Origin: Desertivirga arenae
GTDB lineage: Bacteria > Bacteroidota > Bacteroidia > Sphingobacteriales > Sphingobacteriaceae
Reading direction: 5' to 3'
Assembly: GCF_017355785.1 (NCBI RefSeq)
Contig: NZ_JAFEWE010000005.1
Location: forward strand, 62,001 to 126,000
DNA: 64,000 nt
Made by a program: the position numbers and the translations under genes. Shown here piece after piece: positions 1 to 64,000 of the stretch (position 1 is the first letter of the stretch; each line of letters starts with the position of its first letter). The notes below the pieces were generated by a model. It did no database searches, was not told the origin of the DNA, and was given only the letters and a program-made list of their open reading frames with translations.

Positions 1-284
1 CTTGTAAAGTTAATCTCATCAAAATGACTTTGCATCGTACGGTAAAACGGTGAGTTTTCAGCAACTTCAGACAAATTAAGCTCCACTCCTAACTTAAAGT
101 TAGGCTGATTACTATAGTTGACGTATGTTTTTAGTTCTTTATAAGCATCTAATGCTTCCTGATCAATCAGAGATTGCGGTTTTTCTATGCTGAACTCCCG
201 ACGCTCAAATTCAGAGCAGGCAACAAACAGAGAAGACAGGGCGATAGACATCGCAATACCAGCAGTGAGTTTATTAATCTTCAT
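1..284 (-). CDS. xyn10C: GH10 endo-xylanase, N-terminal part (Xyn10C-like outer-membrane lipoprotein), cut by window edge
   Basis: Only about the first 94 residues are in the window; the frame runs off base 1 without a stop. It starts with a short lipoprotein signal (MKINKLTAG..., lipobox LFVAC with Cys 23), so the protein should be lipidated and probably surface exposed. After a linker, the segment NFKLGVELNLSEVAENSPFY followed by a HFDEIN motif looks like the first strand and helix of a GH10 barrel as seen in Bacteroidetes xylanases. Position supports this: it is the last visible gene of a susC-susD-susC-susD-xusE order, where xyn10C sits in known xylan loci. The name rests on both sequence and synteny. 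The catalytic glutamates lie outside the window, so activity cannot be confirmed here. Confidence 0.62.
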   Translation of the reverse strand, partial: MKINKLTAGIAMSIALSSLFVACSEFERREFSIEKPQSLIDQEALDAYKELKTYVNYSNQPNFKLGVELNLSEVAENSPFYRTMQSHFDEINFT

Positions 285-306
285 AATTCTTTCCGTTTTA
301 ATGTAA

Positions 307-1314
307 CTACTGCGCTACTGGTGTGAACACTTCAAATTTTACAGCCCGGTCGCGCATAACCAAAGTGTCTTTTGTAGCAACACTTCCGGTAATAGTCGTG
401 GCACTCGATCCAGACCCTACATTTACACCGGTATAGGCAACTTGGTAATCAAGATAGAGCGCATCTCTGTCTATGTTTCCCCAACTCTTCTTTTCGCCCT
501 TTTTTACAAATGCCCCTGTTCCGGTTGCAGTAAATTTTGCTGTATTAGTTGTGATAGTACACTTTCCCGCATTGTCGAATGTTAATAACAAAGTACAAGA
601 GAAGTTATTCCCCTGTGCATCTTTAAAAACCACTGGGAAATCTAACTGACTCAACCCCTTAGTGTTTAACAGATTAACCTCATCTCGCTCGACATAATCA
701 GCATGCCGTCTCACATTTCTGGTGGTTGCACCATTAGTCATAACATCTATACCTCTTCTTAAATAATTCCCATGCCACTGATTAACAAACTTTAGTGCAT
801 AATAAACGAAATTTTTACCTGCTAAAATCGAATCCCGCGTTTGTACCCCTGTCATCCTTATCGGAAGAGCATAAGTGTTCCTGATAGCATCGGGATCGGC
901 AAAAAATGCATCTGTTAACTGAACCTGAACTCCTCCTAGCAGACTCCCTTTTGGAATCGTTATTTGGTTCGATGCCAGCGAATAATAATTTGCAGGTAAA
1001 GGTTTTATGCTACCGCCTGTTGAGAAATTTAGATTATTTAAGAGCGAGTTATCAACCACGAAGTTTATAGCGATATCTTTTTTATTGTCGCGTGTTCCAC
1101 CGACTGTAGCCTTAATCTCAACCTTACGTTCATTATCTAATGTGTTATCTACAAATAAATCCTCGCCCAAAACAACTGTACGTACCGGGTACTGGTAGGC
1201 AAAATATACCGCCTGATAATCAAAATCAGGATGATCAATATCCTTGTTCTTCAAACAACCGGTTGCAGTAATCAAAGCAGCTACTAATCCGGTGAATATT
1301 TTAACTTTTTTCAT
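307..1314 (-). CDS. xusE: XusE-like surface glycan-binding lipoprotein (DUF1735-type)
   Basis: Lipoprotein of about 335 residues with an SPII signal (MKKVKIFTGLVAALITATGC). The N-terminal half resembles the DUF1735 domain found next to SusD proteins, including the FDYQAVYFAYQYPVRT strand and a long insert ending in the PLPANYYSL segment. The C-terminal half is beta-rich, with the WHGNYLRRGID motif seen in DUF5627-type proteins. Expected role: binding xylan at the cell surface for the neighbouring SusC/D importer, as XusE-type proteins do. I chose the ATG at 1314 because it gives a clean signal peptide; an upstream ATG at 1341 overlaps the stop of the preceding susD gene. It sits between susD and the GH10 lipoprotein gene in one operon. 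The binding role is inferred from family and context. Confidence 0.72.
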   Translation of the reverse strand: MKKVKIFTGLVAALITATGCLKNKDIDHPDFDYQAVYFAYQYPVRTVVLGEDLFVDNTLDNERKVEIKATVGGTRDNKKDIAINFVVDNSLLNNLNFSTGGSIKPLPANYYSLASNQITIPKGSLLGGVQVQLTDAFFADPDAIRNTYALPIRMTGVQTRDSILAGKNFVYYALKFVNQWHGNYLRRGIDVMTNGATTRNVRRHADYVERDEVNLLNTKGLSQLDFPVVFKDAQGNNFSCTLLLTFDNAGKCTITTNTAKFTATGTGAFVKKGEKKSWGNIDRDALYLDYQVAYTGVNVGSGSSATTITGSVATKDTLVMRDRAVKFEVFTPVAQ

Positions 1315-1340
1315 TTTGAATAATAAATTACTGTGGGTCA

Positions 1341-3137
1341 TTACCAGTTAGCATTTTGTTTTAAATTGCTATACTTCAACACTTCTGAATATGGAATAGG
1401 CCCGTAAATCATGTGATCTTGAAATGCCCTTTCTTCTACATTAATTGGAGTATAAATATTTCCATTTATATCTAAGCCGCGAGCTGTTTCATTTAGTTTA
1501 GTTAGGCTTTCCTTCCAACGGCGTATATCCCAAAAACGGAAGCCTTCAAAAGATAATTCCAGACGACGTTCATTCTTAATCAACTCGCGCATCTTAGCCT
1601 TATCTGTAGCACATTCCTCTAAATAGGCGTGGTTATTAGATGTTCCAACTCCAGCCCTAGTACGGATAGCCTTGATTACATCATAAGCTGAAAATGTATT
1701 AGGACCACTCCCTTTTGGTCCCCAGGCTTCATTTGCTGCCTCAGCATAATTCAAACAAATTTCGGTGAAGCGAATACGCGGATTATAACGGTTTCTTCCT
1801 GTTACAGATCCGGGAGTTAAAGAAACATCCCAGCGAAGTGTTTTCCTTAGATAATAACCGGTACGGGTAGAAGTTGTCCTCACGTTTATACCATCGGCCG
1901 TGCCAGATTGGCTACCTGTTCTAATAGCAGCGTAATCAGGGTGAGCATTGTATAAAATATAAGCGCGTAACCGTGGATCTCTATTTGCATAAGGGTTGCT
2001 TGCAACGTAGGCACTACTACCATGACCTATCGGATATCCATTTGCCATAGGAAATGCCTCTACGAGGTTTTCCGTTGGATTAATAACTCCATTTCCGAAT
2101 AAGCTCGGTGGAAAGTTTTGAGTCTCGCGATCACTGTTAGTATTTTGGCGAACTTCTCTCCAGATCATCTCGTGGGGATTATCACCTTGTGATAGGGCAT
2201 CAATCTCTGCACGATTATCGTAAAACGTATGCCCAGGAAGCTGACCTGTAGGACGCACTAAAGAATTTGGGCCACCCTTATAAGTGATAACTGACGCTGC
2301 GGCATTTGCAGCTTGTTCCCATGTTGCAGGATTGGATGCATGTTGGAATGCAGGACTAGCAGCGAGCAAGGCAACCCTTGATCTGACAGACTTAGCTATC
2401 AGCCCGTTAAATAGTTGTCTGAAAGTTTTACCCATCGCTTGATTGTATGCGGCAAAGTTTTGCGTAATTGACGCGTATTGAGCAGGAATCTGACTGGCAG
2501 CTGTTAGATCTACGTACTCCGTAGGCAGATAGTATTCCGCACTGTCAAGATCGCTGTAAATTTGCTTTACACATGCATCAAAAGTAGCTCTTGGCTGGTT
2601 AAAGTCAGTTGAAGCTGGATCCTGATAATCAGTAACAATTGGCACTCCCATTAATTGTCCGTCAGGTGTTACCCCAGCATGATTTCTCAACAGAAAGTAC
2701 ATGTGAAGCGCACGTAGTCCAAACGCTTCACCTCTCATTCTGTAATTTAAAAGCTTGTTTGCAGCCGGGTCATTCGCAAATCTTGATTTGTTAGAGTTAG
2801 CCAGGAACTGATTAACATACAGGATGGCAGAATACGAGCCATTCCAAACACTCATAGTTGGATTGGTTGGTGTCCAGGAGCCTGTAGCAACCTGACGAAA
2901 TGCAGTAAGCGAAGCATTAGCCGAAAGGTTAACCACGGCATCGTCGGTTGCTAAATCACTGTTATTGTAATATGGCGGAATTGTTCTATATGCTTGCAGA
3001 ACAAAGCCTTGAGCAAATACTGGATCGACATAAATCTGATCTGCCGACCTGACAAGTTGGAGGTCCTCCTCAAGCAACTTCTTGCAACCGCTAAAGGTCA
3101 AGGCAAGCAGCCCAAATAGTATTAATTTTATCTTCAT
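1341..3137 (-). CDS. xusD: SusD-like nutrient-binding lipoprotein (XusD position)
   Basis: RagB/SusD family lipoprotein, about 598 residues. The SPII signal ends in LTFSGC followed by KKLLEEDL, the usual SusD mature start. The N-terminal TPR-like helices include RMRGEAFGLRALHMYFLLRNHAG. The C-terminal family signature is clear: YAEAANEAWGP, ELIKNERRLELSFEGFRFWDIRRWK and a closing GPIPYSEVLKYSNLKQNANW. It would cap its SusC partner (next upstream gene, gap of about 20 bp) and bind xylo-oligosaccharides on the outer face of the outer membrane. Start at 3137 is preferred over 3149 since AAAGAG lies just upstream; the two differ by four residues. Substrate is inferred from the xylan locus, not from residues. 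Confidence 0.88.
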   Translation of the reverse strand: MKIKLILFGLLALTFSGCKKLLEEDLQLVRSADQIYVDPVFAQGFVLQAYRTIPPYYNNSDLATDDAVVNLSANASLTAFRQVATGSWTPTNPTMSVWNGSYSAILYVNQFLANSNKSRFANDPAANKLLNYRMRGEAFGLRALHMYFLLRNHAGVTPDGQLMGVPIVTDYQDPASTDFNQPRATFDACVKQIYSDLDSAEYYLPTEYVDLTAASQIPAQYASITQNFAAYNQAMGKTFRQLFNGLIAKSVRSRVALLAASPAFQHASNPATWEQAANAAASVITYKGGPNSLVRPTGQLPGHTFYDNRAEIDALSQGDNPHEMIWREVRQNTNSDRETQNFPPSLFGNGVINPTENLVEAFPMANGYPIGHGSSAYVASNPYANRDPRLRAYILYNAHPDYAAIRTGSQSGTADGINVRTTSTRTGYYLRKTLRWDVSLTPGSVTGRNRYNPRIRFTEICLNYAEAANEAWGPKGSGPNTFSAYDVIKAIRTRAGVGTSNNHAYLEECATDKAKMRELIKNERRLELSFEGFRFWDIRRWKESLTKLNETARGLDINGNIYTPINVEERAFQDHMIYGPIPYSEVLKYSNLKQNANW

Positions 3138-3156
3138 GATCTCTTTCATTTATCGT

Positions 3157-6060
3157 TTAAAAAGTTGCTTTCATACCCAGGTTGTAGAAACGGGTCTGGG
3201 GACTAGTTCCGATATTGGTTTCCATTAACTTACGTTCTTTGGATAGAACCAGTAAATTGTCGCCGTTCAAGTATACACTCAGACCATGAATAAATTGAGC
3301 CTTTTTAAAAGTAGCTTTGTTAAAATCGTAGGTGAATTGAACCCTTCTTAAATCAAACCTATTGTTTTTATACATCCAATAAGTTGAGTTCCTGAAATTA
3401 TTGGTAGTACTATTCGTACTTAAGCGAGGATAAGTTGCAGTATTAGCGGTTTCAGGAGTCCAGCGACCGAGAACCACATCAGAATACTTACCAGCACCTG
3501 AAACCCAATAATTTGAGGTATTTTTATAACCGATCGCGCCCACTTGTCCAGAACCTAAAGCAAAAAAGCTGAAGTTCTTCCAATTTAGCGTTAAGTTTAG
3601 ACCGTAATTAAAGGGAGAGGCTGAAAAACCGTTCTTACCCAAATCTACTTCATCTCGGTTATCAATTATATTGTCACCATTTACATCCCTGTACTTAATA
3701 TCACCTGGTTTCAGTGTACCTCCAAATGTCTGTCTTGCATGAGCATCTATCTCGGCCTGGCTTTGAAACAAGCCTTCTGCAATATAACCCCAGTAAACAT
3801 CTAAGGGCTTACCAACTCTGTTTTGATAAGAGTTTTCGAAAACCTCGTCCCTTTTTGTTGCCTCAGAATTATATACCATTCCAACAAAGCCGAGTGAATA
3901 ATTCAATTTGCCTAGTTTATTATTAATGTTCGCTGAAAAATCGACCCCGGTACGCATGTCATTGTTAAAGTTCATCCAAGGCTGAAAAGAACCATTGCTT
4001 GTAAAATAAGATGGGTAAACTGTTGCTGAACCTTGTGAAAGAAGTCCCTTTGTATCCTGACGGAAATAGTTTGCGTTCAGGTTTACAGATCCTTTGAAAA
4101 GTGAGGCATCAAAGCCAGCTCTGAACTCATTACGATCAATATAACTCAGATTAGGGTTCGCACCACCGGCTGCCTGAATGAAGGCCCCGGCAGATGTACC
4201 ATCTTGCCATTGAACCCAGTTAGTGGTTGTATAGTTTCCGGCCCATAGATAATAATCAGCAGGACCATTTGCTGAAGAGGTAGTGATATCCAGATCCTGT
4301 TTTAAAGCGGAATAACTGGCTGTGAATTTCAGGTCGTTAACAAATGGTATATTGTTCTTGAAAAAATCTTCCTCACTAATACGCCATCCTAAGCTTAGGG
4401 TAGGAGATAAAGCGCTGCGATTACCTCTGGGTAGCTTGGCAGAATGGACTATAGCACCTGTGAAATCAACATAGTATTTTTGACGGTAGTTGTATCCGGC
4501 CTGCATACCGAGATTCGTGTTTCTAATCGGTTGATAGTCACTACCTGCATCGGTATCAGCATCGCTAGATATCCTGGTCATCCAGCCCCATGCAAGCAAC
4601 TTTCCACTAACATTGTGTTTTTGACCGAAACTGCGCTGGTAATTAAGCTGAGGATTAATTGAAATGGTTTCATTATATAAAGAAGTGCCGATAAATTCAT
4701 TTGTACTTACAACATCGTTGCCAAACTGTTGCAAACTAGTGATCATCTCTTTACCATCAATTGTTTGCCAGGTAGGCTGGTAAGTAGCATAGCTTACAGA
4801 ATATCCTTCAGTATATCTTGAACTGTAATCCATGCTAAATCGTGTACTAAACGATAAACCTTTCGTTACGCCGCTCAAATCTGCGTCTGCACCGAAATTG
4901 AACATGAATGTACGCTGTTTATTTTTGATATAGCCAGAGGCCAGAATCTGTGAGAGATCAGTAGTTTGTCTGGTTGATAAACCGCCTAACAAATATTTTC
5001 CGTCAATAATATGATTACTGTTGGCAGCTATGGTTTGTAATTGTGGATTATTAGGATCCAGCTTGTCTATAGGAATTAAATAAGAGAACCACTCATCATT
5101 GGGACGTAATGTTGCCGCAGCCCCAAAAAAGTTACCCCTGGCCGAATAGTTGTTATCTACGCGCACAACAGCATCAGTTGTTGCTTTCAACCAGTTAGTA
5201 ATCTTCATATCAACATTAGCCCTCAGGTTAAAACTCAGATCGTTATTATTCTTAGCCTCACCCAACTTTAACAGGTTATTATTGTAACCCAAGCCGATAT
5301 TTGAATAATATTTAGCGTTTTCATCGCCACCGGAAATTTCAGTATTAACGTCTGTACGATAAGTCGTTTTTCTCAAATACTCAGATGATAACAAATTAAG
5401 ATCTGGATAACGGAAAGGGTTAACACCTGCCTGAGTATTGTATATTTCCTCAGGCGTGAAGAACCGTCCTGTCAACCCATCGTTCCTTAAGGCCTCGTTG
5501 TACAGTGTCATATACTCACCAGCGTTAAGGTAACTTGCATAACCCTTAGGCACATTTAACCCACCATTGGCACGCACATCAACTGTAAGAGGCTTAACAG
5601 ATCCTCTTTTTGTGGTCACAAGTATTACACCTTTTGAGGCACGGCTACCGTAAAGCGCAATGCTGCTAGCATCTTTCAAAACGGTAACAGACTCAACTTC
5701 TACCATGTTGACATCAAAAGTGCGACGGGGAATTCCATCTACCAATATAAGAGGTGCCTGGCCCCAAACATTCGCGCCGGTGACACCGCTCACAAGGCTC
5801 TGGAGATTATCTAAACTATTGGTACTATAACTTTTCCTGATCAAATCGGACATGTTTACCGACGATACAGCACCCAGAACGTCACGCTTTGCAACTTTTC
5901 CAAACGCTACATTTATAATGCTGTCCTGGGTTGGATCCAGCACTCTATCTTTGGATTCCTGAACTTTAGTCCCTGACCTGGACTCCTGTGCCTGGATTCC
6001 AGACGCAGCCAGAGATGCAGCTAAAAGAATACAATAAGATCTTATAATTTTTTTCTTCAT
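3157..6060 (-). CDS. xusC: SusC-like TonB-dependent receptor lacking the N-terminal CarboxypepD-like domain (XusC position)
   Basis: SusC/RagA-type TonB-dependent outer-membrane transporter, about 967 residues. Signal peptide MKKKIIRSYC...AASGIQAQ. The plug domain is recognisable (LVDGIPRRTFDVNMVEVESV, VLKDASSIALYGSRASKGVI), followed by a long beta-barrel that ends in FYNLGMKATF with terminal Phe. Unlike the other two SusC proteins here, it has no carboxypeptidase-regulatory-like beta-sandwich. Only about 30 residues separate the signal peptide from a degenerate TonB-box region (INVAFGKVAKRDVLGAVSSV). Start chosen at 6060 because it gives the signal peptide; an upstream in-frame start at 6111 overlaps susD. 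It is paired with the SusD gene directly downstream. Import of xylo-oligosaccharides is inferred from locus order. Confidence 0.88.
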   Translation of the reverse strand: MKKKIIRSYCILLAASLAASGIQAQESRSGTKVQESKDRVLDPTQDSIINVAFGKVAKRDVLGAVSSVNMSDLIRKSYSTNSLDNLQSLVSGVTGANVWGQAPLILVDGIPRRTFDVNMVEVESVTVLKDASSIALYGSRASKGVILVTTKRGSVKPLTVDVRANGGLNVPKGYASYLNAGEYMTLYNEALRNDGLTGRFFTPEEIYNTQAGVNPFRYPDLNLLSSEYLRKTTYRTDVNTEISGGDENAKYYSNIGLGYNNNLLKLGEAKNNNDLSFNLRANVDMKITNWLKATTDAVVRVDNNYSARGNFFGAAATLRPNDEWFSYLIPIDKLDPNNPQLQTIAANSNHIIDGKYLLGGLSTRQTTDLSQILASGYIKNKQRTFMFNFGADADLSGVTKGLSFSTRFSMDYSSRYTEGYSVSYATYQPTWQTIDGKEMITSLQQFGNDVVSTNEFIGTSLYNETISINPQLNYQRSFGQKHNVSGKLLAWGWMTRISSDADTDAGSDYQPIRNTNLGMQAGYNYRQKYYVDFTGAIVHSAKLPRGNRSALSPTLSLGWRISEEDFFKNNIPFVNDLKFTASYSALKQDLDITTSSANGPADYYLWAGNYTTTNWVQWQDGTSAGAFIQAAGGANPNLSYIDRNEFRAGFDASLFKGSVNLNANYFRQDTKGLLSQGSATVYPSYFTSNGSFQPWMNFNNDMRTGVDFSANINNKLGKLNYSLGFVGMVYNSEATKRDEVFENSYQNRVGKPLDVYWGYIAEGLFQSQAEIDAHARQTFGGTLKPGDIKYRDVNGDNIIDNRDEVDLGKNGFSASPFNYGLNLTLNWKNFSFFALGSGQVGAIGYKNTSNYWVSGAGKYSDVVLGRWTPETANTATYPRLSTNSTTNNFRNSTYWMYKNNRFDLRRVQFTYDFNKATFKKAQFIHGLSVYLNGDNLLVLSKERKLMETNIGTSPQTRFYNLGMKATF

Positions 6061-6079
6061 GTTGTACGTTATCTTGAGA

Positions 6080-8014
6080 CTACCAACCTGGGTTTTGCTT
6101 AAAACCCTCATAAATATTTACATCAGATGTTGGGAATGGGAACCAGTAATGCCGGCTGGTAAACTTTCTTTCCAGTAATACCGTTTCTCTAAAATTCGCA
6201 ACGCGGGCGTTTTTCGGATCAGCATATACTTGTGCATTTGGAGTTACCCGATCAAATTGAACAGCTGTCTTGAGCGTATAAGGTAATTTATCTACCAGTT
6301 TCCAACGACGTAGATCGACGAACCTGTGTCCTTCATAGGCTAGTTCAACAGCCCGCTCTCTTCTCAATTCTTCACGAAACTTGTCTTGTGAAGCTATATA
6401 CTCAGGAGCAACGTGACCTACACCCAAACCAGGCCTGTCCCTCACAAAATTCACCGCATCAACAGCAGTTTTACTATAATCCGGAGCTTTTCCCTGAGGT
6501 GAATTATAACCTTCGGATGCTGCTTCGGCGTACATCAAATACATGTCGGCCAAGCGAAGAAAACTGAAAACAACTACGTTATTATTACCCGCGAAGCCGT
6601 CCCAGTTGTTATTTAATTTATTGATGTATTTGGACAACATATAACCAGTGAAAGCAGCAGTTGCACCGTCGAAAGTTCTCATATGACCGCCGGTAAACAA
6701 ACTCGCATATTGCCTAAATTCGTTATTCCCTACATTTGCTGCGTTATTTACAGCCTTTTCGCCGTCGAACATGATGTCATGATAAAACCGAGGATCCCGG
6801 TCTTTCCATGGGTATTGGGGGTCCCAACCTGAAAGTGGATCAAGTTGTGGCTGAGAAGGGTTCGGTATCGGACGACCGTTCTTCATCCCATAATAACTAA
6901 TATAATTAGCTGTGGGATAAACCTTTAATCCAGTTGATTTGATTGTTTGGGGGCGATAATCATTTATCTGATTATTAGCGAAACGAGTATTTTCAAGAGG
7001 ATTTTCCTGAAAAATAGCCTCAACATATCGTTCTCCGTTTACAATAGGGGCTCCGGGAATCAAACCAGCTTTCGCAAATGTTAGAGATATCTCCGTATAA
7101 TTTGAAAAAGGCACCAATCGATATCTGTTAGTGGCCTCACAAATCTTCAACGCCTCTGCGAAAACATCTGCTGCCTTTTTACAGTAGTCTGCGTTATATG
7201 CGTTCACGCCGGTAGACTCTTCATTCATCAGAGGGCTTCCAGCCCACAGGAGATTTTTCCCGAGAAATCCGAGCGCCATGATCTTATTAATCCGACGGTC
7301 GTTATTTCCTTTTGTAGCAGCACCAGCAGGAATAAGATCCCAGTCGAGAGGTAGCAGGTCAGCTGCCTTTCTTAGATCAGCAGAAATTTTGTCAGCCGTT
7401 TGATGGTAATTTAATCGAGGGATACGAGGAGCCTGATCTGCTGGAAGCGATACATCAATATAAGGTAGTCCTCCCCAGTATTGCGCTAACATAAAGTGAA
7501 ACCACCCGCGGAAGAAGTATAATTGTCCTTCAATCAACTTTTTCTCCTCAGGAGTTGCATCAACCAGTTTGTCAAGATTTGCCAGGCCTATGTTTGCTTT
7601 GCGAATGCCATACCATGCAAGACCATAAAGTGCACCCTTATCACCCCTGCTGGTATTACTAGCGTTATCGTTGTTGCCATTACGTTGATTAAACCAGGAA
7701 CCGAAGACAGAATTATAAATACCAAAGAAATCTCCCTGATCTATTCTGTAAGCTACTAACCTGTTGTCATTTGTCTGCCAAAGTTCATCCTCGCCGAAAT
7801 TCCAGCTATTGTGCGCCGTTGATCCGCTGATTATTGGGACAGCATTATACAATTCTTCGGTAAATCCTTGGAAATTTCTAAAATTTTTAAATGCTTCCTC
7901 GTTAGATATAGCAGTGGCCGGAGCCGCATCAAGATATTTTTGGCATGAACTTAAGCCTACGCCAATGATCGCTACAAGCAGAGGCGCAAATATTATTCTA
8001 TAATAATTTTTCAT
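6080..8014 (-). CDS. xusB: SusD-like nutrient-binding lipoprotein (XusB position)
   Basis: RagB/SusD family lipoprotein of 644 residues. The SPII signal ends in GLSSC, followed by QKYLDAAP. Family landmarks are LIEGQLYFFRGWFHFMLAQYWGG in the N-terminal helices, ADMYLMYAEAASEGYNSPQG, FREELRRERAVELAYEGHRFVDLRRWK, and the C-terminal RHYWFPFPTSDVNI followed by QNPGW. It lies 9 bp downstream of the SusC gene ending at 8024 and is its expected partner. In XusB-type proteins this subunit carries the xylan-binding surface; that is an inference here from position. The 3-prime end lies 19 bp before the chosen start of the next susC gene. Confidence 0.9.
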   Translation of the reverse strand: MKNYYRIIFAPLLVAIIGVGLSSCQKYLDAAPATAISNEEAFKNFRNFQGFTEELYNAVPIISGSTAHNSWNFGEDELWQTNDNRLVAYRIDQGDFFGIYNSVFGSWFNQRNGNNDNASNTSRGDKGALYGLAWYGIRKANIGLANLDKLVDATPEEKKLIEGQLYFFRGWFHFMLAQYWGGLPYIDVSLPADQAPRIPRLNYHQTADKISADLRKAADLLPLDWDLIPAGAATKGNNDRRINKIMALGFLGKNLLWAGSPLMNEESTGVNAYNADYCKKAADVFAEALKICEATNRYRLVPFSNYTEISLTFAKAGLIPGAPIVNGERYVEAIFQENPLENTRFANNQINDYRPQTIKSTGLKVYPTANYISYYGMKNGRPIPNPSQPQLDPLSGWDPQYPWKDRDPRFYHDIMFDGEKAVNNAANVGNNEFRQYASLFTGGHMRTFDGATAAFTGYMLSKYINKLNNNWDGFAGNNNVVVFSFLRLADMYLMYAEAASEGYNSPQGKAPDYSKTAVDAVNFVRDRPGLGVGHVAPEYIASQDKFREELRRERAVELAYEGHRFVDLRRWKLVDKLPYTLKTAVQFDRVTPNAQVYADPKNARVANFRETVLLERKFTSRHYWFPFPTSDVNIYEGFKQNPGW

Positions 8015-8023
8015 CTTATTCTC

Positions 8024-11000
8024 TTAAAAATTTAAGTCGACACCGAAGTTATAACGCCTGGTTGTAGGGTATGATCCTCTTTCTGAACTGCCTGCTGTTG
8101 CAAAGTTCGACTCGCGGTCGTCAGGCATTTTGCTCCAAACCCATAAATTATTCCCGTTAACAAACAGCCTTGCAGACTTAACACCTAATCTGTTTACAGC
8201 TCTTCCACTTAGGGTATAGGCAACCTCAACGTTTTTCAACCTTATATAAGATCCGTCAAATTGATACCGTGCACCGGTAAGACCTTCAGGATCTGCACCC
8301 CAACGCGGAAGAGGTGTATTGCCCTGACCTGTAACAGGTGAGTAATAGGTCCCCTCTACAAATGCGACATTGGAAGGAGATGATGTTTTAAAAAAAGTGG
8401 GGAAGTTAACGAAACGGGTCACGTTGTTTACGCCATAAAACTGGGCAAAAAGGCTCAATGCTTTCCAATCGAAACCTAGAGAAGCGTTATAGGTGTTTTG
8501 TGGAGAGCCTGAATAGCCATAAGGTGCCTGATCAAACGAATTTATGATGCCATCAGCATTATAATCGATAATATTGTAGTCTCCGGGAAGTTTGAACGCA
8601 TCATTGCTATTACGCTGTGTGCTTCCGTAAACATCATCCCAAGAGCGTAAGTACGCTGACTCCAAAAATGATCTTACCTGCCCTAATTGCCAACCTGCCT
8701 GCTTTTGGTATTGCGGCAGTAGCTCACCATCATCACGGAATTTTACGGTATTTAAAGCACGGGTCATATTCGTATTAGCCCATACCCTAATATCCTTGTT
8801 TACCTTATAATTAAACCTCAATTCGAGCTCAAAGCCCTTTCCTTCAACTTTACCAAGATTTGCATTTGGTGCAGCTTGTCCGAAATACTGAGGGATAGCT
8901 CTTGAATTTCCTGAAATGATGATATCAGTTCTTACATCCTTAAACATGTCTAAACTTCCCGCAACTAATCCCTTAAGAAAGCCGAAATCGACCGCAATAT
9001 TTCTTTTTTCTACATTTTCCCAGGCGATGTTAGGATTACCCAATTGGGTCATTCTATAATAGGTATAAGGTGAATTTTGATTCAGGGTACCCATGGCTGC
9101 ATTTCCGCCCAAGGCCCATTGATCCCTATACAAGTAGCGGTTAGCGAATTCATCAAAACCCAATCTATCACTTCCTATCTTACCCCACGATCCGCGTAGT
9201 TTCAGGTTATTGATAAATTCCAGCTTCTTCATAAATTTCTCATTACTTATTACCCATCCTGCTGAGACAGAGGGGAAGAACGCGAAGCGATAATCAGGCC
9301 CAAACTGCTCTGATCCGTTATAAGCACCATTTGCCTCCAAGAGGTATTTCGAAGCAAAACCATAAGTTGTACGGAAAACCCAATCTTCTCTATATTTTGG
9401 AAACACGCTACCCCGGGCAATTTGTTCCCTCATAAACAGACCCATCAATCCAAGGTCATGCTTCGCGAAGCTCCGATTGTAATTCAGCTGAGCTGAATAA
9501 TTTTTTCTGCGGTAGGTTTGTCCCTTGTCAACGGCACCTGGACTTACCCGCCAATTGGTCACTCCGAAATAATCTAAACCGGTAGTTCCACTAGTCGGGA
9601 TTGTATAAGTAACCTGTCCGGTTAAAGGATTTACGTACTTTCGTTGAGTTTGATTCTCCCCTAGGTTATTATCAATGATACCACGATCGATTTCTAAGAA
9701 TGTATTGTCAAAAGAATAATTGAGCCTTAAGCTAAGCCCTTTTGTAAGCATTTTAAGGTCCTGATTCAATACAAAATCTGTGGTTAGCTGAGTGTTCGTG
9801 TTTTGCTCAAAACCGGCAGTTGCCTGATCAGCAACTGAATTGGGCTGATCAAAGTTATTTGTGTATTGCCCAAATGTTCCATCTGAATAAATTGGACGAA
9901 TGGCATCGGGAGCAGATTTATAAGCGGACGACCAAACAAAGTTTTGTGAAAAGTTGCTATTCGCAGGTTGATCCCAGGGAAACATACGCCTACCGTTCGA
10001 CCCAAATAATTTGGTAGAAAGTTTAGTAGTTTTGGTTACATTAAAATCAAGATTACTTCTAAAGTTGATCCGATCATAACTATAGCCATTAGTATAGCCC
10101 CGATTATTTTCAAAGGTTTTAAAGATGTCACCCTCATGTGCATAATCAGCAGATGCAAAATAAGTTACAGATTTGGTACCACCTGAAATGCTCGCGTTAG
10201 CACCATAAGACATACCGTAATCAGCTAACAGTTCCTTTTCCCAATCAACGTTTGGATATCGATCCCACTCCTCGGAGTTTGCCGGGAAACGGTATTTCAA
10301 CAGAATCTCTTGTGGTACTACATTGGAAGGGCTCCAACCGGCAGGATTTACAGATAGCTCTCTTTCGATTACCCGGTTCTTTAGCGACAAGCCATCATAA
10401 GAATCATACTTTCTAGGTAAACGTGAAACCGTTTTAACAGTGGAGTTAACTTTTGCTCTAACCACAGCCTTACCCGCAGTACCTGTTTTTGTGGTTATCA
10501 GAATAACTCCGTTTGCACCTTTTACTCCAAAGACTGCGGTTGCCGATGCATCTTTAAGTACCGAAATACTTTCTACTGAGGAGATGTCTACCGTACCGAT
10601 AGGACGTTCAACTCCATCAACTAAAACTAATGGAGAACTATTGTTCCAGGTTGTCTGAGCACGAATTAGAATCTCAGGGTTTTCATCTCCCGGCATACCA
10701 CTCGACGTGGTAGTAACAACGCCAGGTAAATTACCAGTTAAAGCTTGCCCTAAATTAGTAACACCGCCAGTACGTTCTAGAACTTTTCCGCTTGTTTGGG
10801 TGATCGCACCAACAAGTGATTCCTTTTTTTGCTGCCCATAACCTACAACGACTACCTCGTTCAGCATCCTATTATCTTCCTGAAGTGTAATTTTGATGGT
10901 AGAATTCCCACTAACTTTTACCTCCTTGGTTATCATTCCGAGGTACGTAACTACAAGTGTTGCACTTGGATCAATAGACGTTAAAGTAAATCTTCCATCC

Positions 11001-11191
11001 GCATCTGTAGTAGTTCTTTTTGTATTATCCCCTTTTACAGCTACAATGGCTCCAATCACAGATAAACCCCTGGAATCCGCCACAGTTCCCCTTAGTGTTA
11101 TTTTATCCTGCGCATAGGTTTTCAAAACACTGAAAATGATCAGTAAAACCAGGCACGGAATCTTAAGAAATTGCTTTCTTTCATTTTTCAT
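8024..11191 (-). CDS. xusA: SusC-like TonB-dependent receptor with N-terminal CarboxypepD-like domain (XusA position)
   Basis: SusC/RagA transporter, 1055 residues, first gene of the xylan operon. Signal peptide ends in FSVLKTYAQ. A carboxypeptidase-regulatory-like beta-sandwich covers about residues 32-105 (LRGTVADSRGLSVIGAIVAV). The TonB box NEVVVVGYG is near residue 112. The plug follows (PLVLVDGVERPIGTVDISSV, SVLKDASATAVFGVKGANGV), then a barrel ending in YNFGVDLNF. The protein would import xylan oligosaccharides across the outer membrane with energy from TonB-ExbBD. More than 900 bp of non-coding sequence lies upstream, before the regulator gene, and this is the expected control region. 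Substrate is inferred from locus order and neighbouring xylanases. Confidence 0.9.
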   Translation of the reverse strand: MKNERKQFLKIPCLVLLIIFSVLKTYAQDKITLRGTVADSRGLSVIGAIVAVKGDNTKRTTTDADGRFTLTSIDPSATLVVTYLGMITKEVKVSGNSTIKITLQEDNRMLNEVVVVGYGQQKKESLVGAITQTSGKVLERTGGVTNLGQALTGNLPGVVTTTSSGMPGDENPEILIRAQTTWNNSSPLVLVDGVERPIGTVDISSVESISVLKDASATAVFGVKGANGVILITTKTGTAGKAVVRAKVNSTVKTVSRLPRKYDSYDGLSLKNRVIERELSVNPAGWSPSNVVPQEILLKYRFPANSEEWDRYPNVDWEKELLADYGMSYGANASISGGTKSVTYFASADYAHEGDIFKTFENNRGYTNGYSYDRINFRSNLDFNVTKTTKLSTKLFGSNGRRMFPWDQPANSNFSQNFVWSSAYKSAPDAIRPIYSDGTFGQYTNNFDQPNSVADQATAGFEQNTNTQLTTDFVLNQDLKMLTKGLSLRLNYSFDNTFLEIDRGIIDNNLGENQTQRKYVNPLTGQVTYTIPTSGTTGLDYFGVTNWRVSPGAVDKGQTYRRKNYSAQLNYNRSFAKHDLGLMGLFMREQIARGSVFPKYREDWVFRTTYGFASKYLLEANGAYNGSEQFGPDYRFAFFPSVSAGWVISNEKFMKKLEFINNLKLRGSWGKIGSDRLGFDEFANRYLYRDQWALGGNAAMGTLNQNSPYTYYRMTQLGNPNIAWENVEKRNIAVDFGFLKGLVAGSLDMFKDVRTDIIISGNSRAIPQYFGQAAPNANLGKVEGKGFELELRFNYKVNKDIRVWANTNMTRALNTVKFRDDGELLPQYQKQAGWQLGQVRSFLESAYLRSWDDVYGSTQRNSNDAFKLPGDYNIIDYNADGIINSFDQAPYGYSGSPQNTYNASLGFDWKALSLFAQFYGVNNVTRFVNFPTFFKTSSPSNVAFVEGTYYSPVTGQGNTPLPRWGADPEGLTGARYQFDGSYIRLKNVEVAYTLSGRAVNRLGVKSARLFVNGNNLWVWSKMPDDRESNFATAGSSERGSYPTTRRYNFGVDLNF

Positions 11192-12044
11192 TATTAACAG
11201 TTTATAAAAGTTTCATAATTAATAGCAGGACTTCAATGTCAGCCTCTGCTTCGGTTAACAGATCAACCTATTCTCAATACGGGCATCCCTTGCTCTGGCC
11301 GGGAACGGCACCAATGTTAATTCTATAGCATAGTGTAAGCTTGAATAATAGAAAGCAGGTGTTTGGTCTGCCCTCAATAATTTAAATAATTGTTAGTGTT
11401 TCATCCGATACAGGGCACCTTAGTTTTGTCAATACAATCCCATTAAGTAAGCTCAGTTCAGAACTCACTTTAATTCCTTCTATTGAAATAAATTGAAAAA
11501 ACTTAGGAAGCTGATGTTCTTAAGTAATGCTTTTCGCTCTTATCCAATAATGTTGCGAGAGAGAAAGGATTTGAAATCCCGGCAGGGTTTCTTTGGTTAG
11601 TAAAGATTGTCTCATCTAAATATAATTTGGTTAATTAATAGCAAGTTCGCCCTGATCTCCTTGATCTAATTTGAAATGCTTTCCATATTTCAATTCCAAG
11701 TTTCCAGGATCAATTGGAGTATTTTATTCCCGAATTGATTTCTCTAAAGTAGATACCCAGCATTTTTACACATGGCACAATTGTTCAAATTATAACCCAT
11801 TTTGTTCAACAGGCTATTTAAAGACTGCATTTCAAGTATCTAGAGGCTATTAGAGTTGAATATTAGTATCAAATCAAACTGATAGCATTAACAAACTACC
11901 CGAAGCGAATGTGCCCTATAGTACATTTGTCTTATAACAGCTTCTTCAAAGGAGCATACTCCAGACGTTGAATGACGTTGAATGGAAGAAGCTGAAATTA
12001 GTTAGAATGCGTTTAGAATATTTTTTATAGGAAAGACTTAGCTG
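11192..12044. promoter_or_regulatory. Long non-coding leader and promoter region of the xylan operon
   Basis: About 850 bp without a credible gene, between the first susC gene and the terminator of the regulator gene. Short frames in it have no recognisable product. No perfect match to the Bacteroidetes -7 box TAnnTTTG was found on the minus strand, where the operon promoter must lie. One perfect match on the plus strand (11421-11428) points the wrong way. A nested repeat structure occupies 11938-11994 and a 13-base palindrome (arms GGATTT/AAATCC) lies near 11569. Hybrid two-component regulators of this class usually bind upstream of their susC gene, so this interval is the likely target. Confidence 0.55.
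11938..11994. repeat. Nested inverted and direct repeats upstream of the xylan operon
   Basis: The arms CAGCTTCTTC (11938-11947) and GAAGAAGCTG (11985-11994) form a perfect 10-bp inverted repeat around 37 bases. Inside are a GGAG/CTCC mini-hairpin (11951-11962) and two adjoining copies of GACGTTGAAT (11964-11983). Either the direct repeat serves as a paired binding site for the AraC-type output domain of the neighbouring regulator, or the whole element folds in RNA. Its function is unknown. Confidence 0.5.
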
Positions 12045-12085
12045 AATTACTGGTAAAAAGAAAGGGAAACCAAAGTTTCCCTGAC
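12045..12085 (-). terminator. Rho-independent terminator of the regulator gene
   Basis: Arms AGGGAAAC (12063-12070) and GTTTCCCT (12075-12082) form an 8-bp stem with a CAAA loop on the plus strand. Read on the minus strand, the stem is followed by a T-rich tract (TTCTTTTTACC). It lies about 45 bp past the stop of the hybrid regulator gene, which suggests that gene is transcribed separately from the susC operon downstream. Confidence 0.75.
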
Positions 12086-12125
12086 AAACGTGCGTAAAAT
12101 TTCTTCGTCTGATATTGGATAAATA

Positions 12126-15100
12126 CTACTTTACTTCATTCTTTGTTCTTTCTCCTCGTTTTACCTGGATGAATTCGGAAGGTAACATATTGAATTTAGT
12201 CTTGAAAGCCCTGGCAAAATAGTTTGGAGTTGAAAATCCAACAGAGTAACTAACCTGCGCAATATTCATATCGCTTTTTTCTAGTAGAACAGCAGCTCTG
12301 TCCAGCTTAACCGAGCGGATAAACTCAACAGGAGTTTCGCCCGTTAACTCCAAAACTTTAGTATACAACGACCCTCTGCTCATTCCTACCTTTCGGCTAA
12401 GGTCTTCAACAGATAACTGGGGGTTGGTGAGATTGGAATCTATGTATTGGATCACTTTACTCAACAGCTTTTCATTATCTGATTCAACCTTAATCTCGGG
12501 CGCCGACACCTTCAATTGTTTGGTATACGTGCTTTTTAATCGCTCATTTAAGGTAAGCAGATTCCGGATTTTAACATTTAATATTTCAAAATTAAAAGGT
12601 TTGGTCATAAAATCATGCGCACCAGTTTCTAATCCCTCTAATTGTGTTTCTTCCCCGGTAAGAGCAGTCAATAACAATACCGGGATATGACTCGTCCTTT
12701 TATCCGACTTTATCTTCTTGCACAGATCTATCCCACTCGCGTGAGGCATACTTATATCACTAACCACAAGCTGAGGGTGAGCAGATAATACTTTTTGCCA
12801 TCCTTCTTTGCCATTGGTAGCTTCGACAATCCTATAAAAAGTTTTCAAGTTATCTTTGAGGTAGAAGCGAAAATCATCATTGTCTTCTACTAAAAGAATT
12901 ACGGGTAGTTGTGCATAAGAAAGCTCTGAATCAGCTTTTTGTTCTCCGATAGTGATGTCAGGAGATTGTATGGCAAATTCAGGTTCTTCCGCCTGATTTT
13001 CGTCCTGAATACTTTCAAACGGAAAGTTAATAATAAAGGTTGAGCCCTTTCCCGAGATACTTTCAACCTCAATTGTACCACCGTGCAATTTCACAAACTC
13101 CTTTGTTATAGATAACCCTATTCCGCTTCCCTGATTAAGGATTGCTGAGCTCGCATTTGTTTGAAAGAACCGTTCAAATATCTTTTCACGGGCATCATCC
13201 TCTATACCTATACCAGTATCAATAAGGCATACTTTTAGTCCTGCGCCATTACTCGCTCTATCAATTTTTAAAACAACTTCCCCTCCTTGCAAGGTAAACT
13301 TGAAAGCATTAGACAGAAGGTTAAACAAAACGCGCTCAACCTTCTCATGATCAAATCGCGTAAAGTAGTATCTTAACTGACTCCTAAACTCAAAATTGAT
13401 TTGTTTCCTGGCAGAAAGATCTCTGAAAGATTCTGCTACATCCCGTGCAAAGGCTATAAAATCACCTTCTGTATCGTTCAATTTTAATTCCTTCTCCTCC
13501 ATGTTCCTGAAATCCAGTAACTGATTCACCAGGTTCAAAAGCCTCCTTGCATTCCTGCGCACCATATTAAGTTTGTCAGCTTTTTGAGGAAGGCCTTCCT
13601 GCTGTAATAATTGCTCAACCGGCCCCATTATAAGAGAAATAGGTGTACGAAACTCATGGCTTAAGTTAGTTAAGAATTTAATTTTCAACTGATCAAATTC
13701 GTGCAAGCGTTCGGCCTCCCTGCGTTCCTGTTCTATCATTTGCTGAACTTGCATACGTTCCTGCTCAAGCGCAAACTTCGCTTCCAGTTTTTCAATTCCC
13801 CGACGGCGAGTATACCATAAAATAAATCCAGCTAACAGAATATAAAGGGCATATGCGTAGTAAGTTCGCCAAAAAGGAGGACGAACGTAAACAACAATAG
13901 AGGTAACAGGACTCTTCCAGTCGCCAGATTCGCTTACAGCTTTCACGTAAAAGGTGTATTTTCCCGGATCGAGGTTAGTATAAACAGCAGTATTGATAGC
14001 ACCAACATTATTCCAATCTCTATCGAATTTTTCCAGTTTATACATGTATCTGTTCTCATGAGGAGATGTGAAGTTAAGTGCTGCAAAACTGAATGAAAAG
14101 TTCTGCTTATAATCTATCTCTACTTCTTTGGCCACCGAAATATGTTCCTTAATTTCGGAATCTTCGGCGGGAACTACACTCCTGTTAGAAATTTTCAAAT
14201 CAGTAAGTACCACCCTTGGAACGATTTTATTAGAATGTAAATCAGCAGGATTAACATAGTTAAAACCATCTATTCCCCCAAAAAACATAGTTCCATCCTT
14301 GAGCTTTAACCCTGCCCCTAATACAAAGGGACTTCTCTGGAGTCCATTGTAATAGGAGTAATTCTTGAATTTTCTGGATTTAGGATCAAAGCTGCTTACA
14401 CCTTTGTTCGTGCTTACCCATATCTTCCCTGAATTATCTTCAAGTATCTTATAGATCGCTTCATTCGGAAGTCCATCTTTTTCTGTGTAGGATACAAATT
14501 CCTTTTTCTTGGTATCGAAGTAAGCTAATCCTCCTTCAGTCATCCCCACCCACATAGTACCATTTGAGCTAACCAGAATCGTATTTATATTGTCTTTGGG
14601 GAGCTTGCTATTATTTCTGTTCAGATTCTGAGAAGCACCGGTAAATGGATTGTAGATAACAATTCCTGCTCCACGAGATCCAATCAGAATATTTCCATCA
14701 TGATCTTCTTCAATCGCCCGAATGTATCCATTTAGCTGGATAAAATTTGTTCCCTTCTCATATTTACTGAATCTCCGGAACACTTTTTTGGTAACATCGT
14801 ACATGTTTACCCCCTGGCCATTGGTTCCAATCCATACATTACCTCTGCTATCCTTCCTTATACAGAAGACATCTGTACCACTAATGCTTTGCGGATCAAT
14901 ACCGGCAGTTACCTGTCTTGTGTCCCCTGTCTTTGTATCATAAATAAAAAGCCCATTGAGAAAAGTACCCATCCAAATTTCAGATCCCACGCTTTCCATT
15001 GTTAAGATTGAGTTAGCCTTTCCGTCGTTAGCAATTTTCAACTGTCTTATCAAGCCTGTCTTAGGATCGAAGTAATTGAGTCCTCCACCATCTGTACCAA

Positions 15101-16226
15101 CATAAATACCTGGTTCTGTAGATTTTGCAAAGGAAGTAACCACTGAAGCACTCAGACCTGCTGGATCAAAAGGATTGCTTTGGCGCAGATTAAAAAATGG
15201 AAGGTTTTTATCATATTTATTTATCCCACCGCGAAAAGTTGCCACCCAGTAAACATCATCTCTGTCTATAAGAATAGACTTTACGGCCTTGCCTATAAGG
15301 CTATAACGGTTTCTTAAATCTCTTACTACCCGCTCTACACGGCCTGTAGAAGGTTCCAGAATATTAAGTCCATCCTCGGTTCCCACCCATATTTTCCCAT
15401 CTTTGGCTGCTGCAACCGCGTAAATAAGATTACTGCTCAAAGACTGTCTATCTGAGCTTTGGTTATAGGAGTTAAACTTATGAGTCCCTGGTGAAAGTCT
15501 GCTCAGACCCCTATCTGTTCCAACCCAGATATTACCGTTATTGTCCTGGGTAATAGTAGACACTGAATTATCAACCAGGCTTGAATTGTCTCCCTCTAAA
15601 TGATAATAACGTTTAAAGGTTCCAGAGGCATTTTTATACAGATACAGCCCGCTAGCAGTACCAACCCAAATCCGATGACTTTTATCCTTAAATACACATC
15701 TAATCCCCTTGGATACGAGCGTTTGATCAATACGGCTTTTTGCAGGAAAAGGATAGGCTTTTCCTTTAGAAGGGTCGAATAGTATAAGACCGCTGTAACT
15801 TGCCAACCATAAATTTCCATCTGGGGCACTAGTCAAAGATACCACTGGAAGACCGACCACCTTATTGTAATTGATGAATGAATCCATCTTACGATTATAA
15901 AGTGTTATTCCTGCCTCCGTAGCTATCCACAAATTTCCCTTTTCGTCTTCGTAAATATCAAGAATCTCATTTGAAAAGATACTTGTGGAATCTGCCTCAG
16001 TATGCCGGTAAACGGTGAATTGTTTTCCGTCAAACTTATTTAAACCATCGTCTGTACCGAACCACATATATCCAAATCTATCTTTCAGAATAGAGGTAAC
16101 TATATTTGAAGATAAGCCTTCCCTGCTACCGAAATTCATAAAATTCAGTTCACTTCGCTGCGCAAGAATTTTGGTTGAAAGAAAAATGAAAAAAATAAGG
16201 AAATAACAGTATCTCAGCTTCAACAT
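12126..16226 (-). CDS. Hybrid two-component system regulator (HTCS), propeller-kinase-receiver-AraC
   Basis: Single-chain sensor and transcription factor of 1366 residues; XusR-like by position. A signal peptide ends near ILAQ, followed by two sets of propeller repeats (YMWFGTDDGLNKFDG, IWVGTDRGLSRL). A Y_Y_Y domain (YMYKLEKFDRDWNNVGAINT) precedes one membrane segment around residues 790-805 (AYALYILLAGFILWYT). Then come HisKA with phospho-His near 856 (LSHEFRTPISL), HATPase (GSGIGLSITKEFV), a receiver with Asp near 1156 (VVSDISMPHASG), and a C-terminal AraC helix-turn-helix (VGFSTPNYFARAFKTKFNML). The periplasmic propeller is expected to bind a xylo-oligosaccharide, with the receiver-AraC part activating the susC operon. 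The gene lies between that operon and the divergent xylanase gene. Ligand identity is inferred. Confidence 0.93.
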   Translation of the reverse strand: MLKLRYCYFLIFFIFLSTKILAQRSELNFMNFGSREGLSSNIVTSILKDRFGYMWFGTDDGLNKFDGKQFTVYRHTEADSTSIFSNEILDIYEDEKGNLWIATEAGITLYNRKMDSFINYNKVVGLPVVSLTSAPDGNLWLASYSGLILFDPSKGKAYPFPAKSRIDQTLVSKGIRCVFKDKSHRIWVGTASGLYLYKNASGTFKRYYHLEGDNSSLVDNSVSTITQDNNGNIWVGTDRGLSRLSPGTHKFNSYNQSSDRQSLSSNLIYAVAAAKDGKIWVGTEDGLNILEPSTGRVERVVRDLRNRYSLIGKAVKSILIDRDDVYWVATFRGGINKYDKNLPFFNLRQSNPFDPAGLSASVVTSFAKSTEPGIYVGTDGGGLNYFDPKTGLIRQLKIANDGKANSILTMESVGSEIWMGTFLNGLFIYDTKTGDTRQVTAGIDPQSISGTDVFCIRKDSRGNVWIGTNGQGVNMYDVTKKVFRRFSKYEKGTNFIQLNGYIRAIEEDHDGNILIGSRGAGIVIYNPFTGASQNLNRNNSKLPKDNINTILVSSNGTMWVGMTEGGLAYFDTKKKEFVSYTEKDGLPNEAIYKILEDNSGKIWVSTNKGVSSFDPKSRKFKNYSYYNGLQRSPFVLGAGLKLKDGTMFFGGIDGFNYVNPADLHSNKIVPRVVLTDLKISNRSVVPAEDSEIKEHISVAKEVEIDYKQNFSFSFAALNFTSPHENRYMYKLEKFDRDWNNVGAINTAVYTNLDPGKYTFYVKAVSESGDWKSPVTSIVVYVRPPFWRTYYAYALYILLAGFILWYTRRRGIEKLEAKFALEQERMQVQQMIEQERREAERLHEFDQLKIKFLTNLSHEFRTPISLIMGPVEQLLQQEGLPQKADKLNMVRRNARRLLNLVNQLLDFRNMEEKELKLNDTEGDFIAFARDVAESFRDLSARKQINFEFRSQLRYYFTRFDHEKVERVLFNLLSNAFKFTLQGGEVVLKIDRASNGAGLKVCLIDTGIGIEDDAREKIFERFFQTNASSAILNQGSGIGLSITKEFVKLHGGTIEVESISGKGSTFIINFPFESIQDENQAEEPEFAIQSPDITIGEQKADSELSYAQLPVILLVEDNDDFRFYLKDNLKTFYRIVEATNGKEGWQKVLSAHPQLVVSDISMPHASGIDLCKKIKSDKRTSHIPVLLLTALTGEETQLEGLETGAHDFMTKPFNFEILNVKIRNLLTLNERLKSTYTKQLKVSAPEIKVESDNEKLLSKVIQYIDSNLTNPQLSVEDLSRKVGMSRGSLYTKVLELTGETPVEFIRSVKLDRAAVLLEKSDMNIAQVSYSVGFSTPNYFARAFKTKFNMLPSEFIQVKRGERTKNEVK

Positions 16227-16673
16227 CTCTGGCTATTCGTTTTCTTCGGATTTTTAATTGGTCACACACATTATCCTCACAAGATTCAACATAAGGAAGT
16301 CTTATACGAAGATACGCTAATGTTGTTCGATATGGTTAATTAGTTCGGACTTGTATGGATGTAAAAATAATTTTGGAAGCATGATTAACAATGTAGTAAT
16401 TGTACGGAAAGATAGCACATATGTTCAATAAAGCGTTAAAAACAGGAGCATAGGGCGTTTCCTGCTTAAAGTACCCACGTTTTTTCTGAAAGTCTAACGT
16501 CTATAAAGAGGCCGAAAATAACCTCCCGAAACCTTCATCCTCCGTTTGTGGCTTTCTGCTCATGGAGGTTTTTCTTTAAGGTTTAGTATAACAATGAAAA
16601 GCTTTTGAACATCTGCATCCAATAATTATCTATAAAAAGCACTGGGTGCGATAAGTTGAAATTACTTTTGAAT
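16227..16673. promoter_or_regulatory. Divergent intergenic region between regulator and GH10 xylanase
   Basis: About 450 bp with no credible protein gene; it must carry the promoters of the regulator (minus) and of the xylanase (plus). A plus-strand TAATTTTG at 16368-16375 matches TAnnTTTG perfectly, with a TTG 14 bases upstream, which is shorter than the usual spacing. A hairpin-like pair of arms with a following T-run lies at 16520-16574. A TACTTTTG at 16663-16670 also fits the -7 pattern but abuts the xylanase start codon, so it is probably chance. Confidence 0.45.
16520..16577 (+). terminator. Possible terminator or 3-prime end of a small transcript
   Basis: Arms AACCTCC (16520-16526) and GGAGGTT (16564-16570) are perfect complements around a 37-base loop and are followed by TTTTCTTTAAGG. 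This resembles the 3-prime end of a small RNA or an attenuator in the xylanase leader. The long loop makes it a weak call. Confidence 0.35.
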
Positions 16674-17759
16674 ATGAAGACACACTTACTGAAAATCCCT
16701 TTACTGTTAGCCTCTGCAGCCTTTATTTTTATAAGTGCTAAGAGTTTTAAAGAAGTTAAAGGATTAAAAGACTATTACAAAAAATACTTTCCCATGGGAG
16801 TAGCCGTCAGGCCTTCAGAACTATCATCAGAAGAGTCGAAGCTTATTCTCAATGAATTCAGCAGTATAACTCCGGAGAATGCAATGAAGATGGGGCCAAT
16901 ACATCCAAGAGAAGACAGATATTTTTGGAGGGATGCTGACACTATAGTCAACTTTGCGGTGAGAAATAAGCTAAAAGTAAGAGGGCACACGCTCTGTTGG
17001 CATGCCCAAACGCCAAACTGGTTATTTATAGACTCTACAGGTAATAATGTAAGTAAAGATGTACTTCTTCAGAGATTAAAAAGTCATATAAATACTGTCG
17101 TTTCGCGGTATAAGGGGAAGATTTACGCCTGGGATGTTGTTAATGAAGCTATTGCAGACGGACCGGAATTCCTCCGCAAAACAAAATGGACAGAGATCGC
17201 AGGAGAGGAATTTATAGAAAAAGCATTTGAGTATGCACATGCGGCAGATCCTAATGCAGTGCTATTCTATAACGATTATAATACTGAAATCCCTGCAAAA
17301 AGGGATAAAATTTTTAAATTACTGAAAGGACTAAAAGATAAAGGTGTTCCGGTCCATGGCGTTGGCCTCCAGGCTCATTGGTCAATCTCTACACCTACTC
17401 GCGAAGAGCTTGAGAAATCTATAGAAATGTTTTCTTCACTAGGTCTGCAAGTACAATTTACCGAACTTGACATATCGGTTTATAGTGGAAGGCAGGGAGG
17501 CCAATTGATACAGGGCCAGCAGCAACCTCAACAGCAAAAATCCGTGTTTACCGCTGAAATGGAGCAGCAGCAACTCGAAAAATACAAAATGGTGTTTGAT
17601 GTTTTCAGGAAGTACAAAAAGAATGTAACCGGGGTTACTTTTTGGAACGTTTCAGATAAATATACCTGGTTAGATGGACGCGGGAGAAAGAACTTTCCTT
17701 TGTTATTCGACCAGGAATTGAAGCCGAAAAAGGCTTATTGGGAAGTGGTTAAGTTTTAA
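16674..17759 (+). CDS. xyn10A: GH10 endo-1,4-beta-xylanase
   Basis: Secreted GH10 enzyme of about 361 residues that hydrolyses internal beta-1,4-xylosyl bonds. The ATG at 16674 gives a signal peptide (MKTHLLKIPLLLASAAFIFI); an upstream TTG at 16656 is less likely. GH10 landmarks are ITPENAMKMGPIHPRE, VRGHTLCWHAQTPNW, WDVVNEAIADG with the acid/base Glu near residue 158, TELDISV with the nucleophile Glu near 264, and VTFWNVSDKYTWLDGRG. All catalytic motifs look intact, and no lipobox is seen, so a periplasmic role on imported oligosaccharides is likely. The loop after the nucleophile is Gln-rich. The gene is divergent from the regulator gene and stands alone, ending in a strong bidirectional terminator. 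Confidence 0.95.
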   Translation: MKTHLLKIPLLLASAAFIFISAKSFKEVKGLKDYYKKYFPMGVAVRPSELSSEESKLILNEFSSITPENAMKMGPIHPREDRYFWRDADTIVNFAVRNKLKVRGHTLCWHAQTPNWLFIDSTGNNVSKDVLLQRLKSHINTVVSRYKGKIYAWDVVNEAIADGPEFLRKTKWTEIAGEEFIEKAFEYAHAADPNAVLFYNDYNTEIPAKRDKIFKLLKGLKDKGVPVHGVGLQAHWSISTPTREELEKSIEMFSSLGLQVQFTELDISVYSGRQGGQLIQGQQQPQQQKSVFTAEMEQQQLEKYKMVFDVFRKYKKNVTGVTFWNVSDKYTWLDGRGRKNFPLLFDQELKPKKAYWEVVKF

Positions 17760-17766
17760 AGCAAAG

Positions 17767-17803
17767 AATAATCCCTGAGTTAAAAATAAGCTCAGGGATT
17801 ATT
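17767..17803. terminator. Bidirectional terminator between convergent xylanase and GH43 genes
   Basis: A perfect 13-bp inverted repeat, AATAATCCCTGAG (17767-17779) and CTCAGGGATTATT (17791-17803), with an 11-base A/T-rich loop. It lies 8 bp past the xylanase stop and 5 bp from the end of the convergent GH43 gene, so it can serve both. Confidence 0.85.
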
Positions 17804-17808
17804 TAACC

Positions 17809-18765
17809 TTATTTCACAGGTTTAACACCCTCGGTTGTTTGTACGATCTTTTGAATCGTTCCATCTTCGTTATAGTACATATAGTCAACACATATTGATC
17901 TCCGGTAACTTCCTCCGGTGGGCAGAGAACCATTATGATAAAAGAAATATGACTTTCCTTTAAAATCTACTATGCCCGGGTGAGTGGTAAAACTGTTCGG
18001 AACGTTTTCCTGAATTATACCTCTATATTCCCAGGGTCCTGCAGGGTTCGAAGCTGTACAATATTCAATCATTTCAGGCTTTGTTCCTGCACTTGCATAG
18101 ACCAGGTAGTATAGACCTTTGCGCTTGTACACCCATGGCCCTTCAATATAATTCTTTGGATTAAGAACTGTGATAGGACCATCCGTTTCGATCATATTAT
18201 TCTTCAACTTCACCCATTTGCAACTTCCATTGCCCCAGAACATGTAGGCCTGCCCGTCATCATCTACAAAAACAGTGGGATCAATATCATCCCATGCATG
18301 AGGCTTATCCTTAGTCATCTCGTTAGTAATAAGAGCTTTACCAATAGCATCTTTAAAAGGGCCTGTAGGTTTATCTGAGACAGCTACACCAATAGCAGCT
18401 CCGCCTTTGCTTACGCTATCGCTCTTATGAAAGGTTGACACAAACCAATAGAATTTCCCGCCTCGTTCTATGCACTGGGCGGCATACGCATCGCCAGTTG
18501 CCCATGAGAAGGTTTTTGGCGAAAGTAGAGCTCCATGATCCTTCCATGTTTTCATGTCTTTAGAGGAGAAGACATGCCAGTCGGGCATATTATAGTTCGT
18601 TGCTGTAACAGAAGCAGTATCATGCCCGGTATACAAATAGACCGTTCCTTTATGGACTATAGGCGAAGGATCAGCTGTGAAGATGTGTTTAATGATGGGG
18701 TTTTGTGCCTTTGAATTTATCACCGATCCTAAGGATAGAACTATTGCAAAAAAAACTTTTTTCAT
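17809..18765 (-). CDS. GH43 family glycosidase, catalytic domain only
   Basis: Exported GH43 five-bladed propeller enzyme, 318 residues, probably an alpha-L-arabinofuranosidase or beta-xylosidase. Signal peptide ends in INSKAQ. The family triad is visible: base Asp 32 in TADPSP, pKa-modulating Asp near 161 in DDIDPTVFVDDDG, and acid Glu near 207 in YIEGPWVYKRKG. It is similar in sequence to the genes at 26846 and 25462 but lacks their C-terminal carbohydrate-binding module, ending just after the propeller (TTEGVKPVK). It is the last gene of the side-chain operon, 41 bp after the GH31 gene. Exact substrate cannot be read from sequence; the xylan setting favours arabinoxylan. Confidence 0.9.
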   Translation of the reverse strand: MKKVFFAIVLSLGSVINSKAQNPIIKHIFTADPSPIVHKGTVYLYTGHDTASVTATNYNMPDWHVFSSKDMKTWKDHGALLSPKTFSWATGDAYAAQCIERGGKFYWFVSTFHKSDSVSKGGAAIGVAVSDKPTGPFKDAIGKALITNEMTKDKPHAWDDIDPTVFVDDDGQAYMFWGNGSCKWVKLKNNMIETDGPITVLNPKNYIEGPWVYKRKGLYYLVYASAGTKPEMIEYCTASNPAGPWEYRGIIQENVPNSFTTHPGIVDFKGKSYFFYHNGSLPTGGSYRRSICVDYMYYNEDGTIQKIVQTTEGVKPVK

Positions 18766-18806
18766 ATTCTATATATCTGTTTAATAATAAGATTCGCTTA
18801 ATAATA

Positions 18807-21413
18807 CTAGTTCAAGCTTACCGTAATTCCTTTTCCATGATAAGATAAAGTTTTCTTCACGCTCGCCACATTACCTGCTCGATTCTCATCCTCTATCACG
18901 AAAATCCTTAAAGTTCTATTCCTAAGATAACCAGGGTAAGAACCTTGAATATTTCCAATCCCGAGGGTTCTTGTACTATCATTCCAACTAAATGGAATAA
19001 TTGTAAAGTGCCCTTTTTCATAATTGTAATTGTCGCCTTCGTCTTCGTAGAGTTGAAAGCTCCCATTAGCACCCGGATAAATTCTGATCTCCAGATCACC
19101 AGAAGTCTTTTCAGAACTGTATTGCTTGATCTGTCCAATTGGGATAATTGAACCGGCTTTAATAAAAACAGGAATTTTATCCTGAGGAGCGTCGGCAGTT
19201 ATGGTTTGTCCACCCTTGCATTTTCTTCCTGTCCAGTAGTCATACCAAAGAGTATTTTTCGGAAGGTAAACATTCCAACTTGTTACTTCTGCTTCCGTAA
19301 CAGGTGCAACGAGCATCGACTTGCCAAACATGTATTGAAAACCTTGCTGAACAGCTTTCTCATCGCTTGCAAAATCCATTACCATTGGCCGCATTATTGT
19401 CGAGCCGTTGCGCGAAACCTGCCACGCCTGTGAGTAGATGTAGGGCAATAACATGTATCGGAGATTGAGCATGCTTCTCATATTATTCTCCACTTTTTCT
19501 CCATATTTCCATGGTTCGGTCTCAGACTGGTAACCATGTATCCGGAATATTGGATTGAACACCCCCCACTGGAACCAACGGGTCAGAATATCATGATATT
19601 TCTCGTCAGTGTACTGAGAACGACCCGGCCGGAAAAACCCTCCAATGTCAGTGGTCCAATACGGCATTCCGGTTATATTGAAGTTCAGTCCCGCTACGAT
19701 CTGGCGTTTAAAAGTATCCCAATTCCAACCTATATCCCCAGACCAGTTGATCGTGCCATAACGTTGTTGACCAGGGAAAGCTGAACGCGTTAGAATAGCT
19801 ACTCTTTTGCTTGGATCAGTAGTCCGCTGACCTTGGTAAACTGCTCTTGAAACCAATAATGGATAAGTAAGACGGTAGAAATCCCCGAGTCCATAATAGG
19901 TCTGTTTTCCTTTCAAAGCGTCGTTTTCAGGTTCTGTTGCATCCATCCACCAGGAATCAACACCCTTACTAAAAAGATTTTTGTTCAGAGCCTTCCAGTG
20001 CGTCTTTTGGGTTTCAGGATTATATATATCAATCCAGGGACTGTTAGGGATATAAAGTTTTTTTTCAACGTATTCCTTGGCTACTTCCGATTTTCTATCG
20101 AGATTTTCCCAAACAGAAACAGAGAACCGGGCATTTAAATCGTGCAATTGCTTAATAAAATTAGCGGGATCGGGGTAGTTAGCTTCGTCAAATTTAGGAA
20201 CGCCCCAGCCGTATTTCCCCCAATATTGCCAATCCTGCACAATCACATCCACAGGGAGATTTCGTCTTCTAAACTCCTTTACGGTCTCCACCAGGTGATT
20301 TCCTGATGTGTAACGTTCCCGGCATTGCCAGAAGCCGTAGGCCCACAGCGGCAGCATTGGGACATTTCCGGAAAGATTACGATAATTTGCAATTACCTCG
20401 TCAGCATTTCTACCAGCGAATACAATGTAATCTAAAGACTTAGCATTTGGAGAACGAAAAGTTGTGATATTGTCTGCTGATTCCCAGGAAAACCTAGGGG
20501 TATTTGACGCCTTACAAACAATTTGCACCTCGTGAGTTCCTGCTTTTAGTTTTATAAGCTTTCCAGCGGATGGAGGGAGCCATAAGTTTGACTGATCAAT
20601 CTCTGCCTTTCCGTCAATCACTACCAAATGCCGGTTGTCCATATCGCCCAAATCAAGCATAATAGAATACTCACCGTCGGCTGGAATATTAAATGTTCCC
20701 TTATATACGGACTGTTGTTGAGATACCTGCTGAGTACCTGCCGTGGTAGTAACCTCAGCATCACGTTTTTCACCAGCTATAGTATCCCTTTTTACCAGAT
20801 TCACATAATTATCTGTGGGGTTGTAGTCCGTTAAACCGTATTGATGCCAGAGAATCCCGTAATTATTACTGGAATAAAGGAAAGGAATAGCGATTTGAGT
20901 ATTTACCTGAGTTAGCTTACGACTGACGTTCCTTAGATTATAATTGCCGTCCTGAAACTGGCCTAGTCCAAACAGAGACTCGCCGGAGGGGGAAACGAAG
21001 CTTTGCTCAGCTATAAAGCAGCGTTCTCCCATCACCGTGTTTTCTATTAACTTTCGGCCCCCAGGCTTTTCACTCAGAAACACTTTACCCGCAGCATTTA
21101 TGAATTCGAGAGCCGTAGTTTTCTTACTAAAAAGCACCGTAAGTTGGGAGGTTATCAACTTCAAATGTGTTGCAGTTTCTGCGAACTTAAATTTTGGAGC
21201 AACCATCCTATTTACCAAAACTAACTCCTGTGATTCCTTAAGTCCATCCTTCTCCCAGCTTACTCTTATTACTTTGTCGGTTAATGGAATAAGGTTCAGA
21301 ACACCTTCTGAAAGATCAATGGAGAGCCTGTTGGCTTTTAAAAGATGTTTCTTATATGTTTGCCCGAAGAGAACAGAGGGAAGCAAGCATATAATCGAAA
21401 TGAATACTCTCAT
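18807..21413 (-). CDS. GH31 alpha-xylosidase/alpha-glucosidase with PA14-like insert
   Basis: GH31 glycosidase of 868 residues with a signal peptide (MRVFISIICLLPSVLFGQ). A GH31 N-terminal beta-sandwich (FGLGQFQDGNYNLRN) is followed by a PA14-like insert at roughly residues 225-320 (GTFNIPADGEYSIMLDLGD, HLVVIDGKAEID). The barrel carries the nucleophile Asp near 490 (WWMDATEPEN) and acid/base Asp near 558 (WSGDIGWNWDTF). This layout with a PA14 insert is known from alpha-xylosidases, and GH31 alpha-xylosidases occur in loci for complex cereal xylan, so removal of alpha-xylosyl caps is the best guess; alpha-glucosidase activity remains possible. It sits 23 bp after the GH97 gene. Confidence 0.9.
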   Translation of the reverse strand: MRVFISIICLLPSVLFGQTYKKHLLKANRLSIDLSEGVLNLIPLTDKVIRVSWEKDGLKESQELVLVNRMVAPKFKFAETATHLKLITSQLTVLFSKKTTALEFINAAGKVFLSEKPGGRKLIENTVMGERCFIAEQSFVSPSGESLFGLGQFQDGNYNLRNVSRKLTQVNTQIAIPFLYSSNNYGILWHQYGLTDYNPTDNYVNLVKRDTIAGEKRDAEVTTTAGTQQVSQQQSVYKGTFNIPADGEYSIMLDLGDMDNRHLVVIDGKAEIDQSNLWLPPSAGKLIKLKAGTHEVQIVCKASNTPRFSWESADNITTFRSPNAKSLDYIVFAGRNADEVIANYRNLSGNVPMLPLWAYGFWQCRERYTSGNHLVETVKEFRRRNLPVDVIVQDWQYWGKYGWGVPKFDEANYPDPANFIKQLHDLNARFSVSVWENLDRKSEVAKEYVEKKLYIPNSPWIDIYNPETQKTHWKALNKNLFSKGVDSWWMDATEPENDALKGKQTYYGLGDFYRLTYPLLVSRAVYQGQRTTDPSKRVAILTRSAFPGQQRYGTINWSGDIGWNWDTFKRQIVAGLNFNITGMPYWTTDIGGFFRPGRSQYTDEKYHDILTRWFQWGVFNPIFRIHGYQSETEPWKYGEKVENNMRSMLNLRYMLLPYIYSQAWQVSRNGSTIMRPMVMDFASDEKAVQQGFQYMFGKSMLVAPVTEAEVTSWNVYLPKNTLWYDYWTGRKCKGGQTITADAPQDKIPVFIKAGSIIPIGQIKQYSSEKTSGDLEIRIYPGANGSFQLYEDEGDNYNYEKGHFTIIPFSWNDSTRTLGIGNIQGSYPGYLRNRTLRIFVIEDENRAGNVASVKKTLSYHGKGITVSLN

Positions 21414-21436
21414 AGATCAGGGTATAATTTTTAATT

Positions 21437-23371
21437 TTAGTCCGCAGGTGTTATAATAGCTACGAAACCACCTCTGCGCAGTAATTTCACATTTAAGAAT
21501 GAGGAATCATTGACCTCTATGGATTGGGATGAAAACTCTTTATCATGCTTACCGTCTGCGATGATAGTACATTTGTACTTAGTCCCCTTTTGCAAAAACG
21601 GTAGTTTGAAGTTTTGTCTCTTCTCCCTTATTTCAGCATTTATTCCGCCGATATACCAGATTTTATTCTTGCGGCGGGCCATAATCACATCCTTACCCGG
21701 ATAGCCCTCCAGCAATCGGATTTCATCCCAGGCATTAGGAACTGATTTGAGGAAAGACTTTACATAATCAGGTAAGTCCCCGTAGCCTTCAGGACGATCA
21801 GCCATATGCTGCAAGCCCGATTCGAATAAAATACTTAAAGCCAACTCATGCCCATAAGAGGTAATGTGTGGGAATTGAGAATTTGTGAAGGTTACGGGAG
21901 TATAATCCATTCCTCCTACTATGTTCCTCGTAAAGGGAAGTGTAGCATTATGTTCAGGTGCTGTAGTTGTAAATTCGGGTCCATTGTTGTACCACTCTGC
22001 ACCTCGTACGGCCTCGTACGTCATGAGGTGTGGATATGTTCTTGTCCATCCTCTGGGCACTATACACCCATGAAAGTAGACCATCATTTCAAATTTTGCG
22101 GCATCTTCCAGGATGTCAAGATAATACTTGATCATTTCCTGTTTCTCGCTTTCAAAGAAGTCGATCTTTACGCCAGCGACTCCGAGGTTCTTAAGTTTAG
22201 TGAACTCGGCAAGGCGGTTTTCATGAGTAAGCATACGGTCTTTAGGAGTAGAGGACACCCAAGTATGATTGCCACCTGAATTGTACCACATTAACGGTTT
22301 TATCCCCTTTGCCCGGATATATTTTAAAGCATCTTCAAGGTTCCCCCCGTTTGTCATACTATCCCATTCCCAATCAAGTAAGGTATAGGGCCAGCCCATC
22401 TCTACTGCCAGATCAGCAAAATCAGTTACAATCTTATAATCCTTTGTGCCGTGATTGCTTGACCAGTAATTCCACGATACTACCCCAGGCTTAATCCAAT
22501 TGGTATTCTTTATTGAAGTTGGCGTAGAAACATCATCTACAAGGGTAGAAGCAACTAATTCCTGTAAGCTGCCCATTATTACAACTCTCCAGGGAGATTT
22601 CCAGGGAAGATTTATTGAGGGGGTCGATGAGCCTTGTCCCCGGCCATCCCTCTGATCCGGGAAAGTTAATTTATACTTATTAGGGTCCGAGGTATTACTC
22701 AACTTAGTACCACAATACGTAGAATTCAAATCTGCTTCGTGGAGTAAATACCAGGAAGATAAACCTTTAGCCTGGAAAAGCGCAGGATAGCACCATTCCT
22801 GCTTTTGAATCTTTTCATCGCTCATCAAAGTGTAAAGTCCTTCATTCGCAGGATTCCACTTTTCCATCCAGCGCTTAGTATTCTGGGGAACGGAATAAGA
22901 TGTCAGCTCATCTAACATCACAAAACTTCCGTTCTTTTCAGGAAACTCATATCGAAAGGTAATCCCGTCATCGTAAGCCCGGATGATGACATTCAACTTT
23001 GCCTTGCCTGGGTTTTCAAAGTGGATAGTTACCTCATTGGCATAGTTAGTACAAAGCGATTTTTTGCCATGAAGAGCAGTATAAGTTTCTTTAACCAGCC
23101 GTGGCTTTCCATTTCTCAAAAATTTTAGATTCTGCGAAAATTCCTGATCACTCCTTTTGAGACCTAGATTTATCTCTGGAATTACTGTATTAGTCTTTCC
23201 ACTATCGAGGTGGGAGACCTTAAGGTACCATTGGTAATTGCCTTCCCTACCCTTCTGATATAATGCGACAATATTTTTTTTATTGGGAGATTGAACACTC
23301 AACTTTTGCGCCTTCACTAAGTGTGCGCAAAAGGTAAATAACAAAAGGATAGTTGTAATTACGGCCTTCAT
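21437..23371 (-). CDS. GH97 family glycosidase, retaining (alpha-galactosidase-like) type
   Basis: Exported GH97 enzyme of 644 residues. The signal peptide ends in AHLVKAQ. A GH97 N-terminal sandwich spans about residues 25-270 (DDGITFRYEFPE), then a TIM barrel (YTLLDWEWDSMTNGG) and a C-terminal sandwich. GH97 splits into inverting SusB-like and retaining BT1871-like groups. The motif GVKIDFFESEKQEM puts an Asp (near 405) at the nucleophile position of the retaining group, with a Glu (near 455, VRGAEW) as likely acid/base. This favours alpha-galactosidase activity over SusB-type alpha-glucosidase activity. It is 7 bp after the GH27 gene, so two alpha-galactosidase-like enzymes are co-transcribed. 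Specificity is inferred from catalytic type. Confidence 0.9.
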   Translation of the reverse strand: MKAVITTILLLFTFCAHLVKAQKLSVQSPNKKNIVALYQKGREGNYQWYLKVSHLDSGKTNTVIPEINLGLKRSDQEFSQNLKFLRNGKPRLVKETYTALHGKKSLCTNYANEVTIHFENPGKAKLNVIIRAYDDGITFRYEFPEKNGSFVMLDELTSYSVPQNTKRWMEKWNPANEGLYTLMSDEKIQKQEWCYPALFQAKGLSSWYLLHEADLNSTYCGTKLSNTSDPNKYKLTFPDQRDGRGQGSSTPSINLPWKSPWRVVIMGSLQELVASTLVDDVSTPTSIKNTNWIKPGVVSWNYWSSNHGTKDYKIVTDFADLAVEMGWPYTLLDWEWDSMTNGGNLEDALKYIRAKGIKPLMWYNSGGNHTWVSSTPKDRMLTHENRLAEFTKLKNLGVAGVKIDFFESEKQEMIKYYLDILEDAAKFEMMVYFHGCIVPRGWTRTYPHLMTYEAVRGAEWYNNGPEFTTTAPEHNATLPFTRNIVGGMDYTPVTFTNSQFPHITSYGHELALSILFESGLQHMADRPEGYGDLPDYVKSFLKSVPNAWDEIRLLEGYPGKDVIMARRKNKIWYIGGINAEIREKRQNFKLPFLQKGTKYKCTIIADGKHDKEFSSQSIEVNDSSFLNVKLLRRGGFVAIITPAD

Positions 23372-23378
23372 AATTTGA

Positions 23379-25421
23379 TTATCTCAATGGACTCAATTTG
23401 TAAAGTACCACTCCATGAACCGGAACATTCAGATCAAGAGCCTCTTTATCTGTACTGATATCTCTAATATCTTTCTGGCGCCAGAGGTCACGCACTCTTT
23501 GCTTGCCGGAAAAGCCAAGCTTATTCAGATCATTGTAGGCAATATTCACCTTCTCTAACCCGAAGTTGCAAAAACCCACTGCCTTACTACCATCTTCAAG
23601 GTCCTTCACATAAATTCTGAGATCGCCGATTGTCTGAACGCAGCTGGCCTGCTTGCCTAAACCATCCTGGTTAACTGCAATCACCTCGTCATTGGTAAGC
23701 AGATTAATAGTAAAATCATCAAGTTTTTCCATATCGCAACCGATCAGCAGGGGAGCAGAAAAAAGGCTCCAAAGACTGAAATGAAGGTATTGCTCATCTG
23801 GTTTAAGTTTACTTGGATGTGGATTTCCCCATCCTACGGTACCAACAACGAGCATATCGGGATCGTTCCAATTGCCTGGTTTAGCAAATGCCGCAGATTT
23901 TTCCTGGTCCAAAGCGATGTTCTTCACACTGGTCCAGGTGTCAGTTATGTCATTTGTTGTTCTCCAGCTTGTTCCGCCGACAGAGCCACCCCACTTCCAA
24001 ACATCTGACATTCCGTATTGGCATAAACTAAAAACGATATCCCTTGGTTGTTTACGAAGAAGATCACCCATAAGCTGAAAAGGCTTCATCGCGGTAGCTA
24101 ATTGATTTCCTCCTTGATAAGACAAGGAGCTGACTTTATAGGGATCGTTCTGTGGTAGTCCATTTATAACATTTCCGTAGCTGCACCAATCATATTTAAG
24201 ATAATCAAAGCCCCATTTTGCATAACTTTCGGCATCCTGTTTTTCATAACCATAACTTCCTGCACAACCTCCGCATGTCCATGGGCCTGGACTGGAATAA
24301 ATCCCAATCTTTAATCCCAGTCCATGTACATAATCTGCGAGCCCTTTCATATCACCGAACCGTTTGTTAGGTATTATATTTCCAGCTTCGTCACGCATTT
24401 TACCTTGTAAGGATGGATCCTTAGAATCGCGGTGATTTTGCCAAAAGTCATCGATATTCACATAATTCCAGCCGTGGTTAACGAGACCAGTTTTAACCAT
24501 TACCTCCGCTGCCCGCTTAACTTTTTCAGCCGAGACTTCTCCGGCGAAGCAATTCCAACTGTTCCATCCCATCGGAGGCGTCAAGGCAATCTGGTCGCCA
24601 CAAATAATCTTCAAGCTCTTTTCAGCAATCCCTTTTGCATTCTTTGCCCTGAGTTTGACTAGGTATGTTCCAGCTTTTGCTAATTTTCCGGTAATTACCC
24701 CAGTGGTGCCATTCAGCTTGAGACCGGAAGGTAAACCGCTGGCAGAAAAATTCATAGGCCTGTCGCCTGTAACGGGAATCCTGAATTGAAAGGGGGAACC
24801 TGGTCGTACCCCAAACACACTTGCACTATTTATTTTTGGTGTTGCGGAGGGCTTTGGAGTTAATATATAAGGTTCACTCGATACAGGGTTGAAAGTTGCG
24901 AATGTAGTGGCTCCTAGGGTTTCAAATTTGGCATCTGCCCAGTCGGCATGATCATAATAATTGCCATTACTTCCATCGGTGACTACAAGTTCCAACTTGT
25001 TTACTCCTGCAACATCCACGGTGCAGGGCCGAGCTATATCCCCTACCCTCATTACAGCACTGGACCACAGCTTCTTGCCATCGCCCAACACAAAAAACTC
25101 TACAGCAGGCTGATGCTCTTTCATTTCATCGTCAACACCTACCCATGCAGTAAATAATTTCGCTTTCCCACCTAATTGAATTTGGAGGGAACTTTCTGCA
25201 TGAGTACCAAACCCTCTGTCATAGGACTGACCTGCAATTTTCATTACATTGCCATCAACGGTCTTATTCTTCCTTGGAACTCCGTAGCCCTGTGTTGCCG
25301 CACTTAAGTCCAGCTGATCTAGCCATACTGTCTGGCCGACAAGGTCACTAAAGCTTGTTATGTAAAAAATGAAAGCAAGAGCGATTGCCCGAGCCAATTT
25401 GCTTTTATATACTTTATTCAT
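23379..25421 (-). CDS. GH27 alpha-galactosidase with N-terminal NPCBM and Ig-like domain
   Basis: Exported enzyme of about 680 residues that removes terminal alpha-D-galactose. The ATG at 25421 gives a signal peptide (MNKVYKSKLARAIALAFIFY); an upstream frame to 25544 overlaps the preceding gene and is rejected. An NPCBM-type domain comes first (SYDRGFGTHAESSLQIQLGG), then a putative-Ig domain (GLPSGLKLNGTTGVITGKL), then the GH27 barrel (LTPPMGWNSWNCFAGEVS). The nucleophile Asp is near 409 (YLKYDWCSYG) and the acid/base Asp near 492 (TTNDITDTW). A C-terminal beta domain closes the chain. Gaps are 40 bp upstream and 7 bp downstream, consistent with one operon. GH27 may also include beta-L-arabinopyranosidases, so galactose is probable but not certain. 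Confidence 0.92.
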   Translation of the reverse strand: MNKVYKSKLARAIALAFIFYITSFSDLVGQTVWLDQLDLSAATQGYGVPRKNKTVDGNVMKIAGQSYDRGFGTHAESSLQIQLGGKAKLFTAWVGVDDEMKEHQPAVEFFVLGDGKKLWSSAVMRVGDIARPCTVDVAGVNKLELVVTDGSNGNYYDHADWADAKFETLGATTFATFNPVSSEPYILTPKPSATPKINSASVFGVRPGSPFQFRIPVTGDRPMNFSASGLPSGLKLNGTTGVITGKLAKAGTYLVKLRAKNAKGIAEKSLKIICGDQIALTPPMGWNSWNCFAGEVSAEKVKRAAEVMVKTGLVNHGWNYVNIDDFWQNHRDSKDPSLQGKMRDEAGNIIPNKRFGDMKGLADYVHGLGLKIGIYSSPGPWTCGGCAGSYGYEKQDAESYAKWGFDYLKYDWCSYGNVINGLPQNDPYKVSSLSYQGGNQLATAMKPFQLMGDLLRKQPRDIVFSLCQYGMSDVWKWGGSVGGTSWRTTNDITDTWTSVKNIALDQEKSAAFAKPGNWNDPDMLVVGTVGWGNPHPSKLKPDEQYLHFSLWSLFSAPLLIGCDMEKLDDFTINLLTNDEVIAVNQDGLGKQASCVQTIGDLRIYVKDLEDGSKAVGFCNFGLEKVNIAYNDLNKLGFSGKQRVRDLWRQKDIRDISTDKEALDLNVPVHGVVLYKLSPLR

Positions 25422-25461
25422 TTGTATTTTTAATTGTTGGATCAAATGATTTGTCGCAGCC

Positions 25462-26829
25462 TTACTTACCGAACTTCCACCAGTTAAAGTTGAACAAGTC
25501 ACCCTGACCACCTTTGAAAACAAAATACAGGTCATGATTGCCATTTACCTTATTCACTTTAGACGAAACAGTTTTCCAATTCAAAGCCCCGCCAGTATTC
25601 TTTACCACACACGAGGCCAAAAGACTTCCTTCTGGGCTATCTAAATGTATTTCTATAGTTCCACCTAGGGAAGAAGCCACATTAGCCTGAAAGGATTTTG
25701 GATTCTTAGCGAAATTGACTCCTTTTACTTTAATGTAATCTCCGCTATTTACCCGAGTCACGTAGATCCCTCCTCCCATACTATCTTTTGCAGTTTTCAA
25801 ACCTTGCGCCCAGGCAATTGTCTCAGCTTGATTTATTGCATAGGGATTAATGTTACCAGGCTCCTGAAGTCCTTCCTCGCTCCACCATGGCAATTCCTGT
25901 ATCGTTCCGTCAGGATTATAACTCATTTCTGCAACACATATGGAACGTCTTTCATGATGTGTCTCCGTAGCCATGAAGTTCAATCGATAGTTGAATCCGA
26001 ATACATAAGTTTTTCCTTTATAATCAATAATACCCGGATGGTTACCAGATGACTTTTTATTGGGTTTCATGATGTAACCTTTATATTCCCAGGGGCCTTC
26101 CGGGCTCTTACTCATAGCATAGGCCATTCCTTCCGGGCAACAGGTGGAAGCATAAGCCATATAGTAAAGACCGTTCCGTTTATATCCCCAGGGACCTTCC
26201 TGGTAATGAAATACGTCGGGTGTTTTTTGATCTTTTTCTTTCCCTACACCTGGTACCTTCATCACCTCCCCTGAATATGATACCATATCTTTATTTAGTT
26301 TGACGTACCAAAGATTAGGATTACCCCAGTAAAGGTATGCCTGACCATTATCATCTTTAATAACAGTAGGGTCTATATCGTTCCAAATATGGTCGGTTTC
26401 AATAAGTCTTTTCCCTAGAGGGTCCTTAAACGGCCCATAGGGACTGTCTGCCACCAAAACCCCAATTCCACTTCCCTGCACCGGGCAGTAGAGATAGAAC
26501 TTCCCGTCTTGTTCAACGCACTGCGGTGCCCATGCTCCATTATCCTGCCTTCCCCATTTAAAATCCTTCAGGGTAGCTACAACTCCGTGGTCCGTCCAAT
26601 TTACCATATCTACAGAGGTATACAGAAGCCAGTCTTTCATCAAGAACTTACCCATTCCGGGTCCAGCATTATCTTCATCACGAGTGGTGTAAAGAAAAAC
26701 GGTGTCCTTGTACACCAAAGGAGCAGGATCTGCTGTAAATTTGGTTTGAATGATGGGATTCTGGGCGAAGGCGCTGATACTGCAAAAAAAATGCAACACA
26801 AACCAACTTTTGGTAATTAAATTTTTCAT
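25462..26829 (-). CDS. GH43 glycosidase with C-terminal CBM6-like module
   Basis: Exported two-domain enzyme of about 455 residues. Signal peptide ends in ISAFAQ. The GH43 propeller covers about residues 25-315, with TADPAP (base Asp), NDIDPTVIKDDNG (pKa-modulating Asp) and YQEGPWGYKRNG (acid Glu). From about residue 330 there is a CBM6-like beta-sandwich (NQAETIAWAQGLK, NGNHDLYFVFKGGQGDLFNF, ending WWKFGK). GH43-CBM6 proteins are often arabinoxylan arabinofuranohydrolases. It is the third of three GH43 genes in a row and its C-terminal module is nearly the same as that of the gene ending at 26846. Start at 26829 is chosen over 26838, which lies only three codons upstream. Confidence 0.92.
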   Translation of the reverse strand: MKNLITKSWFVLHFFCSISAFAQNPIIQTKFTADPAPLVYKDTVFLYTTRDEDNAGPGMGKFLMKDWLLYTSVDMVNWTDHGVVATLKDFKWGRQDNGAWAPQCVEQDGKFYLYCPVQGSGIGVLVADSPYGPFKDPLGKRLIETDHIWNDIDPTVIKDDNGQAYLYWGNPNLWYVKLNKDMVSYSGEVMKVPGVGKEKDQKTPDVFHYQEGPWGYKRNGLYYMAYASTCCPEGMAYAMSKSPEGPWEYKGYIMKPNKKSSGNHPGIIDYKGKTYVFGFNYRLNFMATETHHERRSICVAEMSYNPDGTIQELPWWSEEGLQEPGNINPYAINQAETIAWAQGLKTAKDSMGGGIYVTRVNSGDYIKVKGVNFAKNPKSFQANVASSLGGTIEIHLDSPEGSLLASCVVKNTGGALNWKTVSSKVNKVNGNHDLYFVFKGGQGDLFNFNWWKFGK

Positions 26830-26845
26830 AATGCTCATTTAATCA

Positions 26846-28198
26846 CTATTTGCTAAACTTCCACCAATTAAAATTGAACAGGTCACCCTGCCCACCTTTG
26901 AAAACAAAGTACAGGTCATGAACTCCCTTTACTTTTTTCATCGCCGCAGAAACTGTAGCCCAGCTCTCTTTTCCCCCTGTATTCTTCACTTCGACAGACC
27001 CTAAAAGTACACCTTCCAGGCTGTCAAGGTGGATCTCTATATTTCCTCCAGCAACAGAGGCAACATTTGCCTGAAAACCTTTTGCACCCTTCTTAAAATC
27101 AACACTCCTTAATTTAATATGATCACCATTGCTAATTTCAGTCACGTAAATGCCCGCTTCCATGCTTTCGCCAACTTCAATCCCTTCTTCCCACGCTATG
27201 GTTTCAGCTTCCTGACGTATGAATGGATTTAGATTGGAAACGGGTTTCACTCCTTCTTTGGTTGGAGCTATCCTTGGAATACTACCGTCTTTATTATAGC
27301 GGAACTCATCCAAACATACAGAACGCGTGAAGCCACCGCCTCCGGGCAACGCACCATTATGATAGAAGAAATATGACTTGCCTTTATAATCAACTACTCC
27401 CGGATGATTAGTGAAAGCTCCGCCCTTCCCTATTATGCGCATTATCGTATCTCTGTAAACCCAGGGACCTGTGGGACTGGTGCTTGTTGAGTAAGCTAAA
27501 TGTTCGGGTACTCCTCCAGCTGCATAATGCATATAATAAAGGTTCTTGCGTTTGTAAAACCAGGGTCCCTCTTCATATGCGGAAGGTCTTTTATCAACAT
27601 CCTTAAACCTGACATTAAAACCCTCTTTATTCAAGGGAACTGTAACTACCTCCCCTGAGTATGAAACCATATCCTTGTTCAACTTCACATATTTTAGATA
27701 TGGATTCCCCCAATACAGATAAGCCTGTCCATCGTCATCAATAAATACAGTAGGGTCTATGTCGCCATTTCCGCTGTGAACCAAAGGTTTACCAAGTGCA
27801 TCTTTGAATGGCCCTGTGGGACTATCGGATACAGCAACACCTATCGACATTCCCATAGTCTCATGATTTATGGGCACATACCAATAAAACTTACCATTTC
27901 TTGGAATACATTGGCCAGCCCAGGCATCTTTCTTTGCCCAACTAAAAGCTTTTAAAGAAAGCGGGGAACCCTTATCTGTCCAGTTCACCATGTCTGTAGT
28001 AGTATAACAGTGCCAATCCTTCATAGTAAACCAGGTCGATTTATCTTCATCATGACCGGTAAATAAATAAACTGTATCTTTATAAACCATTGGAGCTGGG
28101 TCAGCTGTATAAATGGTTTGAATGATAGGGTTTTGTGCTTTTATAAGCAATTGGATGAAAAGCCCAATAACTAAAAGACTTGTTTTTCTTTTATCCAT
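26846..28198 (-). CDS. GH43 glycosidase with C-terminal CBM6-like module
   Basis: Exported enzyme of 450 residues, a close relative of its downstream neighbour. Signal peptide ends in LLIKAQ. Triad motifs: TADPAPMVYKD (base), GDIDPTVFIDDDG (modulator) and YEEGPWFYKRKN (acid). The CBM6-like module begins with RQEAETIAWEEGIEVG and ends with GGQGDLFNFNWWKF. The catalytic half is closer to the single-domain GH43 at 17809 (shared GHD, HPGVVDYKGKSYFFYHNG-type segments), while the module matches the 25462 gene. Likely an arabinofuranosidase or xylosidase on arabinoxylan. It is 42 bp after the previous GH43 gene. Exact linkage is unknown. Confidence 0.92.
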   Translation of the reverse strand: MDKRKTSLLVIGLFIQLLIKAQNPIIQTIYTADPAPMVYKDTVYLFTGHDEDKSTWFTMKDWHCYTTTDMVNWTDKGSPLSLKAFSWAKKDAWAGQCIPRNGKFYWYVPINHETMGMSIGVAVSDSPTGPFKDALGKPLVHSGNGDIDPTVFIDDDGQAYLYWGNPYLKYVKLNKDMVSYSGEVVTVPLNKEGFNVRFKDVDKRPSAYEEGPWFYKRKNLYYMHYAAGGVPEHLAYSTSTSPTGPWVYRDTIMRIIGKGGAFTNHPGVVDYKGKSYFFYHNGALPGGGGFTRSVCLDEFRYNKDGSIPRIAPTKEGVKPVSNLNPFIRQEAETIAWEEGIEVGESMEAGIYVTEISNGDHIKLRSVDFKKGAKGFQANVASVAGGNIEIHLDSLEGVLLGSVEVKNTGGKESWATVSAAMKKVKGVHDLYFVFKGGQGDLFNFNWWKFSK

Positions 28199-28240
28199 TA
28201 TAATCTTAATCTTCGGTGTGTTTGTGTGGATGGATTTTTT

Positions 28241-29587
28241 TTATTCGAATCGAAGCCAGTCTATGGATATATCTGCTGGGCTTTTCATAATTAAATAAAG
28301 ATCATGGACACCTGTTGGAGCTTTTGCTGTAAAGGAGCTTTCCTTCCAGTTTCCCGTCTGTTTAAAAACCAGACGGCTAATTAATGGTCCACCTGGTTTA
28401 TCTGCTCTAAGCTCGAGTACAGCTTCTCTTTCGGCAATATTGCGGGCTATTATTTTTGTTATACCTGATTTACCGAAATCGACTGAATTATACCTTATCC
28501 AGGCATCCTTTTGGTTGAGATTAATTTTCCACCCCTTCATCCGATTGGTTGTATCCAAAAAATCCACTACAATTCCTTGATCGCTTACTTGCGAGTAACG
28601 GTCTATTTGTATCATTTCTCTAGCGTTGCTAAGACCTACACCTCTTAGAGTTGGGATCACTTTTCGGATTGTTCCATCTGCGTTGAAAAACAAACTATCT
28701 ATTCGTACCGACCTATTTTTATCGAATTTCGGCGAAAGATCGTTATGATGGTAAAATAGATACCATTGATTTTTGAAATTTAAGAGGGAGTGATGGTTTG
28801 TCCAACAGCCCGTAGCTGATTCGTCCATAATGACACCGGCAAATTTGAATGGACCAAGGGGATTGTTTCCGATGGCATATTCCAATCTTTCAATCTTATT
28901 CTCTACATGCGGATAAGTCATGTAATAAATCCCACTGCGCTCGAACAAGTATGGCCCCTCTTTCAAACCTTTGGTGGGAAGATCCTGAAGAATAACAGGC
29001 TCGGAAGCTAACTCCAGCATATTATCTTTAAGTTTTGCTCCATAGATATGTCCTTGTGACCAGTACAAGTAGGCCTGACCATCTTTGTCTATAAAAACAT
29101 TAGGATCAATACCTTTAACCTTTTTTATTGGTGTTGCCTGTGGTATGAATGGTCCAGTTGGTTTGTCAGCAACGGCCACTCCTATCGTAAAACCTTTACC
29201 ATTCACACTAGTATCAGCGGGAGTACTTGGAAAGTAAAAATAGTATTTCCCATTCCGGAAGATACAGTCGGGAGCCCACATGCTATAGCTTTCAGATTTT
29301 ACCCAGGGAACTTTATTCTGATGAACAATCATCCCGTGATCTGTCCAATCCACAAGATTTTTGGAAGAAAAGACATGATAGTCCTCCATGATGAACCAAT
29401 TTTCGCGTCCCTTTCCGGGAGAATAAGGAATATCATGAGATGGATATACGTATACCCTATCACCAAAGACGCGTGCTGAAGGATCAGCTGTATATTGATT
29501 GGTGATAAAGGGGTTCTGAGCAAAAACAGTATTTGCAATCAAAAACAGCAATACCATTAAAATTCTTGCCGGTTTTATCTTAGACAT
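28241..29587 (-). CDS. GH43 glycosidase with C-terminal beta-sandwich module, divergent member
   Basis: Exported enzyme of 448 residues. Signal peptide ends in IANTVFAQ. The propeller carries TADPSARVFGDRVYVYPSHD (base Asp), KGIDPNVFIDKDG (modulator) and LKEGPYLFERSG (acid Glu), plus MWAPDCIFRNGKYYFYFPS and WTNHHSLLNFKNQWYLFYHH. The C-terminal about 120 residues form a CBM6-like sandwich (DAWIRYNSVDFGKSG, PTGVHDLYLIMKSPADISID) whose aromatic platform differs from that of the two neighbours. It is clearly a different GH43 branch, so it may cut a different linkage, for example a beta-xylosidase or arabinofuranosidase step. It follows the CE6-type esterase gene by 48 bp. Confidence 0.9.
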   Translation of the reverse strand: MSKIKPARILMVLLFLIANTVFAQNPFITNQYTADPSARVFGDRVYVYPSHDIPYSPGKGRENWFIMEDYHVFSSKNLVDWTDHGMIVHQNKVPWVKSESYSMWAPDCIFRNGKYYFYFPSTPADTSVNGKGFTIGVAVADKPTGPFIPQATPIKKVKGIDPNVFIDKDGQAYLYWSQGHIYGAKLKDNMLELASEPVILQDLPTKGLKEGPYLFERSGIYYMTYPHVENKIERLEYAIGNNPLGPFKFAGVIMDESATGCWTNHHSLLNFKNQWYLFYHHNDLSPKFDKNRSVRIDSLFFNADGTIRKVIPTLRGVGLSNAREMIQIDRYSQVSDQGIVVDFLDTTNRMKGWKINLNQKDAWIRYNSVDFGKSGITKIIARNIAEREAVLELRADKPGGPLISRLVFKQTGNWKESSFTAKAPTGVHDLYLIMKSPADISIDWLRFE

Positions 29588-29635
29588 ACTTTAAAGACTA
29601 AATAATTTTGTTTTAGAATTCAGAAAGGATAAATG

Positions 29636-30487
29636 CTAATTGGCTGTTTTAATCTTGTGGCCTAGCAACGAGAGCATCTTTTCGCCGTATCGTTTTCCCA
29701 ATTCCCTGTATCCTGCGGCAGAAAAATGAAGGTTATCTGTAGTATCCTCACAACCTTTGGAAGAGATTACATAAGAATTGGGAATAGTTTGAGGCAGGGT
29801 TGCTATGATCTTATTCATACTTGCACAAATGCCTCCCTGATCGGCATTAACGACTTCTCCTGCAAGTAATGGAACATTTGCCGGTTCAAGATTAAGATCG
29901 TTCAAAAGATTGTTGTAAACCGATTTCACTTTTCCTGGCCAGGTGACATCATTTGTATTTGACTCGCCCTGATGAAGCAGAATTCCTCTGATTACCCCTT
30001 TTTTCTGAGCTAGTTTAGCCAACTCTACAAGGCGCCCGTAGGGGTTTCCATCATATTCTTTAACTGTATTCTGCAACCAGTCTGGAGCGGTAGAAACATA
30101 CGTCTGGTAGCTACCTTTATCGAATAGTTCTATTTTACAGCCACCTACAGCAACATTAATCACTCCCACTTTAACGTCCTTGGGCAAATTTTCTATTAAA
30201 GTCCGGCCGAAATAATCAGCAGGAGTGAGACCCGTTTTGCATCTCGCTAATGGCGGAACTGCGGGATACCAATTTCCTTTGACCCTATTTAAACCAGGGC
30301 AATCAACTGCTTCAAGAACTTGAAAACGTGGATCAACAATAGTATCTATAGGTTCAAATTTTGCGTTACCCTCCATGTTTGATTGTCCAAGGCATAAGAA
30401 TATATAAAACCTTGAATCTTGAGAGAGGCAATTCAAGCTGGTTGATAAAAATGCTATTAAAGCGAGGGCAACGCGTATTATTTTCAT
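29636..30487 (-). CDS. CE6-type carbohydrate acetylesterase (SGNH fold, sialate O-acetylesterase domain)
   Basis: Exported SGNH-type esterase, about 283 residues, expected to remove O-acetyl groups from xylan or xylo-oligosaccharides. Signal peptide MKIIRVALALIAFLSTSLNC ends near CLSQ. Motifs: nucleophile Ser near residue 35 in CLGQSNMEGN, a conserved VAVGGCKIE block, GILLHQGESN, and the Asp/His pair near 253 in TTDNLHFSAAGYRELG. This matches the short, single-domain CE6 layout. Start at 30487 is preferred because a promoter-like box sits at 30524-30531, inside the longer frame that begins at 30526. It may head a subset of the operon, since 160 bp separate it from the GH95 gene. Confidence 0.88.
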   Translation of the reverse strand: MKIIRVALALIAFLSTSLNCLSQDSRFYIFLCLGQSNMEGNAKFEPIDTIVDPRFQVLEAVDCPGLNRVKGNWYPAVPPLARCKTGLTPADYFGRTLIENLPKDVKVGVINVAVGGCKIELFDKGSYQTYVSTAPDWLQNTVKEYDGNPYGRLVELAKLAQKKGVIRGILLHQGESNTNDVTWPGKVKSVYNNLLNDLNLEPANVPLLAGEVVNADQGGICASMNKIIATLPQTIPNSYVISSKGCEDTTDNLHFSAAGYRELGKRYGEKMLSLLGHKIKTAN

Positions 30488-30523
30488 ATCTTGTTTATAA
30501 CGGTAAGCAGAGTTAGTTGAAAG

Positions 30524-30531
30524 CAAAACTA
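30524..30531 (-). promoter_or_regulatory. Candidate Bacteroidetes -7 promoter box before the CE6-type gene
   Basis: Read on the minus strand this is TAGTTTTG, a perfect TAnnTTTG match, 37 bp upstream of the start codon at 30487. The nearest TTTG upstream is 26 bases away, longer than the usual spacing of about 19-21, so the -33 element is unsure. It could give internal transcription of the esterase-GH43 part of the operon. Confidence 0.4.
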
Positions 30532-30647
30532 TTAGACCTGATAATGCTAAAGGGGGACAAATGTGAAAATCAATAACACTTTTGTTAAAAGAGACCAGAT
30601 CGCTCCTAGTTTATATATCGCACAATGTCTGCAGTTTAAACAGTAGC

Positions 30648-33140
30648 TTAATTGCCACCATAAAATGAATACACCTTACCTGCCTGCGTAGGTACATCAA
30701 ATACGACAGTGCTAAGTAATGAAGGAATTTTAAGAGTTGCTTTTGCTGAGACAACCGGATCGGGAGTAACTGGTACTTGATAAAAAGGGTTGCTGTTGTG
30801 GCCAGAAGCGAGTTTTAAAATACTATCAGGAGACTTAAGAGCGTTAGGCGATCTCAAACGAAGATTACCTCCCAGTTTTGATCTCACTACTAATTTTAAA
30901 ATCTTGCCATCCTCCCACTTCAGCTCCAGGATTTCAAATCCCCCAATTACCCTGATCCCACTGATTGTTCCATTTGCCTTCCAAACGTTTGGCAGAGCTG
31001 GTAAAAGGTGAACTGCTCCGTCTGCACTTTGCACCAACATTTCGGTAATTCCCGAAGTGCATCCAAAATTACCATCGATTTGAAAAGGAGGATGAGCATC
31101 AAAAAGGTTATTATAAGTACCCCCACCTTCTTTATTCACTCCCAGCGGAGTTAATTGACTCTGAATAAGTTTATAAGCATGATCACCGTCCTGCATTCTT
31201 GCCCACCAATTCACTTTCCAGCCCATACTCCAGCCTGTTGAAACATCGCCCCGGTGAAGAAGCGTATTCCTTGCTGCTCCAAATAAAGCGGGGGTACGGT
31301 AAGGAGAAATCTGGTTAGAAGGGAACAATCCGTACAAGTGGGAAACGTGCCTGTGATTATCTTTTGGGTCATCTATATCGTCCAGCCATTCCTGAACCTG
31401 TGCATGCTGCCCTATATGCATTGGAGCTAAACGATTTCGAGTCTTTATTAAAGTATCAATAAAGGCCTTGTCTGTATTTAAAATTTCAGCCGCCCTGATT
31501 GTTGTACTAAAAACATCAAATACGATTTGGTTTGTCATGGTTACTCCAGCGTCTAAAGAAGATCCCTGATGGGCTTTAGGTGCATTTTCCGGAGACTCGT
31601 CCGGGTTAACCACCAGGTAGTGAAACGTAGGATGCTCTACCAAAAAATCGACATAAAATTGAGCTGCTCCTTTTAACACAGGATAAATGCTTTTCAGAAA
31701 AACTTCATCTCCGGTATACAAGTAGTGTTCCCATAAATGTAAACTTGGCCACCCCCCACCATTACTCCATGCCCCCCAGAAGGCACCATCAACAGCTCCG
31801 GTCGCTCTCCAGATATCCGTGTTATGGTGAGCCATCCAACCTCTCGCTCCATACATATTTTTTGCAGTCTTTTGACCGGTAATAGCCATTTCCTGCACCA
31901 TTCGAATAAAAGGCTCGTGCAATTCGGATAGATTAGTCTTCTCCGCAGGCCAGTAATTCATTTGTGCATTGATATTAATGGTGTATTTACTATCCCAGGC
32001 TGGACGTAGTCTTGAATTCCAAATTCCCTGTAAGTTCGCCGGCTGCCCCCCGGGTTGTGAAGAAGAGATCAACAAGTAACGACCAAACTGGTAGTAAAGG
32101 ACCACAAAGGCCGGATCAACAGTAGAATTAAAATTCCTCAAGCGTTCATCAGTAGGAAGCTCGGCCGCTGGGCTAGTCCCCAAATCCAGTTTCACGCGGT
32201 TAAAGTACTTCTCATAAGCAGCAATATGTCCCTTCAGAATTTCGGAAAATGTCTTGCGTTTAGCTTTGTTTAAATAAGAAATTGCTCTTGCGTTTTCATC
32301 TCCACTAACATCCTCGTAGTTATTGAAGTTGGTTGCAATAGATACATAAATGGTTACAGCATTAGCGTTACCCACTGAAATGGTACTATCACTAGAAGTA
32401 AGAGTCCCTCCCTCCGGTTTGAATTCAGCAACTCCCATGTATCTGACCATACCTTTCACTCCCTCATGATCGATAGTTGTACCTGCAAAACACAATTGCT
32501 TAGACTGAATGGAATTTACCTTGACTTTGGATTGAGGGGAAGAATAAGAAGCCGTAAATGAGATACTTCGCGGCTTGTCGGCGGTAAGCCGCACAACTAT
32601 CACTCTATCAGGAAAGGAAGTTAGCGTTTCCCGCGTGTAAGTTATATCCCCTGCCGTGTAACTTGTCTTTGTAACTGCTCGTTCTAGATCTAGCTCCCTG
32701 TAGTAATTCGAATACTTTTCGTGGCCAGGAAAGGTTAAATGCAGTTCTCCTGCGGGCTCAAACATCTGTCCGTGCGACTGCCGGCTGATGATCACCTTAT
32801 TGGCCAGTTGCTCGGCCTGTTTTTGTTTTCCTTCAAAGATCAGCTTTCGTATTGACTCCAGCGAATCCAAACTGCTGGGATTATCATTCCGGTTGGGACC
32901 TCCGCTCCAAAGTGTGTGTTCGTTCATTTGAATTGTCTCTGTCTCAACATTTCCATAAACCATAGCTCCCAGTCTTCCATTTCCTAATGGCAAGGCATTC
33001 TCCCAAACCTTGCCGGAAGGTTTGTTATACCAGAGTTTTAAGGAAGAAGCAGACTTTGACGGGGACTCCTTCGTCTGAGCGTGTATCGAGCCAACAATTA
33101 AAGTGGAAAACAGGATTGTTATTAAAATCGGTCTGGCCAT
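30648..33140 (-). CDS. GH95 alpha-L-fucosidase/alpha-L-galactosidase
   Basis: Exported GH95 enzyme of about 830 residues. The ATG at 33140 gives a signal peptide (MARPILITILFSTLIVGSIH); an in-frame start at 33194 adds 18 residues and is less likely. The N-terminal sandwich is typical (ALPLGNGRLGAMVYGN, QMNEHTLWSGGPN). The helical catalytic barrel holds the two Asn of INAQMNYWPAEKTNL (near 390), the acid Glu of VNPDESPEN (near 516), and the Asp of QIDGNFG (near 688), which correspond to the known inverting GH95 machinery. In cereal xylan loci GH95 enzymes can remove L-galactose, in others L-fucose; the xylan setting here favours alpha-L-galactosidase. It follows the CE1 gene with a very short gap. 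Confidence 0.92.
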   Translation of the reverse strand: MARPILITILFSTLIVGSIHAQTKESPSKSASSLKLWYNKPSGKVWENALPLGNGRLGAMVYGNVETETIQMNEHTLWSGGPNRNDNPSSLDSLESIRKLIFEGKQKQAEQLANKVIISRQSHGQMFEPAGELHLTFPGHEKYSNYYRELDLERAVTKTSYTAGDITYTRETLTSFPDRVIVVRLTADKPRSISFTASYSSPQSKVKVNSIQSKQLCFAGTTIDHEGVKGMVRYMGVAEFKPEGGTLTSSDSTISVGNANAVTIYVSIATNFNNYEDVSGDENARAISYLNKAKRKTFSEILKGHIAAYEKYFNRVKLDLGTSPAAELPTDERLRNFNSTVDPAFVVLYYQFGRYLLISSSQPGGQPANLQGIWNSRLRPAWDSKYTININAQMNYWPAEKTNLSELHEPFIRMVQEMAITGQKTAKNMYGARGWMAHHNTDIWRATGAVDGAFWGAWSNGGGWPSLHLWEHYLYTGDEVFLKSIYPVLKGAAQFYVDFLVEHPTFHYLVVNPDESPENAPKAHQGSSLDAGVTMTNQIVFDVFSTTIRAAEILNTDKAFIDTLIKTRNRLAPMHIGQHAQVQEWLDDIDDPKDNHRHVSHLYGLFPSNQISPYRTPALFGAARNTLLHRGDVSTGWSMGWKVNWWARMQDGDHAYKLIQSQLTPLGVNKEGGGTYNNLFDAHPPFQIDGNFGCTSGITEMLVQSADGAVHLLPALPNVWKANGTISGIRVIGGFEILELKWEDGKILKLVVRSKLGGNLRLRSPNALKSPDSILKLASGHNSNPFYQVPVTPDPVVSAKATLKIPSLLSTVVFDVPTQAGKVYSFYGGN

Positions 33141-33198
33141 TTCAAAAACAAGTCTTCCAATTTTAAACGAAAATTTTGATAACTTAATAATCATTGTC

Positions 33199-34062
<864 letters not shown>

Positions 34063-34224
34063 TCAGAATGAGAGTATTCATTTACCCTATAGCTGAGTAC
34101 AGCAAACCGGGTATTAGTTTATCGAGCAATAAAAGTAATGTGACGATGAAAAAACACAGGCGACTTTTGTGCAACAAGCGTACACTAATGTTAAAAAAGC
34201 ACGATGGATTTTACGAGATAACAA

Positions 34225-34250
34225 AAATGGTCGCCCGGGGGCGGCCATTT
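34225..34250 (-). terminator. Rho-independent terminator of the third susC/susD pair
   Basis: Arms AAATGGTCGCC (34225-34235) and GGCGGCCATTT (34240-34250) pair over 11 positions with one G-U wobble and a CGGG loop. On the minus strand the stem is followed by TTTTTGTTAT. It lies 25 bp past the susD stop at 34275 and separates that operon from the CE1-led operon. Confidence 0.8.
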
Positions 34251-34274
34251 CTTAGTAATAATAATACGGTCAAT

Positions 34275-36206
34275 TTATTGGTAGCCTGGATTTTGATATC
34301 CAACTTTTGAAGCCGCATCCATTTGATCTATTTGTCCCTGGGGAATTGGACGCAAATACAAATACTTTGGAAGAGTTCTCTGAACTGTTGTTGGTGCAGC
34401 ACCAGCCGTGGCTGATATTCTGTACGAACCAGCATATTCCTCCCATTTTTGAGTACGTGCAAGATCATGCCAACGGTAACCTTCACCAAAATATTCACGA
34501 GACCGCTCGTCCAGGATGTAATTGATATCAATAACTGTAGGTGTGGCGTTAGTTAAAGCTGCAGAATTATCTTCAACTCTTGCAACATTTTCAGCAACAT
34601 CGAACTTCCACTTGCCTGCGCGAGCCCGGATAACATTAATTAATTCTCGTGCACTCTGACCAGGTCGAACGGTGGCACCTTTAACAGCAGCCTCAGCTGC
34701 AACAAAATAAAACTCCGAAAACTTCAAAATATTAAATGGACGAGAGCTTGCAATCTTATCGTCATTGTAATCGGTTGATTTGCGGTACGCTCCAAGTTTC
34801 CAAAGTCCCGGATAGATATTTCTTGAAATTTTGTCCAGAGGTACAACATAGTCAGCCCTACCCGCCAAAAACCCAGCTTCTGTATTATCATTAAAAACAG
34901 TGGATGTGGAATAATTTATTCCACCTGGATCTGAGGGTAAAAATGAAAGTACTTTTCCATTTTTTGATATAGGTAGAAAATTAGCACCATAGAGCGTTTG
35001 CTCGGTGCGAGCTGTATTTAAATGCCATGTGCCCCGGTAAACAGTAGTAAAAGTACCATTAAATCGAGAATCCTGTGTTTTATCTGAGAAAGTCTTTGTA
35101 AATACGTCTATTGGTGGGGTCATACGCATCCAGGGTCTTGAATACGACTGCCCTGCTTGAACTGTTCTAAACATCGCATCTACTGGAGACCATGTTGTGG
35201 GATTACTACTAGCTTTAATGTTTTGGAAATACCAGGTGGTCATCCATCCCGCCTGGTTTTGTCCATTTCCACCGTCCCATCCCGTAATATTACTCTCACT
35301 ATATTGTGCATTTGCTTCAGTATGATCCGCCCAGAGCATAATCTCCTTGTTACGATCGTTCTGCGCCAAATTAACATCGTAATAAGTAGCTTGAAGGGCG
35401 TAAGGACCTGGGGAATTTATACCTTCAACGGCAGTGTCATAAGCCTTTTGGAAATACCAAGCTGCATCATGGCCATCAGGGTCAGTCCTTCCCACTTCGG
35501 GATATGTTGGGATGCTGTTAGGATTTTGCAACCACCATCCATAAGTAAGATAGGCTTTAGCTAAAGTTAATCTTGCTACATTTTTAGTAATCGCGCCAGT
35601 TACTCTCGGGTTATCCGGTAAATCTGCAACTGCTTTAATGAGATCAGGAAAAACACCTAAAGTATACACTTCGGGCACTGTGTTTCGTTTTGAACTAATT
35701 GTTGGTGTCGTATTATATTCTAATATACCCCCTCCCAGATCCAGAGGAACTCCCCCAAATGTCTGCACGAGAAGAAAATAACTAAAAGACCTGAAAAAAC
35801 GTGCCTCGGCTAATAGGGATACAGGCATATTGGCCTCAGTTCCATTAGCTATAATTCCACTTGAAGAATTTATATTCGCATAGGCTGTATTCCATAATAC
35901 ATCCCAGCGGCTGTTTTGGGCATCAGGTATACCAAGACCGGATAGATCAGCAGCTCTGAAGTTTCCGTCTGCCTGCGATCCATATGTATATTCATCTGTA
36001 CCTGTTTCAGTAGCATTGTAGTAATAGGGCTGTCCGTAAAGGCGGCGTAAACCTGAATATAGGCCTGTTAAACCTCCTTTTACTCCAGCCTCTGTTTTGA
36101 AGAAACCTGGTTCAAAACGGTCGCGAGGAGTCTCATCTAGAATTTTATCGCAACTGGCTGTTAATACGAGGCCAGTAAGTGCTAAAATTTTATATATCCT
36201 TTGCAT
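34275..36206 (-). CDS. SusD-like nutrient-binding lipoprotein (third pair)
   Basis: RagB/SusD family lipoprotein of about 643 residues. The SPII signal ends in LTASC, followed by DKILDETPRDRF. N-terminal helices carry GGLTGLYSGLRRLYG and LAEARFFRSFSYFLLVQTFGGVPLDLG. C-terminal signatures are FYFVAAEAAVKGATVRPGQS, LDERSREYFGEGYRWHDLAR and YLRPIPQGQIDQMD, ending in NPGYQ. Start at 36206 or 36215 both give the signal peptide. It follows its SusC partner by a few bases and ends at a strong terminator. It is not closely similar to the other two SusD proteins here, so it probably binds a different glycan or a different xylan fragment. Confidence 0.9.
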   Translation of the reverse strand: MQRIYKILALTGLVLTASCDKILDETPRDRFEPGFFKTEAGVKGGLTGLYSGLRRLYGQPYYYNATETGTDEYTYGSQADGNFRAADLSGLGIPDAQNSRWDVLWNTAYANINSSSGIIANGTEANMPVSLLAEARFFRSFSYFLLVQTFGGVPLDLGGGILEYNTTPTISSKRNTVPEVYTLGVFPDLIKAVADLPDNPRVTGAITKNVARLTLAKAYLTYGWWLQNPNSIPTYPEVGRTDPDGHDAAWYFQKAYDTAVEGINSPGPYALQATYYDVNLAQNDRNKEIMLWADHTEANAQYSESNITGWDGGNGQNQAGWMTTWYFQNIKASSNPTTWSPVDAMFRTVQAGQSYSRPWMRMTPPIDVFTKTFSDKTQDSRFNGTFTTVYRGTWHLNTARTEQTLYGANFLPISKNGKVLSFLPSDPGGINYSTSTVFNDNTEAGFLAGRADYVVPLDKISRNIYPGLWKLGAYRKSTDYNDDKIASSRPFNILKFSEFYFVAAEAAVKGATVRPGQSARELINVIRARAGKWKFDVAENVARVEDNSAALTNATPTVIDINYILDERSREYFGEGYRWHDLARTQKWEEYAGSYRISATAGAAPTTVQRTLPKYLYLRPIPQGQIDQMDAASKVGYQNPGYQ

Positions 36207-36217
36207 GATAATCAATA

Positions 36218-39200
36218 TTAAAAGGTGAAGTTAAGTCCAAGTAAATAATTACGTGTTGATGGTACGTTGGAACCTACTACCGGTAGGCGTTGTACAATCT
36301 GAGTGTTAACTGCTTGGTTTTGATTCGCATACGAATTCGGCTCTGGGTCCATGCCGGATTCCTTATAATAAGGGGAGAACAAAATGAACGGATTCTGTGC
36401 AGTTACGTAAGCACGGGCATTATTTATGCCAGCAGCACGCATCCACTTTCCACTAAAGTTATAACCTAAAGAGATAGTCCTTATTTTTAAATAAGAAGCA
36501 TCAAAATAGGCCATTGTGCTCATGTATTTGGGATTATCGCCTGCTGTTATACCTCCCGGACGAGGATATTTTGCCCCGGTATTTTCAGGCGTCCAATAGT
36601 CAACTACTGCATTATTGTGGCGGCCATTCAAAAGATTTAAATAGCTTGAACTCCCATAAAATGTAGAAATTAGTTTGCCTCCCCCTTTGAATGCAGCAAC
36701 CAAATTTAAGTCAAAGCCTTTGTAGGCCAAACGCGTGTTAAATCCTCCCTGGAAGTCTGGATCGTATTTAATTATCTGTCTGTCAGCAGCCCCTATCTGT
36801 CTAACAGGAACGCCATTTGCGTCATAATCCCCCGTATATTTCACCTTAATCATACCAACATTCCCACCGGGTTCAAGAACATTAAGGTAAGGATCTCCAG
36901 CTTGCCACAAACCTGTTCTTTCATAATCGAAGATGACATTGATCGGCTGTCCAACAAACCACCAGTTACCCTCATTTCTGTCAGCACCAGATGAAAGCGC
37001 TACTAACTTATTCCTGTTTGTGTAGATATTGAATCCGGCTTCCCATTTTAAACCTTTAGGGTTATCTATTATAGTTCCGTTAAGTGAAAGCTCAAATCCT
37101 TTATTTTCGGTTTCACCTATGTTATCAGTATAACCAGGAACACCTGCTGTTGACGGCAGATTTAAATACAGGAGAATATCTGTAGTATGCTGCTTGTAAT
37201 ACTCCATTGTTCCATTTAGCCTTCCTTTAAACAGACCGAAATCCAGACCGAAATTCCAGGTATTTGTAAACTCCCAACCTAGTCTTGGACTCGGAAGTTG
37301 ATCAATTATATAACCATTTTCATAACTATCGGCACCTGCATCCCCAAAATTATAGTATCTGACACCTAGTCTTCCTAGCGTTGTATAGGGTAGAACTGCT
37401 TGATTTGAGGTTACCCCGTATCCAGCCCGAAGCTTTAAAGAACTTAAGGCAGTGAAATCCTGCATGAATGCTTCCTGACCAATGTTCCAACCAGCAGAAA
37501 CAGCTGGATAAGTGTGCCACTTATGCCCAGGAGCAAGCCTTGATGAACCATCCGACCTAAGAGCTGCCGAAAGCATGTAGCGATTGTCAAAATTATACAT
37601 AACGCGTCCCATGTAGGATAGTAATCCCCAAACCTGTCTCCCTTGATTATCCGGGTTGATAGTGATATTACCAAGAGCCTGACCGAGGTTGTAATACTGG
37701 AAGTGCTCAGCAGCAAGATCTGCTACCGAAATATCTGAGCGATTGAAAGTATTCTCCTGAGCAGAATAAAGACCTACAACATTAAGTTGATGCTTTCCAA
37801 ACGTTTTATCGTAAGTTAAAAGGTTTTCAACGGTCCAGTCAGTCATCAGGGAGTTATTTATGCCGGCTCCCGATAATTCATTTGGATTAGTAGAGCTCGT
37901 TACCCCAACTCCAGTAAAAAACCCGCCCGCTGTGGTGCGGATATTCAATCCAAGATTTACACGTGCTTTCAGTCCCTCAATCCCAGGAATGCGCATTTCT
38001 CCATATAAGTTATTATATGAACCAAATCCTTTTGACTCGCTTAACCATCTATCCTCAACCTCCTCAATCGATTCCTTTGTCCAAACGCGGTAAGGATCAA
38101 TAGAAGCAAAAGTTGCCCTTTTTAAATTACCATTTTGATCATAAGGTGATGCAAGCGGAGAAGCACCTAACGCGTCGCCTATACCAACCTGATTACCCTG
38201 TGTTATCCCATAACTATTATTGGATGTAAGCCCAAACTTTAAATACTTGCCGGCCTCCTGGTCCATTGCTGCACGAAGGGAATACCGTTTAAAATTGTTT
38301 GTTGGAAGCACTGATTCGTCCAGATAATAGCCTGCGCCAATAGAAAAGTTTCCTTTTTCTGATCCATTAGAAAAATTAACATCCTGGCTCATAGTCTTAC
38401 CATCACGATATAATAAGTCCTGCCAGTTGGTACTGGCATTGTCTGCTTCATCAGCAGATGGGCTGAACTTTCCTCCTCTGCCCAATTCATCTACCGTTCT
38501 GGCTGCCTCTGCTCTCAATTTTGCAAATTGAGGTCCGTCCATCATCGGAAATTGAGAAAGAACGCTTTTAATTCCATAGAATGAGTTGTATGAAACGCGC
38601 GCTGCTTGTCCTTTCTGTCCCCGAAACGAAGTCACCAATATAACTCCATTCGCTCCCCTCGATCCATAAATTGCAGTGGCTGATGCATCCTTAAGAATAT
38701 CGATACTTTTGATGTTATTGGGGTCAATATCATTAATAGAACCGGAAAATGGAATACCATCCAATACAACAAGAGGATCGTCTTGGCCATTTCCTGGATT
38801 GGTACTTAGTGACCGGGTTCCCCTGATGCGAATCTGCATTCCTGCACCAGGACGGCTGGATGTTTGGGTCATTTCTACCCCAGGTAACCGTCCTTGCAAT
38901 GACTGGGTAATATTAGTTGCGGGAACTTCTCTTAAAGTTTCTCCGCCCACTGATGAAACAGAACCTGTTACAGCTTCCCTTCTTTGAGTACCATACCCAA
39001 TAACAACCACTTCCTGTAAGCTACGGGAATCAGGTGCAAGTTTTATTGTTATGGATGTTTGGGAGCCAATACGCACTTCTTTATTTGTGTATCCTACAAA
39101 TGAAACCACTAATATGGTTTCATTTGCCGCAAGGGTGATACTAAATTTTCCGTTGACATCAGTTGTCGCTCCTGCGGCGCCCGACTTTGCCTTCACCGCC

Positions 39201-39343
39201 GCGCCTGGCAGGGGTTGACTATTTTCGTCTACAACCGTACCTGTTATTCGCTTGGTTTGAGCATAGGTTGCAGAGGAAATTGAAATAAATAGTAAGAATA
39301 GAAGAAATCCTCCCCTATTACAATTTAATATTAGTCTTTTCAT
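36218..39343 (-). CDS. SusC-like TonB-dependent receptor (third pair)
   Basis: SusC/RagA transporter, 1041 residues. Signal peptide ends in SATYAQ. A carboxypeptidase-regulatory-like domain covers about residues 33-105 (ITGTVVDENSQPLPGAAVKA). The TonB box QEVVVIGYGTQ is near residue 112, and the plug follows (DPLVVLDGIPFSGSINDIDP, DILKDASATAIYGSRGANGV). The barrel ends in NYLLGLNFTF with terminal Phe. It is expected to form a lidded import complex with the SusD encoded directly downstream. The pair has no dedicated glycosidase in its own transcript but abuts the side-chain operon, so it may import the branched oligosaccharides those enzymes treat. Confidence 0.9.
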   Translation of the reverse strand: MKRLILNCNRGGFLLFLLFISISSATYAQTKRITGTVVDENSQPLPGAAVKAKSGAAGATTDVNGKFSITLAANETILVVSFVGYTNKEVRIGSQTSITIKLAPDSRSLQEVVVIGYGTQRREAVTGSVSSVGGETLREVPATNITQSLQGRLPGVEMTQTSSRPGAGMQIRIRGTRSLSTNPGNGQDDPLVVLDGIPFSGSINDIDPNNIKSIDILKDASATAIYGSRGANGVILVTSFRGQKGQAARVSYNSFYGIKSVLSQFPMMDGPQFAKLRAEAARTVDELGRGGKFSPSADEADNASTNWQDLLYRDGKTMSQDVNFSNGSEKGNFSIGAGYYLDESVLPTNNFKRYSLRAAMDQEAGKYLKFGLTSNNSYGITQGNQVGIGDALGASPLASPYDQNGNLKRATFASIDPYRVWTKESIEEVEDRWLSESKGFGSYNNLYGEMRIPGIEGLKARVNLGLNIRTTAGGFFTGVGVTSSTNPNELSGAGINNSLMTDWTVENLLTYDKTFGKHQLNVVGLYSAQENTFNRSDISVADLAAEHFQYYNLGQALGNITINPDNQGRQVWGLLSYMGRVMYNFDNRYMLSAALRSDGSSRLAPGHKWHTYPAVSAGWNIGQEAFMQDFTALSSLKLRAGYGVTSNQAVLPYTTLGRLGVRYYNFGDAGADSYENGYIIDQLPSPRLGWEFTNTWNFGLDFGLFKGRLNGTMEYYKQHTTDILLYLNLPSTAGVPGYTDNIGETENKGFELSLNGTIIDNPKGLKWEAGFNIYTNRNKLVALSSGADRNEGNWWFVGQPINVIFDYERTGLWQAGDPYLNVLEPGGNVGMIKVKYTGDYDANGVPVRQIGAADRQIIKYDPDFQGGFNTRLAYKGFDLNLVAAFKGGGKLISTFYGSSSYLNLLNGRHNNAVVDYWTPENTGAKYPRPGGITAGDNPKYMSTMAYFDASYLKIRTISLGYNFSGKWMRAAGINNARAYVTAQNPFILFSPYYKESGMDPEPNSYANQNQAVNTQIVQRLPVVGSNVPSTRNYLLGLNFTF

Positions 39344-39669
39344 TAGTACTAATTGAAAGTTTAAGGATTTGATTAGGATAATTGATGCATGAATAGAATA
39401 AACAGCAAGGGCGGTCCCTGCCTCTGATAAAGTCTTTCATAATAATTTTTCATGGTAAACTATTCAAAATGTTAATAGGACCATTTCGAATAGCTTTTTC
39501 TTAATTGATTAACGAGGGTAAAACTAGGTGCTGATCAATAATCAGTAGGGGAATTTTGGCTAAATTGATAGCACAAATGTTTGATGTGATTATGGCGTCG
39601 GTTAAATAGCGATAACGATGACCTTATACATTAGGTACTGGCAAGCGGGTTTATGAAATTCTTATTTCA
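39344..39669. promoter_or_regulatory. Intergenic region upstream of the third susC gene
   Basis: About 325 bp with no credible gene. It must carry the promoter of the susC gene on the minus strand, but I see no perfect TAnnTTTG on that strand. No regulator gene is adjacent, unlike the first susC operon. A short A/T-rich inverted repeat (ATGAAAT/ATTTCAT, 39653-39670) abuts the stop of the GH15 gene but lacks a T-run, so it is not a convincing terminator. Confidence 0.35.
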
Positions 39670-41505
39670 TCACCCATGATGATCTTGTTGCATATCCTTA
39701 TTCCGTTCATCATCTAAAGCCCTGTTTAAATGGAGTGCAGCACTTATAAGGCCTAGATGAGTGAAAGCTTGAGGAAAGTTTCCAAGGTGTTGCCCCTGTA
39801 ACCCTAGCATTTCTGAATAAAGGCCTAAGTGATTTGCATAGCCTAACATCTTCTCAAAATACAGACGTGCCTTTGTAATTTCGCCGGCTAATGCTAAGTT
39901 CTCCACATACCAGAAAGTACACATAGAAAAGGTACCTTCTCCTCCAGATAAGCCATCCAGCCGTTCGTTGGGTCGGTATCGGTAAACCAGAAAGTCGGAG
40001 ACCAGTTCTTGCTCAATGCGACTCAAGGTAGACAACCATTGAGGATCCCTGGGAGCAATAAAACGGATCATGGGCATCAGCAAGGTTGCTGCATCAACAG
40101 TTTTTGCTCCTTTATACTGCACAAAGGCTTTTAAATCTTCATTCCAAAACTCCATGTGTATGGAGTTGAAAATTCTATCACGTTCACTTATCCAATTTTG
40201 ATTTAGAGGGTAAGAATGCTTTTGAGCAATTCTAATTCCTCTGTCCAACGCAACCCAACACATTACTCGCGAGTACAGAAATTCTTTCTTACCTCCCCTA
40301 ACTTCCCAAATTCCTTCATCACTCCGGTGCCAGTTATCACAAACCCAATCAACATGCCTGGAAAGATCTTTCCAGAACCCGTAAGAAATTGGCTCCACCT
40401 CTTTATCATACAAATAAACAGAATCAATCAACTCGCCATAAATATCCAATTGAATTTGCGTATGAGCTCCGTTTCCTATCCTGACCGGAGAAGACCTTTT
40501 ATAACCTTCAAGGTGTGGCAGAGCTTCCTCCGGAAGATCCTTATCTCCATTTAACTTGTACATTAGATTGAGGAACTCATTACTCTTGGAAATATCCTGA
40601 CACCGTTTTTCAATCCAGTTTATAAAAGCCCTTGCCTCCTTCCGGTAACCTAACTTTAAAAATGTATAAATAGTAAATGAAGCGTCTCTTATCCATAAAT
40701 AGCGATAGTCCCAGTTACGTTCCCCGCCGATCTCCTCGGGAAGCCCAAAAGTGGGTGAGGCTACCATAGATCCGTATTTAAATGAAGTCATAAGCTTAAG
40801 GCATAAAGCAGAACGATTAACAACCTCCATCCACCGGCCTTTGTACTTTGACTTGTCAATCCAGTCTTTCCAATACTTTATGGTAGCATAAAGACTCTCC
40901 GTTATGAAATCCTCCATTCCTTGGGCCAGAATATTTTTTCCATCAACTAATTCGAATAGAAAGTCTGCCTTTTCACCTTTTTTTAATTTGAAGCTACACT
41001 TAGCGTCCCCATCCTTTATTTCCAAAGGGACTGTACTTTTCAGCCTAACAGAAATTTCATTTTCTCCCTCTGCTTTGAATAAGATTTCATTTTCACTAAT
41101 TAGTTCTGCATCATGAGCTATTCGTCCATAATCAAACCGGGGGCAACATTCAAGATCGAATTCGTACTCCCCCTGAATGCAGGTTACTCTCCTGATTAAC
41201 TCTTTCCCTCCATACAATTCTTCTACAGGCATAAAGTCAGTTAACTCCGCAACCCCTTTATTTGATAAAAATCTGGTAAGTAACACGTTGGTATCGGGAA
41301 GATAAAGCTGTTTGTACTTCAGCTCGTCGGATTTAGGACTGATCTTAAAGCTACCTCCCTTGTTTGCGTCTAATAGAGCAGCGAAAATAGTAGGAGAATC
41401 AAAATCCGGGAAACACATAAAATCAACAGAGCCATTTAAATTTACAAGGGCAACTGTATTTAGATCTCCTATAATTCCGTAATTCTCTATTGGTTGATAA
41501 GTCAT
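39670..41505 (-). CDS. GH15 family protein (glucoamylase- or trehalase-like)
   Basis: Cytoplasmic-looking protein of 611 residues without a signal peptide. The N-terminal sandwich begins MTYQPIENYGIIGDLNTVAL and contains VDFMCFPDFDSPTIF, as in the trehalase-like domain before GH15 barrels. The (alpha/alpha)6 barrel shows GGERNWDYRYLWIRDASFTI, RSDEGIWEVRGGKKEFLYSR with the likely catalytic acid Glu, and CTFWYVENLALAGEI with the second Glu region. Members hydrolyse alpha-1,4-glucans or trehalose, and sequence alone does not separate the two. It is a single gene; a 7-bp inverted repeat lies about 20 bp upstream of its start. It has no obvious link to the xylan locus. Confidence 0.85.
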   Translation of the reverse strand: MTYQPIENYGIIGDLNTVALVNLNGSVDFMCFPDFDSPTIFAALLDANKGGSFKISPKSDELKYKQLYLPDTNVLLTRFLSNKGVAELTDFMPVEELYGGKELIRRVTCIQGEYEFDLECCPRFDYGRIAHDAELISENEILFKAEGENEISVRLKSTVPLEIKDGDAKCSFKLKKGEKADFLFELVDGKNILAQGMEDFITESLYATIKYWKDWIDKSKYKGRWMEVVNRSALCLKLMTSFKYGSMVASPTFGLPEEIGGERNWDYRYLWIRDASFTIYTFLKLGYRKEARAFINWIEKRCQDISKSNEFLNLMYKLNGDKDLPEEALPHLEGYKRSSPVRIGNGAHTQIQLDIYGELIDSVYLYDKEVEPISYGFWKDLSRHVDWVCDNWHRSDEGIWEVRGGKKEFLYSRVMCWVALDRGIRIAQKHSYPLNQNWISERDRIFNSIHMEFWNEDLKAFVQYKGAKTVDAATLLMPMIRFIAPRDPQWLSTLSRIEQELVSDFLVYRYRPNERLDGLSGGEGTFSMCTFWYVENLALAGEITKARLYFEKMLGYANHLGLYSEMLGLQGQHLGNFPQAFTHLGLISAALHLNRALDDERNKDMQQDHHG

Positions 41506-41525
41506 ACAAATTAATATGCTAATCG

Positions 41526-41546
41526 AGTAACCCGATTTAGGTTACT
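41526..41546. promoter_or_regulatory. Inverted repeat upstream of the GH15 gene, operator-like
   Basis: Arms AGTAACC (41526-41532) and GGTTACT (41540-41546) are perfect complements with a 7-base spacer, 21 bp upstream of the start codon. No T-run follows on the minus strand, so an operator is more likely than a terminator. Confidence 0.35.
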
Positions 41547-41675
41547 TAGTTTGACTTTCAAGGATATGATGTGCTAATGGAGCTTCCCCTTCTATTTTGT
41601 TATATTTGAGGAAATTACAAGCATCTGCCGTTTATGGAAAACAGCCAGAGCTACTATTTACAGGCAAAAAGGATT

Positions 41676-42113
41676 CTATTTAGAGTTGTTTTTTATAAAA
41701 TCGCTTATAATTCTGCTAACTGGATGATGAATATCAAGTACTTCCTGAAAATACTCTTTCTGTTCTATGGATGTAAATGAATCCAGGAACTTATAGGCTT
41801 CTACTCCTAAAGATTTGAATGCAAGAGGTTCCTCCTCGAAAAATCTAAAGGGAACAGGCCCAAAATAAAGTTTAATGATACTATGATGCCCCTGGTACTT
41901 TTTAATCTCTTCATATTGGTGTTGTACCTGCGCTTTCGCTCCTTCTGCTAAAAGCAGAATATTACCTCGTGCATTAATAACAATTCCGGTTATGCCATTC
42001 GCCTTCCGCACCTCCCTCCTTTTAGCCAGGTCTTTCTCTATCTGTTCAGGTGTGATCTCTTTTACCGTTGTGCTTAACAGCACGACGCTCCATAGTTCAT
42101 TCTCACTTTCCAT
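41676..42113 (-). CDS. BLUF-like domain protein lacking flavin photochemistry residues
   Basis: Cytoplasmic protein of 145 residues with the BLUF ferredoxin-like fold pattern: SVVLLSTTVKEITPEQIEKD, then ANGITGIVINARGNILLLAEG, then QHQYEEIKKYQGHHSIIKLY and a C-terminal helical cap. BLUF proteins sense blue light through FAD using a Tyr, an Asn and a Gln. Aligned by the GITG and EG motifs, the Tyr position is Leu 12, the Asn position falls on Val 35/Arg 36, and the Gln position is Leu 54. All three are therefore missing, and light sensing by the usual route is unlikely. Its partner is unknown; the neighbours are a GH15 gene and a small lipoprotein gene. Confidence 0.7.
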   Translation of the reverse strand: MESENELWSVVLLSTTVKEITPEQIEKDLAKRREVRKANGITGIVINARGNILLLAEGAKAQVQHQYEEIKKYQGHHSIIKLYFGPVPFRFFEEEPLAFKSLGVEAYKFLDSFTSIEQKEYFQEVLDIHHPVSRIISDFIKNNSK

Positions 42114-42427
42114 AAAAACAACGCTTATATTATAGATCGATCAGTTAAATTAAAATCCGATACTTTTCTTTTGGCAAAAATAAATAGAACATATTCCCGC
42201 TCCTAAAATTATTACCTCAGCCCCAATTCATGCGAGTTTTGCTTCCTTATAAGCTTAATGTTTAGATTGAGGTTTTAATTCGACTATTTTTACGACAGAG
42301 GTAAAATGATGTTACATTCCAGAACAAATCAAATTTAAAACTATTCGGAAGTTTTCAGAGCAACACGCTTCATTTTTTTAAGCATGGCTAATTCAATAGA
42401 TCAAACGCAACAAAAGTCTGTTTTTCC
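42114..42427. other. Intergenic region with candidate promoter of the BLUF-like gene
   Basis: About 310 bp, A/T-rich, with no credible gene; a 21-codon frame on the plus strand near 42384 has no recognisable features. The minus-strand TATTTTTG at 42175-42182 is a perfect TAnnTTTG match, 62 bp upstream of the BLUF-like start, but no TTG is found at the expected -33 distance. Confidence 0.4.
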
Positions 42428-42835
42428 TTATTGGACTACTTTCTTATAAACAACTGAAGGTGCATCAAAAGCATCAATCCATATCGTTAACTGATCGCTT
42501 TCTATTTTGATAAAGGTTCTTGGCATATCGTATTCATCATTAAAGACTATTCTATCGAGTTTTTTATGATAGAGTATACTGTTCTCCTGAACAATACTAT
42601 AAGAGCCGCTCTCTACCAACTGCCCCTTCTCATACCTTTCGTAGCTTTTCTTTGCAATTCTCAACAAATTTCCACTTCCCGCCCCGGCCTTAGTGGCTTT
42701 CCCTGTCATTCCATCAACAGAAATGCTAAGCTCCCATTGTCCTATCAAAGCATTTACAATAGGAGCCTCCTTCTTACAGCTGCTGAAAAAAAGGCTGAAA
42801 ACCATGCAGAAGTAGAAATAATAGTATTTAGTCAT
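42428..42835 (-). CDS. Small lipocalin-like lipoprotein of unknown function
   Basis: Lipoprotein of 135 residues with an SPII signal (MTKYYYFYFCMVFSLFFSSC, Cys 20). The mature part reads as a small beta-barrel: LIGQWELSISVDGMTG, YERYEKGQLVESGSYSI, and DQLTIWIDAFDAPSVVYKKV. The opening IGQWEL and alternating strands are typical of the lipocalin-like domains common in Sphingobacteria, though I recognise no specific family. It stands alone, divergent from the RNase HI gene. Ligand and role are unknown. Confidence 0.65.
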   Translation of the reverse strand: MTKYYYFYFCMVFSLFFSSCKKEAPIVNALIGQWELSISVDGMTGKATKAGAGSGNLLRIAKKSYERYEKGQLVESGSYSIVQENSILYHKKLDRIVFNDEYDMPRTFIKIESDQLTIWIDAFDAPSVVYKKVVQ

Positions 42836-42943
42836 GTTGAGTCAATTTTACACCTAACATTACGCATGAACCTCCCAAGTTGTAACACCTTATTTTATGC
42901 ATCTTAAAATATACTTTAATTCACCTCAACGATTTACAAATAC

Positions 42944-42951
42944 TATTTTTG
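42944..42951 (+). promoter_or_regulatory. Candidate -7 promoter box for RNase HI gene
   Basis: TATTTTTG on the plus strand, a perfect TAnnTTTG match, 112 bp upstream of the RNase HI start. No TTG lies at the expected -33 distance. An AGGAGA ribosome binding site at 43047-43052 precedes the start codon. Confidence 0.4.
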
Positions 42952-43062
42952 CCGGCTCACGCTAAAAATCATGAGCAAAAGAAATTCAACACGAATCAAC
43001 AATCACATAAGAATTTGTTCAGGCAACCGAAAAACAGCAAACTTTTAGGAGAAATCAAGTAA

Positions 43063-43518
43063 ATGATAGAACTTTTTACAGATGGTGCATCAAGTGGAAA
43101 CCCTGGCCCAGGGGGATATGGAACAATTTTAAGATCAGGGCCTCACTACAAAGAGTTATCCGCCGGGTATAGAAAAACCACCAATAACAGGATGGAATTA
43201 CTAGCTGTTATTGCAGGCCTTGAAGCTATTAAAAAACCAGGACAAGATGTATTAATCTATTCTGACTCTAAATACGTTGTAGATGCGGTAGAAAAAAAAT
43301 GGGTTTTCGGATGGCTGAATAAGGGGTTCGCAGGCAAAAAGAATAAAGATCTTTGGCTCCGGTTTCTACAAGTTTACAAACAGCACAATGTCAAGTTCCA
43401 GTGGATTAAAGGGCATGCAGGACATCCCGAAAATGAGCGCTGCGACCGTTTAGCAGTCGCAGCATCTCAACAAAAAGATAAATTAATGATTGACTCGGTG
43501 TTCGAGGCGGAGAATTGA
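43063..43518 (+). CDS. rnhA: Ribonuclease HI
   Basis: Cytoplasmic RNase HI of 151 residues, which cuts the RNA strand of RNA-DNA hybrids. All four catalytic acids are visible: Asp 7 (LFTDGASSGNPGPGG), Glu near 45 (NRMELLAVIAGL), Asp near 67 (IYSDSKYVVDAV) and Asp near 129 (ENERCDRLAVAA), plus the GHAGHPEN motif with its metal-assisting His. Length matches the E. coli type with the basic handle region (KKWVFGWLNKGFAGKKNKDLW). A good Shine-Dalgarno sequence, AGGAGA, precedes the ATG by about 10 bases. The gene is convergent with fbp, 13 bp apart. Confidence 0.97.
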   Translation: MIELFTDGASSGNPGPGGYGTILRSGPHYKELSAGYRKTTNNRMELLAVIAGLEAIKKPGQDVLIYSDSKYVVDAVEKKWVFGWLNKGFAGKKNKDLWLRFLQVYKQHNVKFQWIKGHAGHPENERCDRLAVAASQQKDKLMIDSVFEAEN

Positions 43519-43531
43519 GGACAGGATTGAC

Positions 43532-44665
43532 TTAGTCAATCCCTCCAACTACTCCAAGTTTATTTAATTCCTTTTCTGTAGTATCAGCTAGAAGGCTAAC
43601 TTCCTTTTTTTCTATGGTTAGAGATCCGGTGATATCTATAACTTTTTTAGGTGCAATTTCAGGAGAAAAATCCATCATCATTTCTTCGGCCTTTCTAACC
43701 ATCTCTTCTGATCCAATAAAAATTGCAGAACGTTGGTGCAATGATTCCACATTCAACTCAAGGATTCTTTCGAAACCAGTTGTTGCCCTTCCTCCCGCCT
43801 GTTCAATGATGAAAGCCATAGGATTACATTCGTATACCAATCTCAATTTCCCATTTGGGGCACTGGATGTAGTTGGATAAATAAATATTCCGCCTTTTAA
43901 CAAATTGCGGTGTAAATCTGCCACCATAGATCCAATGTACCTCGATACATAGGGTCTGTTTGTATTTTTATCTTCGACCTGGCAATATTTTAGGTAACGT
44001 TTTACACCTGAAGGAAAATGGACATAATTTCCTTCATTGATGGAATAGATGTTACCAGTCTTAGGGATTCTCATGTTAGGGTGAGACAAACAAAATTCGC
44101 CTATTGAAGGATCTAAAGTAAAACCATTTACACCTACTCCTGTGGTATAAACTAGCATTGTTGATGCTCCATAAACCACATATCCTGCAGCTACCTGTTC
44201 TGTTCCGTTCTGCAATGCATCTTCAATTGTAGCCCTTCCTTCAACTGACTTCCGTCGGTAAATAGAAAATATTGTACCGATAGAAACGTTTACATCGATA
44301 TTTGATGAACCGTCAAGGGGGTCAATAGCTACTATGTATTTTGCATTTTTAGAAACTTCAGATTCTATATACACTGGGTCGTCATTCTCTTCTGAAATAA
44401 TAATACAACATTCACCTCCACAGGTCAAAGCTGAGATGAACTGTTCATTTGCATAAACGTCTAATTTTTTCTGCGCTTCTCCATGAGAATTTGTTGTTCC
44501 CACTTCGCCGAGAATATTAACAAGACCTGCCTTATTTACTTCACGATTCACGATCTTGGCGGCAATTCCAATATCTCTTAATAGGCGCGACAATTCTCCC
44601 TTTGCATAAGGAAAATCTTTTTGTTTTTCAATGATAAATTGACCTAGTGTTTTTACTGCTGACAT
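43532..44665 (-). CDS. fbp: Fructose-1,6-bisphosphatase, class I
   Basis: Cytoplasmic gluconeogenic enzyme converting fructose-1,6-bisphosphate to fructose-6-phosphate, 377 residues. Class I motifs: [20 protein letters not shown], the metal-binding [17 protein letters not shown] and [20 protein letters not shown], and the substrate-binding [19 protein letters not shown]. It carries about 35 more C-terminal residues than typical enzymes ([18 protein letters not shown] onward), of unknown purpose. It is the last gene of a minus-strand run, 22 bp after the phosphodiesterase gene. Confidence 0.97.
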
Positions 44666-44687
44666 AGTACTTAGTGTATTTTTTACA

Positions 44688-45182
44688 TTATCTAATCCCC
44701 AATTCTATCACCTCTAAGGTATGGATTTTTTCTCCAGAAATGCAGAATTTCAATAAAGAACGCATTTTATGCCATCCTTGTTTGCCTGCCGCTCCAGGAT
44801 TTAAGTGTAAAGTGCCAATTTTTTTATCAAAGATCACTTTGAGGATATGAGAGTGTCCGGCAATAAAAATCTTCGGTGGATCCTTATAGATTTCCGCCTT
44901 GACTTTTGGACTGTATTTGTCGGGATAACCTCCAATATGAGTCATCCAGACATCTACATCCTCGCACTTAAATCTTAAATGTTCAGGATAAACTAATCGA
45001 ATATCCTTTCCATCTATATTTCCATATACCCCTTTTAGTGGCTTAAATGCAGCAAGCTTATCAGCGACTTCAAGCGTTCCAAAATCGCCGGCATGCCATA
45101 TTTCGTCGCACTCGTCAAAATATTTATATACTTTATCGTCGAGATACCCATGAGTATCTGAGATTAATCCGATAGTAGTCAT
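44688..45182 (-). CDS. YfcE/MJ0936-type metallophosphoesterase
   Basis: Compact calcineurin-like phosphodiesterase of 164 residues. Metal-binding motifs appear in order: [21 protein letters not shown] and AGHSHILK, with the intermediate MTHIGGYP His. This matches the YfcE/MJ0936 group, whose members cleave model phosphodiesters in vitro and whose cellular substrates are mostly unknown. No signal peptide. It sits between the tRNA methyltransferase gene (49 bp) and fbp (22 bp) in a probable operon. Confidence 0.9.
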
Positions 45183-45231
45183 TAATATTGGTTACGTAAG
45201 ATGGTAGACGTGCAGCTAATATAACAGAAAC

Positions 45232-45957
45232 TTAGAAAATTGTGAAAAAATCTTTTAAACTTTTAACAAATTCTTCAGAATATTCCTTCTGTGTTGAATA
45301 AATTACAAAATCCTTTTGCTCTTTTGTTTTCATGTTCCTCGAAATTGTTATAATTTGACGGTGGACTTCAGAAAAATCAAAAGAACGAATATTTATAACC
45401 TCTGTAATATAAAGGTCTCTTGGATCCAGCAATTCTTCTACATAAAGTACAGTTGGTAAAGGTAGTATCAAAGTACAAACGCCCCGATCGCTCAGATGAA
45501 GGAAAATAAAGTTTATCAGCTCGGTAAAGAAATTGTGATCAGAGTGCCTTGCTGTTTGTTTCTTCTCGTCCCTATTCCTGAGTGAATTGATAAAAAAAGG
45601 TGGATTACTAACAATAAGATCAAACTTCTTACCCGGAAGATCGGTAGATAGTTGTTGAAATGAACCCGGGTGCAGATGCAAGCGGTTTCCAAACGGAGAG
45701 TTACAGAAGTTTTGCAGAGCCCTCCGGGCAGCGTGATGTTCTATCTCAACGGCGTGAACTTCAGACGTAGGGAAACGCTGAGCCAGCATAAGAGCAATAA
45801 CACCAGTCCCGGTTCCAATATCCAATATACTGACGGGACTAGCACTTGCAGATAGGGCGCCAAGAAGAGTACCATCTGTATTAATCTTCATTGCGCAGTC
45901 ATTTTGATCTACCTCAAATCGTTTAAATCGGAAGACCTTATTTTTCGTAGAGCTCAA
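45232..45957 (-). CDS. trmN6: tRNA1(Val) (adenine(37)-N6)-methyltransferase, TrmN6/YfiC family
   Basis: Class I SAM methyltransferase of about 242 residues that makes m6A37 in tRNA1(Val). Family features: N-terminal VFRFKRFEVDQNDCAMKINT followed by DGTLLGALS, SAM-binding ILDIGTGTGVIALMLAQRFP, acidic VHAVEIEH, and catalytic SNPPFF. The start is uncertain. The conserved N-terminus begins just inside the 3-prime end of the VOC gene in another frame, and the only nearby start is a TTG at 45957, giving a 20-bp overlap. ATG codons at 46011 and 46014 would add 18 or 19 hydrophobic residues that look like frame-shifted VOC sequence. Overlap implies translational coupling to the upstream gene. Confidence 0.9.
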   Translation of the reverse strand: MSSTKNKVFRFKRFEVDQNDCAMKINTDGTLLGALSASASPVSILDIGTGTGVIALMLAQRFPTSEVHAVEIEHHAARRALQNFCNSPFGNRLHLHPGSFQQLSTDLPGKKFDLIVSNPPFFINSLRNRDEKKQTARHSDHNFFTELINFIFLHLSDRGVCTLILPLPTVLYVEELLDPRDLYITEVINIRSFDFSEVHRQIITISRNMKTKEQKDFVIYSTQKEYSEEFVKSLKDFFTIF

Positions 45958-46324
45958 GTGGAAGATTATCAGGATCAGCGAAAAAAGTGAAACGTTTGCC
46001 TGTAATTTCATCAACCCTTACAGGTTCTACATCTACTCCATATCCAGTTAACGTTTTAATCGCCTGGTCGATATCATCAGTAGCGAAAGCTAAATGACGA
46101 AGTCCCTGAGCTTCAGGACGAGACGGACGTAGAGGTGTATTCGGAAATGAAAAAAGCTCAATTTGAGCCTTTCCGATTTGTAAATCAAGCTTATATGAAT
46201 CCCTTTCTGTTCGATAAACCTCTGAGATGATGTTTAAGCCCAGAATTTCTGTATAGAACTTTTTTGATACCTCATAATCAGAGCAGATTATGGCCACGTG
46301 ATGGACGTCTGATATATTCAACAT
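45938..46324 (-). CDS. gloA2: VOC-family glyoxalase-like protein (GloA2/YaeR type)
   Basis: Cytoplasmic VOC-fold protein of 128 residues. The two beta-alpha-beta-beta-beta units start with VHHVAIICSDYEVSKKFYTE and GLRHLAFATDDIDQAIKTL. Metal ligands fit the family: His 8 in DVHHVAI, Glu in QIELFSF, His in LRHLAF and the C-terminal Glu in LPLELYEK. The sequence is closest to the SMU1112c/YaeR-type (GloA2) group rather than to classical glyoxalase I. Substrate unknown. It lies 27 bp after the hybrid kinase gene and overlaps the methyltransferase gene. Confidence 0.9.
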   Translation of the reverse strand: MLNISDVHHVAIICSDYEVSKKFYTEILGLNIISEVYRTERDSYKLDLQIGKAQIELFSFPNTPLRPSRPEAQGLRHLAFATDDIDQAIKTLTGYGVDVEPVRVDEITGKRFTFFADPDNLPLELYEK

Positions 46325-46351
46325 CTGGCAAAAATAACGTAGTTATCCAAC

Positions 46352-49300
46352 TTATGCACGAATTTTATCTGCTGATTCTATCAGCGACTTCTTTAATATC
46401 TCTACATTTATAGGTTTTGTAATATAATCATTCATTCCAGCGCTGATGCAAGCTTCCCGGTCCTCCGTCATAGCATTTGCCGTCATCGCTATAATCATTG
46501 GCTGATGCTTATGATTTTGCCTGATGTACCTGGTCGCTTCCAGACCGTCCATAACAGGCATTAGCATGTCCATCAACACCACATCGTATGAACGGTCAAG
46601 TAACATATCTACTGCCTCCTGACCATTATTTGCAAGCCCGGGTTCATATCCTAGCTTGGTAAGAATCCGCATTGCAAGCTTTTGATTTATAATATTATCT
46701 TCCACAAGCAGAATATTGAGAGGAAAACTCTCTGCGAAATCATCAGATAAAGCAACCGCCTTTTTTTCCTCCTGTTTCTGGGGTTGTTTTTGTTGCTTAA
46801 GCTCTGCCTGCACCAACTTAAACAAGGGCTGTTGTTTTACTGGTTTCGTAAGTACAGAATTAAACAAGTGGGGATATTTTGATCGTGATTCATCACCAAT
46901 AGAACTTAAGAGAATGATAGGTACATCTGGTGCTTTTTTCTTAATTGCTTCCGCAAGCTGTACACCATCCATTTCTGGCATCTGCATGTCGCTAATTATC
47001 AGTTGAAAATCTACCCCGCAATTTAATATTTCAAGGGCTCGAGCACCTGATTCAGCAAGAGTAACATCAAGCTTCCATAGCTCAAGTTGAGATTTTAATA
47101 TAGAGAGATTTGTTTTGTTATCGTCTACAACCAGAACCTTCTTCCCTTCATTCTCCGCAGCATTTAAAGTAACATAATGTTTTAACGCCTGGTTACCGGG
47201 CCGGGTTTGGATTGTGAAACTAAAGACAGAACCCAGCCCCTTAGTGCTTTCAACCCTAATATCACCTCCCATCAACCTAACCAGTCGCTCGCAAATAGCT
47301 AAACCTAGTCCAGTACCACCATATTTGCGGGTTGTGGATGAATCAACCTGAGAAAATGCCTGAAAAAGACGCGGTAACTTATCTTCCGGGATACCAATTC
47401 CTGAGTCTTTTACATCAAACTGAAGCTCGATATCATCACTATCTACATTTAGGACGCTTACTTTTACAAAAACTTCCCCTTGATGAGTGAATTTCAATGC
47501 ATTACCTACAAGATTGATCAGAACTTGTCTAAGCCTCAGGCTATCTCCAATAATCTGAGAAGGTGCTTTATTATCTATCTGATAGATTAGATCCAGACTC
47601 TGTTCGGCAGCTTTAGTAGCAAAAAGATCCATTACGTGCTCCACGCATTGATAAAGATTGAACTCATGATTTTCGAGTTCCATGTTCCCTGACTCAATTT
47701 TAGAAAAATCGAGAATATCATTTATTACGGCCAAAAGAGCATCTCCACTGTTTTGTATAACGCTTACATACTCAGACTGCTCAGCATTCAGACTGGTCTC
47801 AGACAATAGCGAAGCCATTCCAATAACTCCGTTCATAGGGGTCCGGATCTCATGACTCATAGTGGCAAGGAAAGTACTTTTTGCCTGATTTGCTTTCTCA
47901 GCCTTCTCTCTTTCTTCCTGCAGAGCCAAATTGAAATTCTTCAACTGCTCTGTTTGCTGCTGCAGCTCTCTCGATTGCTTAACAACTTCATTAGTCCTTT
48001 CCTGAACCTGCTTCTCGAGTTCTGCTTTCTGCCGATTCATTTTGTTTACACGATAGAAATAGAATATGATCGCTCCACCGACAATAATTATTAAACTAAT
48101 CGATATAAACCACCACGTTCGCCAGAATGGAGGAACTATTATTACTTTTATTGAAGCCCCTTCCTCATTCCAAACTCCATCATTGTTTGTCGCCTTTACT
48201 TTAAAAGCATACTCTCCAGGTGGAATATTAGTATAAGCAGCGTTTCTTGAAGCTCCGGCATTGATCCAATCTTTATCAAAGCCCTCCAGCTTGTAAGCAT
48301 ACTGGTTTTCCTTAGTTCGGGAGAAATTAAGAGCCACGAAATCAAAAGAAAACTCTGACTGATCATAGTTTAGTTTGATCTCCTTTGCTTCATTTATTAC
48401 TTCTTTTAAAGGAGCATCATTCCCCGGAATCACAGATCTACTCCCAGTCTTAAAATCCGTAATAAATACAGTGGGCTGCTTTTGGTTTATTTTTAACTTA
48501 CCAGGATGAAAGATGTTGAAACCATTTAGTCCCGCAAAAATAAATTCACCGCTTCTAAGCTTGTAGTAAGCTCTAGACAATAACTCATTATCATCATACC
48601 CGTTATTAAGGTTATAGTTTCTGAAGCTTCGTTTTCTGGTATCAAATTCGGATAGACCAGTATTAGTACTTAGCCATAACGCCCCCTTCCTGTCTTCCAG
48701 GATACCGTTAATGAAATTATTAGCCAAGCCATCTTTCTCAGTGAAACGCCTGAAAGAATTATCAGTTAGCAAAAGATTCAGACCAGCCTGAGTACCGATC
48801 CAGATATTTCCACGACTATCTTCAAGAATGTTTGAGACAAAATTATCACTGATGCTTGCTGGGTTATTACTATCATGCAAGAACTCTTTAAAAATCTGCT
48901 TTTCTATATTTATTTTAGTTAAACCTTGAAGATTTGAACCCAACCACAAATTATCCTTTCGGTCTATATAGAAACAGGTAATCCCCAAATAAGGAATATT
49001 TCTACCCTTCCAATAAATCCTATGAAACAGATTGTCATTCTTGTTGAACTTCATCACGCCACTGCTAAAAGAAGCAATGTAGAGTTCTCCTTTAGAATTC
49101 TCACGAATAAACCAGACGTCACGGATATTGAAGGTCTTTTTAGACTGATCGTCTACACCCTGGTATATCCTAAAAATATTTTTCTCGAGATCCACCTTCA
49201 CCGGACCTTGTTCGAATGTCCCCAACCAGAATTCGTCCCCACTAAACAGCATGGATGTTACTGTACCCAAAGTCACACCTGTTCGGTCAACAAAAAAATG

Positions 49301-50509
49301 CTTGAAATCTTTTCGTGAAGGGTTGAAAACATCAAATCCCTTCCGCAGGCCCAGAAAGATGTTTCCTTCCTTATTTTGAGTAACGCTAAAAACTTCTCTT
49401 CCGCCTAAACCAGAGGGTTTTCCAGGGTTGTAGCTATATCGGGGAAACTTTGAATGCTCTGCCTCCTTTACTGATAAACCAGCGATGCTCCCTACCCAAA
49501 TATTATCAGTTTTGTCAACATAAATGGTGTTTAGTCCATTATCAAGCAATGAATTTTCATCAAATGGATCGTTAGTATAATTTATGAAAGTATTGTTCTT
49601 TTTATTAAGAACGCTTACTCCCATATTGGTAGCTACCCAAAGCCTCCCATCTTTAGGCTGGCAGATTTTAGGAACATAATCTCCCAAAATGCTATTAGAG
49701 TTAAATTCACTGTGCTTGTAATGGTCGAAGGTTCTCGTCTTCTTTAAGAAATGATTAAGCCCGCCAAAAGCAGTCCCAATCCAAATCTCACCTTCCCTGT
49801 CTACAAAAATGGTTCTTATAGCATCAACGCTAAGACTTTGGGCACTTTGGGAGTGAATGTAAGAAGTAAAACTGGTTCTACGGCTATCTATTACAGTGAT
49901 TCCATGTTCGGTACCCACCCATAAATTCCCTGCTTTATCTTCATTAAGAGCACGGATAACATGGCTTACCAAACCCTTTTTACCTGATCCTGGTTCAAAA
50001 ACAACTTTAAACTTCTTTGTCTTCCTGTCAAAAACATTCAAACCAGCATCCTCAGTTCCAACGTAGAAGACACCTTTATGGTCCTCGAAAAAGCAAGTAA
50101 CCCTGTTTGAGCTTAAACTCTCAGAATCCTTCGCGTCATGTTTATACACCGAAAATTTATCCTGCTTCGCATCAAAAACATTAACACCTCCGTTATCCGT
50201 ACCTACATACATAACCCCTTGTCTGTCTATGAACGTGGTAATAATATTACTTCCGCTTAAACTACCCTTTACCTTTGAATTGCTCCTGTAAATCTTAAAA
50301 TGGTAACCATCATATTTATTCAGGCCATCTCCTGTCCCTATCCAGATGAATCCCTTGGGATCGCGAATAACATTTCTAATGAAACTTTGCGAGAGTCCGT
50401 CACGACTTGTCTTCCTTGTAAATTTAGTTGTGTTCTGAGCAAATAGCTGAAATGTAAAGCAAAGCATTAACACAAGTAAAAAAGTAGAAAGATTCTTATA
50501 TCTAATCAT
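46352..50509 (-). CDS. Propeller hybrid histidine kinase with two receiver domains and no DNA-binding output
   Basis: Membrane sensor kinase of 1385 residues. A signal peptide ends in FQLFAQ, two sets of propeller repeats follow ([28 protein letters not shown]), then a Y_Y_Y domain ([20 protein letters not shown]) and one membrane helix near residues 797-817. A coiled coil leads to HisKA with phospho-His near 884 ([19 protein letters not shown]) and a full HATPase ([15 protein letters not shown]). Two receivers follow, with Asp near 1173 ([12 protein letters not shown]) and near 1313 ([20 protein letters not shown]). The extracellular half is like the xylan regulator, but the AraC domain is replaced by a second receiver. 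Signal output must therefore pass to another protein, and none is encoded nearby. Confidence 0.92.
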
Positions 50510-50603
50510 CAGCAGAATTCAAGTAATCCCGTTATACGCGATCAACCAACCAAATGTTCGAAAACCTGATGCTAGATTTTAGAAAAAAGAAATAAACGTA
50601 TAA

Positions 50604-51575
50604 CTATCCTTTCTTTAGTTTTTCAAAGAACGATGATCTTAGTTTTTCCAACTTCGGTTCAATAATATTACAGCAGTAAGGAGCTTCAGGATTCTTCAAA
50701 TAATAATTATGATGCTTATCTTCCGCCTTATAGAAAGCTTTAAAGGCTGCAATTTCTGTATAGACCTTTTTCCCTCGCAGTTCTTCTATTTCCTCTTTTA
50801 CCTTCTCTGCAACCTGTCTTTGTTCTTCGTTATAATATAATATGATAGAACGGTACTGTGTATAATTTCCATCCTCTGGATTAAGCAATGTGGAATCATG
50901 GATGGAGAAAAAGATCTTAAGAAGCTCTTCATAAGAAATAATCGTAGGATCAAACTTAATCCTTATCATTTCAGCGTGTCCGGTTAATCCACTTGATACC
51001 TCTTTATAACTAGGATTAAAGCCTTTTCCTCCACTATAGCCAGGCTCTACCGATACAACACCTTCTAATTGGTCAATTAGCGCTTCTGTACACCAAAAGC
51101 ACCCGCCTCCCAAAACTGCAAGTTGCATTTTATCGTCGATTCTGGTAATACTTACAGAATTAACACAGTACCTAAGTCCCGAAGGCTCTGGTCCATCCGG
51201 GAATACATGACCAAGATGAGCGTCACAAACATTACACATTATCTCAATCCTTTTCATACCATGACTCATATCCAGTTCATACTTTATGGCAGATCTGTGA
51301 ACAGGCTGAGTAAAGCTGGGCCATCCCGATAAAGAATTGTACTTGTCCGTTGAATCAAAGAGCTGGGACTGGCAACAAACACAGGAGTATTGGCCAGGCT
51401 CATAGTTCCGGCAATACATACCTGAGTATGGTTTTTCCGTTTCCTTTTGTCGGGTTACCCGAAATTGTTCGTCGGAGAGAAGAATTCTCCACTCGTCCTC
51501 TGATTTCTCGACTCTCTTCACCGGCTCGGGATTACCATATTTTGAGTATTTAATTGCATCAATCCAGCGAAGCAT
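50604..51575 (-). CDS. msrBA: Fused methionine sulfoxide reductase, MsrB-MsrA order
   Basis: Two-domain repair enzyme of 323 residues without signal peptide, probably cytoplasmic. The N-terminal MsrB domain (about 1-150) has two zinc CxxC sites (SCVCCQ and IMCNVCDAHLGHVFPDG) and catalytic Cys in GLRYCVNSVSI; it reduces Met-R-sulfoxide. The C-terminal MsrA domain (about 152-320) opens with AVLGGGCFWCTEALIDQLEG, containing the catalytic Cys of the GCFWC motif, plus the GYSGG and GHAEMI blocks; it reduces Met-S-sulfoxide. Many known fusions are A before B; here B comes first. It is 94 bp upstream of the hybrid kinase gene on the same strand. Confidence 0.93.
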   Translation of the reverse strand: MLRWIDAIKYSKYGNPEPVKRVEKSEDEWRILLSDEQFRVTRQKETEKPYSGMYCRNYEPGQYSCVCCQSQLFDSTDKYNSLSGWPSFTQPVHRSAIKYELDMSHGMKRIEIMCNVCDAHLGHVFPDGPEPSGLRYCVNSVSITRIDDKMQLAVLGGGCFWCTEALIDQLEGVVSVEPGYSGGKGFNPSYKEVSSGLTGHAEMIRIKFDPTIISYEELLKIFFSIHDSTLLNPEDGNYTQYRSIILYYNEEQRQVAEKVKEEIEELRGKKVYTEIAAFKAFYKAEDKHHNYYLKNPEAPYCCNIIEPKLEKLRSSFFEKLKKG

Positions 51576-51619
51576 AATTGTAAAATTAGTATTTCAACCT
51601 CTATTTTTATTTCATAATC

Positions 51620-52264
51620 TCAGTACAGAAGAAACATATCTACCTCCCTGATCAATGTATCAATTTGAACAGAAACCTCCTCTTCCAAACTAAAGCGAAG
51701 CGCTTCAAACAGCTTGTAATCTTCTTTATTTAACCCTTTCATATTACTTTGCGCCAGAGCTAAAATGGCATTAAAAGAAGAATGTAGCAAAAGCACAGCG
51801 GCTTTCACATCACTAACAACGCTATCATGACAGAGATTAACACAACCAATACTGGCAGATAAGCATTCCTTTAATAAAGAAGCCACTTTAAAAGGCGACT
51901 TAGTAGCATAAATAAGTGCTTTATACTTCGACTTTCCTGCAGGGTCCCCCCTACTGCCCGTTTTCATAAAGCGATACTGATCATATAAATCAAGATCCCG
52001 ATCAGCCGCCCTGACTAAACGCTTTTTAATTTTTTTAAGTACTGCAATCTTTTCTTTCAGTAGCGCCTTAACATCTTGATCTTCATTTTTCTTTGCAGAT
52101 ACCTCAAGAGGCATTATCAATAAAGTCATAGCAAGACCAGCAATTGTAGTCACAACGCAACCTCCTGTAATCGCAGGTGAGCTCTTAGTTGTGGCATCAG
52201 AGAATTGCTTTAGCGCCATTTTCCATACGCTACCATTTATCTGTAGATTTTTTGAGCCAGTCAT
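51620..52264 (-). CDS. Cyclodeaminase/cyclohydrolase (FTCD_C-like) family protein
   Basis: All-helical protein of about 214 residues resembling the formimidotetrahydrofolate cyclodeaminase domain. The start QFSDATTKSSPAITGGCVVT aligns with the family's SPAPGGGSVAA loop, and SDVKAAVLLLHSSFNAILAL aligns with the helix that follows the family's conserved SDVG. The loop has lost one Gly of the GGGS and gained Cys, so folate chemistry is doubtful. Start options are a TTG at 52297, ATG 52264 (chosen) and ATG 52219. The gene is divergent from ndh and is not near any histidine-degradation or folate gene. Function unknown beyond the family call. Confidence 0.7.
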   Translation of the reverse strand: MTGSKNLQINGSVWKMALKQFSDATTKSSPAITGGCVVTTIAGLAMTLLIMPLEVSAKKNEDQDVKALLKEKIAVLKKIKKRLVRAADRDLDLYDQYRFMKTGSRGDPAGKSKYKALIYATKSPFKVASLLKECLSASIGCVNLCHDSVVSDVKAAVLLLHSSFNAILALAQSNMKGLNKEDYKLFEALRFSLEEEVSVQIDTLIREVDMFLLY

Positions 52265-52334
52265 CCTCTTGTTTAATGACTTCTTCTCCTTCAACAATTA
52301 CGCCTGTTATCCTGTTGTGATAAAAAAACATAGA

Positions 52335-53651
52335 ATGATTGAAATTTCAGGAATAACACATTCTGATAAACCACGTGTAGTAGTGATCGGAGGAGGTTTT
52401 GGAGGCCTTGAGCTTGTAAAGTCTCTGGCCCACGCACCTGTGCAGGTTGTTTTACTGGATAAACATAATTACCATACATTCCAGCCTCTTCTTTACCAGG
52501 TGGCAACTTCCGGTTTAGATTCTGCCAATATCATACATCCTTTCCGAAAGGTCCTGGAAGGCCAGAAGAACTTTTATTTTCGGTTGACCGAAGTCTTGTC
52601 TATTGATCCTGATACACAAGAAGTTCTTACTAAAATCGGCCATCTTCATTATGATTACCTCGTTATTGCTACAGGTGCTGCCACCAACTACTTTGGAGAC
52701 GAAGTAATGGAGAAAAACGCAATTGCTATAAAAAGCATTGACGACGCTTTGGAACTTCGAAACACCATTCTTTGTAACCTGGAAAATGCGTTACAAGCTG
52801 AAGACGAAGAAAAACTGAATACTTTGATGGATTTTGTTATTGTAGGTGGAGGCCCGACCGGGGTTGAACTTGCGGGCGCATTAAGTGAGTTAAGGAAACA
52901 CGTATTCCCAAAAGATTATAGAGAACTTAACATCAAACAAATGGACATTAACCTGATACAAAGTGGAGATCAATTGCTTAAGGGAATGTCAGCCGGAGCA
53001 TCTAAAAAATCGTTAGAGTACCTTGAGCGCTATGGGGTAAAAGTTTGGCTAAATAGAAGGGTAAAGTCTTACGATGGAACTACGGTAACTCTCGATTCAG
53101 GGGAACAAATAAAAACATATACACTAATCTGGTCTGCAGGAGTTGTCGGAGCACCGGTAAATGGCTTGAAACCTGAGGCAATTTTGAAAGGCGGAAGAAT
53201 AGCTGTAGACGACTTTAACAGGGTCAAAGGCTATAACAACATATTCGCAATTGGAGACGTGGCAGCAATGCTATCCAAAGAAAATCCATTTGGCCATCCA
53301 ATGGTAGCTCAACCTGCAATGCAACAGGGACAGCTTTTAGGAAAAAATCTCATCCGACTACTCAAGAATGAAAATTTAAAAGCGTTTAAATATAATGACA
53401 AAGGTTCTATGGCAACCATTGGCCGAAATCATGCAGTAGCTGATCTAAAACTATTTGGGAAAGAACTTAATACTCAGGGCTTCTTTGCCTGGCTTATCTG
53501 GATGTTCATTCACCTTATTTCCATTATAAGTTTTAGAAGCCGTCTTATTGTTCTACTTCAATGGATGTTCAGTTATTTCAGTTACGACAAGGGAGTGAGA
53601 TTAATTCTTGGGAAGAAGAAAGATCACGGTGGCTTTTCTAGTGAAAAATAG
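52335..53651 (+). CDS. ndh: Type II NADH:quinone oxidoreductase (NDH-2)
   Basis: Membrane-associated flavoprotein of about 438 residues that passes electrons from NADH to quinone without pumping protons. The first Rossmann fold gives VVVIGGGFGGLELVKSL with FAD-binding Gly pattern, followed by KHNYHTFQPLLYQVATSGL. The second fold has FVIVGGGPTGVELAGALSEL for NADH. The FAIGDVAAM motif and the quinone-site Gln-rich AQPAMQQGQLLGKNL are present. The C-terminus is amphipathic (FFAWLIWMFIHLISIISF), suited to membrane binding. Start at 52335 is chosen because 48 upstream residues in the same frame overlap the divergent gene and do not match the family. Confidence 0.95.
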   Translation: MIEISGITHSDKPRVVVIGGGFGGLELVKSLAHAPVQVVLLDKHNYHTFQPLLYQVATSGLDSANIIHPFRKVLEGQKNFYFRLTEVLSIDPDTQEVLTKIGHLHYDYLVIATGAATNYFGDEVMEKNAIAIKSIDDALELRNTILCNLENALQAEDEEKLNTLMDFVIVGGGPTGVELAGALSELRKHVFPKDYRELNIKQMDINLIQSGDQLLKGMSAGASKKSLEYLERYGVKVWLNRRVKSYDGTTVTLDSGEQIKTYTLIWSAGVVGAPVNGLKPEAILKGGRIAVDDFNRVKGYNNIFAIGDVAAMLSKENPFGHPMVAQPAMQQGQLLGKNLIRLLKNENLKAFKYNDKGSMATIGRNHAVADLKLFGKELNTQGFFAWLIWMFIHLISIISFRSRLIVLLQWMFSYFSYDKGVRLILGKKKDHGGFSSEK

Positions 53652-53727
53652 ATCCAGGGTAAAAAAAAACGAGTCATATAAAAATCAAACGAGCTCCGGT
53701 AGGGTATCAAACAGAATGATAAAAATC

Positions 53728-53740
53728 AGGTTATTAACCT
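53728..53740. promoter_or_regulatory. Perfect palindrome upstream of the nucleotidyltransferase gene
   Basis: AGGTTATTAACCT, a perfect 13-base palindrome (6-bp arms about a central T), ends 28 bp before the start codon of the nucleotidyltransferase gene. Its position between promoter and start is typical of a repressor operator; no regulator is identified. Confidence 0.4.
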
Positions 53741-53768
53741 ACACAAAACGAACGAGAGATATCTAACT

Positions 53769-54512
53769 ATGATAGAAACAGAAGAACAAAGAAGGGAAGC
53801 GAACGAATTTTACAGAGAAGCTTTAGAATTTCTTCACGAAAGCGGATCTAATTTTATGTTGGGCGGAGCTTTCGCACTATTTAAATATACAGGATTATAC
53901 CGGGACACAAAAGACCTGGATGTATTTTGCAAACCTAGTGAGTATCCCAAAATCATGAAGCACTTTGCCTCTAAAGGCTATACCACAGAACTTACCGATG
54001 TCCGTTGGTTGGCGAAGGTTTTCAAAGGGGAATATTTTATAGATATAATATTTGATACAGTTAACAACATTTGCACTGTTGACGATACATGGTATGAACA
54101 TGCAACAGAAGGAGAGTTTGCAGGAGTACCAGTAAAATTCTTACCAGCAGAAGAACTGATCTGGTGCAAAATATATGTTCAAAACCGCGAGCGATTTGAC
54201 GGTGCAGACATCAACCATGTATTGCTTAAACATGGAAAGAACCTGGATTGGAAGAGGCTTCTTTTCCGCCTAGATCAGCACTGGCACTTGTTGCTGGCTC
54301 AACTACTTATGTTCCAGTTTGTATACCCTGCAGATTACCATGACATTGTGCCTAAATGGTTGTTTGACGAGTTGATGGAAAGGGCCAAAGAGCAATACGA
54401 CTTACCGCCAGCACTTGAAAAAGTATGCCGGGGACCAGTAATTGATCAAACGCAATATCAAGTGGATATCAAGGAATGGAATTATAAAGTTAGTACGATT
54501 AAAACTACCTGA
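53769..54512 (+). CDS. Nucleotidyltransferase-fold protein, paired with phosphoesterase
   Basis: Cytoplasmic protein of 247 residues with the pol-beta-type nucleotidyltransferase signature: NFMLGGAFALFKYTGLYRDT followed by KDLDVF, i.e. a GG motif and a DxD metal pair, then a third acidic residue in YFIDIIFD. A helical C-terminal half follows (WHLLLAQLLMFQFVYPADYH). This is the layout of MNT-like and aminoglycoside-adenylyltransferase-like proteins, but I do not recognise a characterised member. The downstream phosphoesterase start codon is one base after the stop (TGA-T-ATG), so the two proteins are co-translated and probably work together. The substrate could be RNA, a protein or a small molecule; nothing in the sequence decides this. 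Confidence 0.75.
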   Translation: MIETEEQRREANEFYREALEFLHESGSNFMLGGAFALFKYTGLYRDTKDLDVFCKPSEYPKIMKHFASKGYTTELTDVRWLAKVFKGEYFIDIIFDTVNNICTVDDTWYEHATEGEFAGVPVKFLPAEELIWCKIYVQNRERFDGADINHVLLKHGKNLDWKRLLFRLDQHWHLLLAQLLMFQFVYPADYHDIVPKWLFDELMERAKEQYDLPPALEKVCRGPVIDQTQYQVDIKEWNYKVSTIKTT

Positions 54513-54513
54513 T

Positions 54514-55248
54514 ATGGAAGAATCAACAAAAGTCCGTATTGCTGCTGTGGGAGACATCCATGTGCGCGAAACGGACAAAGGCCGATGGACAGAGTATTTT
54601 AAAAAAGTATCAACCTTAGCCGATGTATTGATAATTGCTGGCGACCTAACCGATACGGGAGATGAAGGCGAAGCCCAGGTGCTGGCAGAGGAATTGAAAG
54701 CCTGCACGATACCCGTTCTTGGGGTTTTGGGCAATCATGATTATGAGAAGGGTCGTCATAAACTTATAAGACAAATACTGCAAACAAATGGTATGCATAT
54801 ACTTGACGGGGAAGCTTTAGTGGTTAAAGGGGTAGGATTTGCAGGGGTTAAGGGTTTTGGAGGCGGATTTGGAAAACATATGTTATCGATGTTTGGAGAG
54901 GGGGCTATGAAAGCTTTTGTTCAGGAAGCTGTAGACGAAGCTTTACACCTGGACAGGGCGCTTGCCAGATTGGATCAGGAACACGAGCATATCAAAAAAA
55001 TAGCTATTATTCACTATGCTCCTATTCAGGCAACCGTAGAGGGTGAACCGGAACAGATTTTTCCCTTTTTAGGTTCTTCACGATTAGCTGAACCACTGGG
55101 CAGGAGAAATGTAGTTGCAGCTTTTCATGGGCATGCACATGTAGGCACGCTCCAGGGAGAGGTAGATGGTGTTAAGGTATTTAATGTAGCTAAACCAATT
55201 TTACACAAGGCAGGCTACGATGACGGTTTTTATATCTTCGAGGTATAA
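54514..55248 (+). CDS. Calcineurin-like metallophosphoesterase, partner of nucleotidyltransferase
   Basis: Cytoplasmic two-metal phosphoesterase of 244 residues. Motifs in order: AVGDIHVRE, IIAGDLTDTG, VLGNHDYEKG, IAIIHYAP and FHGHAHVGTLQG, all metal-binding positions intact. Between GNHD and the later His is a glycine-rich segment (GVGFAGVKGFGGGFGKHMLS) that probably shapes the active-site lid. The ATG at 54514 starts one base after the nucleotidyltransferase stop; a longer frame from 54442 overlaps that gene and is rejected. A transferase next to a phosphoesterase suggests addition and removal of a phosphate-linked group, but this is inference. Confidence 0.85.
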   Translation: MEESTKVRIAAVGDIHVRETDKGRWTEYFKKVSTLADVLIIAGDLTDTGDEGEAQVLAEELKACTIPVLGVLGNHDYEKGRHKLIRQILQTNGMHILDGEALVVKGVGFAGVKGFGGGFGKHMLSMFGEGAMKAFVQEAVDEALHLDRALARLDQEHEHIKKIAIIHYAPIQATVEGEPEQIFPFLGSSRLAEPLGRRNVVAAFHGHAHVGTLQGEVDGVKVFNVAKPILHKAGYDDGFYIFEV

Positions 55249-55287
55249 TTTTCTTATTGTAAAGGCGTAGCTTTTCTATAAGGGGCT

Positions 55288-57753
55288 ATGTCTTTACCCA
55301 TATCTCGTTTTCTAATTTTCATTTTGAAAAAAATAATCAGGCGTAAAAGTAAATCGAAGGCAATTCCTTCCATTTTTAAAAACCTTCCAGGGAAATTAAA
55401 GAATTTTTTTTCATCCATACCTCTTGTAAGAAGCTCTGATTCAACCCTTAGGGAAGAGGCAAAGTTCAAACCAGCTATTACCTTTAAGAAAATTGGAAAA
55501 ATAACTGGTATCTTAGTTCTAATTCTTCTTATTGGCTTTTTCAGTCTTTTCCTGGCCGTACTCCTGGGCCTTTTCGGCGAGATCCCTTCAACGCGTCAGC
55601 TCAGCATGTTGCAAACAAGCGCACCTTCAGAGCTTTATACCGCCGACGGGCTCTTGATCGGAAGGTTCTATAAACAAGACCGGACTAACATATCTTACAA
55701 GCAGATTTCAGACAATGTGATTGGCGCCCTTATTGCAACAGAAGATTCACGCTTCTATCAACACCATGGCATAGACTCCCGAAGTATATTTCGGGTTATC
55801 TTTAAGACACTACTCCTGCAGCAAGAGAGCTCTGGAGGAGGAAGTACAATCACGCAACAATTGGCGAAGAATCTTTACCCACGCAAGCGCTATTCCTTCC
55901 TAAGTACTCCAATCAATAAGTTTAAGGAGATGATCATTGCCAACAGGTTTGAAGAGGTGTTTACCAAGGAGCAAATCCTAGAGCTCTATTTGAACACTGT
56001 ACCAATGGGTGGAAATATCTTCGGTATAGAACGCGCAGCTCAACGTTTTTTTGACACGTCGGCAAAAAAAATCAAAATTGAACAGGCTGCTGTACTTGTT
56101 GGCATGCTGAAAGCAACCACTACCTATAACCCTAAACTCCATCCCGAAAGAGCAAAGGAAAGAAGGAATGTAGTATTAAGCCAGATGGTTAAGGCTAATA
56201 TCCTTGAACCAGGAAAGGCCGATTCACTAAGAGCTTTACCCCTTGAATTAAATTACAACTCAAGGCATGAAGAGGTAGAGCTGGCGCCCTATTTTAAAGA
56301 ATATTTGAGACCACAATTGGAGGAATTCTGCCAGACACAAACAAAGGAAAATGGGGAACCTTACGACCTATATTCTGACGGATTAAAAATATATACTACT
56401 ATAGATTCCAGGATACAAAAGGCTGCAGAAAGGGCGGTTATTCAACGGCTTAGGGTACTTCAGGAAGAATTCGACAAGCATTGGAGCGGCCGAAATCCCT
56501 GGGGAAAGAACACTGGATTAATTACCAAGGCCGTACAAAGCTCAGCCCGATATAAACACTTGCAGGAAGAGGGCTATAATGAAGATGAAATAAATGAAGA
56601 ATTCAGAAAAAAAGTAAATACGGAGCTGTATACAGGATGGGGATATAGGAAGGTTAAAATAAGTCCAATCGATTCTGTGCGATATTATCAGAAGATGTTG
56701 AACACCGGACTGTTATCGATGGATCCGAGGACCGGATTTATTAAAGCATGGGTTGGAGGAATTAATTACAAAACTTTTAAATATGATCATATTCTATCAA
56801 GACGGCAGGTTGGTTCAACATTTAAACCTTTTGTTTACGCCGCTGCTCTTGAAGGAGGTATTGAACCCTGTGAATATTTTCAAAATTCACGGCTAACCTA
56901 CCCTGCTTATGAAAATTGGTCGCCGCAGAATTCAGACGGACAATATGGAGGCGAATACAACATGCGCGGAGCACTTGCTCATTCTATAAATACCATTTCT
57001 GCCCAGATACTAATGAGAATTGGTATTCAGCCAACCATTCAATTTGCTCATCAGCTTGGAATCAAAAGCAGCATTCCAGCAGTTCCCTCTATCGCATTAG
57101 GAACAGCCAACTTATCGCTATTGGAAATGGTACCGGCCTACTCCACTTTCATTAATAATGGCAAATACCTGGCACCAGTATACTTGTTACGAATTACTGA
57201 CCGGATCGGAAAACCTTTGAAAAGCTTTGTTCCTGTCCAACCTAAATATGCATTTTCGGCTTATAACGCGAGAACGATGTTAGAGTTATTAAAGGGTGTA
57301 GTTGAAGAAGGAACAGCTTCTCGATTAAGAACAGAATATGGTCTTAGTATGGATATTGCGGGTAAGACAGGGACTACTCAAAATCATGCTGATGGTTGGT
57401 TTATAGGCGTTACACCAAATCTCGTAACTGGCGTATGGGTTGGAGGAGAAAGTCCTTTAATTCGTTTTCGAACCCTCGACCTGGGGCAGGGTGCTCATAC
57501 AGCATTGCCTGTTTGGGGAGAATTTATGAGAAAAGTTTCAGCACTGCCTGCTTTCCAAATCTATAACTATGCTGGCTTTGAGCCTTTGAGCCTGGAACTT
57601 CAGGAGCGACTATCCTGTCCTTCATCCAGATATGAAGAACCGGAGGAGCCTGTTGTTGAGGAAAAAAAAGAATCCTTCTTCGACAAATTGTTCAAAAACA
57701 AGAACAAGAATAAAAAAGGCAAAAAGAAAGGCTGGAAGTTATTTAACTGGTAA
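55288..57753 (+). CDS. Class A penicillin-binding protein (PBP1a type)
   Basis: Bifunctional peptidoglycan synthase of 821 residues. A basic cytoplasmic N-terminus of about 70 residues precedes one membrane helix (ITGILVLILLIGFFSLFLAV). The GT51 glycosyltransferase domain has ATEDSRFYQHHGID with catalytic Glu near 152 and GGGSTITQQLAKNLYPR. The transpeptidase domain has the SxxK nucleophile Ser near 510 (VGSTFKPFVYAAA), SxN (AHSINTISAQ) and KTGTT near 692. The C-terminal tail is Lys-rich with Glu-Pro repeats and no known fold. It is 39 bp after the phosphoesterase gene, so read-through is possible, and it is convergent with the WcaI-like gene. Confidence 0.93.
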   Translation: MSLPISRFLIFILKKIIRRKSKSKAIPSIFKNLPGKLKNFFSSIPLVRSSDSTLREEAKFKPAITFKKIGKITGILVLILLIGFFSLFLAVLLGLFGEIPSTRQLSMLQTSAPSELYTADGLLIGRFYKQDRTNISYKQISDNVIGALIATEDSRFYQHHGIDSRSIFRVIFKTLLLQQESSGGGSTITQQLAKNLYPRKRYSFLSTPINKFKEMIIANRFEEVFTKEQILELYLNTVPMGGNIFGIERAAQRFFDTSAKKIKIEQAAVLVGMLKATTTYNPKLHPERAKERRNVVLSQMVKANILEPGKADSLRALPLELNYNSRHEEVELAPYFKEYLRPQLEEFCQTQTKENGEPYDLYSDGLKIYTTIDSRIQKAAERAVIQRLRVLQEEFDKHWSGRNPWGKNTGLITKAVQSSARYKHLQEEGYNEDEINEEFRKKVNTELYTGWGYRKVKISPIDSVRYYQKMLNTGLLSMDPRTGFIKAWVGGINYKTFKYDHILSRRQVGSTFKPFVYAAALEGGIEPCEYFQNSRLTYPAYENWSPQNSDGQYGGEYNMRGALAHSINTISAQILMRIGIQPTIQFAHQLGIKSSIPAVPSIALGTANLSLLEMVPAYSTFINNGKYLAPVYLLRITDRIGKPLKSFVPVQPKYAFSAYNARTMLELLKGVVEEGTASRLRTEYGLSMDIAGKTGTTQNHADGWFIGVTPNLVTGVWVGGESPLIRFRTLDLGQGAHTALPVWGEFMRKVSALPAFQIYNYAGFEPLSLELQERLSCPSSRYEEPEEPVVEEKKESFFDKLFKNKNKNKKGKKKGWKLFNW

Positions 57754-57902
57754 AATAACAAACTAAAAAAAGATACCCGAAATATGGACTAAAGAGATGT
57801 CTACCACCACACCAATTTAACCACAGATCGGGACCTTTTTTACATTTATAAATGATTACACAGCTGCGTTTAATAAACTCTGAAAAAACTAATTTCTATT
57901 AA

Positions 57903-59198
57903 TTAGTAGTCCAGAGCTGGAGCAGGAACAAGTTCTGTCCTGCGGCTTCCAATTCCAACTTCCTCCAGGAAATTTTCTATAATTGATTCTTTTCTTAAAT
58001 ACTTTGAGGCATATATCATTGCATTCTTCTTAAGCTCTGCAACCTGATCACTATCATTGCAAACACTATAAATTGCATCCCACAATGCGTTGGTACATTC
58101 AGGTTTAGTTACTATACCAAGATTATTTCCAGCGACAATATCATGCAATGAAGTTTCCCGGGCAGCAGTAACAATACATAATCCTCCTACTGCAAGGATA
58201 TTGGTAAGTTTTGAAGGAAGCAGTAAGTTACTCGCCTTGTCCTTCTGAATAACCAGATGGATAAACGCGAAGTTCAATAACTCATTAAAAACATCTAATT
58301 CCTGCAAGCCGATAAACATCAGGTTGTTCAATCCTTGATTAGCTGCTCTTTCCTTAAGGACACTTGCGTAGGGACCAGAGCCCGCGATAACGAAAAAGAC
58401 ATCTGGCAAGGCTGCTTTTGCGTTTTGTGCCGTATCAAGGATCATTTCTAATCCCTGCTTCTCTCCCACAGCGCCTGAATAGAATACTAACCTTTTATCT
58501 ACCGGTATATTTAATTTTTTGATAACTGATAGATTAGGTTTTTTTGCTTTGATCGTACTGAAATCTACCCAATTAGGAAAGATGTACTGCCTCTGCAAGC
58601 GACAGTCTTTTTCCGCAATTCGCTTTTGCATGCCATCTGAGATTGTAGTTACCCAGTCTGCGTGAACCAAAATAGATCGTTCCAAATACTTCATTACTTT
58701 CAGAAGCCTGTTACTTTTAATCATCCCAAGTTCTTCGGCCGCATCGATCTGTAGATCCTGAATATGATAAACAAACTTTGTCTTGCGGTAAAAGAACCTG
58801 TATAATCCTCCTAAAAATCCGGATAAGAAAGATGGTGAGGCCACAAATAACATGTCATACTGCTTAAAGGATAGCATCTTTTGAAGCAGAATAAAAAAGG
58901 CCGTAATAAAAAATGTCAGATCTTGCAACATTCTTTTTAAGCCTGTCATTTTAGCTGGAACATATAAGGGGCAACGGGTTATATTCACCCCGTCTACTGT
59001 TTGATGGCTGTAAAACCAATTACCATATCCATCAAACACTTTCCAATTAGGGTAATAGGGAAAACCTGTAATTACATCTACGTTGAAATCGTTCTGGCTG
59101 AGGTAAAAACCAAGTTCACCGGTGTATTTTCCAATGCCAGTGGGCTCGGGATGAAAGTTGATTCCGATAATCAGAACAGATGATTTTTTCGTCTTCAT
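57903..59198 (-). CDS. WcaI-like GT4 glycosyltransferase
   Basis: GT-B glycosyltransferase of 431 residues of the WcaI/GT4 group, acting in exopolysaccharide or capsule assembly at the inner face of the cytoplasmic membrane. N-terminal acceptor-side motifs are LIIGINFHPEPTGIGKYTGE and VDVITGFPYYPNWKVFDGYG. The donor side has KRLVFYSGAVGEKQGLEMIL, FVIAGSGPYASVLKERA and the usual region around NLLLPSKLTNILAVGG. A hydrophobic stretch (LTFFITAFFILLQKML) suggests membrane contact. It is separated from the GT2 operon by 350 bp and convergent with the penicillin-binding protein gene. Sugar and linkage are unknown. Confidence 0.88.
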   Translation of the reverse strand: MKTKKSSVLIIGINFHPEPTGIGKYTGELGFYLSQNDFNVDVITGFPYYPNWKVFDGYGNWFYSHQTVDGVNITRCPLYVPAKMTGLKRMLQDLTFFITAFFILLQKMLSFKQYDMLFVASPSFLSGFLGGLYRFFYRKTKFVYHIQDLQIDAAEELGMIKSNRLLKVMKYLERSILVHADWVTTISDGMQKRIAEKDCRLQRQYIFPNWVDFSTIKAKKPNLSVIKKLNIPVDKRLVFYSGAVGEKQGLEMILDTAQNAKAALPDVFFVIAGSGPYASVLKERAANQGLNNLMFIGLQELDVFNELLNFAFIHLVIQKDKASNLLLPSKLTNILAVGGLCIVTAARETSLHDIVAGNNLGIVTKPECTNALWDAIYSVCNDSDQVAELKKNAMIYASKYLRKESIIENFLEEVGIGSRRTELVPAPALDY

Positions 59199-59546
59199 AG
59201 CTTAGATATTGAGAGTAAATGAATTCTGGAAGACCTGAGATAATGGCATAGCACAGCCAGGAAAAGTAAACGCAATACTCCTCCAGGACACCGCAAAAAA
59301 GGGTATCTACACCAGGATATCAGGAAATTATTCAGCTTGAAGCAACGTCGCCACCTTTAGAATTCAACTATCTGAAACAATAATTTAATCTGAAGGGGAA
59401 CCCGGAGAAGCATCTCTTGACCTGTCAGGAATGCCGTGGTAGAAGCATTATCAATTTGGAAACTGATAAGATGATCAGCCCGGGTAAAATATTGTGGTAG
59501 TTTGACGTTGACTAAGAAACTGGAAGGATTTATTTCAAATTATTTA
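59199..59546. other. Intergenic region, no feature recognised
   Basis: About 350 bp between the end of the GT2 gene and the start of the WcaI-like gene. No frame of credible length, no tRNA, no convincing terminator and no perfect -7 box on the minus strand were seen. It should contain the promoter of the WcaI-like gene if that gene is transcribed on its own. Confidence 0.5.
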
Positions 59547-60824
59547 TTAGGAATTTGCATTGATAGCAGGAACATTCCTGCATTTATTAAAAAATTTAAC
59601 ACCGGATATCACTCCTTTTATCTCACTGCTTAAGGTCTTATACCGCGAGGTATATTTGGGGAAGCCCAATTTGATAAGCGAAAGGTAGTACCTCGGCAAA
59701 TCGAAATACAGGTACTTTTTGTAACCTACTTCTTTATGATAGCTATTTTGGATCAGCGCTGCCGCAACATGCCCTCTCATATAGTTGTAAAGCTGTTTAT
59801 GCAATGCAGAAATTTCCCTACGGTGCTCGTGAAAAACCACAACTCTGGGTGAATACACGATCTTTCCTCCATTCAAAAGTATGCGGTACCAAATCTCTGA
59901 ATCACCACTGCATCCCGCTGCTCCCACATCCAGTCTTTCATCGAAAAAATTCACCCGCTCAAGTAATTCTTTCTTAAAAGCCATATTTGCTCCTGCCCCA
60001 ATCTCCCAAACCCGGGGAACGCGACCTTTTACATTCAAAAATGACTTGTCAAACTTGATATCTTTATACCCCCTGTTAAAACTCCAGAAACGTTCGAATA
60101 TCTGCTGACTTTCAGTCTCCAGTGAAGAGGCAATAATAAGACCGGTTAGAGCATCCAAGTCACCTTTTTCAAATTCACGCCAGGTTTGATAGACCCAGAG
60201 AGGATGCACTTTTACATCATCATCCGTATATAAAACAATTGATCCTCTGGCAGCCTTGGCACCAGTATTACGCGCTACATCTAGACCCGCCCTCTGCTCA
60301 CGCACATACTTCAACCCAGCTTGTTTAAATCCTAATACCACCCTTTCTGTGCTATCATCAGAGGGTGCATTATCAACTACAATCACTTCCCTTGGCAAAT
60401 ATTGCTGAGAAAAAATATGATACAAACAATCTTTCAGAGCAGAACTTCTGTTGCGCGTGCAGATCACTACAGATACATCAAGTTTTTCCTCTTCTTTCAG
60501 TACCGTTAATTCGCCAAATACTTCTTCAAGCAGTGTAGAGAATAGTAATTTTTTTTCAAGGAAAAATAATAATCTCAACTCCTCGAGCAATGAACTTGTA
60601 CTAATGTATCTTCTTAATGAAGGTTGAATGGCCTCCCACACTTTTGTTTTTACCGCAAGCCCATCGTAGCTCTTCTTTGATTCGAACACCCCATCGCCGA
60701 GTGGTATATTTTTCCACCAAAAGACACAATAGTAGCTATACTTGTTTATTTGGGGCATTTCAAACTGAAAGCCGGTAAGCTCTAGATGAAAGTGATGAAC
60801 GATTGTAGAAATGCCTTCTTTCAT
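59547..60824 (-). CDS. GT2 family glycosyltransferase with N-terminal extension
   Basis: Glycosyltransferase of 425 residues. The first about 115 residues are an unassigned extension (YYCVFWWKNIPLGDGVFESK). The GT-A domain then shows VSVVICTRNRSSALKDCLYH, REVIVVDNAPSDDSTERV, ARNTGAKAARGSIVLYTDDDVKVHP with the metal-binding DDD, and the acceptor-side GCSGDSEIWYRILLNGG. It should add a sugar to a surface polysaccharide precursor in the cytoplasm. Its start overlaps the previous GT2 stop by 4 bp (ATGA), implying translational coupling. Donor and linkage are unknown. Confidence 0.88.
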   Translation of the reverse strand: MKEGISTIVHHFHLELTGFQFEMPQINKYSYYCVFWWKNIPLGDGVFESKKSYDGLAVKTKVWEAIQPSLRRYISTSSLLEELRLLFFLEKKLLFSTLLEEVFGELTVLKEEEKLDVSVVICTRNRSSALKDCLYHIFSQQYLPREVIVVDNAPSDDSTERVVLGFKQAGLKYVREQRAGLDVARNTGAKAARGSIVLYTDDDVKVHPLWVYQTWREFEKGDLDALTGLIIASSLETESQQIFERFWSFNRGYKDIKFDKSFLNVKGRVPRVWEIGAGANMAFKKELLERVNFFDERLDVGAAGCSGDSEIWYRILLNGGKIVYSPRVVVFHEHRREISALHKQLYNYMRGHVAAALIQNSYHKEVGYKKYLYFDLPRYYLSLIKLGFPKYTSRYKTLSSEIKGVISGVKFFNKCRNVPAINANS

Positions 60825-61825
60825 AGGAATGACTGTAATTTATTTACAACAGAATATAACTGAACTTTAACCATAAGCTTGCTTAGCTTTATTGCCAGTG
60901 GGAAATCCAGATAGGTATTAGCAATTTCCTTCGCCTGCGACTTTACCATCTTCCCATTACGTGTGAAATGCCATTGTTTGTGGGCCTCATCTGTAGCCCA
61001 ATAGATATAATTTCTTCTTGCAATTTTGTTAATCTTCTCCTTTTTCCGGTCAGGAAGGTAGCCGGTGATAATATTTATGACCTTCGCTATGTCCTGGATA
61101 TTCTTTCCAGTTAAAAAACTTTGGCTGGAAATGGAAGTATTATGCTCCCGGTACTCGGCAAGGATATCAGGAGTATAGGCTGTTGGATAATGTTTTGCAA
61201 TCCTGCTCCACATTTCCCAGTCCTCACCATAGGTAACACCATAAAAACCACCGAGTCGTTCATATACATCTCTCTTTACGGTGATGGTTACATATTGCAA
61301 GCGTCCGAACAGGGCGAGTTCTTCAAGCCAGTTTTTCAATATACAATCTCGTTTGGCTTCAATCCGGGAATGTCTGTTAAGATCTCCTTTTGGATCAATA
61401 TAGCTCCAGGCACAAAAGGCCGCACCGGCATCCGGAAAACGTTCAAACAGCGACTCTATCTTCCAATAATATCCATATTTGATCCGGTCGTCACCATGTA
61501 GAAGGTGAATATATTGACCTCTCGCTCTGTTAATACAAGTTTCAAAATTTCGAAGGCTACCAACATTACATTGCTGGCGATAATATTCAACTCTGCCTTT
61601 TCCAACCCGCCTGACCAACGCTTCTACATCTTCGTCAGTACTACAGTCATCGATTACCTCGATCTGCATCTTTTCAGGTCCGGGATCTTGTTGAAGTACG
61701 CTCTCTATAACTTCCTGCAGGTACTTCGAGCAATTGTAGGCAGGTATCATTACAGACCATAACGGTCTTTTTATATCCTTTGGTAAAGGTTCTATTTTCG
61801 GTGGTTCAGATGGTATTCTTTGCAT
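60821..61825 (-). CDS. GT2 family glycosyltransferase
   Basis: Glycosyltransferase of 334 residues with a standard GT-A fold: WSVMIPAYNCSKYLQEVIES, IEVIDDCSTDEDVEALV, and GQYIHLLHGDDRIKYGY with the DxD-like HGDD. The later YEDWEMWSRIAKHYPTAY-type segment (GVTYGEDWEMWSRIAKHYP) carries the ED catalytic-base motif. No membrane segment. It lies 37 bp after the Wzt-like gene and overlaps the next GT2 gene by 4 bp, so the four minus-strand genes from 63978 form one operon. It probably acts on the glycan exported by the adjacent ABC transporter; sugar unknown. Confidence 0.9.
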   Translation of the reverse strand: MQRIPSEPPKIEPLPKDIKRPLWSVMIPAYNCSKYLQEVIESVLQQDPGPEKMQIEVIDDCSTDEDVEALVRRVGKGRVEYYRQQCNVGSLRNFETCINRARGQYIHLLHGDDRIKYGYYWKIESLFERFPDAGAAFCAWSYIDPKGDLNRHSRIEAKRDCILKNWLEELALFGRLQYVTITVKRDVYERLGGFYGVTYGEDWEMWSRIAKHYPTAYTPDILAEYREHNTSISSQSFLTGKNIQDIAKVINIITGYLPDRKKEKINKIARRNYIYWATDEAHKQWHFTRNGKMVKSQAKEIANTYLDFPLAIKLSKLMVKVQLYSVVNKLQSFL

Positions 61826-61862
61826 TCAGGTAGATTTAAGTTTTAGCGCTTTAATATCTTTG

Positions 61863-63122
61863 TCAGGCAACCTTATTTAAGCTAAGTTTAAAATCAGGCC
61901 GTACCATACCCCACCATTTGTAATAAAACTCGGCATCTTCACGGTAGTCCGCAACATCGAAAATCAAACATTCGTTGTAACAATACAATTCCTCCGTTCC
62001 GTTACGTGCGAAGTAAAGACAGATGAAATATGATCCATCATTTAAAAAATTTCCCGGAATAGTACATTCTGCTTCAAACATTCCCGCATCACAGACTCCT
62101 GCTTTCGACGGAACATTAAAAATACACTCTCCCGCACTGCCAAATAAAAGCACACTCGCGGTTAGATGAATGTCATTATTAAGATTATAGAATTTAAATT
62201 TAACAGTGAGTTCAGTTCGAATGTCTACCTGATCCATTGGATTTGATAAATTCGGAACTAGTTCCACTTTCAGTACTTTAATATGTTCGTTTCCTGGAGC
62301 CAAAGCCATTGAATCATACTCGTGTTTCCAGGCTTTTTTCTGCTGGGTACCAAGATAACTGTTTATTACAGTCTTAGCTTCTCCAGCAGCTACAGACCGA
62401 CCCTTCTCTAACCAAAGCGCCTTTGAACAAAGACTCTGAATGGACTGCAGGTTATGGCTCACGAAAATCACCGTGCGCCCATGTTCTGAAGATGCCTCCT
62501 TCATTTTACCAAGACATTTCTTTTGAAACTCTACATCTCCTACCGCTAAAACCTCATCCACTATTAAGATATCTGGTTCCAGGTGTGCTGCTACGGCAAA
62601 AGCTAACCTCACGTACATTCCCGAAGAGTAGCGCTTAACAGGCGTGTCGAGGAACTCTCCAACACCCGAGAAGTCTACTATCTCATCAAATTTCTTCTGA
62701 ATTTCAGAGCGCTTCATTCCGAGCATATTTCCATTAATGAAGATATTCTCTCGCCCGGTTAACTCTTGATGAAATCCTGTACCTACCTCCAGTAGACTGC
62801 TTAATCTGCCCTGTCCTCTCACTGATCCACTGGTAGGTCTTATTATTCTCGAAAGTATCTTAAGGAAGGTTGATTTTCCGGCCCCGTTTCCTCCGATAAT
62901 TCCCCAGGTTTCTCCCCGCTTGATCTCTAAATTCACATCCTTCAAAGCCCAAAAAAGTTTCTTAGGGTTATTTTTGTTAATATCCTTAAAAAAGTCTGTT
63001 TCCCTTTTCAGTATCTTGCTTTGCCAGAATAGCTGCAATTCCTGCCGCAGAGACCCAGAATCAATCGACCCGAGATTATAACTTTTCGATACGTTCTCTG
63101 CTTGTAATATAATTTCAGACAT
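61863..63122 (-). CDS. Polysaccharide ABC exporter ATPase with C-terminal Wzt-type domain
   Basis: ATP-binding subunit of about 419 residues in the Wzt/TagH/KpsT class. N-terminal nucleotide-binding domain: Walker A GGNGAGKSTFLK, signature YSSGMYVRLAFAVAAH, Walker B DILIVDEVLAVGD and switch VSHNL. From about residue 255 there is a Wzt_C-like beta-sandwich (LTVKFKFYNLNNDIHLTASV, DGSYFICLYFAR), which in Wzt binds the capped end of the O-polysaccharide. That suggests export of a finished, end-modified chain. Start at 63122 gives the family N-terminus MSEIILQAENVSKSYNLG; a start at 63140 would overlap the permease gene by 11 bp. Confidence 0.92.
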   Translation of the reverse strand: MSEIILQAENVSKSYNLGSIDSGSLRQELQLFWQSKILKRETDFFKDINKNNPKKLFWALKDVNLEIKRGETWGIIGGNGAGKSTFLKILSRIIRPTSGSVRGQGRLSSLLEVGTGFHQELTGRENIFINGNMLGMKRSEIQKKFDEIVDFSGVGEFLDTPVKRYSSGMYVRLAFAVAAHLEPDILIVDEVLAVGDVEFQKKCLGKMKEASSEHGRTVIFVSHNLQSIQSLCSKALWLEKGRSVAAGEAKTVINSYLGTQQKKAWKHEYDSMALAPGNEHIKVLKVELVPNLSNPMDQVDIRTELTVKFKFYNLNNDIHLTASVLLFGSAGECIFNVPSKAGVCDAGMFEAECTIPGNFLNDGSYFICLYFARNGTEELYCYNECLIFDVADYREDAEFYYKWWGMVRPDFKLSLNKVA

Positions 63123-63129
63123 AGGCTTT

Positions 63130-63978
63130 CTATAAAACATCCATCAACTTATCACCCATTCTATTAAAAAGGAACACTCCGGAAAGCAATACAATGCACA
63201 TGAAAGTAACACTATAGATAAAGGAAGATAAATCCGCTGAAGAAGTGTTTAATAAAGAAAACCTGAACAGTTGAAATAATGAACTTAAGGGGTTCAAGTT
63301 GACAATCCATTTTATTTTTTCGGGAACCAGGTTAATGGAATAGAATATCGGACATACAAACATTAAAAGACGAATAATTAACTGCAGTAAGCCGAAAAGA
63401 TCTTTGTATTTGCCAGTAATTACAGCGAAAACCAAGCCAGTTCCAAAGGCAATTCCGGCTGTGACTAAAATAACCGGAATTGCAATTAGTATATGTAAGG
63501 GGTTGAATTGAATTGCACCAGATATATAATAATAAGCGAGTACTACCGCCAGAAAAAAAAGTTGAATACCGAAACGTAAAAAATTTAGTAGCAAAATGGA
63601 AATTGGAGCGATTAGTCTCGGGAAATACACCTTACTAAATACAGTTGAGTTATGAACAAAAGTGTGTGCAGTTTGCTGAAAGATCTCTGCAAATAAGTTC
63701 CATAGAGTAATTCCGGTAAGATAGTAAAGAAAGGACGGAATCCCTTCCGTTGAAACACCAATTACTTTGTTAAACACCAATACGTAGGTAGCAACGGTTA
63801 AAAGTGGATATAGAAGTATCCATACGGGGCCAAGCAATGTTTGTTGGTATTGACTCAGGAATTCCTTCCGGACGAGGCTTAAAAGAAGATCCTTAAAAGA
63901 TTTTAATTCCTTAAGACTTACTCCGGCCCAGGGTGCCTGAGGCTTTATTTCCCAGTCCCAATTCATTGATTTCATCAT
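63130..63978 (-). CDS. Polysaccharide ABC exporter permease (Wzm-like)
   Basis: Integral membrane subunit of 282 residues in the ABC-2 family. An amphipathic N-terminus (LKSFKDLLLSLVRKEFLSQY) leads to about six membrane helices, including PVWILLYPLLTVATYVLVFN, HILIAIPVILVTAGIAFGTG and FIYSVTFMCIVLLSGVFLFN. The family motif region FSKVYFPRLIAPISILLLNF is present. With the Wzt-like ATPase encoded 7 bp downstream it would flip an undecaprenyl-linked polysaccharide across the inner membrane. It is the first gene visible in the operon; the promoter or further genes lie past base 64000. Confidence 0.93.
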   Translation of the reverse strand: MMKSMNWDWEIKPQAPWAGVSLKELKSFKDLLLSLVRKEFLSQYQQTLLGPVWILLYPLLTVATYVLVFNKVIGVSTEGIPSFLYYLTGITLWNLFAEIFQQTAHTFVHNSTVFSKVYFPRLIAPISILLLNFLRFGIQLFFLAVVLAYYYISGAIQFNPLHILIAIPVILVTAGIAFGTGLVFAVITGKYKDLFGLLQLIIRLLMFVCPIFYSINLVPEKIKWIVNLNPLSSLFQLFRFSLLNTSSADLSSFIYSVTFMCIVLLSGVFLFNRMGDKLMDVL

Positions 63979-64000
63979 GAGTTTATGTTTTGTGGTAGAT

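Follow-up and report, generated by a model that had tools for sequence, protein, structure and literature searches.

A BLUF homologue without the light-response residues and its multi-copy clade in a few Sphingobacteriaceae

Is a protein that belongs to the BLUF family still a light sensor when the residues of the flavin reaction have been replaced and, if it is not, what may it do in the cell? The question is raised by a short gene (Table 1) of the window analysed here, a stretch of 64,000 nucleotides from Desertivirga arenae. The first-pass annotation, made from the letters of the DNA, had assigned the product to the BLUF domain and had supposed that the fold was kept and the light chemistry lost. 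The assignment is borne out by the Pfam BLUF profile PF04940, which matches the protein with 42.4 bits (7.9e-11) against a cut-off of 25; the nearest sequences of solved structure are BLUF proteins, led by Slr1694/PixD and Tll0078/TePixD (E-values from 1e-4 to 9e-3), and a search of NCBIfam with the protein gave nothing near a cut-off. Before the gene, TATTTTTG fits the motif TAnnTTTG, the -7 element of Bacteroidota promoters; the motif has 60 matches in the window where 67.9 are expected, so that a match is no evidence by itself, and sigma-70 promoters were found in the sequence as often as expected (4 against 4.0).

Table 1. Features of the pseudo-BLUF gene, in positions of the window
Feature	Coordinates	Strand	Basis or remark
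Pseudo-BLUF gene	41676..42113	minus	145 aa, ATG start, stop included
BLUF homology domain, residues 9-94	41832..42089	minus	Pfam PF04940 match and structure alignment
Leu12 codon, place of the photochemical Tyr (PixD Tyr8)	42078..42080	minus	
Val35 and Arg36 codons, place of PixD Asn31/Asn32 (flavin C4=O contact)	42006..42011	minus	
Leu54 codon, place of the photochemical Gln (PixD Gln50)	41952..41954	minus	
Glu95 codon, place of the conserved Trp (PixD Trp91)	41829..41831	minus	
C-terminal helical cap, residues 105-145, three predicted helices	41679..41801	minus	model secondary structure
TATTTTTG, weak -7 element match, about 60 bp before the start codon	42175..42182	minus	

Residues were mapped by alignment to Slr1694/PixD as deposited in the PDB, the PixD numbers being counted on the PDB sequence. 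The three replacements proposed at first sight (Leu for Tyr, Val/Arg for Asn and Leu for Gln) are those obtained from this alignment. Indeed, the window protein has neither the reactive Tyr-Gln pair, nor, with Arg36, the Asn that contacts the flavin C4=O, nor the Trp/Met near strand 5, the place of Met93 being taken by Leu97; moreover, Asp69 corresponds to Tyr73 and Arg71 to Gly75, so that Tyr, Asn, Gln, Trp, Asp69 and Arg71 are all missing together. The AlphaFold2 model of the protein reached a pLDDT of 88.2 and a pTM of 0.83 from an input alignment of only 4 sequences, the other four models having a pLDDT of 63-86. It places core strands at residues 7-15, 42-48, 51-59, 78-86 and 98-101, with helices at 22-39 and 60-71, and three cap helices at 105-110, 116-127 and 131-143, which is the ferredoxin-like arrangement of a BLUF domain. 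The best 50 Foldseek rows are all BLUF proteins or BLUF-domain proteins (top E-value 6.1e-10), and several TePixD chains superpose on the model at 1.3-1.4 A over 97-98 columns. VIA-align superposes 131 residues of it on BlrP1 at 3.5 A (Z-score 16.3). Below the BLUF rows, this list has spliceosomal Prp3 domains at a Z-score of about 10, a resemblance that we take as the common ferredoxin-like arrangement. By alignment and predicted model the gene product is a BLUF homologue with the predicted BLUF fold and without the light-response residues. Both the retention of the fold and the loss of light chemistry are well supported by the profile, the model and the residue census given below.

Of the seven BLUF matches in the genome of the window, four score 97-104 bits and three score 32-43 bits; the strong ones carry the full set of Tyr, Asn, Gln and Trp, the weak ones none of these residues. 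With a profile of the weak type (A1) we searched 301 genomes of the GTDB family, 300 of the order and 395 of the phylum, many genomes of the order set being also in the family set. The survey revealed a multi-copy clade of relatives with such substitutions, which the first-pass annotation had missed: 15 intact members in 5 of the 301 family genomes, with 1-6 per genome (three in G000, three in Paradesertivirga mongoliensis, one in Pedobacter sp. SYSU D00535, two in G050 and six in G172, a genome that is 68% complete). The two names come from loci in these genomes, L066, which carries the same protein as L026, and L067, respectively. The high-scoring A1 rows from other genomes, among those examined, are canonical. 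Since the two types meet at an A1 score of about 92 bits (canonical L068, weak-type L060), the distinction between them rests on residues and tree and not on score.

In a census of the 15 weak-type members, hereafter pseudo-BLUFs, against 59 other rows, a few of which repeat one sequence, Gln50, Trp91 and Arg71 are kept in none of the 15 (59, 58 and 55 of the 59 others, respectively), Asp69 in one (59 of 59), Asn32 in four (58 of 59) and Tyr8 in seven (59 of 59). In a wider set, drawn from part of the matches listed and made up of 153 distinct sequences or fragments of BLUFs, 134 have the Gln and 19 lack it, namely the 15 pseudo-BLUFs, L120, L107, L109 and the fragment L116 of a frame-broken gene. 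Uniqueness of the Gln loss to the clade was therefore rejected: among these 153, loss of the Gln alone has occurred elsewhere and loss of the whole site is seen only in the 15-member clade. The three other proteins are Sphingobacteriaceae BLUFs in which the Gln is replaced by Glu (L120) or Gly (L107 and L109) with the rest of the site intact; they differ from the pseudo-BLUFs in keeping Tyr, Asn, Asp, Arg, His and Trp, and are not among the rows of the trees below. Three further Sphingobacteriaceae BLUFs (L105, L110 and L137) have Phe for Tyr and keep the Gln.

On a tree of 71 rows, the 15 pseudo-BLUFs form one side of a branch with a support of 100/100 and a stem of 1.27 changes per column. 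When the hallmark columns were removed, a tree of 48 rows that included the C-terminal tail gave a support of 99/100, and a quick tree of the core only (84 columns) kept the clade together with a support of 0; the support returned once the tail was included. Of 1000 bootstrap trees of the 48-row set, 751 join the clade to five canonical BLUFs from the same genomes (L002, L009, L016, L064 and L065, hereafter L002-type), which may for this reason represent its parent lineage. They are the closest canonical group of the genome of the window (L002 scores 85 bits against the A1 model) and differ from the pseudo-BLUFs in keeping Tyr, Asn, Gln and Trp. The member L055, which branches first in the 71-row tree and is unresolved in the 48-row tree, retains Tyr, Asn and Asp but none of Gln, Trp and Arg71; from this it seems that the Gln-Trp-Arg side was the first part of the flavin site to be lost. 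As to other origins, three viral scans yielded one canonical-looking BLUF gene (L104, 166-600) on a contig classed as viral in IMG/VR that may be host DNA, and the best plasmid match is only 25% identical; neither a viral nor a plasmid origin was retained.

Comparison of sequence conservation reveals where the constraint on the pseudo-BLUFs lies. At a threshold of at least 80% identity, the 15 sequences have 13 conserved core columns and 11 conserved tail columns; in 25 random samples of 15 canonical sequences the means are 24.3 (20-29) and 1.1 (0-4), respectively. A fairer control, ten samples of 15 drawn from 21 canonical BLUFs of one genus, gave 30-36 core and 3-6 tail columns. Mean identity is lower in the core (0.33) than in the tail (0.38) of the pseudo-BLUFs, whereas the one-genus canonical samples have 0.48-0.52 in the core and 0.26-0.34 in the tail. 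The five L002-type rows, which are closer kin, show 46 core and 14 tail columns with identities of 0.56 and 0.45; tail conservation by itself is thus not unique, and it is the reversal of identity between core and tail that is unique to the pseudo-BLUFs in these comparisons. Specific tail residues are kept in 12-15 of the 15 copies; the newly conserved ones include Asp111, Tyr121 and Glu124, and Phe139 and Asn143 are also common to many canonical tails. Conservation has thus shifted away from the flavin pocket and into the helical cap at the C-terminus, which favours a role in protein interaction.

In the known systems, BLUF photochemistry uses a flavin-Gln-Tyr network, and PixD signals by binding PixE with a change of oligomer, a stable PixE complex not being formed by C-terminally truncated PixD, according to PMC5899715. 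The short BLUF photoreceptors (PixD/Slr1694, TePixD/Tll0078, BlrB and BlsA) resemble the window protein in domain, similar length, predicted fold and helical cap, but have the Tyr-Gln pair, the Asn, the Trp/Met and the Asp/Arg pair that it has lost, and its clade is conserved more in the cap than in the pocket. The mutants described in PMC6695109 show what changes at single positions can do: BlsA with Q51A or W92A acts like the lit protein, and a locked, pseudo-lit state is reported for PixD Q50A and AppA Q63E. A protein that has lost these residues can thus remain competent to signal. These are laboratory single changes at the Gln or Trp positions also altered in the pseudo-BLUFs, whereas the window protein belongs to a natural lineage with at least six changes at once. 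According to the same source, PixD W91A has wild-type photochemistry, which makes loss of the Trp alone not decisive, and BlsA Y7A, Q51A and W92A were insoluble when overproduced, so that a stable protein after the loss of these residues is not assured.

Taking these points together, we think it somewhat probable that the gene encodes a BLUF-derived protein no longer sensing light, a light-independent binding partner in the system of the photoactive short BLUFs. It would descend from a short BLUF gene of PixD type, duplicated in an ancestor that a few Sphingobacteriaceae share. One duplicate would have lost the Gln-Trp-Arg side of the flavin site early and Asp, Asn and Tyr later, and would then have multiplied to up to six per genome. 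Retained throughout would be the ferredoxin-like BLUF core and the C-terminal helical cap, through which short BLUFs signal. We infer the loss of the flavin photocycle, the order in which the residues were lost, a fixed state, an interaction role and the identity of the partner: the protein, held in one signalling state, would act on a partner by means of its cap. It may share this partner or oligomer with its photoactive paralogues, and would either occupy the partner protein of the photoactive short BLUFs in the same cell or join their oligomer. It probably works beside these photoactive BLUFs. A wider proposal, which we advance tentatively and with more doubt, is that of a natural family of pseudo-photoreceptors, dismantled stepwise (Gln, Trp and Arg71 first, Tyr last), kept and multiplied to up to six per genome, whose members would be light-independent subunits or decoys tuning photoactive BLUFs as pseudokinases tune kinases.

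The supposition of the first-pass annotation that the protein had become "a ligand sensor or protein-interaction module" can be kept as a suggestion, of which the conservation shift favours the second half. As to the first half, 12 of the 15 copies have an Arg in the pocket, at the former place of Asn32 or of Gln50, which is compatible with an anionic ligand: a different small molecule, probably an anion, would bind to this Arg and fill the cavity that the flavin has left. Seven of the 15 sequences have the Arg at position 36 and five at position 54, none at both, and the 56 canonical rows have it at neither; the lack of overlap has P = 0.019 if rows are treated as independent, but on the tree Arg36 requires 2 and Arg54 3 changes, so that the rows are not independent and the value is only a hint. 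With three pseudo-BLUFs having no Arg at either place and the other pocket positions highly variable (10 changes at position 54, 9 at 73 and 9 at 95), unlike a conserved ligand site, we consider such a sensor unlikely. Continued binding of flavin for another use, redox sensing or an altered photoreaction, appears quite improbable: whereas Tyr is kept in 7 and Asn in 4 clade members, and Tyr and Gln mutants of BlrB are described as still binding FAD in PMC6695109, the window protein combines the loss of all six residues, and the Asp69-Arg71 pair has all but gone from the clade, with the counts given in the census.

A decaying duplicate without function might be suspected from the faster evolution of the clade (for one pair of each type, compared across the same two genomes, dN is 0.28 in the pseudo-BLUFs and 0.12 in the canonical proteins) and from a same-genus species, G001, in which no intact BLUF was found, only a frame-broken remnant (L117, C11:765600-766700). 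Against this reading, the frames are open in all 15 copies, and a simple model of neutral evolution, run at 0.2, 0.3 and 0.5 replacements per site, left the frame open in 4.4%, 1.0% and 0.1% of cases, respectively. Furthermore, pN is far below pS in five pairs (0.24-0.42 against 0.72-0.93, for example 0.24 against 0.78), though pS is saturated and no ratio is claimed save a rough 0.20 for the pair P0001-L006, and the specific tail residues mentioned above are conserved. The clade is under purifying selection, and we give decay very little credence. An enzyme or other ferredoxin-like protein that merely resembles a BLUF, for example of acylphosphatase type, is hardly credible: the weak Pfam acylphosphatase match (PF00708, residues 38-79) reaches 16.5 bits, below its cut-off of 22.5, whereas the BLUF match is well above its own, and the structure matches are led by BLUF.

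If the binding-partner reading is correct, the clade would be a natural experiment in the dismantling of a photoreceptor, showing which part of a BLUF is worth keeping when light is irrelevant, with natural intermediates from which the sequence of losses could be read. It might also provide fixed-state BLUF scaffolds for optogenetics, and the annotation "BLUF domain-containing protein" need not then mean a light sensor. Several BLUF genes per genome are known in Acinetobacter, according to PMC3554667. The search pattern of the BLUF survey PMC4844311 starts with the Tyr and ends with the Gln; as it requires this pair, the survey could not find pseudo-BLUFs, and surveys of this kind would miss such proteins. 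Among the open-licence PMC papers listed, no report of such a pseudo-BLUF clade was found.

The surroundings of the genes were compared using the ORFs within about 8 kb on either side of the 15 loci and of several canonical loci, with 30 neighbour proteins scanned against Pfam. Apart from ordinary histidine kinases and response regulators, the neighbourhoods of the 15 loci have no gene family in common, and no partner gene recurs next to them. A histidine kinase or response regulator adjoins four of the 15 (L084, L093, L096 and L100), from which nothing is drawn because such genes are common in these genomes (60-122 kinase matches per genome). In the window, an operon with the GH15 gene at 39670-41505 was considered as a clue and rejected: orthologues of this gene in two genomes of the same genus (78% and 64% identical), one of them G001, have no match to the window protein within about 1.5 kb on either side. 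At 34275-39343 and 46352-50509 the window also has a SusD/SusC-type pair and, in its vicinity, a hybrid two-component regulator (Reg_prop, Y_Y_Y, HisKA and two receivers) as well as a GH15 gene. Elsewhere in the survey, genome G474 encodes, at a short distance from each other, two fusions of an AraC-type HTH with a C-terminal BLUF domain (L114, 49-1500, and L118, 46-1350); one of the two has Lys for the Asn and Cys for the Trp of the BLUF site, with Tyr and Gln unchanged.
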